Assembly (NCBI GenBank): GCA_034190545.1
Contig: JAXIOF010000043.1
Location: 1-37,955 of the forward strand
Origin: Candidatus Afararchaeum irisae
Lineage (GTDB): Archaea; Halobacteriota; Halobacteria; Halobacteriales; Afararchaeaceae
Direction: 5' to 3'
DNA: 37,955 nt
Shown in pieces: positions 1 through 37,955 of the stretch. Under the pieces are notes generated by a model. The model was not told the origin of the DNA. It ran no database searches and worked only from the letters and a program-made list of their open reading frames with translations. A program made the position numbers and the translations under genes. Numbering within the stretch: the first letter of the stretch is position 1; each line of letters opens with the position of its first letter.

Positions 1-5
1 GGAAG

Positions 6-45
6 CCCCTCCCTCAGCGAGCGCGTCAGCGCGAGCAGGGTGGGG
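6..45. repeat. Imperfect GC-rich hairpin at left edge
   Basis: The outer arms (cccctccct and agggtgggg) pair with one mismatch around a GC-rich core containing gcgc-gtca-gcgc. It lies upstream of the hel308 promoter. It could be a REP-like intergenic hairpin, the terminator of a gene outside the window, or the end of a repeat at a contig edge. The sequence does not decide between these. Confidence 0.4.
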
Positions 46-70
46 TAGTTCACTCGGGGATCACGTATCA

Positions 71-78
71 CTTCTTAG
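71..78 (+). promoter_or_regulatory. TATA-like box of hel308
   Basis: An AT-rich element (cttcttag) is centred about 25 bases before the hel308 ATG. That is the spacing expected for a leaderless archaeal transcript starting at or next to the start codon. The assignment rests on position and composition only. Confidence 0.4.
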
Positions 79-99
79 CACAAAGAGATAGAGATAAAG

Positions 100-2445
100 A
101 TGAAAATCCGCGACTCCCGTATATCCGAGACGATCGACGACGACCTCCTCGAACATTACGCCGACAAGGGGATAGAGAGTCTCTACCCTCCTCAGGAGAA
201 GTCTGTCGAGAAGGGGGTCACCGACGGAGAGAGCCTCGTCGCGGCGGTTCCGACGGCGAGCGGCAAGACCTTCATAGCCCAGTTAGGGATGTTCTCGTCG
301 GAAGGTAAGTCGCTCTACATAGTCCCCCTGAAGGCACTCGCCTCGGAGAAGTACGACGAGTTCTCGGAGCTTCCGGGAGTCGACGTCGGTATATCGACGG
401 GAGACTACGACTCGACCGACGACTACCTCTCCGACAACGACGTCGTAGTGGCGACGAGCGAGAAGACAGACTCTCTGATACGTAACGGAGCCGACTGGAT
501 ACGTGACGTCTCGTGTGTCGTCGTAGACGAGGTTCATCTCCTCGACTCGGGCGACAGGGGTCCGACTCTCGAAGTCACTCTCGCCAAGCTGAGACGTCTC
601 AACCCCGAGTTACAGGTCATCGCACTGAGCGCGACGGTCGAGAACCCCGACGAAATAGCGGGATGGCTCGATGCCGAGCTCGTAGAGACCGACTGGAGAC
701 CCGTCGACCTCCGCAAGGGGGTCTACACTGAGGGCGAAGGAGTGATAGAGTTCGAGGACGTTCGTAAATCTAAGATTTGCGAGTTTCCACAAATCTCTGA
801 TTTGTGTTGTAGCCAATCAAAGATTGGCATACCCGCGAAAACGCGTAGCGTTTTCGGTTGCAACGAGACGCGAAGCGTCTCGTCATGCCCCGCTAATCAA
901 AGATTAACAGACGCCGAGACCGAGATACAGACGAGAAGTGATCCTGTCTCGTCCCTCGTTACCGACTCGGTCGACGACGGTGGTCAGTGTCTCGTCTTCG
1001 TGAGTTCGAGGAGAAGCGCCGAGGCGACCGCGAGAAGGCTCTCAGATCTCGGCTTAGACACGGGAGAAGGGGTCGGAGAGGCGGCAAGACGTATACTCGA
1101 AGACGCCGACACGGAGACGGGCGAGAGCCTCGCCGAGTACGTCTCGGAGGGCGTCGCTTTCCACCACGCGGGTCTCAGGAGTAGCCACAGGAAGGAGGTC
1201 GAGGAGAGCTTCAGGGCGAGAGACATAAAGGTCATATGTGCGACACCGACACTCGCCGCTGGGGTCAACGTCCCCGCGAGACGCGTCATAGTACGTGACC
1301 ACACGCGTTACACCGACGCAGGAATGAAGCCGCTCCCCGTCCTCGAAGTCCACCAGATGTTCGGAAGGGCGGGACGTCCGGGTCTCGATCCCTATGGAGA
1401 GGCTATCCTCGTCGCCTCGGATAACGACGACAGGGACGAAGTCTGGGAACGTTACATAGACGGAGAGCCCGAGTCTGTCTACTCTAAGTTAGCGAGCCGG
1501 AGTGCTCTGAGGACACACGTCCTATCGACTGTAGCGAGCGGCTTCGCGGATTCGAGGGAGGAGCTACGTAGCTTCCTCGACGCGACATTCTACGCCTACC
1601 AGGAGGAGGAAGCCGACCTCGGAAGTATCGCGGAGGAAGTGATCGAGTACCTCGAAGACGTGGAGATGGTCGAGGTGAGTGACGACGGCATCGAAGCCAC
1701 AGACCTCGGACACCAGGTCTCACGTCTCTACATCGACCCCAAGACCGGAGCGGAGATAGTCGGGGCTCTCGAAGGAAGTGCAGAGACTGGGTTCGATCCG
1801 ACGCCGCTGACCTTCCTCGAAGGAGTCTGTGACACACCCGACATGTATCCGTTCTACCTCCGGAAGGGAGACGAAAAGGAGATGCGTGACTTCGCGGTCA
1901 AACACGAGGAGGAGTTCGTCGATCCGCCGAGCGAGTTCGACAGGGGCTTCGAGTCGTGGTTAGCGTCTCTCAAGACGGCGCGTGTCGTCTATGACTGGAT
2001 ACACGAGGACGACACCGAGGAGATAGCCGAGGAGTACGGCGTCGGACCCGGAGACATAAACGCAAAGGTCGAACGTGCCGACTGGCTCCTCCACGCCGCC
2101 GAGTCGGTCGCCGAGACAGTCGGTACAGACGACGACATCTTGGAGACTGTTTCACGCACACGCAGAAGGGTCTCCGACGGTGTCGAGGACGAGCTTCTCG
2201 ACCTGGTCGGAGTCAGGGGGATAGGACGTGTGAGGGCGAGACGTCTCTACGACGCAGGTATAGAGTCGAGAGACGACCTGCGTGATGCCGACGTCGACTC
2301 TGTGGCGTCTCTACTCGGAAAGAAGACGGCGTCGAAGGTTCTGTCGGAGACAGGCAGAGACATCTCTCCCGACGACATAGAGGCGGCAGTAAACGGCGAG
2401 GCAGCCGTAGAAGAGACCAAGCAGTCTTCGATAGGTGATTTCTGA
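100..2445 (+). CDS. hel308: Hel308-type Ski2-like DNA helicase
   Basis: ATP-dependent 3'-5' superfamily 2 DNA helicase, in archaea linked to repair and restart of stalled forks. Visible motifs are Walker A TASGKT (52-57), DEVH box (143-146), SAT (177-179) and QMFGRAGRPG (motif VI), followed by the winged-helix and ratchet region. The C-terminus has helix-hairpin-helix-like sequence (GVRGIGRVRARRLYDAGI) and ends in SIGDF, which resembles a PCNA-interacting tail. Residues about 222-270 are a Cys-containing insertion between the two RecA domains. It is encoded by a string of short palindromes (see separate entry) and keeps the frame. The equivalent region is a short linker in other haloarchaeal Hel308 proteins as I recall them. 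It is the first gene of an operon with cgi121; TGA and ATG share one base. Confidence 0.95.
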   Translation: MKIRDSRISETIDDDLLEHYADKGIESLYPPQEKSVEKGVTDGESLVAAVPTASGKTFIAQLGMFSSEGKSLYIVPLKALASEKYDEFSELPGVDVGISTGDYDSTDDYLSDNDVVVATSEKTDSLIRNGADWIRDVSCVVVDEVHLLDSGDRGPTLEVTLAKLRRLNPELQVIALSATVENPDEIAGWLDAELVETDWRPVDLRKGVYTEGEGVIEFEDVRKSKICEFPQISDLCCSQSKIGIPAKTRSVFGCNETRSVSSCPANQRLTDAETEIQTRSDPVSSLVTDSVDDGGQCLVFVSSRRSAEATARRLSDLGLDTGEGVGEAARRILEDADTETGESLAEYVSEGVAFHHAGLRSSHRKEVEESFRARDIKVICATPTLAAGVNVPARRVIVRDHTRYTDAGMKPLPVLEVHQMFGRAGRPGLDPYGEAILVASDNDDRDEVWERYIDGEPESVYSKLASRSALRTHVLSTVASGFADSREELRSFLDATFYAYQEEEADLGSIAEEVIEYLEDVEMVEVSDDGIEATDLGHQVSRLYIDPKTGAEIVGALEGSAETGFDPTPLTFLEGVCDTPDMYPFYLRKGDEKEMRDFAVKHEEEFVDPPSEFDRGFESWLASLKTARVVYDWIHEDDTEEIAEEYGVGPGDINAKVERADWLLHAAESVAETVGTDDDILETVSRTRRRVSDGVEDELLDLVGVRGIGRVRARRLYDAGIESRDDLRDADVDSVASLLGKKTASKVLSETGRDISPDDIEAAVNGEAAVEETKQSSIGDF
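766..906. repeat. Array of six short palindromes within hel308
   Basis: There are six perfect inverted repeats, each with a 3-nt loop. Spans (stem length): 766-778 (5), 788-806 (8), 812-828 (7), 836-856 (9), 863-883 (9), 894-906 (5). Loops are taa, tct, aaa, gta, gaa and aaa. Centres are 23-27 bases apart. Four stems end at the loop in atc/gat and two in acgc/gcgt. The AT-rich composition and Cys codons differ from the flanking helicase sequence. The block is translated in frame with no stop codon. It may be an inserted miniature element or a cluster of such elements. It does not match any element family I can name. Confidence 0.85.
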
Positions 2446-3047
2446 TGACCGGGACAGACAGAACGACGGGGGAAGGGACTCAGACACAGACTCAGTCAGA
2501 GACACAGATACGTGTCTTAGAGGCGGAGACGGAGACGGAGATAGACGATATAGACGGGTTCATAGAGGAGATGGACAGAATAGGCGAGAGACACGGCGTC
2601 GTGGTACAGGGCTTCGACGTCGAGTACTTAGCTTCGCGCCGACACGTCGAGGAGGCGGTGAGGAAGACACAGAGGGCGTTCGAGAGAGGTGAGAACGTCG
2701 CGAGGAAGAGGTCGATGGAGGTTCTTCTCTACGCCGCGGGGACACGTCAGATAGACGTGGCTACCGAGATGGGGGTCAAGGAAGGAGAGTCGACGTCGGT
2801 ATTCGTCGTCTACTCGGAGTCGGACGGCTGTCGAGACCCCGACGAGGTCGACGAAGCCGTCGAAGAACTAAGTAACTCCGACTTCGTAAACTCCGACTCG
2901 GTCGGGAGATGGAACGGAGACAGCTCCGATCCCCAAGTGCTGAGGGAGTTCTTCGGTATAGGCGACGAAGAGATAGACGCAGTCGGCGAGTCGAAGCTCG
3001 AAGTACTCGTCCTCGAACGTGTCGCTCTCCTCGACGTCAACAAGTAA
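2445..3047 (+). CDS. cgi121: KEOPS complex subunit Cgi121
   Basis: Cgi121 binds Bud32 and recruits tRNA in the KEOPS complex, which makes the N6-threonylcarbamoyladenosine modification at tRNA position 37. The core (residues about 25-195) matches the family: GFDVEYLASRRHVEEAV, then RKRSMEVLLYAAGTRQIDVA and a GVKEG turn before a hydrophobic strand. The first 25 residues are a low-complexity Thr/Gln/Glu extension of the kind on several other proteins here. The ATG overlaps the hel308 stop by one base, so translational coupling is likely. Hel308-Cgi121 linkage is, to my knowledge, common in haloarchaea. Confidence 0.88.
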   Translation: MTGTDRTTGEGTQTQTQSETQIRVLEAETETEIDDIDGFIEEMDRIGERHGVVVQGFDVEYLASRRHVEEAVRKTQRAFERGENVARKRSMEVLLYAAGTRQIDVATEMGVKEGESTSVFVVYSESDGCRDPDEVDEAVEELSNSDFVNSDSVGRWNGDSSDPQVLREFFGIGDEEIDAVGESKLEVLVLERVALLDVNK

Positions 3048-3049
3048 AT

Positions 3050-3673
3050 ATGATAGAGTCGACAGAAAACGGCGTACTGCGGGTTCTGAGCGATCCTATG
3101 AGGATAGCGTCCCTCGCCCACGTCACCGACATAGGACCCGACTGCGCGCGTTACATCGAGAGACGCCTCCTCGGTGTCGGAACCGAGACGCCGTGGAAGG
3201 AGATACAGGAGGCACTACACACGCTTGAGGACGAGGGATTCGTTGAGAGAGTCGAGGGGAGGACACTCAAACGCGACGTCCCGACGTCGTCGGTCAAACA
3301 CACCCTCAAGAGACGCGAACAGGAGAAGGACACACGGATGAAACACACCTACTACGAGCCGACACCGAGAGGCGAGGAGGTCTACGAGGAGGTGATCGGG
3401 AGCTTCGACTTCCTCCCGCGCGAGACCGAGGCGGCACGTCTTATATACGAGGACGCCGAGGAGATCGCCGGCGAGATGAGTCAGGAGATCGAGAGAAGGA
3501 GGCACGCCGAGAGTGCCGACCTGATATACGCGCATTACTCGGAGGTCGAGGAGGCGATAGAAGAGGGAAGAGAGACGGTTAGGCTCGAAGGCGTCGAGGT
3601 AGAGATACTTCCCGAACTCAGCGTCGACGAGAACGCTTTCCGGCATTACGAGAAGGGGTCGGAAAGGGAGTGA
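3050..3673 (+). CDS. Winged-helix protein, DUF2250-like
   Basis: The predicted product has 207 residues. The N-terminal part (SDPMRIASLAHVTDIGP, then a helix ending LEDEGFVERVEGR) reads as a winged helix with the 'DIGPDCARYIERRL' pattern of DUF2250-type archaeal proteins. The C-terminal half is charged and helical. The start was chosen at the ATG two bases after the cgi121 stop; an in-frame upstream ATG lies deep inside cgi121 and is unlikely. It is the third gene of the hel308 operon. Its function is unknown; a DNA- or RNA-binding role is only suggested by the fold. Confidence 0.75.
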   Translation: MIESTENGVLRVLSDPMRIASLAHVTDIGPDCARYIERRLLGVGTETPWKEIQEALHTLEDEGFVERVEGRTLKRDVPTSSVKHTLKRREQEKDTRMKHTYYEPTPRGEEVYEEVIGSFDFLPRETEAARLIYEDAEEIAGEMSQEIERRRHAESADLIYAHYSEVEEAIEEGRETVRLEGVEVEILPELSVDENAFRHYEKGSERE

Positions 3674-3727
3674 GTTTCTCGACAGGCCAGGTTACATTAT
3701 CCCGTCTCTCCGGAGTTCTAGCACAGT

Positions 3728-4516
3728 ATGTCGAGACCCATCAACGAACTGTTTTCGAAGCTCGTCAAAGAGGCAGACGAGTTCATGAATTTTGACGGCA
3801 ACATAGAGGATTACGACTTCGGTGACCGGCTTGTCGGATATAGTAGCAAGAGGGCGTTTCCGGACATGATACTCCGTGACGGAGGTATGATAGAGGTCAA
3901 GGATAGCAAGAGTTCGACTATGACATCTTTCAACTCGACGTATCCGAGCGGTGAGAAGAGCGTAGTCGATCTGGAGGAGATTACGGGGGAGACTAAACGT
4001 AGTATGCGCGAGTCCTTGGAAGAAGCAGAGGACAGTCCCGACTTTAGTGAAAAGAGAGACGTGTACTACCTCATAAGGACGAACCGAAACGACATACCCA
4101 CGGTCTCGTTCGTCCACGGTAGCTACTTCGGAGACTCGGAGTCATCCGCCATATCCGAGACTATCGGTGAGGTTCTGAAAGAAATACGTCCTAGCGTCGA
4201 CGAGGAGAGGTACGACGAGCTTCTCGACATAATAGACGACGAGGAGTATGTTCGGAAGCACTTCAGTCAGACACGGAAGACTTCGACCGGGGTCAAGATA
4301 CGTTACCGTATTATGTACGAGGTCGACAACGATCTGAACCCAAACCAACATCCCGAAGTTCCGTCAGGGGCGTTGTCACTGGTAGTTCCGGAGTCAGAGT
4401 ACGAGTCGACTGAGGAGTTCGGATCGCGGATAGACGCCGAGGTAGAGACATCGAGGATAAAACACGCCTACCCGGAAAGGGAAGACGTCTTCTACGTCGC
4501 AGTTAGCCGTGCTTAG
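3728..4516 (+). CDS. Putative type II restriction endonuclease (PD-(D/E)XK)
   Basis: The 262-residue protein has a clear PD-(D/E)XK signature: FPD with Asp46, then EVK with Glu56 and Lys58 ten residues later. A SFNSTYPSG segment follows shortly after, of the kind seen in some type II enzymes. It is convergent with a DNA methyltransferase gene only 21 bases away, which supports a restriction-modification pair. The cognate sequence cannot be read from the protein. Codon use is more AT-rich (ttt, agt, ata) than in the flanking operons, consistent with horizontal acquisition. It could instead be another PD-(D/E)XK nuclease, but the methyltransferase partner makes restriction the simplest reading. 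Confidence 0.75.
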   Translation: MSRPINELFSKLVKEADEFMNFDGNIEDYDFGDRLVGYSSKRAFPDMILRDGGMIEVKDSKSSTMTSFNSTYPSGEKSVVDLEEITGETKRSMRESLEEAEDSPDFSEKRDVYYLIRTNRNDIPTVSFVHGSYFGDSESSAISETIGEVLKEIRPSVDEERYDELLDIIDDEEYVRKHFSQTRKTSTGVKIRYRIMYEVDNDLNPNQHPEVPSGALSLVVPESEYESTEEFGSRIDAEVETSRIKHAYPEREDVFYVAVSRA

Positions 4517-4537
4517 TAATCGAGAACTACTGACCAC

Positions 4538-5425
4538 TCAGTCCTCAGCGAATGAGGTTATGTCCTCCTGACCGCTCGAATTATCCGTACCCGACTCGAC
4601 CTTTCCTCCCCATATCTCGTCGAGGTTTTCTGTATACTGGTAGTCGTCGTATAGCTCTGAGACATCATCAGCAGGTCTCTCTTCCTCGATGCGCTCCTGG
4701 ATTAGTCTGTGGTAGCTACTGTCCTTCTCGACGAGAACTACGTCTCTGTCAAGCTGGTCACAGACGACTCCCGTAGTGCCGGTTCCCGCGAAAGGATCGA
4801 AGACCTTGTCCCCAGGTAATGTAGATGAGAGAACTATCCTCGTCAGAAGCTCAATAGGTGCCTGCTGTTTATGGACGCGGTCGCCGTTTTCGTCACGTAA
4901 TGGCTCGTTCCCGGCGAAGTATCCCGATGTCAGCTCACGCACGTTCTTCCAGACGTCGGTCAGATATATACCGTTCTCGCGCTCGCGGTCGTAATTCTCC
5001 GGAGTTGGTGGGTCGTGTCTGAGACGGTTAAAAGTCGCGGGCTTGTCTCCCTTCGTGCAGAAAGCGATAATCTGGTATTTCTTACCGAAACGGTACTTCG
5101 ACGGTACAGCCGATGTAGTTTTTTCCCAGATAATCAGGTTCTGGAACGTCCATCCAGTGTCCCGAAGAATACGGAGGACATCGTCGGCGTTTTTCTCACG
5201 TTGCATAAAGTAGACTGCACCACCCTCAGCGGTGGCGTCGTATATCTCGGCGGAGACATCGCGCATCCACGCCCAGTAGGCGTCTTCCTCCATCGAGTCG
5301 TCGTGGCTGGGGTAATCCTTGCCTTGGTTAAACGGTGGGTCGAGAAAGGTGAGATCGATATCCGATACGGTGTTCTCACGGAGATAATCGAGACAGTCGT
5401 CGTTGACTACGTTGACGTTTGACAT
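4538..5425 (-). CDS. DNA methyltransferase (beta-class N4/N6 amino-methyltransferase)
   Basis: S-adenosylmethionine-dependent methyltransferase of the N6_N4_Mtase family, 295 residues. The catalytic motif IV, DPPF (29-32), comes before the SAM-binding FDPFAGTGTTG (209-219), with HKQQAP just upstream of the latter. This order defines the beta group. DPPF favours adenine N6 methylation but does not exclude cytosine N4. The acidic, low-complexity C-terminal tail (GTDNSSGQED) is probably a halophilic extension. It pairs with the convergent endonuclease gene and presumably protects the same site. Confidence 0.9.
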   Translation of the reverse strand: MSNVNVVNDDCLDYLRENTVSDIDLTFLDPPFNQGKDYPSHDDSMEEDAYWAWMRDVSAEIYDATAEGGAVYFMQREKNADDVLRILRDTGWTFQNLIIWEKTTSAVPSKYRFGKKYQIIAFCTKGDKPATFNRLRHDPPTPENYDRERENGIYLTDVWKNVRELTSGYFAGNEPLRDENGDRVHKQQAPIELLTRIVLSSTLPGDKVFDPFAGTGTTGVVCDQLDRDVVLVEKDSSYHRLIQERIEEERPADDVSELYDDYQYTENLDEIWGGKVESGTDNSSGQEDITSFAED

Positions 5426-5440
5426 CGAGACCTGCGTAGA

Positions 5441-5446
5441 TTTATA
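5441..5446 (+). promoter_or_regulatory. TATA-like box of the 66-residue ORF
   Basis: The sequence tttata is centred about 30 bases before the ATG at 5474, fitting a leaderless archaeal promoter. It lies between the divergent methyltransferase start and this small gene. Confidence 0.45.
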
Positions 5447-5473
5447 CCGAGTTGATCCAAAAGTCTTCGTGTT

Positions 5474-5674
5474 ATGTTCGGAACACTCGAACGATCCGAC
5501 TACTTCGACGAGCCGGTAGATATCGAGGTCGAACTCACCGACGAAAGGAGACCCGACGGTGATGACTGGGAAGAGATAGAAGACGCGGTACGTGACTCTC
5601 TAGACCGACTTCCATACAGTTTCGAAGTTAGAAGCCGTAGGACGGGCGACGAACTCACGTCTACGTCTCTCTGA
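5474..5674 (+). CDS. Small acidic hypothetical protein
   Basis: This is a 66-residue ORF, rich in Asp/Glu and Arg, with no membrane segment or recognised domain. A predicted strand (PVDIEVEL) is followed by a helix (WEEIEDAVRDSLDRL) and another strand (YSFEVRS), so a small alpha/beta fold is possible. Support for its being real comes from the TATA-like box at leaderless spacing, halophilic composition and a clean intergenic position. It is divergent from the methyltransferase. I do not recognise a family. It could be cargo of the restriction-modification island. Confidence 0.55.
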   Translation: MFGTLERSDYFDEPVDIEVELTDERRPDGDDWEEIEDAVRDSLDRLPYSFEVRSRRTGDELTSTSL

Positions 5675-5699
5675 GCCGTCTCACTGTCCTGTCCAACAG

Positions 5700-5705
5700 T
5701 ATAAG
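5700..5705 (+). promoter_or_regulatory. TATA-like box of the membrane sensor operon
   Basis: The sequence tataag is centred about 30 bases upstream of the ATG at 5733. A second candidate (tttata, near 5719) is too close to the start for a leaderless transcript. Confidence 0.45.
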
Positions 5706-5732
5706 TAGCTTCCGCCGTTTATACAGTTAGAG

Positions 5733-6236
5733 ATGCGAGATTCAGTCACGCGAAGGCTTGAGTACTCCGTCTCCTCGGCAGTCGCTGTTCTTCTCGTTCT
5801 CGGTGTCGCACCGTCGACCGTCTCGGCGACACAGAGACACGGGGCACCTGAGGGGCTCTATGTCCACCAGATGGCTCACGTCGTATTCTTCGGAGCCATG
5901 GTATACCTCGTCTACAGGATACGTCAGAGCGGCAACCTCGGCGACCCCGCGTGGTCGAAGATCGCTGTGTGTGCGGTCTTCTTCGCGGTCTGGAACGTCG
6001 ACACCTTCGTGACACATTCCGCTCTCACTCAGATTCCCGAGTCGGCTTTCGTGGGATCAGCTGTGAACTGGAGCGAGTCGCTCAGACTCTCGAACACGGC
6101 TCTCGTCTACTACGTCGGGAGGTTCGACCATCTACTATCCGTACCGGGGATGCTCTTCTTCTATCTGGGTCTGAGGGAGTTCAATAAGGGCGAAGACACC
6201 GACGACCGTGGGATACAGAAGGAGGCTGAGACGTGA
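5733..6236 (+). CDS. His-containing multi-pass membrane protein paired with histidine kinase
   Basis: This 167-residue protein has an N-terminal signal or anchor (SSAVAVLLVLGVAPSTVSA) followed by about three further hydrophobic segments. Histidines recur at membrane edges: YVHQMAHVVFF, DTFVTHSAL and GRFDHLLSVPG. The last segment ends in LFFYLGLREF. Its stop overlaps the GTG start of the histidine kinase by four bases (GTGA), so the two are probably translationally coupled and may form one sensor. The His pattern would suit a heme or metal ligand set, but that is inference. I do not recognise a named family. Confidence 0.75.
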   Translation: MRDSVTRRLEYSVSSAVAVLLVLGVAPSTVSATQRHGAPEGLYVHQMAHVVFFGAMVYLVYRIRQSGNLGDPAWSKIAVCAVFFAVWNVDTFVTHSALTQIPESAFVGSAVNWSESLRLSNTALVYYVGRFDHLLSVPGMLFFYLGLREFNKGEDTDDRGIQKEAET

Positions 6237-7708
6237 CCTCTTCCTCCGTACTTCTGCCGATGGCTCCCGTCTGGGTCGTCGACATAGTCGGATCGGTTCT
6301 CATGATGGTCTTCGCAGCCGCGTGTGTGGTCGAGGGAAGGAAGTTCAGCCGGAAAGTCTCGGGAGCGATAGGTACCTACATACTCTGGATGTCGTATGTC
6401 TTCGCTCTGTTCGCCTTCTCACGGTCAGTGGGGCATATACTCCGCCGTGTCCTCGTAACAGCAGGTAGGACACGTCTGTGGGAGTCAGTCTCGCCGGTCA
6501 GCGGAGGTCTCAACAGCCTGACCTTCATCGTCGTCGCTACACTCACTCTCTACTACCAGAAGGTCAAGGAACACAGCGACTCGCTGAGAAGAGAGATAGA
6601 GAGACGGCGCGAGACCGAGGAGGAGCTCAGACGCCACCGTGAGAACCTTGAGGAGGTAGTGAGACACCGAACCGAGGATCTGAGACGGAGTAAGAGGAGG
6701 TACGAGGATCTCTTCAACTCGATAAGCGACCCCGTATTCGTCCACGAAGTCGGTGGCAGCTTCCTCGACGCAAACGACGCCGCTGTCGAGAAGCTCGGAT
6801 ACTCACGTGAGGAGCTACTCTCGATGTCTCCCGAAGACGTCACAGCCGACCTGGGGAAAAGTCCCGAGGAGATTACTGCGGAGATAGACGAGAAGGGGGA
6901 GCTCCTATTCGAGGCGTCGGTGATACACAGCGACGGCAACGAGACTCCCGTCCTAATACATTCGTCGACGACACAGTACGACGGCACAGACGCCGTGCTC
7001 AGCATAGCTAGAGACGTCACCGAGGTCAAGGAGAGGGAGAAACAGCTCAAGGTTCTCGACAGGGTTCTGCGTCATAACATGCACTCCGAGATGAACGTCG
7101 TACTCGGTTACGCGAGGATAATACGTGAGAGATCCTCGGGAGAGATCCGTGACGAGGCGGCGAAGATCATAGAGACTGCTGAAAGTCTCATAGAGACGAC
7201 CGACAAGGAGAAAGAGATAGTCGATGTCCTCTCGGAAGACAAGAAGAGTACCGTCTTCGGAGTAGACACACTCCTCGAAGGACGTATACAGACTCTGAGA
7301 GACAGATATCCCGACTACGAGATCGTCTACGACGCGCCCTCGCCCTCGAATCCGGTGGGCGTAAGGGCTATACCCGAGATAGGGAAGGCGATAGACGAAC
7401 TCATAGGTAACGCAGCCGAGTACAACGACTCCGACTCGCCACGTATTGAGGTGAGTGTGAGCACGAGACCGAGCGAGGACTGTGTCGAGATAACTGTCGC
7501 AGACAACGGACCCGGAATCCCCGACGAGGAAGTCAGGGTTCTCCCGACGGAGACCGAGATACAGCCTCTCTACCACGGAAGCGGTCTCGGACTGTGGCTC
7601 GTACACCACATAGTAGAGAGGTCGGGCGGCTCTCTGAGATTCGAGGAGAACCAGCCGAGAGGTAGCATAGTACGTATGAGGCTGCCGTCGGCGAACAGCA
7701 GTTCATAG
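6233..7708 (+). CDS. Membrane-bound PAS sensor histidine kinase
   Basis: The domain order is three hydrophobic segments (about 12-32, 44-68, 88-107), a charged coiled coil (110-155), a PAS domain (about 158-265; YEDLFNSISDPVFVHEVGG), a dimerisation helix with phospho-acceptor His281 (RVLRHNMHSEMN) and an ATPase domain (NAAEYN, DNGPGIP, GSGLGLWLVH). HRHNMHSEMN-type acceptor boxes are typical of haloarchaeal kinases. The start is the GTG overlapping the upstream stop; an ATG ten codons in (6260) is an alternative. No receiver-domain gene lies nearby, so the partner regulator is elsewhere. The 3' end overlaps the convergent hydrolase gene by six bases. Confidence 0.9.
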   Translation: MTSSSVLLPMAPVWVVDIVGSVLMMVFAAACVVEGRKFSRKVSGAIGTYILWMSYVFALFAFSRSVGHILRRVLVTAGRTRLWESVSPVSGGLNSLTFIVVATLTLYYQKVKEHSDSLRREIERRRETEEELRRHRENLEEVVRHRTEDLRRSKRRYEDLFNSISDPVFVHEVGGSFLDANDAAVEKLGYSREELLSMSPEDVTADLGKSPEEITAEIDEKGELLFEASVIHSDGNETPVLIHSSTTQYDGTDAVLSIARDVTEVKEREKQLKVLDRVLRHNMHSEMNVVLGYARIIRERSSGEIRDEAAKIIETAESLIETTDKEKEIVDVLSEDKKSTVFGVDTLLEGRIQTLRDRYPDYEIVYDAPSPSNPVGVRAIPEIGKAIDELIGNAAEYNDSDSPRIEVSVSTRPSEDCVEITVADNGPGIPDEEVRVLPTETEIQPLYHGSGLGLWLVHHIVERSGGSLRFEENQPRGSIVRMRLPSANSSS

Positions 7709-8467
7709 TACGTAGGTGTCGCCGTCTTCCCCCATCGCGTCGCGTTCGTGTCGGAAGAAGTGTGAGAGATGGACGAGTGCGGTCTCGTCGGCATCTATCT
7801 CGTCGGCGAGGTCTAACGCGCCCTCGTAGGTCATGTGTTTGTCGGCGAAGGAGTAGCCGTCGTCGGAGATCTTTCTGTCGATGACATCGGTCGACGCGAA
7901 TGCGTCGGCTACTACGAGATCCGGAGACTCCATGGCTTCGAGACTCCCATCGGGAATCTCGCGCGAGGTGTCTCCTGTTATGCTGAGCTTAGCACCCGAG
8001 TCGGGATCGGTCACGACGACACCGTAGGTCTCTAAGGGAGGATGGTGTACGGGAACGAGACGTACTTTGAGACCCGCGAACTCGAACTCCTCGAACGGTT
8101 CGACGTCGTGTCTCTCGAAGATCCTGAGGTAGGAGTACTTGTCGTCGAGGACGTAGTCGAGTACGTTCGGGGCTCCGTAGACTTCGACCTCCCCGAGTGT
8201 TCTGTAGAGGTTCCCGAGACCCGAGTAATGGTCGTAATGTCCGTGGGTGAGGACGACACCGTCGAGAGAGTCGACGTTCTCACGCAGAAGCTGTGTCCTG
8301 AGATCGGGCGAGGCGTCTATGAGTAGAGTCTTACCCTCGTTCTCGACGAGAAGAGAGAACCTCGTCCTCTCACGTCCCTCTTCGGTGTGACGCTCACACG
8401 TCGGACACGAACAGCCTACCTGGGGCACACCCGCGGAGTCTCCTGTTCCGAGAAGAGTCAGCCTCAT
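7703..8467 (-). CDS. Metallo-beta-lactamase-fold hydrolase, PhnP-like
   Basis: This 254-residue protein opens with LLGTGDSAGVPQVGC followed by CPTC, the zinc-binding start of PhnP-like phosphodiesterases. It has the metal signature THGHYDHYSG and later metal-ligand candidates in PVHHPP, ITGDTS and LVHLSH. PhnP-family enzymes hydrolyse phosphodiesters such as cyclic phosphates and have relatives acting on nucleic acids; there are no phosphonate genes here, so the substrate is open. It starts six bases after the AAA ATPase stop on the same strand and is probably cotranscribed with it. Confidence 0.85.
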   Translation of the reverse strand: MRLTLLGTGDSAGVPQVGCSCPTCERHTEEGRERTRFSLLVENEGKTLLIDASPDLRTQLLRENVDSLDGVVLTHGHYDHYSGLGNLYRTLGEVEVYGAPNVLDYVLDDKYSYLRIFERHDVEPFEEFEFAGLKVRLVPVHHPPLETYGVVVTDPDSGAKLSITGDTSREIPDGSLEAMESPDLVVADAFASTDVIDRKISDDGYSFADKHMTYEGALDLADEIDADETALVHLSHFFRHERDAMGEDGDTYVL

Positions 8468-8473
8468 CTCGGG

Positions 8474-9820
8474 TCAGTCGTCGGAGTGGCTGTGGTCGTG
8501 GTCGTGGTCGTCGTCATCCGCGACCGAGGTGGGTGATCCCTCCATCATGTCCATCTCCTTGAGGTTCTTCCTCTTCTCGAAGCTCCCGACAGCGTCGATG
8601 AGATCCTGCTGTGTGAGTGTCGTCCTGTCGCCCTTGAGAGCGTCGAGGACAGCCTCACGTAGTACGAGACGCAGGTCGCTTCCCGTGAGTCCGTCGGTCT
8701 CCTCGGCGAGTTCGACGGGGTCGAAGTCCTCTATCTCTATGTCGCTCGTGACTATCTCGAATATCTTCGCCCTCATCTCGTCGTCGGGAGCGGGGAACTC
8801 GAGTATCTCGTCAAAACGTCTCCAAGCGGCGTGGTCGAGTAGCTTCGGATGGTTGGTCGCGCCTATCAGGAGTACGCTGTCCTGTACGAGCGATATGTCG
8901 TCTATGCTCTTGAGGAGTGTGTTGACAGCCCTCTTGAGTGCGGCGTGTTCCTCGCTCTCACGCGTCTTGGCTATCGAGTCGAACTCGTCTATGAAGAGTA
9001 TACACGGCGAGAGTCTCTTAGCGAGTTCGAAGACCTTATCGACGTTCTTCGCGGTCTCTCCGAGGTACTGAGACGTGATCATCGAGAGCTTGACCTCGAC
9101 AAACGGCAGGTCGAGCCTCTTGCTCAGAGCCTTCGCGGTACTCGTCTTACCCGTTCCGGGAGGTCCGACGAAGAGGAGCTTACCTATCTCGCTCAGACCC
9201 ACCTGGCGGAGGTAGTTACGGTACTCTATCGCCTTCATGACCTTCTTGACCTCGCCCTGCTGTTCGTCGGTGAGAACTATGTCGTCGAGGCTCTGGTCGA
9301 TCTCCTCGGGAGCGAATATCTCGACGAGTTCGAGCATGTTCTCGACCTCTTCTTCCTCGTTCACGAGGTCGTTGACGAGTGAACGTACCCACTCAGTATC
9401 GGCTTCCTTCGGCGGGTTCTGTGCCCTCGAAGTCTCGTAGTCTATCTCAAGGTCGCCGTCTAGCTCTCCGTTCTTGATCTCGTCGTAGTAGTACGCGAGA
9501 GTGGGATTGTTGAGTATCCTCTCCTCTGTGGCGTTGTCTGTGTACCAGTCGGTAGCGAGATCCGTAACAGTGAAGCTCAGCTTCCCGTCGAAGCTGTTCC
9601 TGTCGGTAAACGGGAGCGTCTTCACCGAGTCCCAGACGTCCTCGGTGTCGAATATCTCCGCGACCCTCTCCTCAGTTATCTCGACGGGACGTTCTATCTC
9701 GCCCTCGCCGTTCCAGACAGTCTTACGTAGCTTGGGCGGGAGGTCGTTCTCGTCGAGTTCGGGGTTGTCGTTGTAGACCTCCGCCGTTAGCATCAGCTCA
9801 ATGACATCTATCGGTTCCAT
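8474..9820 (-). CDS. AAA-family ATPase with haloarchaeal N-domain and His/Asp tail
   Basis: The product has 448 residues. An N-terminal domain of about 180 residues of unknown function precedes a single AAA module: Walker A GPPGTGKTS (219-227), Walker B ILFIDEFD (274-281), sensor Asn323 in GATNHP, and an Arg pair at 334-335 (AWRRFD). The ATPase core resembles Cdc48/FtsH/katanin-type classic AAA proteins, so a hexameric unfoldase or remodeller is likely. The C-terminus is a run of alternating Asp and His (DDDDHDHDHSHSDD) that could bind metal ions. It is the first gene of a pair with the PhnP-like hydrolase. The substrate is unknown. Confidence 0.85.
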   Translation of the reverse strand: MEPIDVIELMLTAEVYNDNPELDENDLPPKLRKTVWNGEGEIERPVEITEERVAEIFDTEDVWDSVKTLPFTDRNSFDGKLSFTVTDLATDWYTDNATEERILNNPTLAYYYDEIKNGELDGDLEIDYETSRAQNPPKEADTEWVRSLVNDLVNEEEEVENMLELVEIFAPEEIDQSLDDIVLTDEQQGEVKKVMKAIEYRNYLRQVGLSEIGKLLFVGPPGTGKTSTAKALSKRLDLPFVEVKLSMITSQYLGETAKNVDKVFELAKRLSPCILFIDEFDSIAKTRESEEHAALKRAVNTLLKSIDDISLVQDSVLLIGATNHPKLLDHAAWRRFDEILEFPAPDDEMRAKIFEIVTSDIEIEDFDPVELAEETDGLTGSDLRLVLREAVLDALKGDRTTLTQQDLIDAVGSFEKRKNLKEMDMMEGSPTSVADDDDHDHDHSHSDD

Positions 9821-9892
9821 TCTGCGCTTCCTAAATATACGTGTGCTAACGACATAAGCACAACGTTCTGTCGCGGGTGTCTCGTTATCTCG

Positions 9893-10789
9893 TTAGCGCG
9901 TTATGACCTCACAGCCGTCCTCCTCGACTACAACAGTGTGTTCCGCCTGTGACACGAGACAGCCCTCGTCCTCCGAGAGGGTCGGGTACGAATGTACGAT
10001 GTCACGTCTTTCGAGACGCGAGACTGTCATGTCAAGACGTTTGGGGGGGAGCCATCTCTTAGCGAAGGGGAGGGTCCCGTAGTCGTCGTTGATCGTCGAG
10101 AGGAGGTCACGCGCCGCGTTCGACCTTATACGCGCGTCGGGCTCGACGAGCGAGTATATCTCGGCGGAGCCCTTCTCGTTGACCCTACCGGTTCCGTCGG
10201 TCGCGAAGGGCTCTATGGCTACGACGTCTCCCTCGTCGAGCGTTACACCCTGGTCGACTGCGTGGTTGGGAATCGAGGGTGAGGTGTGCTGTTCGTACTC
10301 GTCGAGACCGTGCCCCGTGAGGTTGTAGACGGGGTTGAATCCCTCGTCATTTATCGTCTCCTCGATTACGCGTCCTATCTCTGCTGTCGAGACGCCCGCC
10401 TCGACTACGTCTATCGCGGCTTCGAGTGCCTTCTCGGGTGCTTCGGCGAGATCCGTGTTCCCGGTCATGTCGACTGTGACCGCGGAGTCTGCTATCCATC
10501 CGTCGACGTGTACGCCTATGTCGAGGTTGACCATGTCGTCGCCGAACTCCGTCTCGTCGTCCCTCGAAGGTGTGGCGTGTGCCGCCTCCTCGTTACGGGA
10601 TATGTTGACGGGGAAGGCGGGCTCGCCTCCGAGTTGACGTATCCTTTCCTCGGCAGTCTCGGCGACTTCGAGGAGTGGGACTCCGGGCTCGACGGAGTCA
10701 GCAGCCTCCTCACGTACCTCGACGAGTATCTCCCCCGCCTCACGGTGTTTCTCGTAGTTAGTGTCAGTGTCAGTGTCAGTGTCAGTCAT
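9893..10789 (-). CDS. map: Methionine aminopeptidase, type II
   Basis: Removes the initiator methionine from nascent proteins using a dinuclear metal centre. Metal and active-site positions visible: DIGVHVDGWIADSAVTVD (two Asp ligands), GHGLDEYEQH, the IEPFAT region and a final QAEHTVVV. The insertion typical of archaeal type II enzymes is present (FAKRWLPPKRLDM). The start at 10789 was chosen because residues upstream overlap the intergenic sequence and mptE, and the ATG follows ggatata. The N-terminus is a Thr-Asp repeat encoded by four perfect GTGTCA units (complement strand). Last gene of the run ileS to map. Confidence 0.93.
   Translation of the reverse strand: MTDTDTDTDTNYEKHREAGEILVEVREEAADSVEPGVPLLEVAETAEERIRQLGGEPAFPVNISRNEEAAHATPSRDDETEFGDDMVNLDIGVHVDGWIADSAVTVDMTGNTDLAEAPEKALEAAIDVVEAGVSTAEIGRVIEETINDEGFNPVYNLTGHGLDEYEQHTSPSIPNHAVDQGVTLDEGDVVAIEPFATDGTGRVNEKGSAEIYSLVEPDARIRSNAARDLLSTINDDYGTLPFAKRWLPPKRLDMTVSRLERRDIVHSYPTLSEDEGCLVSQAEHTVVVEEDGCEVITR
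10761..10784. repeat. Hexanucleotide repeat coding a Thr-Asp tail in map
   Basis: Four perfect tandem copies of gtgtca, read on the minus strand as alternating Thr and Asp codons just after the map start. Copy-number change would lengthen or shorten the tail by two residues per unit without a frameshift. Confidence 0.85.
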
Positions 10790-10814
10790 TATATCCAAGA
10801 CGTAGTCTTCTTTC

Positions 10815-11483
10815 TTAAGACTGTCCTTGGAGTATGGTTTCGTCTCGGCGTTTCTCCAGGACACGGATAAGACGTCTCGCCCAGTCGAGCTTACGTGACT
10901 TCTCGGGGCTGACCGAAGGATCGTCGAAGTCGAAGCCGACTAACGAGAGGGAGTAGGCTCCGAACTCATCGGCGAGGAAGGCGCATCTGTCGCCGTCGGT
11001 GAATCCGCCGAAGTTATGGACGTCTCCGAAGGGACGTGTCTGTGTCGTGCCGAGAGTATTAGAGAGGTCGAACTCCTCGATCCATCCCTCTATGAGGTCG
11101 GTGTTGTCGCCGTGGGCGTGTACTGCGACGACTGTGCCCGACTGTGAGAGATCCGCGGCGTGAGACGGGGAGCCGTCGAGGTCGGTACAGACTACGTCGG
11201 GATCGACTCCGGCTTCCGAGAGACGTTCTGAGGCTGCGTCGGCGGCTACTACGACTGTGTCTTCGGTTTCAGGATCAGGAATTCCGTGGATCTCGTCTTC
11301 GAGACACGGGGCGTTTCCCACGACGTAGACGGTCTTCGTCTTTATAACCGAGCCGAGACGTCCGAGGTCGAAGGGATCGAGGTACGAGTCGAGTAGCTTC
11401 GCCGAGGCAAGGTCGTCGTCGCGCGAGTATCCGAGGTCTTCGAGTATAGCCTCGTAGATCGGTTCCCAGTCTTCGAACTCCAT
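10815..11483 (-). CDS. mptE: 6-hydroxymethyl-7,8-dihydropterin pyrophosphokinase, MptE-type
   Basis: This 222-residue protein of the DUF115/MptE family transfers pyrophosphate from ATP to 6-hydroxymethyl-dihydropterin in the archaeal route to folate or methanopterin cofactors. Diagnostic sequences are VYVVGNAPCLEDE (nucleotide loop), VVAADAA, VVCTDLDG and a C-terminal SLVGFDFDDP followed by KSRKLDWARRLI. A haloarchaeon would use it for folate-type cofactors, consistent with ThyX elsewhere in the window. It lies six bases after the membrane-anchored winged helix gene and 25 bases before map on the same strand. Confidence 0.9.
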   Translation of the reverse strand: MEFEDWEPIYEAILEDLGYSRDDDLASAKLLDSYLDPFDLGRLGSVIKTKTVYVVGNAPCLEDEIHGIPDPETEDTVVVAADAASERLSEAGVDPDVVCTDLDGSPSHAADLSQSGTVVAVHAHGDNTDLIEGWIEEFDLSNTLGTTQTRPFGDVHNFGGFTDGDRCAFLADEFGAYSLSLVGFDFDDPSVSPEKSRKLDWARRLIRVLEKRRDETILQGQS

Positions 11484-11489
11484 TCCGTC

Positions 11490-12650
11490 TCAGTCGTCCT
11501 CTTCGAGGTCGATTACGTTCTCACGTCCGAGACGCAGCTTCGAGATCCTCCCCTCGTCCTCCATGTCGCTCAGAACCATGCTCGCCTTGCTCTTCGACCA
11601 TCCCGTCTCCTCGACTATAGAAGCCTGTTTCATCCTTCCGTCGTTCTGTCGTAGTAGACGCAAGACCCTGTCCTCGTCAGTCAGAAGCTCCTCGTCGACC
11701 TCCTCCTCAGTGTCTTCGTCCTCCGACTCGTCCTCCGTCTCAGGCTGTCGAGGTGTCTGGGAACCCGATCCGTTCCGAGTCACGGCTGGCGTTGGCTCAG
11801 GAGGTCTATTTCCGCCCATCCTACGTCCGAGGTAGACACCACCGAAAAGACCCACTACGAGGAGGAAGACTCCTATACCCACCTCAAGCTCTGAGAGACC
11901 CGAGTCTGCCGAGTCAGTCGGAGGCTCTGACCCCGATCCCGACCCAGAAGTCGAGTTCGTAGTCAGGACGAGACGCGGTCTGCCGTCCTCGAATGCTCTC
12001 TGTCCCTCCCACTGGTACGAGTTCTCCCCCGATACGTCGGCTGGGGGAACGACATCCGTCGCAGTGAGACCCTCGTCGTAGCGTATTATGAGACGCTGTC
12101 CCTCTCCTACGACGAAGCCGCCCTCGAAGACGTCTCCGACGACGACCCTCGATCCGTTAGACGAGGTCGATGCGAATCCCGTCCAGTTGAAACGCAGGCG
12201 CGCAACTCCGACGCTCCCGGTGACCGTATCACGTACGAGGAGATCGCGTTCGAAGTCGTTGAGCGACATCTCACGTCCCGTCTGGTTGACAGCCACAGTG
12301 TTGACCTCCCGAAGTCTCTCCTCAATACCCGTGAATATCTCGACCTCGCCCAAGTTATACTGAGTCCTCAGATCACGGAACCCCTGTATCTCTTCCTCAG
12401 TGTTAAGCTGTCTCCTCATCTCGATAGTCCAGGTAGCCTTGCCGTTCTCGTGTATATGTATCTCGAAGACTGTTATGTCGAATCCATCGGGGCTCGTCTG
12501 AGGAGTCTGTGCCGAGACAGGGGCTGTGAGAAGAGACAGAGCCACCACAGCGGTCAGTAGGAGGACGGCGTTCCGACGGCTAACTCTACCGAGACGCCGC
12601 GATCCGTCCGATTCCGAATCTGATACTGACTCTGACCGTTGGTAGCTCAT
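11490..12650 (-). CDS. Membrane-anchored protein with C-terminal winged helix (DUF7345/DUF7343-like)
   Basis: The 386-residue layout has an N-terminal signal or anchor (NAVLLLTAVVALSLLTAPVSA), an extracellular beta-rich domain (about 55-225; ITVFEIHIHENGKATWTIEM), a Ser/Gly linker, one transmembrane segment (IGVFLLVVGLFGGVYLG), a very acidic linker and a C-terminal winged helix (VLRLLRQNDGRMKQASIVEETGWSKSKASMVLSDMEDEGRI). This is a common haloarchaeal architecture that would place a DNA-binding domain inside and a sensor domain outside the membrane. Ligand and targets are unknown. It lies 12 bases after ileS and 6 before mptE, within one operon. Confidence 0.8.
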   Translation of the reverse strand: MSYQRSESVSDSESDGSRRLGRVSRRNAVLLLTAVVALSLLTAPVSAQTPQTSPDGFDITVFEIHIHENGKATWTIEMRRQLNTEEEIQGFRDLRTQYNLGEVEIFTGIEERLREVNTVAVNQTGREMSLNDFERDLLVRDTVTGSVGVARLRFNWTGFASTSSNGSRVVVGDVFEGGFVVGEGQRLIIRYDEGLTATDVVPPADVSGENSYQWEGQRAFEDGRPRLVLTTNSTSGSGSGSEPPTDSADSGLSELEVGIGVFLLVVGLFGGVYLGRRMGGNRPPEPTPAVTRNGSGSQTPRQPETEDESEDEDTEEEVDEELLTDEDRVLRLLRQNDGRMKQASIVEETGWSKSKASMVLSDMEDEGRISKLRLGRENVIDLEEDD

Positions 12651-12662
12651 ATGTCTTCTGAG

Positions 12663-15600
12663 TTACTCCGTGACGACGCTGACACCGATCTCCATCTCGA
12701 CCCCCTCAACGTCCCACGTCTCCGAGAGGTCGGGCGATCCGAGGCTCGTGAACTCGTCGGTGCGTGTCTCGTCGGCGACGAAGTCGCGGTCGATGAGACT
12801 CTCAACTCTATCATTCCGGATTTCGAGGTCTACCCTTATAGGCTCCTCGACATCTAGTTCGAGTTCCTTCCTCATCTCCTGTATACGCCTCACTACCTCT
12901 CTCGAATACCCCTCCGACTCTATCTTGTCGTCGAGTGTGGCATCGACATAGACGTCTCCCGCGCCGAAGTCAGCACCTCCGACGTTTTCGGGAGTCTCGT
13001 CTACGAACTCGACGACCTCGTCAGTGATCTCGACAGTCTCGCCGTCGACCTCGATTTCGTCGGAAAGATCCTCCTTAGTCGTACCCCGTATCTCCTCGCC
13101 TATCTCTCCCGCGAGAGAGCCGTACTCGGGTCCTAAGACGTCCATCCTCGGCTTCGCACGTCTCACGAGTTCGTCCCAGCCGTCTACGACCTCGACCGAC
13201 TTGGAGTTGACTCTGTCGAGAAGCAGGTCTTCGAGCGCCTCAACGGCGTCTCTCACGGTCTCGTCGTCGGTGTCGACTACGATACGCTTGACAGGCCATC
13301 TCAGCTTTCTGCCCGCCTTCTGTCTCGCGTTCGCCGCCGCCTCCTCTATCTCCCTGAGGACTTCTATGCGCTGTTCTAACTTCTCGTCCCTGTACCCTTC
13401 GTGATCCGTGGGCCAGTCGAGTGCGTGTACCGTCTTGACGTCTCCGAGGTTGTCGTACATCCTCTCAGCGATATGGGGAGCGAACGGAGCGATCATACGT
13501 ACTGACTCGTCGAGAACCCTGTAGAGTGTGGCGTAAGCCGCGAGTTTGTCATCGGAGTCCTCCTCCTCCCACATCCTCGGACGGACGACCTGTATGTAGA
13601 ACCGCGAGACGTCGTCCGTGATGAACTCGATTAACTCGTTGAGAGCCTTGTGTATCTCGAACTCCTCCATCTCGTCGGAGAACTCCGACTTCACGGTTTC
13701 GAGACGTGACAGAACCCAGTCGTCTGTCTTGGTGAGTTCGACGTCCTCGACAGTCGTCTCGTCGGGGTCGAAGTCGTCGAGATCCATGTAGGGCAGAGGG
13801 AAACGGTAGGTGTTCCAGAAGACGTTGAGCTTCCTCTGGGTCTCCTCTAGCTCGTCCCACGAGAACCTCATGTCCTCGCCCTTCTGGTTGTGCGACAGTA
13901 GGAAGGTACGTAGAGGGTCGACTCCGTACCTCTCGATAGCCTCCTGAGGAGTGACTATGTTGCCCCGTGACTTCGACATCTTGAGACCGTCCTCGTCGAG
14001 AGCGTGTCCGTGCATCAGAACCTTCTCGTAGGGTATCTGGTCGAGCGCGGAGACACCCATTCCTAGCTGTGACCAGAACCAGCCACGTGTCTGGTCGTGT
14101 GCCTCGATTATGAGGTCGGCAGGCCAGAGCCTCTCGAACTCCTCGTCGTTCGAGGGGTAGCCGAGTGTTCCCCACGACGCCACCGAAGAGTCGAGCCAGA
14201 CGTCGAATATGTCCTCGACCCTCTCCGCCTCGGAGCCACAGACGTCACAGTCGACACGTATCGGGTCGACGCCCGGACGGTGGAGGTCTACCTCGTCGAC
14301 GTCGTCGATTGCCTTCTGTCTCAGTTCGTCTCTCGTCCCTATACACGTCTCGTGACCCTCGTCACAGATCCAGATGGGTATTGGTATTCCCCAGTAACGC
14401 TGTCGTGAGACGTTCCAGTCACGTGCGTTCTCGACCCAGTCCCTGAAACGTGAGTCACGTGCCCAGTCGGGGTACCAGTCGCTCTTGTCTATCTCGTCGA
14501 GGAGATCGTCCTTTATGTCGGTGACAGTGATGAACCACTGGTCGGTCGCTATGAATATTATGGGGGTGTCACACCGCCAGCAGTGTCCGTAACGGTGTTC
14601 GTGGCTCCCCGAAGAGAGAAGTAGACCCTTCGAGTCGAGGTCTTCGATGACGTCGTCGTTGGCGTCCCTCACGAACTCTCCGGCGTACTTCCCCGCTTCG
14701 TCGGTGTAGACTCCGTCGCCGCCGACGGGAGAGAAGACGGGGAGGTCGTGTTGGCTCCCGAACTCGAAGTCGTCGAGACCGTGCCCCGGCGCGGCGTGGA
14801 CGAGTCCGGTGCGTTCGGAAGTCACGAAGTCGGCGGCGTAGACACGGTGGACTATCTCGTCGGCGTCGAACTCCTTCTGTTTTGGAACCTCATCCTCCAA
14901 GGGATGTGTGTACTCCTTGCCTTCGAGTTCGTCGGCGTCGAGAGTCTCGACGACCTCGTAGTCGTCGTATCTTCCCTTACGCAGTACGTCCTCGACGAGA
15001 TCCTCGGCTACGTAGAGTACGTCTGTCTCACCGTTCTTTTCGGCTCTGACCTTGGCGTACTCGGTCTCAGGGTCGACACCGACGTAGATGTTAGCGGGTA
15101 TAGTCCATGGTGTCGTCGTCCAGATTACGAGGTAGGCGTCCTCGCCCTTGACGGGGAACTTGACGTATATCGAGGGTGACTCTATCTCGTCGTACTCGAC
15201 CTCGGCGTCGGCGATCGCGGTCTCACACCTCGGGCACTGGTTTATGACCCTCTTGCCCTGTTCGACGAGATCCCGGTCGTGTGCCTTCTTGAATCCCCAC
15301 CACGCCGCCTCCATGTACTCGTTCGAGACGGTTCTGTAGGGGTCATCCCAGTCCATCCAGACACCGAGCGACTCGAAGTCGTCGTTCATCGCGTCGAGAT
15401 TCGACTCGGCGAACTCCTTGCACTCGTCTATGAAGTTCTCGACCCCGAACTCCTCTATGTCACTCTTGTTCTCGAAGCCGAGCTCCTCCTCGACCTTGAC
15501 CTCTATCGGAAGACCGTGCATGTCGTACCCCGGACGGTCGGTGACGTTGTGACCCCGCATCCTGAGGTAACGTATAACGGCGTCCTTGAGTGTCTTGTTC

Positions 15601-15788
15601 CACGCGGTTCCGAGATGCATCTGACCGCTCGTGTAGGGCGGTCCGTCGACGAAGAAGTAGTCGGGATCGTCCTCGTGTACCTCCTTCGTGTGCTCGTAGG
15701 CGTCCTCGCGGCTCCAGTACTCCTTGACCTCGGGCTCGACCTCGTGAGGATCGTACTGGTCGCTGACCTCGTCGATATCCATGCTCAT
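12663..15788 (-). CDS. ileS: Isoleucyl-tRNA synthetase
   Basis: Class I aminoacyl-tRNA synthetase charging tRNA-Ile, 1041 residues. It has the HIGH-type motif in PPYTSGQMHLGTAWNKTLKD, an editing domain (VIWTTTPWTIPAN), two zinc-binding CxxC regions (NQCPRCETA and VDCDVCGSEA), and the KMSKS loop (GLKMSKSRGN). The C-terminal region is the archaeal/eukaryotic type. The start is the first of two ATGs (MSMD); a TATA-like box about 24 bases upstream supports it. First gene of the minus-strand run that ends with map. Confidence 0.97.
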   Translation of the reverse strand: MSMDIDEVSDQYDPHEVEPEVKEYWSREDAYEHTKEVHEDDPDYFFVDGPPYTSGQMHLGTAWNKTLKDAVIRYLRMRGHNVTDRPGYDMHGLPIEVKVEEELGFENKSDIEEFGVENFIDECKEFAESNLDAMNDDFESLGVWMDWDDPYRTVSNEYMEAAWWGFKKAHDRDLVEQGKRVINQCPRCETAIADAEVEYDEIESPSIYVKFPVKGEDAYLVIWTTTPWTIPANIYVGVDPETEYAKVRAEKNGETDVLYVAEDLVEDVLRKGRYDDYEVVETLDADELEGKEYTHPLEDEVPKQKEFDADEIVHRVYAADFVTSERTGLVHAAPGHGLDDFEFGSQHDLPVFSPVGGDGVYTDEAGKYAGEFVRDANDDVIEDLDSKGLLLSSGSHEHRYGHCWRCDTPIIFIATDQWFITVTDIKDDLLDEIDKSDWYPDWARDSRFRDWVENARDWNVSRQRYWGIPIPIWICDEGHETCIGTRDELRQKAIDDVDEVDLHRPGVDPIRVDCDVCGSEAERVEDIFDVWLDSSVASWGTLGYPSNDEEFERLWPADLIIEAHDQTRGWFWSQLGMGVSALDQIPYEKVLMHGHALDEDGLKMSKSRGNIVTPQEAIERYGVDPLRTFLLSHNQKGEDMRFSWDELEETQRKLNVFWNTYRFPLPYMDLDDFDPDETTVEDVELTKTDDWVLSRLETVKSEFSDEMEEFEIHKALNELIEFITDDVSRFYIQVVRPRMWEEEDSDDKLAAYATLYRVLDESVRMIAPFAPHIAERMYDNLGDVKTVHALDWPTDHEGYRDEKLEQRIEVLREIEEAAANARQKAGRKLRWPVKRIVVDTDDETVRDAVEALEDLLLDRVNSKSVEVVDGWDELVRRAKPRMDVLGPEYGSLAGEIGEEIRGTTKEDLSDEIEVDGETVEITDEVVEFVDETPENVGGADFGAGDVYVDATLDDKIESEGYSREVVRRIQEMRKELELDVEEPIRVDLEIRNDRVESLIDRDFVADETRTDEFTSLGSPDLSETWDVEGVEMEIGVSVVTE

Positions 15789-15809
15789 ACTCTTAGACTC
15801 TCTCGAAGG

Positions 15810-15815
15810 TTTAAG
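15810..15815 (-). promoter_or_regulatory. TATA-like box of ileS
   Basis: On the minus strand the sequence reads cttaaa, about 24 bases before the ileS ATG. This agrees with leaderless initiation and supports the first ATG as start. Confidence 0.45.
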
Positions 15816-15878
15816 AGAATACCGTTAGGACAAAACCCCGAGAGAGCACGACTTCTCTCGCGTGCAAATCCACAATAA

Positions 15879-15885
15879 TTAAATA
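15879..15885 (+). promoter_or_regulatory. TATA-like box of small winged-helix gene
   Basis: The sequence ttaaata lies 23-29 bases before the GTG at 15908 within an AT-rich stretch. The spacing supports that GTG as the start of a leaderless message. Confidence 0.5.
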
Positions 15886-15907
15886 CTGTTCTCGTTTTGC
15901 TTCGGTA

Positions 15908-16189
15908 GTGGCGGACAAGATAGCGTGTGTCAAGTATACGAGTCTGCTTGAGGAGCTCGAAGTCGAACAGGAGGATCTCGACCATATACTCGACAGCCTT
16001 CTCAACCAGGGCTTCGTCACGACGGTTAAGTTAGACGGCGAGATGGGGTACTGTCTCACACAGCACGGTGCCGAATACACAGAGGACTGGTTCCGGTCTC
16101 TCGACATAGACATAGGCGTTGAGGAGGTCACACTCGAACATCTCGTCGAGATGCTTGAGTCGACTGCACCTCCCGACAGACAGAGTTAA
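15908..16189 (+). CDS. Small winged-helix-like protein
   Basis: This is a 93-residue protein with a GTG start. Residues about 10-60 form a likely winged helix: a helix ([20 protein letters not shown]), then [24 protein letters not shown] as recognition helix and wing. The last 30 residues are acidic and helical. The start is supported by the TATA-like box. It is divergent from ileS and 28 bases upstream of rfcS. It may be a transcription factor or an accessory replication-linked protein; the sequence does not decide. Confidence 0.7.
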
Positions 16190-16217
16190 TGGCGACGCCG
16201 ACTTATCTCTTCTAAGA

Positions 16218-18554
16218 ATGGACGTGGATGATACAGACGAAGGAGACGGAGGAGACACACGAGAGGAAAACGTTCAGCGCGGTGATCTCTGGGTCGAGAA
16301 GTACCGTCCGCGCACCCTCGACGACATAGTCGGACAGGACGATATAACAGAGAGACTCAAGTCGTACGTCGAGACCGGAAACGTTCCAAACCTTCTGTTC
16401 TCGGGTCAGGCAGGCATAGGAAAGACGACGTCGGCACACGCACTCGTCCACGACCTCTACGGCGACTCGTGGCGCGACAACTTCACCGAGCTAAACGCGA
16501 GCGACGAGAGAGGCATAGACGTCGTGAGGGAGAAGATAAAGAACTTCGCACGCACCTCCCCCGTCGGAGACGCCGACTACAAGATAATATTCCTCGACGA
16601 GGCGGACTCGCTCTGTGTACCTCCCGGTACAGAGGTCGTGACAGGATATCCGTCGTCACCCGAGGTCAAGGCAATAGAAGAAGTTGACGAGGACGGCGAA
16701 CCGATTCCGTCGGTCGATTTCGAGACTAACGAGATACAGTCGGACTCGGGAAGGCTCGTCGACTCGGGCGTAGCCGACTTCTTCGAGATCGAGTTAAAAG
16801 ACGGAAGGACGGTGACGGCGAGTCGCGAACATCCCTTCTTCACCGTTGGAGACGACGGTAGACTCGTGGAGAAGGAGCTAAGGGAACTCGAAGTCGGAGA
16901 CGAGATTGCCGACTTCAGAGACGATGTAGGTGTGTCAGGATGTGAGACGTGTGGCGACTGGACAGCCGGGAGGTTCTGTTCTGTCGGATGTAAGGACGAG
17001 GGTCACAGTCGGGAGATGTCCGGAGAAGGTAACCCGATGTACGGAACCGAGTGGTCCGACGAACGCCGCGAGAAGATAGTCGAGAAGCTCTCGGACGGTA
17101 GACTAGCGGGAGAAAATAACCCCAACTATGGCGGCGACTACCACGGCGTCCATGTGTGGGAGATGGGCGAAGAGACTGTTAGGGTTGCGAAGGAGAACCT
17201 GAGTGAAATGAGGTCGGATACTTCGTGGGAGGAATGGGTAGTCGACGCTGACGCTGAGGAAGTCAAAGAGAGAATAAGCAAGTCGGTTTCGGACTGGTGG
17301 GAGAACTTAGACGAGGAGAGAAAGGAAGAGATTGTTCAAAAGATAAGAGAGAACACTGATTACCCTGTCTGTGACATAACCGGCGACGACAATCCGATGC
17401 GAGACCCCGATGTCGCTGAGAAAGTCTCGGAAGCCCTGATGGGTCACAAGCCTTCGGGAGGATATCCGAACAACGTCCGATACGAGGACGAACTCGGTCA
17501 CGTAGTCCGCTCGGACTGGGAATACGAGGTCGCGGAAGCACTACAGGAGGAGGGCATCGGTTACGAGTACGAGCCCGAGTTCGAGCTTTCGGAGTCGTCT
17601 TACTACCCCGACTTCGTCCTCGACGACATAGTCATCGAGGTCAAGGGAAACGCAGAGATGTGGGGACGTCTCGACAAGATCGAGGAGTTCCTCGAAAAGT
17701 ACGGAGACGAGTACAGCCTCGTAGTAGTTGGAGACGAAAGGGTGCCCCACAGCCGCCATTTCGGACTGGAAGAATTCGAACCCGCGGTTCTTGATGGAGG
17801 CATCCGTGAGGTCGAGACAGCCGAGGTCACGAGCATAGAGTACAGCCACCGTGGAAAAGCATACAACATCACGATGGAGGGCACTCCCAACTTCATGCTC
17901 GGGAACGGAATACTCACTCACAACACGAGCGACGCTCAGCCCGCACTCCGTCGTACGATGGAGATGTACACCAACACGTGCCGTTTCATACTCTCGTGTA
18001 ACTACTCGTCGAATATCATAGACCCAATACAGTCTAGATGTGCTGTCTTCAGGTTCTCGCCCCTCGACGACGACGCCGTCGCGGAGAGGATGTCATACAT
18101 CGCTGACGAGGAGGACGTCGATGTCACCGACGACGGACTGGACGCTCTCGCTTTTGTGTCTCAGGGCGACATGAGACGCGCAGTCAATGCCTTACAGGCG
18201 GCGTCGTCGCTAGGGGAGACAGTCGACGAGGACGCAGTCTTCTCTACGACATCGACCGCGAGACCCGAGGAGGTCGAGACCATACTCACGACAGCAGTTG
18301 AGGGTAACTTCGGAGACGCGAGAGACGAGATGGAGGAACTCATAAAGGGAAGAGGGATCGGAGGCGACGACCTCATAGACCAGATCCACCGCTCGGTTCT
18401 CGACCTCGATATAGACGACGCTCTCAAGGTACGTCTGATGGACAGGATAGGTGAGGTCGACTACCGCGTGTCGAGAGGCGCAGACGAGGAGATACAGCTT
18501 CAGGCTTTCCTCGCGTCGCTCGCACTCGGTGACGAAGAGAGCCGAGGTGTCTGA
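16218..18554 (+). CDS. rfcS: Replication factor C small subunit with intein
   Basis: Clamp-loader small subunit that loads PCNA on primed DNA. The precursor has 778 residues. Exteins are residues 1-132 and 570-778, giving a 341-residue mature protein with an acidic extension of about 22 residues before LWVEKYRP. Visible motifs: Walker [10 protein letters not shown] (63-71), Walker B FLDEAD (125-130), sensor [12 protein letters not shown] and the SRC box (QSRCAVFRF). The intein splits the sequence just after DEADSL, directly behind Walker B, so an unspliced protein should be inactive. The start is the ATG at 16218; the open frame extends upstream into the previous gene without a plausible start. 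The TatD-like gene begins one base after the stop. Confidence 0.96.
16614..17924 (+). mobile_element. RfcS intein with putative PD-(D/E)XK homing nuclease
   Basis: A 437-residue intein (precursor 133-569). It begins with Cys ([10 protein letters not shown]), has block B (TASREHPFF, near 200), and ends in a block F/G sequence finishing ILTHN, followed by extein Thr. No LAGLIDADG motif is visible. The insert instead has a Cys cluster CETC...FCSVGC (about 241-258), NUMOD3-like repeats (GNPMYG near 270, NNPNYGG near 299, DNPMRDPDV near 390) and a nuclease-like domain with [17 protein letters not shown], then [15 protein letters not shown]. Asp465, Glu474 and Lys476 fit a PD-(D/E)XK catalytic set. 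The splicing residues look intact, so splicing is expected. The nuclease assignment is from motif reading only. Confidence 0.9.
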
Positions 18555-18555
18555 G

Positions 18556-19395
18556 ATGTCGGAGCCAGACCTCCCGATTCCGGTTCTCGACAACCACATG
18601 CACTGTGACCCGAAGAAGGGCGAAGGAATAGATGCGGTCAAGAAGTTCGAGAGAAGCGGCGGGACACATCTGTGTATGGTCAACAAGCCGTCGTGGGGAT
18701 ACGGTATACAGGCGTCGTCGGGCGACGACTTCCGCGATGTCTTCGATTACAGCCTCTCGACTGCCGAAGACGCCCGCGAGGTCGTGACCGACGTCTTTCC
18801 CGTCTTAGGTGTCCATCCGGGTCTAATCTCGAACCTCGTCGAGTGGGGTAAGTCGGTCGACGAGGCGGAGGAGATAATGAAGGAGGGTCTCGAAGTCGCC
18901 GCCGAGTACGTCGAGGAAGGAGAGGCGGTCGCTCTCAAGTCAGGGCGACCCCATTACGAAGTCTCCGACGAGATATGGGAGGCGTCGAACAACGTGATGG
19001 AACACGCCTTCAGGCTCGGAGGCGAGATCGACTGTGCTGTACAGCTTCACACAGAAGGAGCGAGCCAGTTAGAGGAGATTACCGACACGGCTGAGTCGGT
19101 CGGAATGAACCCCGATAGGGTCGTCAAACATTTCGCTCCACCTGACCTCGAAGGTCCGGTACCGTCGGTCTTGGCGAAGGAGGATCAGATAAGACAGGCA
19201 GTCGAGGAAAGAGACGACCGTTTTATGATGGAGACCGACTACATCGACGACCCCGACCGTCCGGGTGCAGTCCTTGGTTTACGTACCGTACCTCGGCGTG
19301 TACGTTCTCTGATCGACGACCACGAGAAGGTCATGTACGAGGCGAACGTCGAGACGCCCGAGGAGATCTACGGCGTCGAGATGAGTCTCGACTGA
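18556..19395 (+). CDS. TatD-related metal-dependent hydrolase (COG1099-like)
   Basis: A TIM-barrel amidohydrolase of 279 residues. Metal-ligand candidates are LDNHMHCDP near the N-terminus, VLGVHPG, an internal QLHTEG, KHFAPP and a C-terminal METDYIDDP. This set fits the archaeal TatD-related family; the true substrate (DNA or small molecule) is not established. The ATG at 18556, one base after the rfcS stop, was chosen; a GTG three codons earlier overlaps rfcS and is possible. It is very likely in the rfcS transcript. Confidence 0.85.
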   Translation: MSEPDLPIPVLDNHMHCDPKKGEGIDAVKKFERSGGTHLCMVNKPSWGYGIQASSGDDFRDVFDYSLSTAEDAREVVTDVFPVLGVHPGLISNLVEWGKSVDEAEEIMKEGLEVAAEYVEEGEAVALKSGRPHYEVSDEIWEASNNVMEHAFRLGGEIDCAVQLHTEGASQLEEITDTAESVGMNPDRVVKHFAPPDLEGPVPSVLAKEDQIRQAVEERDDRFMMETDYIDDPDRPGAVLGLRTVPRRVRSLIDDHEKVMYEANVETPEEIYGVEMSLD

Positions 19396-19462
19396 TACAT
19401 TCGTTGTCGGAGTCGTCTTTCGCGTTCTAATCTCCATGTTAAACAAGGATAGTTCGGAAGAT

Positions 19463-19467
19463 TTAAC
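19463..19467 (+). promoter_or_regulatory. TATA-like box of acyl-CoA dehydrogenase
   Basis: An AT-rich core (agatttaac) lies about 26 bases upstream of the ATG, fitting leaderless transcription. Confidence 0.45.
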
Positions 19468-19490
19468 GTGCGACGAACGGATTTCGAAGT

Positions 19491-20633
19491 ATGAACTTCG
19501 AACCCACCGACGACCAGGAAGCCTGGAGAGAAGAGGTCAGAGAGTTCGTCGACGAGGAAATCGTGCCCGAGGGAGACCGCATAGACAAGGAAGACGAGTT
19601 CCCGCACGACGTCGCCGAGAAGATCGCTGACAAGGGATACTTCGGGGTTCCCTACGGCGAGGAGTACGGTGGACCCGGGAAGGACTACCACTCCTACGCT
19701 TACACAATAGAGGAGATCGCGAGAGGAAGCGGGGGTCTCGGAACAGTCGTCGCCGCACACGGACTTCCCATAAACGTCATAGACAGGTTCGGAACAGAGG
19801 AACAGAAGGACGAGTGGATGCCGCCTCTCGTCAAGGGGGAGAAGATAGGAGCGTTCTGTCTCTCGGAGAGGGGGGCGGGAAGCGACGTCTCTAAGATGAC
19901 GACGACCGCCGAGAAGGACGGCGACGAGTACGTCATAGACGGTGAGAAGATGTGGACCTCTAACGGCGCAGTCGCGGGCACTGCGATCATATTCGCCAAG
20001 ACCGACCCCGACGCTGGCGGACGCGGAATATCCGCCTTCGTCGCCGACATAGAGGACAACGACTCGTTCGAGATAATGAAGGTCTTCGACAAGCTCGGAG
20101 ACCACGGAAACCCCGTCTCAGAGGTCAACATAGACGGTCTACGTGTTCCCGAGGAGAACATGATAGGCGAAGAGGGTGCGGGTCTCAAACAGGCTCTCAT
20201 ATCCCTCAACAGCGGACGTGTCTCGATAGCCGCGCGTTCAGTCGGAATCGCACAGGCGGCACTCGACGCCTCGATAGACTACGTCCAGGAGAGGGAGCAG
20301 TTCGGAGGACCTCTTTCGGGCATGCAGGCTATACAGCACAAGATTGCCGACATGGACGTCAAGACAGAGAACGCACGTCTCATCACACACAAGGCGGCGG
20401 ACATAAAGGAGAGAGGAAACGGAAACCTCATACTCGCGTCTTCGAGGGCGAAACTCTACGCCTCGGAGGTCTCACGTGAGGTCACCAACGAGGCTGTCCA
20501 GCTCCACGGAGGATACGGCTACATAGACGAGAAGCCAATAGAACGGTACTACAGGGACGCACGTATAAACGAGATATACGAGGGAACGAGCGAGATACAG
20601 AGGAACACGATAGCCGAACAGGTTCTCCAGTAG
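19491..20633 (+). CDS. Acyl-CoA dehydrogenase
   Basis: FAD-dependent enzyme making the alpha-beta double bond in an acyl-CoA, passing electrons to an electron-transfer flavoprotein. The 380 residues match the usual family length. Signatures include FCLSERGAGSDVS (FAD/substrate loop), KMWTSNG, the QFGGPLSGMQAIQH helix, QLHGGYGYI and the C-terminal IYEGTSEIQR, whose Glu is the catalytic-base position of short- and medium-chain enzymes. Chain-length preference cannot be read. There are no flavoprotein genes nearby, but an enoyl-CoA hydratase lies about 6 kb downstream. Confidence 0.94.
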   Translation: MNFEPTDDQEAWREEVREFVDEEIVPEGDRIDKEDEFPHDVAEKIADKGYFGVPYGEEYGGPGKDYHSYAYTIEEIARGSGGLGTVVAAHGLPINVIDRFGTEEQKDEWMPPLVKGEKIGAFCLSERGAGSDVSKMTTTAEKDGDEYVIDGEKMWTSNGAVAGTAIIFAKTDPDAGGRGISAFVADIEDNDSFEIMKVFDKLGDHGNPVSEVNIDGLRVPEENMIGEEGAGLKQALISLNSGRVSIAARSVGIAQAALDASIDYVQEREQFGGPLSGMQAIQHKIADMDVKTENARLITHKAADIKERGNGNLILASSRAKLYASEVSREVTNEAVQLHGGYGYIDEKPIERYYRDARINEIYEGTSEIQRNTIAEQVLQ

Positions 20634-20667
20634 TAGTGTAGACGGGGCAGAGACAGCGCAACACAGT

Positions 20668-20674
20668 TTTAATC
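20668..20674 (+). promoter_or_regulatory. TATA-like box of zinc-ribbon membrane protein
   Basis: The sequence tttaatc is centred about 24 bases before the ATG at 20695, at leaderless spacing. Confidence 0.45.
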
Positions 20675-20694
20675 TTCGAGACAAAATATCCGGC

Positions 20695-21015
20695 ATGGCA
20701 GACCGCGACGAGGAAAGGAGAGACTGTCCCGCGTGCGGCGGCGTGGGTGAGTTCCTGCGATCTGACAGCTGTCTCGTCTGTGGAGGAGAGGGAACTGTCT
20801 GGAGACGGTCAGGAGGCTCACCGACTCCGAGGGAGAAGAGGATAATAGGAGCCGCGGTCGGTGTCTTCCTCGGTCTCTGGATAGGAACACCCGCGGGATT
20901 CGTGATAGGTAGCCTTCCGTCATACTCGCTCCCGATGATGCTCTTCTGGGTCAAGTTCGTGATAGCGGCTGTCTTCGGAGCCGCGGGATATATCGCGGTT
21001 AGGTCAACCAGTTAG
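20695..21015 (+). CDS. Small membrane protein with DnaJ-like zinc motif
   Basis: A 106-residue protein. The N-terminus carries two CxxCxG-type knuckles (CPACGGVGEF and CLVCGGEGTV), as in the DnaJ cysteine-rich domain. Two hydrophobic helices follow (about 49-72 and 80-102). The likely layout is a cytoplasmic zinc knuckle tethered to the membrane. The role is unknown; it lies upstream of the heme-copper genes but has its own promoter-like sequence. Confidence 0.72.
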   Translation: MADRDEERRDCPACGGVGEFLRSDSCLVCGGEGTVWRRSGGSPTPREKRIIGAAVGVFLGLWIGTPAGFVIGSLPSYSLPMMLFWVKFVIAAVFGAAGYIAVRSTS

Positions 21016-21087
21016 CAGTCTGAAACGAAGGACTTTAGTTTCCTTAATGGGTAATCTTCGGTTGGCAGAGAATGGACTGCAAGACAT

Positions 21088-21099
21088 TACCATATGGTA
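21088..21099. promoter_or_regulatory. Perfect 12-bp palindrome upstream of the oxidase operon
   Basis: The sequence taccatatggta is its own reverse complement. It lies 43 bases before the subunit I ATG, within the 126-base gap, and is a candidate operator. No regulator is adjacent. Confidence 0.4.
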
Positions 21100-21133
21100 G
21101 GGCGAATAGCTACGCTGAGAACCAAATTGGGGG

Positions 21134-21138
21134 GGTGA
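21134..21138 (+). promoter_or_regulatory. Shine-Dalgarno sequence of heme-copper subunit I
   Basis: A run of G followed by ggtga lies three bases before the ATG at 21142. It complements the archaeal 16S 3' end. Most other genes here look leaderless, so this operon probably has a genuine 5' leader. Confidence 0.55.
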
Positions 21139-21141
21139 ACC

Positions 21142-22785
21142 ATGGGACAGCATAAACCCAGCGGCATAAAGAGATGGTTCTACACGACGGATCACTCCGA
21201 CGTCGGGGCAATGTACCTGTGGCACACCGTCTTCTTCTTCGTGGTCGCGGGCGCGGCGGCACTCCTGTTCCGTCTTGAGCTCATGACGCCGTCGGCGGGT
21301 CGGTTCCTCTCGCAGGTCGAGTTCAACTCGCTTGTGACACTCCACGGCGGCACGATGATTTTCATAGTCGCGATGTCGGCTGTCGCGGTCGTCGGGAACT
21401 ACTTCATACCCCCGATGGTCGGAGCCGACGATATGGCTTATCCGCGTGCCAACGCACTAAGTTACTGGTGTATGGCGGGCGGTTCCTTCCTGATATGGGT
21501 GACGGCTGTCACATACGTCCTCGGAGTCACAGACCTCCCGTTCAACGGAGGCTGGACGACGTACGCTCCGCTGTCGCTCAGGATGGGACTCGGAGGGAAG
21601 CTCTGGTTCCTCGGTATCGTACTCACGGGAACTAGCTCGACAGTCGGGTCTGTCAACTTCCTCGTGACGATACTCAACGAGCGCGACCCTGAGATGGGTC
21701 TCTTCGACATGCCCGTCTTCATCTGGGCGATGGCGTTTGAGGCGATACTCGCCGTCGTCGCTCTGGTTCCGCTCGTGGTCGCGATGGCACTGACGTTCCT
21801 CGAAGCCACCTACGGCTTCGTCTTCTTCGACCCCGCGAACGGTGGGGCGCCGATACTCTACCAGCACTTCTTCTGGCTCTTCGGACATCCCGAGGTCTAC
21901 CTCGTCCTACTGCCGTTCCTCGGATCGATAGGTGAGATAATACCGAGGTTCTCGGGAAGACCCCTCTACGGATACAAGTGGTACGTCGCCGCACTCGGCT
22001 TCATCACGACGATGTCGGCGCTCGTCTGGGCGCACCACATGTACACGACAGGGTCGCTCGGCGGAGCCAAGTACGGCTTCATGCTCACGAGCCTCAGTAT
22101 CACAGTCGGATTCGCGGTTCTGATATTCAGCTGGATGGCGACGATGTGGGGGGGGAGCATCAGTCTCAAGACGCCGATGCTCTTCTCCGTAGGCGCGGGA
22201 ATAATGCTGATACTCTCGGGACTCGACGGAATAATGCTCGGAAGTCCCGTGCTCGACGAGTTCTTCCAATCGAGCTACTGGCTCGTCTCGCATTTCCATT
22301 ACACCCTCTTCGGAGGAGTCATAATGGGATTCTTCGGCGCAGTCTACTACTGGTTCCCCGCAATGACGGGCAGGATGTACAACGAGAGACTCGGAAGATG
22401 GCACTTCTACTTCACAGCCGTCTTCGCGCCTCTCACATTCCTCGGTCTCGCGAAGCTGGGTGAGCAAGGAATGATAAGAAGGTACGCCGACTACACCTAC
22501 AACACGGGTCTCCAGTCGACACACGAACTCACGACTGTCGCGGCGTTCCTCCTCGGAGTCGGACAGGTCATTTTCGTCGTCAACGCTCTGATGAGTCTCA
22601 GAAGCGGTGAGAAGACTCAGGAGCCGTGGGAAGAAGAACGCAAGAGAATGCCGTCGCCCGAGTGGGACGGCATGCCCTACACGCCTCCGACTCCCTCGAA
22701 CGTCTCACAGACAAGCCCCGACGGAGGAGCCGATACAGAGACAGGAACTAATGTCGAGACTGACGGAGGTGTAGAGGATGAGTAA
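21142..22785 (+). CDS. Heme-copper oxygen reductase-like subunit I (atypical A-type)
   Basis: A 547-residue integral membrane protein with 12 or more helices. Ligands present: His68 and His386 (low-spin heme), His249 with Glu251 and Tyr253 in GHPEVY, His298-His299 (CuB), and His384 (active-site heme). The D-channel entry Asp97 (DDMAYPRANA) is present. Two usual A-type features are absent. The K-channel motif (normally xPTGIKxFSW) reads VGFAVLIFSW, with Leu327 at the Lys position. The Mg/Mn-site HD (normally YHDTYYVVAHFHY) reads FQSSYWLVSHFHY, with Gln376-Ser377. It may be an aberrant oxidase or an NO-reductase-like member of the superfamily. The acidic tail is rich in Thr. It overlaps subunit II by eight bases. 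Confidence 0.9.
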   Translation: MGQHKPSGIKRWFYTTDHSDVGAMYLWHTVFFFVVAGAAALLFRLELMTPSAGRFLSQVEFNSLVTLHGGTMIFIVAMSAVAVVGNYFIPPMVGADDMAYPRANALSYWCMAGGSFLIWVTAVTYVLGVTDLPFNGGWTTYAPLSLRMGLGGKLWFLGIVLTGTSSTVGSVNFLVTILNERDPEMGLFDMPVFIWAMAFEAILAVVALVPLVVAMALTFLEATYGFVFFDPANGGAPILYQHFFWLFGHPEVYLVLLPFLGSIGEIIPRFSGRPLYGYKWYVAALGFITTMSALVWAHHMYTTGSLGGAKYGFMLTSLSITVGFAVLIFSWMATMWGGSISLKTPMLFSVGAGIMLILSGLDGIMLGSPVLDEFFQSSYWLVSHFHYTLFGGVIMGFFGAVYYWFPAMTGRMYNERLGRWHFYFTAVFAPLTFLGLAKLGEQGMIRRYADYTYNTGLQSTHELTTVAAFLLGVGQVIFVVNALMSLRSGEKTQEPWEEERKRMPSPEWDGMPYTPPTPSNVSQTSPDGGADTETGTNVETDGGVEDE

Positions 22786-23554
22786 GACGTCAAAGACTAC
22801 GGCAATCGGAGTCGGAATAGCGCTCTTCTTCATGTTCCTAGCTCTGTTTATCGACTTCCAGAGCCTGATACGTGGACACGGAATAATGATAGAGTCGGGC
22901 GGCTATCCCGTCCAGGTTACTCAGAACATCAAGTTCGTGGGCTTCGTAATCGCGCTCGCGCTCGGAGGAGCGACACTCCTTTATATCATCTACATGATGG
23001 TGAGGTACTCCGAGTCGATAAACCCGTCGGCTAAGCCGCTTCCCGAGGGATGGATGAGGATACCCTTCGGTGTCTGGACCGGTGCGGTCGCCCTCCTCAT
23101 AGTCATGACAGTGATGATGTCGGTGGGAGGACTCGCGGAGCTCGATAAGCCTCCCGAGGATAAGCCCGAGATGACGGTCGACGTCACGGGTATGCAGTTC
23201 GCGTGGATGGTCGACAATCCCCACGTAGACAGCGGTACGATAATGACGGCAGGTAACGGTAAGATGAGGATTCCAGCAAACACTGTCGTCCATTTCAACA
23301 TCAAGTCTAGGGACGTGATACACAGCTTCGCTATACAAGCGCTCGGATTCAAGGTAGACGCAGTTCCGGGACAGACTAACACGGGCTGGATAATGGTCGA
23401 GGAGCCCGGAACCTACACCGTAAACTGTGCTGAGCTGTGTGGATCGGGACACTCTAAGATGACAGGAAACATACAGGTCATGCCCCAAGACGAGTACGAA
23501 CAGTGGGTAAAGAAGAACGGCGGTAACGTCTCTCTCGGAGGTGGGAACTCATGA
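22778..23554 (+). CDS. Heme-copper oxidase subunit II with CuA site
   Basis: This 258-residue subunit accepts electrons from a soluble or membrane donor such as halocyanin or a cytochrome. Three hydrophobic segments (about 9-28, 50-74, 97-117) precede a cupredoxin domain. All CuA ligand positions are present: His182 (VIHSFAI), Cys217, Glu219, Cys221, His225 and Met228 in CAELCGSGHSKM. Glu219 normally also contacts the Mg site shared with subunit I, whose own ligands are missing here. Overlaps at both ends (8 bases with subunit I, 4 with subunit III) indicate one coupled operon. Confidence 0.93.
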   Translation: MSKTSKTTAIGVGIALFFMFLALFIDFQSLIRGHGIMIESGGYPVQVTQNIKFVGFVIALALGGATLLYIIYMMVRYSESINPSAKPLPEGWMRIPFGVWTGAVALLIVMTVMMSVGGLAELDKPPEDKPEMTVDVTGMQFAWMVDNPHVDSGTIMTAGNGKMRIPANTVVHFNIKSRDVIHSFAIQALGFKVDAVPGQTNTGWIMVEEPGTYTVNCAELCGSGHSKMTGNIQVMPQDEYEQWVKKNGGNVSLGGGNS

Positions 23555-24351
23555 GCAGTGAAGAAGTCAGGTACGGAGAAGGCGCGGAAGGCTTCCCACA
23601 CGCAAGCGCAGCGCCATTCACTATAGTCCTCGGACTCGTGGTTCTCTTCGTGGGTCTCGCGGTCAAGGGCGCGCTTCCGATAGGCGTCGGAGCGGTGATA
23701 TTCCTATTCGGAACATACAGCTGGACGAGAGACTACGCGAGGGAGTTCGAGAGAGGCATAATACCCGAACAGAAGAAGGAGTTACTCGACTTCAACAGCG
23801 GAATACTCGCGCTCGCCTTCATCGTAGTCTCGGAAATTATCGCCTTCGGAGTCCTCTTCGGAGCCTTCTTCGTCCTGAAGGCGAAGAACGGACCCTGGCC
23901 TCCTGAGGGACTTCCTGGATTAGATGTCCCATATGCTCTCGGACTAACAGTAGTCCTACTCACGAGCGGTCTGACGATGCACTGGGCTGAGGAGCAGATA
24001 AAGGAGGGCAACCGAGGTAAGTTCCACATCGGACTCGTAGCCACAGTCCTCCTGGGTCTCGTCTTCCTGGCGGGACAGGGATTCGAGTACATGCACATGG
24101 TCGCAGAGGGCATGGTTCCGAGTGCCGGAACCTACGCGTCGACCTTCTACGCACTCACCGGAACTCACGGTGCCCACGTCGTGCTCGGTCTCATAATGAT
24201 AGGAATAGTCGGTGTCAGGTCGATGTTTAAGGGGCACTTTGGCTCCAAGAGACATCTCGCTGTGAGAACCACGTCGCTGTACTGGCATTTCGTGGACGCC
24301 GTCTGGGTCTTCATAGTCGCGTTTGTCTACCTCAGTGTGGGCGGAGCATAG
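23551..24351 (+). CDS. Heme-copper oxidase subunit III
   Basis: A 266-residue membrane protein of the CoxC/CtaE family with about seven helices. Family signatures are SEIIAFGVLFGAFFVL, FYALTGTHGAHVVLGL and the C-terminal YWHFVDAVWVFIVAFVYL. Two extra N-terminal helices (about 24-57) precede the conserved core. It is coupled to subunit II by an ATGA overlap. No subunit IV, heme A synthase or Cox11/Sco-type assembly gene is in this operon. Confidence 0.93.
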   Translation: MSSEEVRYGEGAEGFPHASAAPFTIVLGLVVLFVGLAVKGALPIGVGAVIFLFGTYSWTRDYAREFERGIIPEQKKELLDFNSGILALAFIVVSEIIAFGVLFGAFFVLKAKNGPWPPEGLPGLDVPYALGLTVVLLTSGLTMHWAEEQIKEGNRGKFHIGLVATVLLGLVFLAGQGFEYMHMVAEGMVPSAGTYASTFYALTGTHGAHVVLGLIMIGIVGVRSMFKGHFGSKRHLAVRTTSLYWHFVDAVWVFIVAFVYLSVGGA

Positions 24352-24414
24352 GACATCACGGATCCTATTTCTTAGCGCGAACCGCGTAGAATAGAAAGTA
24401 ATCACAAGACATAG

Positions 24415-26793
24415 ATGACACTCAGCCTACGATCGGAGGAAGGATCAGACAGCACCGACACGGACACAAATACGGATACGGAGGGCTGCGATCTGTGTGA
24501 CCTCCCGACACCTGACCCACCCGTAACGAGGGACGACGTTGACGGCGGTTTCTGCTGCCGAGGCTGTCTGGAGGTCTACTCCGAGTTCGGAGAGGTAGAC
24601 CCCGACGAAGTCACCGAGTACGCCGGAGACGAGACAGAGACACAGATAGAAGACCCAGAGACCGAGTACCTAGCAGTCGACGGAATGCACTGCTCGACGT
24701 GTGAGGCGTTCATAGAGTCACAGGTAGCCTCGGAGGACGGCGTCGGCTCCGTCGACGCGAGCTATGCCTCCGACATGGTGAAGGTGTCCTACGACGACGA
24801 CAAGACCTCAGAAGACGAGGTCCGTGACGCAGTCACGGGGTTCGGTTACAGAGCACGAAGCATAGACGTCGAGAGTCCCGAGTCGAGTGACGTGAGGACA
24901 GCGATCCGGCTCGGTGTCGGTGGTATCCTCGGCATGATCACGATGATGCTCTACATCGGCTTCCTCTATCCGATGTACTTCGGCTTCGAGTCGTCGGTAT
25001 TCGGTTCAAGTGTGTGGGGGTCAATAATTCCTACTGAGGTCTGGCTACTAACAACGGTGATACTCGTCGTAACGGGCTTCCCGATACTCCGGGGAGCCTA
25101 CGTCAGCCTCAGGTCGGGACAGCCCAACATGGATCTCTTAGTCGCGGTAGCCGCCGTCGGTGCCTACGTATACAGCGCGGGCGTCGTACTCACAGGAGGA
25201 AACGAGATCTACTTCGACATAACTGTCGTTATTGTCGTCGTCGTCTCGGTCGGTAACTACTACGAGGAGAGGATAAAGAGACGTGCGACCGACGTCGTAG
25301 CAGAGCTCAAACAGGAGAAAGCCGACAAGGCGAGGAGGGTCGCCGACGATGGACACGAGACAGTCGGAATAGACAGACTCGACGCCGGAGACCGTATACT
25401 CGTCAAGCCCGGCGAGAGAATACCCGTTGACGGAAAGGTCGTCGAGGGAACACCCGCGGTAGACGAGTCACTCGTCACAGGGGAGTCTGTTCCGGTGAGG
25501 AAGCAAGAAGGAGACCAGGTCATAGGCGGCTCAGTCGTCGCCCAGAACGCCGTGACAGTCGAGGTCGCCGACGAAGCCACGAGCACACTCGACCGTCTCG
25601 TGGAGCTACTCTGGGAGATACAGTCTTCACGTCCGGGTGTGCAGAGGCTCGCCGACAAGATAGCCGGCGTCTTCGTGCCTCTGGTTCTCACGGTCGCGGC
25701 TGTGACATTCGCCGCACAGGTCGCCTTAGGGTCGAGTCTCGAGTCGTCGGTTCTGACAGCCCTCTCGGTTCTGATAGTCTCGTGTCCGTGCGCCTTGGGA
25801 GTCGCCACTCCGCTCGCAGTCGCTTCGGGAATAAACGACGGTCTCAGACACGGCATAGTCGTCAACGACCCGTCTGTCTTCGAGAAGGGCGGCGAGGTCG
25901 AAACCGTGGCTTTCGACAAGACGGGAACTGTCACGACAGGGGAGATGGAGGCTCTCGAAGTCGAGGGTGACGAAGAAGCCGTAGAGAGAGCCGCCGCAGT
26001 CGAGGAGTTTTCGAGCCATCACATAGCCGACGCCTTGACGTCGGAGTTCGGGTCGGACAGAGAAGCCGAAGAGTTCAGACAGCACCCCGGAATGGGTGTC
26101 AGCGCCGAGGTCAAGGACGACAGGGTCTACGTGGGTAGCTCCGAACTCTTCGATGAGAAGGGTCTCGAAACAGAGGTATTTGAGGAGACAGCCGAGGAGG
26201 CGCGCGAGTCGGGCAAGGTTCCCGTCTTCGTGGGCTGGGACGACACGGCGAGGGCGGTGGTAGTCGTAGGCGACAAGACAAGAGACGGCTGGGAGGAGAC
26301 AGTCGAGGAGGTCGCAGACGGACGCGAAGTAGCTATCATAACCGGCGACACAGCCGAAGCCGCCGAGAGGTTCGAGGGCGACGGGGTAGACCACGTCTTC
26401 GCAGAGGTTCCCCCAGAGGCAAAGGCGGAGATAGTCGAGAGACTCAGGGCGGAGTCCGACGGTGCGACCGTGATGGTCGGCGACGGAACCAACGACGCAC
26501 CCGCTCTCGCAAAAGCAGACCTCGGAATAGCAGTCGGAGACGGTACGACTCTCGCTGTCGACGCCGCCGACGTGGTCAACACGACCGACGACATAAGAGC
26601 CGTCCCGGAGATATTCGAGATGACGGAGAAGACGAGAAGGAGGATCAGACACAACCTGGGCTGGGCGTTTCTCTACAACGCCGTGGCGATACCCGCCGCG
26701 GTCACGGGACATATTAATCCTGTGATCGCCGCGGTTGCGATGGCGACAAGCAGCCTCCTCGTCGTGGCTAACTCGTCACGTTCAGTCGTTTAG
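24415..26793 (+). CDS. Copper-type P1B ATPase, FixI/CcoI-like
   Basis: A 792-residue heavy-metal-transporting ATPase. After a Thr-Asp-rich leader come CxxC (25-28) and FCCRGC (46-51), then an HMA domain with GMHCSTC (90-96). The transmembrane metal site is SCPCALG (near 456), the phosphorylation loop DKTGT (near 501) and the hinge GDGTNDAP (near 689). The Cys-rich N-terminus before the HMA is characteristic of FixI/CcoI (CopA2-type) pumps that export Cu(I) for oxidase metallation. Its position just after subunit III supports that role over simple copper resistance. The 3' end overlaps the convergent hydratase gene by 12 bases. Confidence 0.92.
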   Translation: MTLSLRSEEGSDSTDTDTNTDTEGCDLCDLPTPDPPVTRDDVDGGFCCRGCLEVYSEFGEVDPDEVTEYAGDETETQIEDPETEYLAVDGMHCSTCEAFIESQVASEDGVGSVDASYASDMVKVSYDDDKTSEDEVRDAVTGFGYRARSIDVESPESSDVRTAIRLGVGGILGMITMMLYIGFLYPMYFGFESSVFGSSVWGSIIPTEVWLLTTVILVVTGFPILRGAYVSLRSGQPNMDLLVAVAAVGAYVYSAGVVLTGGNEIYFDITVVIVVVVSVGNYYEERIKRRATDVVAELKQEKADKARRVADDGHETVGIDRLDAGDRILVKPGERIPVDGKVVEGTPAVDESLVTGESVPVRKQEGDQVIGGSVVAQNAVTVEVADEATSTLDRLVELLWEIQSSRPGVQRLADKIAGVFVPLVLTVAAVTFAAQVALGSSLESSVLTALSVLIVSCPCALGVATPLAVASGINDGLRHGIVVNDPSVFEKGGEVETVAFDKTGTVTTGEMEALEVEGDEEAVERAAAVEEFSSHHIADALTSEFGSDREAEEFRQHPGMGVSAEVKDDRVYVGSSELFDEKGLETEVFEETAEEARESGKVPVFVGWDDTARAVVVVGDKTRDGWEETVEEVADGREVAIITGDTAEAAERFEGDGVDHVFAEVPPEAKAEIVERLRAESDGATVMVGDGTNDAPALAKADLGIAVGDGTTLAVDAADVVNTTDDIRAVPEIFEMTEKTRRRIRHNLGWAFLYNAVAIPAAVTGHINPVIAAVAMATSSLLVVANSSRSVV

Positions 26794-27519
26794 GCTTTCG
26801 AGGTAAGAGTCGACGTACTCCTCGACGCCGTCCTCGAATAGCTCGGCGAAGAGCCTCCTCTCGTGTTCGAGTGCTTCCTCCTTGTGTAGCTCGTATCCGT
26901 TAGTGATCGACTGTTTGACGGTTCGTATAGCCTCCGACCGTCTCGAAGCTATCCCCTCGGCTACCTCATACGCCTTTTCCTCGGCGTCGTCTACGACTTC
27001 GTTGACGAGATCCATAGCGTCTGCGTCTTCGGCGTCGACAGTGCGTCCCGTGAGAGCGAGATCCATCGCGTCGGAGAGTCCGACGAGACGCGGAAGTCGG
27101 TAGGTTCCTCCCCAGCCCCCGAAGATGCCTATCTTGACACCGGGCTCCCCGAACTTCGACCTCGGTGTGGCGTACCTGAGGTCACAAGCGAGTATGAACT
27201 CGGTACCTCCTCCCATACACGCGCCGTCGACCGCGGCTATGACTGGAGCGGACGAGTCCTCTATGGCGTCGGCGACGGAGTGTCCGAGACGCGCGAACTC
27301 CTCCGCGCCTTCGGAGTCGAGTGTACGTACGTGGCTGACGTCGGCTCCGGCTATGAAGGCGTCGCCCTCTCCGCGTATGACCACTGCGTCAGCCTCCTCT
27401 CCGGCTTCTGTAATACTGTCTCTGAAGTCACGTAGCATCTCCTCGTCGAAGGCGTTGCGTTTCTCGGGTCGGTCGACGGTGACCGTCGCCACACCGTCGT
27501 CTGTCTGCTTCCTTATCAT
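26782..27519 (-). CDS. Enoyl-CoA hydratase/isomerase family protein
   Basis: A crotonase-fold enzyme of 245 residues, probably hydrating enoyl-CoA in beta-oxidation. Conserved features are VTVDRPEKRNAF, the oxyanion-hole segment AFIAGADVSH, the second hole AVDGACMGGGTEFILACDLRYA, GEPGVKIGIFGGWGGT and LPRLVG. The start at 27519 (MIRKQ) was preferred to an ATG eight codons upstream because a TATA-like box is 26 bases away and related proteins begin at this point. It may work with the acyl-CoA dehydrogenase at 19.5 kb. Confidence 0.9.
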   Translation of the reverse strand: MIRKQTDDGVATVTVDRPEKRNAFDEEMLRDFRDSITEAGEEADAVVIRGEGDAFIAGADVSHVRTLDSEGAEEFARLGHSVADAIEDSSAPVIAAVDGACMGGGTEFILACDLRYATPRSKFGEPGVKIGIFGGWGGTYRLPRLVGLSDAMDLALTGRTVDAEDADAMDLVNEVVDDAEEKAYEVAEGIASRRSEAIRTVKQSITNGYELHKEEALEHERRLFAELFEDGVEEYVDSYLESLND

Positions 27520-27541
27520 AAGCCGACTTCGGGAATTAGAC

Positions 27542-27548
27542 ATATACT
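27542..27548 (-). promoter_or_regulatory. TATA-like box of the hydratase gene
   Basis: On the minus strand the sequence reads agtatat, centred 26 bases before the ATG at 27519. This spacing decides between two possible starts. Confidence 0.5.
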
Positions 27549-27584
27549 ACTTTACTTTGGAGTCTACGGGTGTCTGTCTGCGTA

Positions 27585-27590
27585 TTATAT
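27585..27590 (+). promoter_or_regulatory. TATA-like box of the gene at 27633
   Basis: The sequence ttatat predicts transcription starting near 27614, leaving a 5' leader of about 19 bases. Confidence 0.4.
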
Positions 27591-27602
27591 GCAAACACAT
27601 AT

Positions 27603-27617
27603 GGGTTTGTGAAACCC
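27603..27617. promoter_or_regulatory. Perfect hairpin overlapping the predicted start site
   Basis: The arms gggttt and aaaccc flank a 3-nt gtg loop. It overlaps the transcription start predicted from the TATA box at 27585, a good place for a repressor. It has the same stem plus 3-nt-loop form as the hel308 palindromes but a different core sequence. Confidence 0.4.
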
Positions 27618-27632
27618 ACTCCTAACACATCG

Positions 27633-28421
27633 ATGAGTGCGTTCAAAGAGGATCTGAGAAGGCTCAGATCTGAGCTCCTGTCCCTGACTCAGGAGGTTCA
27701 AGTTCGTGAAGCCTCAGTATCTCAGCCGTCTTCTCGTGAGATTGAACCCGAGGAGCTGAGGAGCCTCATACGTGAGATGGTGACTTCCTCCGACCTCAAG
27801 CCGGCTATGCTCTGTTTTCTTGCTTCGAGGATTGACGAGTACGGCTCCGAAGTCACAGAGGGTGACCGCGACCACCGGGATCAGACAGCCGACTCCGACT
27901 CGTCGGCGTCGGTAGACGTCTCGAAATGCGCCGGGATACAGCTCATACACACGGGTCTGTGTAGGATAAGAGAGATAGTCGACGACCCTTCGTCGTGGGA
28001 GGACGTCGGTTTGGAGCCCGTCGAGGAGGACATGGAGCTCCTGGGAGCCGACATACTCGTGAGCATAGGTCTGGGACGTCTCGGCGACGACCTTCGGATG
28101 GGTACACGTGTCATAAACTCGTTCGGAACCAGTCAGGCTCGTAAGATAGACACAGACGACCCCGAGTCCGTCGTCGAGGAGGACGCGGTCGAGTACACAC
28201 AGGCGTACCTCGCAGCCGTCTCGATAGGAGCCGACGGTGACCCCGACGACGAGGTAGTCGAGGTAGCCGAGAGGCTCGCGCTCAGAGACGCGTCGTCAGT
28301 CTCGTCGGAGACAGAACCCGATCCCGAGGACTACGTGAGCCCGAGAATAAACGGCTACCTCGAAGACGTAATCGAGTCTGGGTCACTGGGTCTCGAAACC
28401 GAGGCAGAACAGAGTCTTTGA
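27633..28421 (+). CDS. Haloarchaeal conserved protein, possibly DUF7114 family
   Basis: A 262-residue, acidic, mostly helical soluble protein. The segments EPEELRSLIREMV, CAGIQLIHTGLCRIREIV and LLGADILVSIGLGRLGDD recall the haloarchaeal DUF7114 family as I remember it, and the last recalls all-alpha isoprenoid-synthase-like proteins without their Asp-rich catalytic motif. The ATG at 27633 was chosen because it follows the promoter-like region and gives a natural helical start; an in-frame GTG at 27570 lies upstream of the TATA box. No function is assigned. Confidence 0.7.
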   Translation: MSAFKEDLRRLRSELLSLTQEVQVREASVSQPSSREIEPEELRSLIREMVTSSDLKPAMLCFLASRIDEYGSEVTEGDRDHRDQTADSDSSASVDVSKCAGIQLIHTGLCRIREIVDDPSSWEDVGLEPVEEDMELLGADILVSIGLGRLGDDLRMGTRVINSFGTSQARKIDTDDPESVVEEDAVEYTQAYLAAVSIGADGDPDDEVVEVAERLALRDASSVSSETEPDPEDYVSPRINGYLEDVIESGSLGLETEAEQSL

Positions 28422-28426
28422 TCAGA

Positions 28427-28741
28427 TCAGTCGAGACGGACTGCTGTGCCGTAGGCTATGACCTCCGAGCCGCCGTCTGTGACCTGTGAGCTCTCCATTC
28501 TGACGTTGACGACTGCGTCGGCACCCATCGACTCGGCGTCCTCCTCCATCCTCTCGAGAGCCTCCTCACGCGCTGAGGTCAGGAGGTCAGAGTAACCCTT
28601 TAGCTCTCCCCCTGTGAAGTTACGTATCGCCTGTATCAGATCCATTCCGGCGTTACGTGCCTTCACGGTGTTTCCGCGCGCTATACCGAGTGACTCTTCT
28701 ATCTCACGTCCAGAAACTGTCTCGGTGGTGACTGTCTTCAT
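28427..28741 (-). CDS. YbjQ/UPF0145 family protein
   Basis: A 104-residue protein of the YbjQ family, thought to form pentamers of unknown function. Family landmarks are TTETVSGREI, GIARGNTVKARNAG, the SAREEALERMEEDAESMGADAVVNVRM block and the terminal EVIAYGTAVRL. Its 3' end is five bases from the convergent gene at 27633. Upstream (28742-28787) is a short gap to thyX. Confidence 0.88.
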   Translation of the reverse strand: MKTVTTETVSGREIEESLGIARGNTVKARNAGMDLIQAIRNFTGGELKGYSDLLTSAREEALERMEEDAESMGADAVVNVRMESSQVTDGGSEVIAYGTAVRLD

Positions 28742-28787
28742 ATCCGAGATAAGTCACGGTGCGACTAAGCACTTGTCATGGTCAGTG

Positions 28788-29576
28788 TCACGGTCCAAGA
28801 CGGTTCTTCCTGTCCTTCATCTCCTCCTCGTAATACTCGAATGTTATAGGCATCCAGTCCTTCGCGAGGTCGAGTATCTCTTCTGACATCTCACGTACCT
28901 CCCACTGAGCGTCGCCCGCTGCCCTCATGTCGAGTATATGCATCAGACCCCGCGCGTTTATCGAGAAGACTACGTTGACCTTCGTCGCCTGAGGAAGTAC
29001 GAACCTCGCGTCCTCGGCGGGAACCCCGTCGTCTATGAGGTCGAAGTAGGTCTCGAAGTCGTCGTAACACGTCTCCAAGAAGCTGTGTTTCCTCTCCTCG
29101 GGAGGGACATCGAACTCTATCTTACCCGTCTCACGTGACTTCCACTCCTCCGCAGTCACCGACGGTGGCACGACGACGTACTCCTCAACGTCCTGAAGAC
29201 CGTCGATATCACCACGTCCCGGAACCGTGTAACGCAGTGACTGGACGTCGAACGAGGCGTGTCTGTGGCGTGTGATCTGTGCCATACAGACACGGCTCAT
29301 CGACCTGACCGAGAAGGTAGCCTGCGGGTGTTCGAAGGGTCCGTAATGCCCCCTCCGCATAAGGTGGTGTATCAGAGTTTCCTTCTTGTCGTCTAAGCTG
29401 TCGCCGTCGACCGACTCCATCACCTCCTCGAAGCTCTTGTCGGCTACCCATTCGGTCATGTAGTCGTTCCTCGCCGCCCTGCACGCCGTCTCCTCGGGAT
29501 CGGGGGTCGATTCGAGTAGGTCTACCTCCATCCCGGTGTCAGTCTCGGTGTCAGTCTGTGTGTCTTTAGATGTCAT
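28788..29576 (-). CDS. thyX: Flavin-dependent thymidylate synthase
   Basis: Makes dTMP from dUMP using methylene-tetrahydrofolate, FAD and NADPH. The diagnostic ThyX motif is present as RHRHASFDVQS, with GPFEHPQATFSV upstream and the C-terminal FSINARGLMHILDMRAAGDAQWEVR. The start at 29576 was chosen because the upstream alternative (29612) overlaps xseB. It gives 262 residues with a Thr-Asp-rich leader of about 15 residues. It follows xseB on the same strand. Dependence on folate fits the mptE gene elsewhere in the window. Confidence 0.94.
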   Translation of the reverse strand: MTSKDTQTDTETDTGMEVDLLESTPDPEETACRAARNDYMTEWVADKSFEEVMESVDGDSLDDKKETLIHHLMRRGHYGPFEHPQATFSVRSMSRVCMAQITRHRHASFDVQSLRYTVPGRGDIDGLQDVEEYVVVPPSVTAEEWKSRETGKIEFDVPPEERKHSFLETCYDDFETYFDLIDDGVPAEDARFVLPQATKVNVVFSINARGLMHILDMRAAGDAQWEVREMSEEILDLAKDWMPITFEYYEEEMKDRKNRLGP

Positions 29577-29592
29577 CCTTACGCTTAGCTTA

Positions 29593-29859
29593 CTACTGTT
29601 TACTGTGGTCATCCGGCTCGTGTGTCTGTATCTCGGCGTCTCCGATTGCCTCTACAGCCGTCTCTACGTCCTCAAGGCGGCTCCTGCATTCCTCCAAGAG
29701 TCTCACGCCCTCCTCGTATAGGCTCAACGACTCGTCGAGTCCCACGTCGTCGGACTCTAGACGTTCGACAACCTCGTCGAGACGGTCGAGCCGTTCCTCG
29801 AAGCTCATCTCGTCGTCTGTATCTGTATCTGTGTCTGTATCTGTGTCAGTCTGAGTCAT
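29593..29859 (-). CDS. xseB: Exodeoxyribonuclease VII small subunit
   Basis: An 88-residue coiled-coil subunit of exonuclease VII. The conserved core is SFEERLDRLDEVVERLESDDVGLDESLSLYEEGVRLLEECRSRL. The first 17 residues are a Thr-Asp repeat encoded by degenerate hexanucleotide units (gtatct/gtgtct on the plus strand), giving a possible alternative start at the later Met. Its ATG immediately follows the xseA stop (TAAATG), as expected for subunits made in fixed proportion. Confidence 0.92.
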   Translation of the reverse strand: MTQTDTDTDTDTDTDDEMSFEERLDRLDEVVERLESDDVGLDESLSLYEEGVRLLEECRSRLEDVETAVEAIGDAEIQTHEPDDHSKQ

Positions 29860-31188
29860 TTATACAAAGTCTCCTTCGGGGTCTCGTTCTCGTTTGTGTG
29901 TACAGACGTCTTCGACACGGCTCTTTACTCTTCCGTCGGAGAGTCTGACCTCCAAGGTGTCACCCTCGTCTAAGTCTTCGGCACTCGTGACGACGTCACC
30001 GTCCGACTCGGCGACCGAGTAGCCTCTCGAAAGGACGTTGAGAGGGCTGAGTGAGTCGAGGAGATCCGAGTACCTCGATACCTCGTCACGTCGGTCTTCG
30101 AGTAGGTCTTCGACGCCGCCCTCTAGACGTTCCTCAAGCTCTTCGAGGCTCTCGGAGTAACTGCCGACGACGTCGTGACGGTCTAAGAGACGTTCGTAGG
30201 TGTCGAGTCTCCTGTGGTACGAGTCTATCTCGGAGTAGACAGCCGACTCGATCCTCGTCTCAGTCTCTTCGAGACGTCCGAGTAGGTCACGTCTCTCGGG
30301 GACAGCTATCTCAGCCGCCTCGCTGGGTGTCGCGGCTGACTCGTCGGCGACGAGGTCGGTGAGTGTGTTGTCGACCTGGTGCCCCACCGCACTCACGACA
30401 GGCGTCTCACAGCCGTAGACGGCGCGGACGACCTCCTCCTCGTTGAACGCCCAGAGGTCTTCTATCGATCCTCCGCCTCTGCCGACTACTACGACGTCAC
30501 AGCCTTCGGAGTCGATCTCCTCGATAGCATCACGTATCTCGGGAGCCGCGCCGTCGCCCTGTACCTTCGCGGGCGAGACTGTAACGTCGACGGGGAAACG
30601 TCTCCCTAAGACATCGAGTATGTCGTGTACCGCAGCACCCGAGTCGCTCGTGACGACGCCGACATGGTTGGGAAAGTCGGGTATCGGCTTCTTGTGTCGG
30701 TCGTCGAAGAGACCCTCGTCGTCGAGCTTGTTCTTGAGTCTTATGAACTCCTCGTAGAGGTCGCCTCTCCCCGACTCAGACATCGACTCGACGTATAGCT
30801 GGTACTCGCCTCTCTCCTCGTAGACCGATACACGTCCCTCGGCGATGACCTCGTCGCCGTCGTCGGGGTCGAAGTCAAGTGACGACGCGTTCCTCCGGAA
30901 CATCACACAGCCGAGTGACGATCCGTCGTCCTTGAGGCTGAAGTACATATGTCCGCTAGAATGGTGGTGGAAGTTCGAGACCTCGCCGCTCACAGCCACG
31001 TCCGAGAGTTCGGGGTCTGACTCAAGGAGGCTCTTTACTGTCTGTGTGACCTCCGAGACAGTGTAGACGTCGTCGGCGTCGGCATCCGCGTCTGGGTGTG
31101 AGGTCTCCGGATCACGTGGAGCTTCAGAATCGGAGTCGGAGTCAGAGCCGGAGTCGGAGTCGTCGATAAAGTCGTCGAGAGATGTCAT
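29860..31188 (-). CDS. xseA: Exodeoxyribonuclease VII large subunit
   Basis: Catalytic subunit of exonuclease VII, which degrades single-stranded DNA from both ends. A repetitive Ser-Asp leader (about 40 residues) precedes the OB fold (VSEVTQTVKSLLESDPELSDVAVSGEVSNFHHHSSGHMYFSLKD). The catalytic region contains VGVVTSDSGAAVHDIL, VVVGRGGGSIEDLWAFNEE and VSAVGHQVDNTLTDLVAD, then the long coiled coil that binds XseB. The gene is mostly bacterial but is established in haloarchaea. The ATGA overlap with cobB upstream suggests coupling, with no obvious functional link. Confidence 0.95.
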   Translation of the reverse strand: MTSLDDFIDDSDSGSDSDSDSEAPRDPETSHPDADADADDVYTVSEVTQTVKSLLESDPELSDVAVSGEVSNFHHHSSGHMYFSLKDDGSSLGCVMFRRNASSLDFDPDDGDEVIAEGRVSVYEERGEYQLYVESMSESGRGDLYEEFIRLKNKLDDEGLFDDRHKKPIPDFPNHVGVVTSDSGAAVHDILDVLGRRFPVDVTVSPAKVQGDGAAPEIRDAIEEIDSEGCDVVVVGRGGGSIEDLWAFNEEEVVRAVYGCETPVVSAVGHQVDNTLTDLVADESAATPSEAAEIAVPERRDLLGRLEETETRIESAVYSEIDSYHRRLDTYERLLDRHDVVGSYSESLEELEERLEGGVEDLLEDRRDEVSRYSDLLDSLSPLNVLSRGYSVAESDGDVVTSAEDLDEGDTLEVRLSDGRVKSRVEDVCTHKRERDPEGDFV

Positions 31189-32501
31189 TTGTGTCTGTCA
31201 ATCAGAGTCGTGAGGTAGTCCTGTGACTCGGGATGGAGATGTGTGTAACATCCCACCGTGTTGTACTCGACGACGCCGTCACGGTCACCGTCTATTCCCT
31301 TTCCCCTGACGACGTCGAAAGCTGTCGTGGCGTCGCGGTCTATCTGTGTCTTCGAGTAATGGAACTCGTGTCCATTAAGTCTTCGGCGTCCGAGGACGTC
31401 GGAGGCACCAGTGGGCTCGACCTCGGTGTATCCCACCGCCTCTAACGACTCCGTCATCTCGACCTGTGACGGCAGTACACCCGCCATCTCGTAGGTCTCT
31501 CCGTCAACGGTGAGCGACTCGCTGAGGTACATGAATCCGCCACACTCACCCAAGATAGGCTTCCCCTCAGACGCGGCGTCTAAGACGTCAGATCTCATCG
31601 ACTCGTTGTCCTCAAGCTTCTCGGGATGTAGCTCGGGATAGCCTCCTCCGAAGTAGTAGGCGTCAGCCTCGGGTAGTTCGTCTTCGAGGGGTGAGAAGGT
31701 CACGACCTCGGCGTTCGAACTCAGGACTTCGAGGCTACGCGGATAGTAGAAGCTGAAGGCGGAGTCACGCGCGACACCGACGCGTATGTCTGAGTCGGCA
31801 TCATCGGCTGTTTTATCAGTCGTACGGCGTGGATCGGGAGTATCGGCTTCGGACGCGACGGATTCGAGAGCCTGCGTGTCGATAGAGTCGGAAGCACGCG
31901 AGAGAGCGTCGTCGTCGAACGGCGACTCGTCGCCCATTTCGAGACCAAGATGCCGACTCGGAACTTCGAGGTCGTCGGACCGCGGTATGTTTCCGAGGAA
32001 CTCTATGCCGACGGCTTCGAGTCCCTCTCTTATTCCGGAGACGTGTCTGTCGCTCGACGCCTTGTTGGCGATAACACCCGCGACTTCGACGTCCGATCCC
32101 CGCGCCTGAGCGTACTCAGCGAATCCGAGAGCCGTCGCGGCGACACTCTCCATACCAGCGGTGGCGTCGACTACAAGGACGACGGGAAGACCGACTGTCT
32201 CAGCGACCTTCGCCGTACTCTCGTCGTACGAGTCGTACATCCCCATGACTCCCTCGACGACGCCGTACTCTCCATCGCCCCTCGCGTAGTTACGTCGGAC
32301 GCCGTCCTCGCCCATCATATGTAAGTCGAGTGTGCGCGAGGGCTTCCCCGTGACATACTCGTGGTGGCTCGGGTCGATGTAGTCGGATCCTACCTTGTAT
32401 CCCTGAACGTCTCCCTCGTCCGTGAGTGCATCCATCACCGCAAGCGTCGCAGTCGTCTTTCCGACTCCGCTCGAAGTCCCCGCTATGACAAAGCCTCTCA
32501 T
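31185..32501 (-). CDS. cobB: Cobyrinate a,c-diamide synthase
   Basis: Amidates the a and c side chains of cobyrinic acid in cobalamin synthesis, using ATP and glutamine. The N-terminal ATPase domain begins MRGFVIAGTSSGVGKTT and includes KVGSDYIDPSHH and VVEGVMGMYDS. The C-terminal glutamine amidotransferase has GGGYPELHPEKL and GECGGFMYLSE, whose Cys is the expected nucleophile. The linker between domains (residues about 195-245) is expanded and rich in Asp, Ser and Thr. No other cobalamin gene is in the window. Eleven GTTAC repeats lie just upstream. Confidence 0.94.
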   Translation of the reverse strand: MRGFVIAGTSSGVGKTTATLAVMDALTDEGDVQGYKVGSDYIDPSHHEYVTGKPSRTLDLHMMGEDGVRRNYARGDGEYGVVEGVMGMYDSYDESTAKVAETVGLPVVLVVDATAGMESVAATALGFAEYAQARGSDVEVAGVIANKASSDRHVSGIREGLEAVGIEFLGNIPRSDDLEVPSRHLGLEMGDESPFDDDALSRASDSIDTQALESVASEADTPDPRRTTDKTADDADSDIRVGVARDSAFSFYYPRSLEVLSSNAEVVTFSPLEDELPEADAYYFGGGYPELHPEKLEDNESMRSDVLDAASEGKPILGECGGFMYLSESLTVDGETYEMAGVLPSQVEMTESLEAVGYTEVEPTGASDVLGRRRLNGHEFHYSKTQIDRDATTAFDVVRGKGIDGDRDGVVEYNTVGCYTHLHPESQDYLTTLIDRHK

Positions 32502-32532
32502 TAACAGATCTTCGTGAGAGTAGAACCTAACG

Positions 32533-32587
32533 GTTACGTTACGTTACGTTACGTTACGTTACGTTACGTTACGTTACGTTACGTTAC
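32533..32587. repeat. Eleven perfect tandem GTTAC repeats
   Basis: The 55-base tract is a perfect pentanucleotide microsatellite, upstream of the cobB start and running into the 3' end of the membrane protein gene. That gene's stop (TAA on the minus strand) is formed within the first two units it reads, so changes in copy number would not alter its protein. They would alter the spacing between that gene or any promoter and cobB. Confidence 0.95.
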
Positions 32588-33049
32588 AGTACGTCGTCGG
32601 AGGTCAACTCCGGAGTAGACGCCGTAGCGATGAACCAAGTATAGAGCGACCGCGTAGCTTCCGAAGACGTAGACGCCGATGCCAACTGCGGAGATGAGAG
32701 TACCGGGAGACAGACCCTCTCCGAAAACTCCGAAGGCGGACAGACCGACGAGTATCTGTATCACGAGGGCAGTTCCGACAAGCTTACCGAGGAACTCAAG
32801 CGAGCCCCCGGATCTTAAGTAGACCGCGGCAGACACAGCCGACAGAAGTAGTATCATACCCGAGAAGACCGACGGTTCGAAGCCGAAAAACGGAAAGAAG
32901 ACCGACGGTTCGAAGCCGAAAAACGGAAACACGTATACGGCGAGGTAGCCCACTGTCTGGCTTATTATTACAGACCACGCGAGGACTGTCAGAAGCACGG
33001 TCAGCAGAGACGCTACTGAGATGTCGGGAAGTGACCTGTGTGTCTCCAT
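32579..33049 (-). CDS. Small multi-pass membrane protein with internal tandem duplication
   Basis: A 156-residue protein with four or five hydrophobic segments and no recognised family. An 11-residue unit (FPFFGFEPSVF) occurs twice in direct succession because of a perfect 33-base duplication, just after the first transmembrane segment. The C-terminus (VDLRRRTVT) ends in the GTTAC microsatellite, which supplies the last codons and the stop. It is upstream of cobB on the same strand. Confidence 0.7.
   Translation of the reverse strand: METHRSLPDISVASLLTVLLTVLAWSVIISQTVGYLAVYVFPFFGFEPSVFFPFFGFEPSVFSGMILLLSAVSAAVYLRSGGSLEFLGKLVGTALVIQILVGLSAFGVFGEGLSPGTLISAVGIGVYVFGSYAVALYLVHRYGVYSGVDLRRRTVT
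32863..32929. repeat. Perfect 33-bp tandem duplication in coding sequence
   Basis: Copies at 32864-32896 and 32897-32929 are identical, with one further matching base on the left. The period is a multiple of three, so the frame is kept and 11 residues are duplicated. Absence of any divergence suggests a recent event. Confidence 0.93.
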
Positions 33050-33094
33050 GCCGCGGCTACAGATTCCGTCTATTTAAGATTTCGGGGGTGTGAC

Positions 33095-33982
33095 TCAGAG
33101 ACCTCCGCGGCGTCCTCCGCCGCCACGGCGTCCTCCCGAGAGGGACATACGTCTTCCGACGCTGTATCCCTCCTTCCTGAGCTTCCAGCCGTATGCGAGT
33201 CCTATCGCGAGTCCCGAGAGATGTGCGAGACGTGCGACGCCTCCCGCACCGGCTCCGAAGCTTACCGTGAGGAAGACCTCGTAGAACGCGAACAGCGAGG
33301 TGGCTACCCAGAGAGGCATGGGTATGAAGAAGTAGAGGTAGATACGCATGTTGGGGTTGAGAAGCGTGAGAGTACCCAAGACGGCAGCTATCGCTCCCGA
33401 CGCACCCAGGACGCCGCCTACACCACCCTGTGCGATAGTCACTCCCGTCTGTGCGAGTCCAGCGACTACGCCTCCGACGAAGAAGAGTCCGAGGAACTTA
33501 CGCGTGCCTATGCGTTTTTCGAGGAAGGTTCCGAAGAAGTAGAGGACTAGCCCGTTGAAGAAGATATGCATCGGATTCGTCGTCGAGTGAGAGAATATGC
33601 TCGTGATCCACGTCCAGACGTAGAGAGGGTTCTCGGTGGTGAGTATAAACAGAGATATATAGATCCTTTCGGGAGCAATCTGTGAGACCACTAACTGGAG
33701 AATGTATGTCACGACCATCGCCGCGAGAAGGAGATAGGTCGCGTTTCCGCGGAGTCCCGTGGGCAGACCGGGTAGTAGAGACGAGACAGCCGAAGACCAC
33801 GACGAGTCCGTCGACGCGGGCTCCGGCTTCGCGCCTCGCGTCTGTGGGCTCTCGTACGACGACAGTTTGGGGCAGTCGTGGTTCTCGGGGAGACGGTGTT
33901 CGGAACAGAAGGTGCCTCCACAGAGACGGCAGTCGTAAGGCATGCCGTCGATTTCCTTGCCACACTCGTCGCAGGTTTCCAT
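33095..33982 (-). CDS. Rhomboid family intramembrane protease with AN1-type zinc finger
   Basis: A 295-residue protein. The N-terminus is a zinc finger (CDECGKEI, CRLCGGTFCSEHRLPENHDC) of the AN1 type. A Pro/Ser linker leads to six membrane segments with rhomboid signatures: HIFFNGLVLYFFG, GASG (catalytic Ser in GVLGASGAIAAVLG) and the catalytic His in RLAHLSGLAIGLAYG. The C-terminus is a Gly-Arg tail (GGRRGGGGRRGGL). The start was set by a TATA-like box 27 bases upstream and by the zinc finger; an upstream in-frame extension crosses the divergent gene. This fusion is common in haloarchaea. Confidence 0.92.
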   Translation of the reverse strand: METCDECGKEIDGMPYDCRLCGGTFCSEHRLPENHDCPKLSSYESPQTRGAKPEPASTDSSWSSAVSSLLPGLPTGLRGNATYLLLAAMVVTYILQLVVSQIAPERIYISLFILTTENPLYVWTWITSIFSHSTTNPMHIFFNGLVLYFFGTFLEKRIGTRKFLGLFFVGGVVAGLAQTGVTIAQGGVGGVLGASGAIAAVLGTLTLLNPNMRIYLYFFIPMPLWVATSLFAFYEVFLTVSFGAGAGGVARLAHLSGLAIGLAYGWKLRKEGYSVGRRMSLSGGRRGGGGRRGGL

Positions 33983-34005
33983 ACACGCGATAAGCCCTCG
34001 TCGGG

Positions 34006-34013
34006 TATATAAC
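34006..34013 (-). promoter_or_regulatory. TATA box of the rhomboid gene
   Basis: The minus strand reads gttatata, centred 27 bases before the ATG at 33982. This is one of the clearest TATA boxes in the window and fixes the rhomboid start. Confidence 0.6.
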
Positions 34014-34072
34014 TTGGTGTACTGTGCTGTAGTACGAAAAGCTGTTTTAGATACGAGACCGTAGATAGGGTG

Positions 34073-34519
34073 ATGAAGCCCTACGAGAGGGAGACGCTTC
34101 TCGAACGCGTAGACAGAGGTTCGTCGTTCGTCGGGAGCGGAGTACCGGAGGAAGTAGAGGTCGACGGAGACGAGATACGTCTCAAGGAGGTAGTCCTGAG
34201 TCTGCGTTCGGAGTCGAAGCCCGACCCCGACTACGACCCCGAGACTCTCAAGAAGAAACTCAGAAGAAAACGGAGTTCGCTGTATAACTCGCTCCAAGAT
34301 GAGGACAGCGAGATGTCATATGAGAGGGGTAAGGAGATAGTCGACCTTATCGTGGGACTCGACAGGGCACTCACGTCTATAAGGGAGTCGGTCAAGGGAT
34401 CGAGAGGCGACCTCAACGAGGAGGCACGGCGTGCCGAGACAGCCGACCAGAAGAGATGGAATAACTTCCTGAACAAGGTCACAAGCGACGTCGAAGAAGA
34501 GAACCGCAGGCGCAGGTAG
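34073..34519 (+). CDS. Haloarchaeal conserved protein, DUF5788-like
   Basis: A 148-residue charged, helical protein. The opening (YERETLLERVDRGSSFVGSGVPEEVEVDGDEIRLKEVVLSL) resembles the haloarchaeal DUF5788 family as I recall it. The rest is a Lys/Arg- and Glu-rich helical region ending in RRRR. The ATG at 34073 was preferred to the GTG one codon earlier. It is divergent from the rhomboid gene. Function unknown. Confidence 0.72.
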   Translation: MKPYERETLLERVDRGSSFVGSGVPEEVEVDGDEIRLKEVVLSLRSESKPDPDYDPETLKKKLRRKRSSLYNSLQDEDSEMSYERGKEIVDLIVGLDRALTSIRESVKGSRGDLNEEARRAETADQKRWNNFLNKVTSDVEEENRRRR

Positions 34520-34526
34520 TCAGTAG

Positions 34527-35048
34527 TCAGTTAAGTCTCTCGTCGAAGGACTTGGCTTCCTCGTCTGTGAGTGGTCTGACACGGCTGTCGTTGTCACCGA
34601 ACTCCTTTCCAAACTGGACTTTACGGTCTCCGTCGGGGAACTCCTCCTCTGTACAGGGTGACTTACCGACCGTACTGTCGTTGACAGCCATGGCGTCCTG
34701 TAGCCTCACTAGAACTCCTTCGACCTCGTCTGCGGATATGTTTCTATCCATACTGACTTTGACCTCCTTTGTCTCTCTAAGACTGAAACGTTTTTCCTCG
34801 GAGTAACTGGTGTTGTGGGTGTAGACACGGACATTCATCACAAAGGGAACAAAGTCGGTGTCAGGACACGACAGTTCGAGAGAAGTATTTACGGTTACTC
34901 CGAGTTCTGATTCAGACTCAGATAAGGAGACTCCCGTGGCGTTGGCTCCTGCGAGTCTGTACGACTCCTGTGGCGTCGAGAGACAGCCAGAGAGTAGTAC
35001 GAGAAAGGCGACTGAGACGAGAAGTGTTCGGCGGTAACTCGAGGTCAT
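34527..35048 (-). CDS. Predicted lipoprotein
   Basis: A 173-residue protein with a lipoprotein signal: Arg pair, hydrophobic core (TLLVSVAFLVLLSGC) and lipobox Cys22. The Arg pair (YRRTLL) could allow Tat export, usual in haloarchaea. The exported part is beta-rich with several Asn-X-Ser/Thr sites and two further Cys. No family is recognised. Convergent with the gene at 34073 (seven bases apart) and divergent from the Mut7-C gene. Confidence 0.78.
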   Translation of the reverse strand: MTSSYRRTLLVSVAFLVLLSGCLSTPQESYRLAGANATGVSLSESESELGVTVNTSLELSCPDTDFVPFVMNVRVYTHNTSYSEEKRFSLRETKEVKVSMDRNISADEVEGVLVRLQDAMAVNDSTVGKSPCTEEEFPDGDRKVQFGKEFGDNDSRVRPLTDEEAKSFDERLN

Positions 35049-35072
35049 ATCTATGCTAATACCGTGATCCGA

Positions 35073-35079
35073 ATATAAA
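35073..35079 (+). promoter_or_regulatory. TATA-like box of the Mut7-C gene
   Basis: The sequence atataaa is centred about 30 bases before the ATG at 35106, supporting that start rather than the internal Met eight codons later. Confidence 0.5.
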
Positions 35080-35105
35080 GCTTCTCAAGGATCGAAAGTT
35101 GGGTA

Positions 35106-35576
35106 ATGCTCAAGCACAAAGACAGAAAGATGCGCCTCTTCACCGACGTGATGCTCGGAAAGCTCACAACTTACCTGCGTATGGTGGGACACGACACCGT
35201 CTATGCTCTTGAAGTCGACACCGAGGACGACGACTCAATAAGGGAGTATCTGAGCGACGATGGTCGGACTCTTCTCACACGTGACATACAGCTCGCAGAG
35301 TCGGTCACACCCTCGGTTCTGATAGAGTCGCGCGACATCGAGGATCAGCTCAGAGAGGTCTACGAGACAGGGATCGGTCTCGAACTCGACGAACCCGAGA
35401 GATGCTCCGTCTGTAACTCCGTGGTCGAGGAGACTGACGAGATCCCCGACCGCGACTGTGTTCCCAATAACGTCGAGACCGTCTGGAGATGCACCGGCTG
35501 TGGAAAGCTCTACTGGAAGGGTTCACACTGGGACGACGTGACTGAGACGCTGGAGAGGGTGAAATCGGAGACGTAG
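35106..35576 (+). CDS. Mut7-C RNase domain protein (PIN-like with zinc ribbon)
   Basis: A 156-residue protein of the Mut7-C/DUF82 family. The PIN-like part contains MRLFTDVMLGKLTTYLRMVGHDT, with an acidic residue at the active-site position, and LLTRDIQLAE. The C-terminal zinc ribbon has CSVCNSVV and CTGCGKLYWKGSHWDDV. Family members are predicted RNases. An internal ATG (35130) would match the usual family start, but the TATA position favours 35106. The stop abuts the 3' end of the convergent membrane protein gene. Confidence 0.87.
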   Translation: MLKHKDRKMRLFTDVMLGKLTTYLRMVGHDTVYALEVDTEDDDSIREYLSDDGRTLLTRDIQLAESVTPSVLIESRDIEDQLREVYETGIGLELDEPERCSVCNSVVEETDEIPDRDCVPNNVETVWRCTGCGKLYWKGSHWDDVTETLERVKSET

Positions 35577-36764
35577 TCAGCCGCTGACCTCCTTCTCGTA
35601 GAAGAGACGTAGTAATACATAGGCATAGAGAGAAGTCCCCACGAGAGTCAGAAGGCGTCCCGGGAGTAATAGTGAGATCGGGATGACCGAAGACGCAGTC
35701 TCGACGACTAGACCCGATGCGATAACTGCTATCGAGGCGAGCGCCGTCTCGTCGTTCGCACCTAAGAAGGAGCCGACGTTCGGCGGGTAGAACTGGTAAG
35801 CCACACCCACAATCGTGAGACCGAGGAATCCGAGGACGTTGAGACGTGCGTGGGTTAGCCTTAGATCCGAGACGGAAAAGACGTCGAACGCGAACCCCAA
35901 GCCGATCACGACGCCTAAGGCACCGAAGACCGCGCCCGCGAGGACACCGTACAGACCAACACGTCTTCTCCCGGATCGTCGCACCATGCCGAGGTAAGCT
36001 ATGCCGAATCCGACGACAGCGACCGATTCGAGTACGGCACCGAGTCTGAATAGGATTCCTCCGTTTAGATCGAGGGCTAAGAAAGACGGGGCGACCACGC
36101 CCGTCGGAAGTACGAGGGCGACAAGACGGCGCGAGGGATGTGAGACTAGGAGTCTTGGAAGGAGACGGAAGCCGACGCCGAAGACCATGACTCCTCCCGT
36201 CCCCGCAGCGAGAAGATGGAGAACAGAGCCGACTTGACATCCCACGGAAACGAGACACGGGAGCGCACTGAAGTTCGAGGCGACGAGTAGATACGATCCG
36301 AGGACGAGATAGACGAGAGCGAAGGGTATGGCGGCGTTCGAGTATCTGTCGACAGTACGTCTTTCCTGCTTCGTCTCGGCGGTTCCCGTTTCCCTGCCTG
36401 TGAGATTTCCGCGGAGGCTCACGCCGAGAGACACAACGAAGACACCGACGCCCGCGATCCAGAGGATTCCTCCGAGAGCCGACCCCGGGTTGGCTGAAAG
36501 AATTAGAGTTCCGAGAGAGGTGAGCGGAAACTGAACCGCAGGCGCGGCTTCGTAGGCGAGGCTCGTCTCGAAGTACGACGGAACGAGTGTGTACGCCTTT
36601 CCGAAGACTATGTGGAGGACGAATCCGAGGACACCCAGTATGAGACGGCTCCGCCAGTCGGTGTCGACGAGGGACGACGCCTGCCACGCCACGAGGAAGA
36701 CGGCACTCGTCGCGACGTATGTCCTCGACCATCGGTCTACGCTGAAAGTATGGCTGGGAGACAT
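35577..36764 (-). CDS. Polytopic membrane protein with repeated His motifs
   Basis: A 395-residue protein with about ten to twelve hydrophobic segments. Three of them begin with His and end in a Pro: LHIVFGKAYTLVP, LHLLAAGTGGVMVFGVGFRLLP, and THARLNVLGFLGLTIVGVAYQFYPP. This spacing is reminiscent of heme-binding helices in NnrS and heme-copper subunit I proteins, though the signature HAHEM of NnrS is absent. I therefore describe it as a possible heme-binding membrane protein of unknown function. Divergent from the cupin gene, with an HTH_10 regulator and a globin fragment close by. Confidence 0.7.
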   Translation of the reverse strand: MSPSHTFSVDRWSRTYVATSAVFLVAWQASSLVDTDWRSRLILGVLGFVLHIVFGKAYTLVPSYFETSLAYEAAPAVQFPLTSLGTLILSANPGSALGGILWIAGVGVFVVSLGVSLRGNLTGRETGTAETKQERRTVDRYSNAAIPFALVYLVLGSYLLVASNFSALPCLVSVGCQVGSVLHLLAAGTGGVMVFGVGFRLLPRLLVSHPSRRLVALVLPTGVVAPSFLALDLNGGILFRLGAVLESVAVVGFGIAYLGMVRRSGRRRVGLYGVLAGAVFGALGVVIGLGFAFDVFSVSDLRLTHARLNVLGFLGLTIVGVAYQFYPPNVGSFLGANDETALASIAVIASGLVVETASSVIPISLLLPGRLLTLVGTSLYAYVLLRLFYEKEVSG

Positions 36765-36852
36765 CCCACGTGTCTACTCACCACAGAGGTATACGGTCTA
36801 CGCCGAAGATGTTCGGGGAAGTAGCTATCCGCATCGAGACGAAAGACGACCC

Positions 36853-37161
36853 ATGTCTGTAGAGATAACCGACATGTCGGAGCTGCCCGACGAGAGAAGT
36901 TCACGCGTACGCGTATTCGGCTCCGAAGTCTATCCTAAGACAGTCCGGATTAAGCTCTCAGAGGGCGAGGAGCTTCCCCCACACAGACACGAAGGTTACA
37001 AGGTCGTCATACATGTCGTCTCGGGTAGACTGGCGGCGAAGATTGGAGATGAGAGTTACATACTCGAAGAGGACGACATGGCGACCTTCGAAGGAGGGAA
37101 AGCCGTCTCGCTCGAAGCAGAGAGAGAGTCGTCCCTACTCGTGATCCTGTGTAAAACGTAG
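36853..37161 (+). CDS. Small cupin-domain protein
   Basis: A 102-residue single-domain cupin. Motif 1 is GEELPPHRHEGYKVVIHVVSGRL, with His-Arg-His and later His as metal-ligand candidates; motif 2 follows in ILEEDDMATFEGGKAV. The ATG at 36853 gives a compact cupin; longer in-frame extensions overlap the divergent membrane protein. The upstream sequence gaagatgttcggggaa resembles one half of the palindrome at 37818. Convergent with the HTH_10 gene, abutting it. Confidence 0.8.
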   Translation: MSVEITDMSELPDERSSRVRVFGSEVYPKTVRIKLSEGEELPPHRHEGYKVVIHVVSGRLAAKIGDESYILEEDDMATFEGGKAVSLEAERESSLLVILCKT

Positions 37162-37776
37162 CTACTCGACGAACTCGGGGACTATTCTCGATTCTGCCCT
37201 CTGGAGTATCTCGCTACACGACGACTTCGATATTCCCACGACTTCGCTGACCTCGGTGAGAGTCGCCTCACGTGGGACGTCGTAGTACCCCTCGTCGACT
37301 GCGACCTCAAGGACTTCTCTCTGTCTCTCTGTCAGTCGTCGCTCGGTCTCTATCTCCTTCATGTACTCAAGGTCGTACTCTATCCCGTTTTGGTCGAGAA
37401 AAGAGCCGAGGTCGGACAGACTCGAGTGGTCGGCTCGGACTGTCCAGACTGCCTCACCGTCACGTATCTCGAAAGGTGTTTCGAGGGGTACTCCGGTTCT
37501 CCGAGCCGCGACCATGAGTTTGGGCTCGGGAACCTCAAACTCGACGACAGCCTCCGAGTCGGTGACGTGAAGAGTCTCCTCGTCTACGTCGTCTCTCTCG
37601 CTGAGTTCGGAGAGTATGCTCTCGACGTCGTCGGACTCTATCTCTATGAGTCCCTTTCCGTTCGAGTCCCTCGGAAGGACTGAGACGACCTTGAAGGTCG
37701 AGTCGGGGTACGACTTCGAGACGTGTTTCACACCTCCGTCGCCGGGAACGTGTATCCTGATCCTCGAACGTGGCAT
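37162..37776 (-). CDS. Bat-type transcriptional regulator with HTH_10 domain
   Basis: A 204-residue protein of the bacterio-opsin-activator type. Residues 1-145 form the N-terminal alpha/beta domain; residues about 150-200 are the HTH_10 (LTERQREVLEVAVDEGYYDVPREATLTEVSEVVGISKSSCSEILQRAE). It lacks a Cys-rich N-terminal motif, so it is not NarO-like in that respect. It is divergent from the interrupted globin gene across a perfect palindrome, which suggests it controls that promoter. Its 3' end meets the cupin gene. Confidence 0.88.
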   Translation of the reverse strand: MPRSRIRIHVPGDGGVKHVSKSYPDSTFKVVSVLPRDSNGKGLIEIESDDVESILSELSERDDVDEETLHVTDSEAVVEFEVPEPKLMVAARRTGVPLETPFEIRDGEAVWTVRADHSSLSDLGSFLDQNGIEYDLEYMKEIETERRLTERQREVLEVAVDEGYYDVPREATLTEVSEVVGISKSSCSEILQRAESRIVPEFVE

Positions 37777-37817
37777 CTGTATCTGTACGTGATTAAGTCT
37801 CTAAGTACAAAAACAGG

Positions 37818-37831
37818 GCGAACATGTTCGC
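37818..37831. promoter_or_regulatory. Perfect 14-bp palindrome between regulator and globin gene
   Basis: The sequence gcgaacatgttcgc equals its reverse complement and lies between the divergent HTH_10 and globin starts, followed by ggaa. CGAAC/GTTCG-type inverted repeats are, as I recall, found upstream of anaerobic respiration genes in Haloferax. It is a good operator candidate for the neighbouring regulator. Confidence 0.6.
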
Positions 37832-37867
37832 GGAAACCACTACGGGATGTTGGTACCATTTAGAGAT

Positions 37868-37921
37868 ATGAGCGAGACGCTCTACGACGACATAGGTGGA
37901 AAGGCTCTGGTGAATCACTAG
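37868..37921 (+). pseudogene. Truncated hemoglobin gene, interrupted after 17 codons
   Basis: The frame reads MSETLYDDIGGKALVNH then TAG. The opening SETLYDDIGG is the conserved start of group I/II truncated hemoglobins, which normally run to about 120 residues. After the stop the sequence changes to tgcgttggattaagcc-type DNA that does not encode the expected helices. The gene is therefore cut, either by an inserted element whose end starts near 37917 or by an assembly junction at the contig end. A misread base alone would not explain the downstream sequence as far as it can be seen (34 bases). Confidence 0.6.
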
Positions 37922-37955
37922 ACTGCGTTGGATTAAGCCACTAATGTAAAGGAGA

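What the first reader, a model, noticed from the sequence alone, without database searches (positions are those of the whole stretch)
766..906. Regular in-frame array of six 3-nt-loop palindromes inside hel308
Six perfect palindromes (stems 5-9 bp, all with 3-nt loops) occur with centres 23-27 bases apart, and the whole block is translated through as a Cys-containing insertion between the two RecA domains. The stems share cores (atc-NNN-gat or acgc-NNN-gcgt) but differ outside them, so they are neither direct repeats nor CRISPR. The order, spacing and frame preservation suggest an inserted mobile or structural element that tolerates coding sequence. I cannot name a matching family.
Basis: partly seen in the sequence, partly recalled or inferred. 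Interest (0 to 1): 0.75.

Follow-up and report, generated by a model that had tools for sequence, protein, structure and literature searches.

The report
Mobile hairpin-pair elements in haloarchaeal genes
The odd block in this archaeal DNA-repair helicase gene is a small piece of mobile DNA made of paired hairpins; relatives of it are scattered and stacked in salt-loving archaea, sit next to or inside transposon genes, and here landed in a working gene without breaking its reading frame.

Summary
Window 761-913 holds six hairpins (5-9 bp arms, 3-nt loops, always a C-G closing pair); shuffles of the block never gave more than three. The block is a clean 153-nt (51-aa) in-frame insertion in hel308, absent from all 29 aligned orthologues, flanked by GACG on both sides, and two more copies (92-93% identical) lie elsewhere in the same genome. 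It belongs to a haloarchaea-wide class of short palindromic elements. The usual unit is a hairpin pair of about 45-60 bp, roughly CGT-hairpin-linker-hairpin-ACG. Pairs occupy a fixed place in the left end of many TnpB (IS605-type) transposons, sit as optional in-frame inserts in tnpB (empty, one-unit and two-unit copies in this genome), tnpA, metG and a ThiN gene, and stack into arrays of up to 15. Arms co-vary (97% paired, 69% after shuffling); loops favour GNA, consistent with DNA hairpins. Closest known kinds: bacterial REP/REPIN and CGTC-tagged repeats, Rickettsia palindromic elements, Haloquadratum PATEs; none fits fully. Mobility is inferred from empty and filled sites. The mobilising enzyme is unknown: one hairpin-rich genome has neither TnpA nor TnpB detected.

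The parts
100..2445 (+). hel308 (archaeal DNA repair helicase), host gene of the insertion
   Evidence: ORF of 781 aa; Pfam DEAD, Helicase_C, HTH_61, Helicase_dom4_arc, HHH_5
761..913 (.). six-hairpin element, 153 nt, in-frame insertion of 51 aa
   Evidence: absent from all 29 aligned Hel308 orthologues; removing it in silico leaves an open frame reading ...VIEFEDAETEIQTRSDP...; further copies on C25 and C75
757..760 (+). GACG immediately left of the insert (target-like motif)
   Evidence: same motif ends the insert at 910-913
910..913 (+). GACG at the right end of the insert
762..782 (.). hairpin 1, tcgtaaatc-TAA-gatttgcga, 8 of 9 pairs
787..807 (.). hairpin 2, cacaaatc-TCT-gatttgtg, 8 bp
810..830 (.). 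hairpin 3, gccaatc-AAA-gattggc, 7 bp
836..856 (.). hairpin 4, cgaaaacgc-GTA-gcgttttcg, 9 bp; loop inverted (TAC) in the C75 copy
863..883 (.). hairpin 5, acgagacgc-GAA-gcgtctcgt, 9 bp; the stem is shared across Halobacteria
890..910 (.). hairpin 6, ccgctaatc-AAA-gattaacag, 7 of 9 pairs
1..53 (.). right end of a TnpB-type (IS605/IS1341) transposon just upstream of hel308: context, not part of the insert
   Evidence: 81-94% identical over about 53 nt to right ends of haloarchaeal TnpB elements

Best explanation
The block is a six-hairpin member of a family of short, non-coding mobile palindromic elements of Halobacteria. SHOWN: it is a 153-nt in-frame insertion in hel308, with further copies in the genome. 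The usual unit of the family is a hairpin pair of about 45-60 nt (CGT..-hairpin-linker-hairpin-..ACG). Units occur as clean extra sequence in several unrelated genes, and stack at one tnpB site where the CAACG flank is restored after each unit. Base pairing of the arms is conserved by co-variation while loops vary. INFERRED: the arms fold as single-stranded DNA hairpins (C-G closing pair, GNA triloop). A transposase acting in trans, most likely an IS200/IS605-like Y1 (HUH) enzyme or a REP-transposase-like relative, joins the element 3' of a CG-ending motif such as GACG or AACG and leaves the same motif at its 3' end; that motif can then be hit again, so arrays grow. Selection on host genes keeps only in-frame, stop-free insertions in tolerant loops. 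In Hel308 the insert probably forms a tolerated surface loop between the two RecA domains.
For: Insertion: absent in 29 Hel308 orthologues; 16-aa gap in a ThiN gene against 19 homologues; extra segment in metG against 19 homologues. Two independent 2-hairpin inserts (45 and 51 nt) within tnpA, at WC..PK..YR, and one in tnpB. Stepwise filling of one tnpB site, CAACG|CCTGTGG: empty on C1, one unit on C19, two on C4 in this genome; empty, 57-nt and 60-nt fillings in other genera. Three copies of the six-hairpin block with similarity ending at the same place. CGT/ACG at both outer ends in 21 of 55 (own) and 87 of 134 (relatives) arrays, against 1% at random sites. Arms: 427 of 441 cells paired in hairpin 1, against a shuffle mean of 306 and maximum of 353, in left-end copies found without selecting for pairing. 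Closing pair C-G in 411 of 414 arrayed hairpins, and GNA/TNC loops in 51-83% against 12.5% expected. Unbiased 430-kb sample: 20 adjacent hairpin pairs against 0-1 in Markov sequence. Stem ACGAGACGC found almost only in Halobacteria.
Against: No transposition and no within-species polymorphism was observed. Hairpins lie within a few nt of the element ends, unlike IS608 or ISDra2, whose cleavage sites are farther from the hairpins (own knowledge). No tnpA was found that is cleanly bounded by these pairs. Genome G133 carries many such arrays but no TnpA or TnpB was detected, although it is only 77% complete. G133 arrays have different outer motifs (GTTC/GAAC by eye), so the ACG rule is not universal. 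In one TnpB left-end family the pair was always present, so there it may be a fixed part of the transposon. The two tnpA inserts are flanked by ACA-like and ACT-like motifs rather than ACG.
Confidence: 0.72

Rival explanations
1. The hairpins are the near-terminal palindromes of IS605-type transposons, and the block is a decayed, core-deleted transposon (a terminal-only PATE), not a separate kind of element.
For: Haloquadratum PATEs and terminal-only 52-bp elements are of similar size and share IS605-like palindromes (PMC3119063). Pairs sit in TnpB left ends and near tnpB 3' ends. A TnpB right end lies just upstream of hel308.
Against: The transposon tips carry other palindromes (CCTTCCTCA...AGGGAGGGG) and other boundary sequences, and the pair lies about 85 nt inside the left tip. 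Inserts in metG, thiN, tnpA, tnpB and hel308 contain no tip sequence. The same tnpB site can be empty or filled inside an otherwise intact transposon.
Confidence: 0.15
2. The arrays are functional binding or RNA-structure sites (dimeric DNA-binding protein, or guide-RNA scaffold of TnpB) kept where they are by selection.
For: Strong co-variation of arms; fixed position about 210-280 bp upstream of tnpB; pairs in the tnpB 3' region, where omega-RNA is made in haloarchaea (PMC12558985).
Against: Entire stems are exchanged between copies and loops vary freely, so there is no common protein motif. Units sit in unrelated genes and are absent from orthologues. No Rfam family at gathering threshold covers the arrays searched. 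A role acquired in TnpB left ends would not explain the other insertions.
Confidence: 0.08
3. The block is a peptide-level feature of Hel308, selected for protein function; the palindromes are a by-product.
For: In frame, stop-free, located in a variable linker between the RecA domains.
Against: Absent from 29 orthologues; the same DNA occurs outside genes at C25 and C75; synonymous resampling of the block never yields more than three palindromes; only one of the six frames is open, as expected from selection against stops after insertion.
Confidence: 0.03
4. Assembly artefact of a fragmented genome (117 contigs).
For: Many arrays lie at contig ends.
Against: The hel308 insert is inside a contig, starts and ends at GACG and keeps frame. 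Independent genes and two tnpA copies show clean inserts. The same structures occur in assemblies of named isolates, including complete genomes.
Confidence: 0.02

Closest known systems
CGTC-tagged REP repeats of bacteria, including Rickettsia RPE-4 and RPE-6 (PMC3733652)
   Same: 8-9 bp stems, mostly dimers, a CGT-type tag next to the hairpin, intragenic dimers that add 20-30 aa, no dedicated transposase known
   Different: here archaeal, loops of 3 nt (not 4-5), C-G closing pair, clusters common (rare there), strong association with tnpB elements (none there), no conserved CCA tail seen
REPINs / GTAG REPs with RAYT transposases (PMC3116915, PMC2817692)
   Same: the hairpin doublet is the unit; arrays form; linked to IS200/IS605-related enzymes
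   Different: no GTAG tag, and no RAYT-bounded element identified
PATEs and SMRs of Haloquadratum walsbyi (PMC3119063)
   Same: haloarchaeal, transposase-free, palindromic, associated with IS605-type elements; terminal-only PATEs are 52 bp; SMR-A elements target transposon palindromes
   Different: PATEs share the transposon tips, and these units do not; SMR-A are about 110 bp with inverted terminal repeats; pair/array structure and in-frame gene inserts were not found in the passages read
Double-hairpin and repetitive hairpin elements of mitochondrial DNA (Allomyces DHE; sponge RHE, PMC2800124, seen in search results only)
   Same: adjacent hairpins as a small mobile unit
   Different: mitochondrial; no sequence relation tested
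Rickettsia palindromic element RPE-1
   Same: in-frame insertion in unrelated genes
   Different: longer single palindrome (own knowledge), bacterial

Membership tests
CGTC-tagged REP repeats | CGTC (or variant) tag at one end of each palindrome | tested here: inconclusive
   CGT outside the first hairpin and ACG outside the last in 21/55 own and 87/134 relatives' arrays; tags read CGTT or CGTC, and G133 differs
CGTC-tagged REP repeats | stem of 8-9 bp | tested here: met
   mostly 7-9 bp, commonly 9
CGTC-tagged REP repeats | loop of 4-5 nt | tested here: not met
   loops are 3 nt; no comparable excess at other loop lengths
CGTC-tagged REP repeats | no association with transposase genes | tested here: not met
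   pairs at a fixed distance from tnpB in many genera
CGTC-tagged REP repeats | intragenic copies occur | tested here: met
   hel308, metG, thiN-type gene, tnpA, tnpB
GTAG REP / REPIN | GTAG at the foot of the palindrome | tested here: not met
   flank and linker lists show CGT/ACG instead
GTAG REP / REPIN | RAYT gene flanked by the repeats | tested here: inconclusive
   three Y1 genes in this genome, all near hairpin pairs, but none shown to be bounded by them as one element
PATE (Haloquadratum) | ends shared with an IS605-type transposon | tested here: not met
   transposon tips differ from the hairpin units
PATE (Haloquadratum) | palindromes near the termini, too short to code for a transposase | tested here: met
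   45-153 nt units
CRISPR | identical direct repeats separated by unique spacers | tested here: not met
   stems differ, linkers mostly 2-9 nt
Any of these as an active mobile element | transposition or strain-level presence/absence | not testable with these tools
   no second genome of this family was among those searched

The most novel reading that the evidence does not exclude
A previously undescribed, haloarchaea-wide class of self-nesting double-hairpin mobile DNA, built on d(C-GNA-G)-type single-stranded hairpins and spread by an enzyme other than the IS200/IS605 TnpA/TnpB machinery, which can decorate essential proteins with extra loops.
Probability: 0.3. Interest if true: 0.8.

Novelty: new variant of a known kind. 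Interest (0 to 1): 0.62.

Why it matters
Small palindromic repeats are well studied in bacteria, but how they spread is disputed, and in the papers found here they are described from bacteria. This class offers clean empty, single and double fillings of one site, a simple target rule and strong arm co-variation, so the mechanism can be tested directly in culturable haloarchaea. It also shows a route by which a DNA parasite adds peptide loops to core proteins (a repair helicase, a tRNA synthetase), and it probably breaks assemblies of haloarchaeal genomes.

Tried and rejected
Rfam at gathering threshold found only tRNAs in eight sources with arrays. A look-up of Hel308 relatives in genome contigs found none. 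The stem pattern gave no match in IMG/VR viral contigs. A pattern search for empty left-end sites of TnpB elements gave mostly chance hits and one single-hairpin derivative, so the pair looks constitutive there. My first flank test was too strict on the left side and was replaced. Considered and dropped: CRISPR, tandem repeat, assembly error, protein-level selection, chance palindromes. A comparison of TnpA/TnpB counts in 12 hairpin-rich and 12 hairpin-poor genomes showed only a weak tendency (by hand: mean TnpB about 23 against 8), with G133 as a clear exception.

Full report
WHAT IS THERE. Window 761-913 contains six 3-nt-loop palindromes inside hel308. Their number is far beyond chance: six observed, at most three in 20,000 mononucleotide shuffles and at most three in 5,000 synonymous resamplings. 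Of the six reading frames of the insert only the one in use is free of stops.

IT IS AN INSERTION. Of 40 genomes searched, 38 have Hel308 matches, and those of relatives break at about the same place, near aa 210-225 and 263-283. Aligning 29 orthologues shows the extra segment only here. Taking out 761-913 leaves an open frame reading VIEFEDAETEIQTRSDP, which lines up with relatives. The insert is preceded by GACG and ends in GACG. The window genome has two more near-complete copies, on C25 (93%) and C75 (92%), and partial ones. Similarity to the C25 and C75 copies ends at 913 and begins at 756 or 754. In the C75 copy the loop of hairpin 4 is inverted (TAC for GTA) while its stem is unchanged.

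THE FAMILY IN THIS GENOME. In a sample of 430 kb taken without regard to hairpins there are 20 neighbouring hairpin pairs at 20-32 nt spacing, against 0-1 in Markov sequence. Only loop length 3 shows the excess of long stems. Arrays run up to 15 hairpins. Arrayed hairpins are closed by C-G in 411 of 414 cases over three data sets, and their loops are GNA (or TNC, i.e. GNA on the other strand) in 51%, 70% and 83%, against 12.5% expected. C-GNA-G is, from general knowledge, an unusually stable DNA mini-hairpin (d(GCGAAGC) type; papers using it surfaced), so folding as single-stranded DNA is plausible but not shown.

INSERTS IN OTHER GENES. A ThiN-type gene has a clean 16-aa (48-nt) two-hairpin insert against 19 homologues; metG has a 48-nt two-hairpin insert (second hairpin decayed) against 19 homologues. 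Gene names here rest on my reading of the sequences and their alignments, since the Pfam call for them failed. Both tnpA copies (C5, C31) carry two separate two-hairpin inserts, of 45 and 51 nt, which split the expected WCPKYR into WC..PK..YR. A tnpB on C106 carries one. Insert lengths in hel308, metG, thiN and tnpA are multiples of three, as selection on the host gene would leave; frameshifting inserts in tnpB exist in other species (L252, L293, L372). The short direct repeats around inserts range from 2 to about 7 nt, and most contain CG.

STEPWISE GROWTH. The clearest series is a site near the 3' end of tnpB, CAACG|CCTGTGGAGACTGCG. In this genome it is empty on C1, holds one unit on C19 and two tandem units on C4. 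In other genera it is empty, or filled by 57-nt or 60-nt units ending in CAACG or GAACG. Each unit restores the flank it used. Over all arrays, CGT before the first hairpin and ACG after the last are both present in 21 of 55 here and 87 of 134 in relatives, against about 1% at random places.

DISTRIBUTION. Of 81 such hairpins, 54 lie in pairs and 37 lie within 600 bp of a tnpB. Pairs lie about 210-280 bp upstream of tnpB in the left end of 1.6-1.7-kb elements. The transposon tips themselves are different: a CCTTCCTCA..AGGGAGGGG palindrome on the left and GGAAGCCCC..GTAGTTCAC on the right. Searching for the left-end flanks alone, without any demand on pairing, gave 49 distinct copies that I took as true left ends (chance hits were set aside by eye). 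Arm pairing is 427/441 and 425/441, against shuffle means of 306 and 381, with whole stems switching together.

LINK TO TRANSPOSASES. This genome has 34 TnpB and 3 TnpA matches. In the unbiased sample 7 of 12 arrays touch or flank tnpB or tnpA. Yet G133, from another family, shows 60 pattern hits and 31 arrays in 303 kb with no TnpA or TnpB match. That genome is 77% complete, so the enzymes may simply be missing. Its outer motifs differ.

HOW IT MOST LIKELY WORKS. Shown: insertion, repeated units, target-like flank, stacking, conserved pairing. Inferred: folding on single-stranded DNA, joining 3' of a CG-ending motif, action of a Y1 or similar enzyme in trans, selection for frame in genes. The evidence does not identify the enzyme.

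KNOWN RELATIVES. CGTC-tagged REPs and Rickettsia RPE-4/6 share stem length, dimers, tag type and intragenic copies, but have 4-5 nt loops and no transposase link (PMC3733652). REPINs establish the doublet as a unit (PMC3116915). Haloquadratum PATEs and SMRs are the nearest archaeal elements (PMC3119063). I found no description of archaeal pair-and-array elements of this kind in the open-access papers searched; subscription papers were not covered.

LIMITS. No strain comparison was possible, no element was seen to move, the first 36 arrays were sampled around hits, gene calls are my own heuristic, and some genomes are MAGs.

Noticed in passing
window 1-53: Right end of a TnpB-type transposon (GGAAGCCCC...GTAGTTCAC) ends 46 nt before the hel308 start; the rest of the transposon would lie beyond the contig end.
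   Followed up: partly
L095 (C5) about 10300-10519 and L090 (C31): Two tnpA copies (84% identical) each carry two separate in-frame hairpin-pair inserts near the N-terminus; loops differ between copies while stems are nearly identical; the C5 copy also has a stop codon.
   Followed up: partly
L380-L399 (genome G133): 31 hairpin arrays in 303 kb with no detected TnpA or TnpB and different outer motifs (GTTC/GAAC by eye), all outside predicted genes: a second family of the same class.
   Followed up: partly
L252, L293, L372: Different hairpin pairs inserted at the same place in tnpB (GAACGCGG|CGTGG) just after the zinc-finger region, with frameshift: a recurrent target.
   Followed up: partly
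L015 9344-9974 and L016 9071-9701 (contigs C36 and C29): Two contigs share a block of about 630 bp with ten hairpins in several arrays; possible large composite element or assembly duplication.
   Followed up: no
window 32535-32585: Short tandem 5-nt repeat (TTACG) between two minus-strand genes.
   Followed up: no
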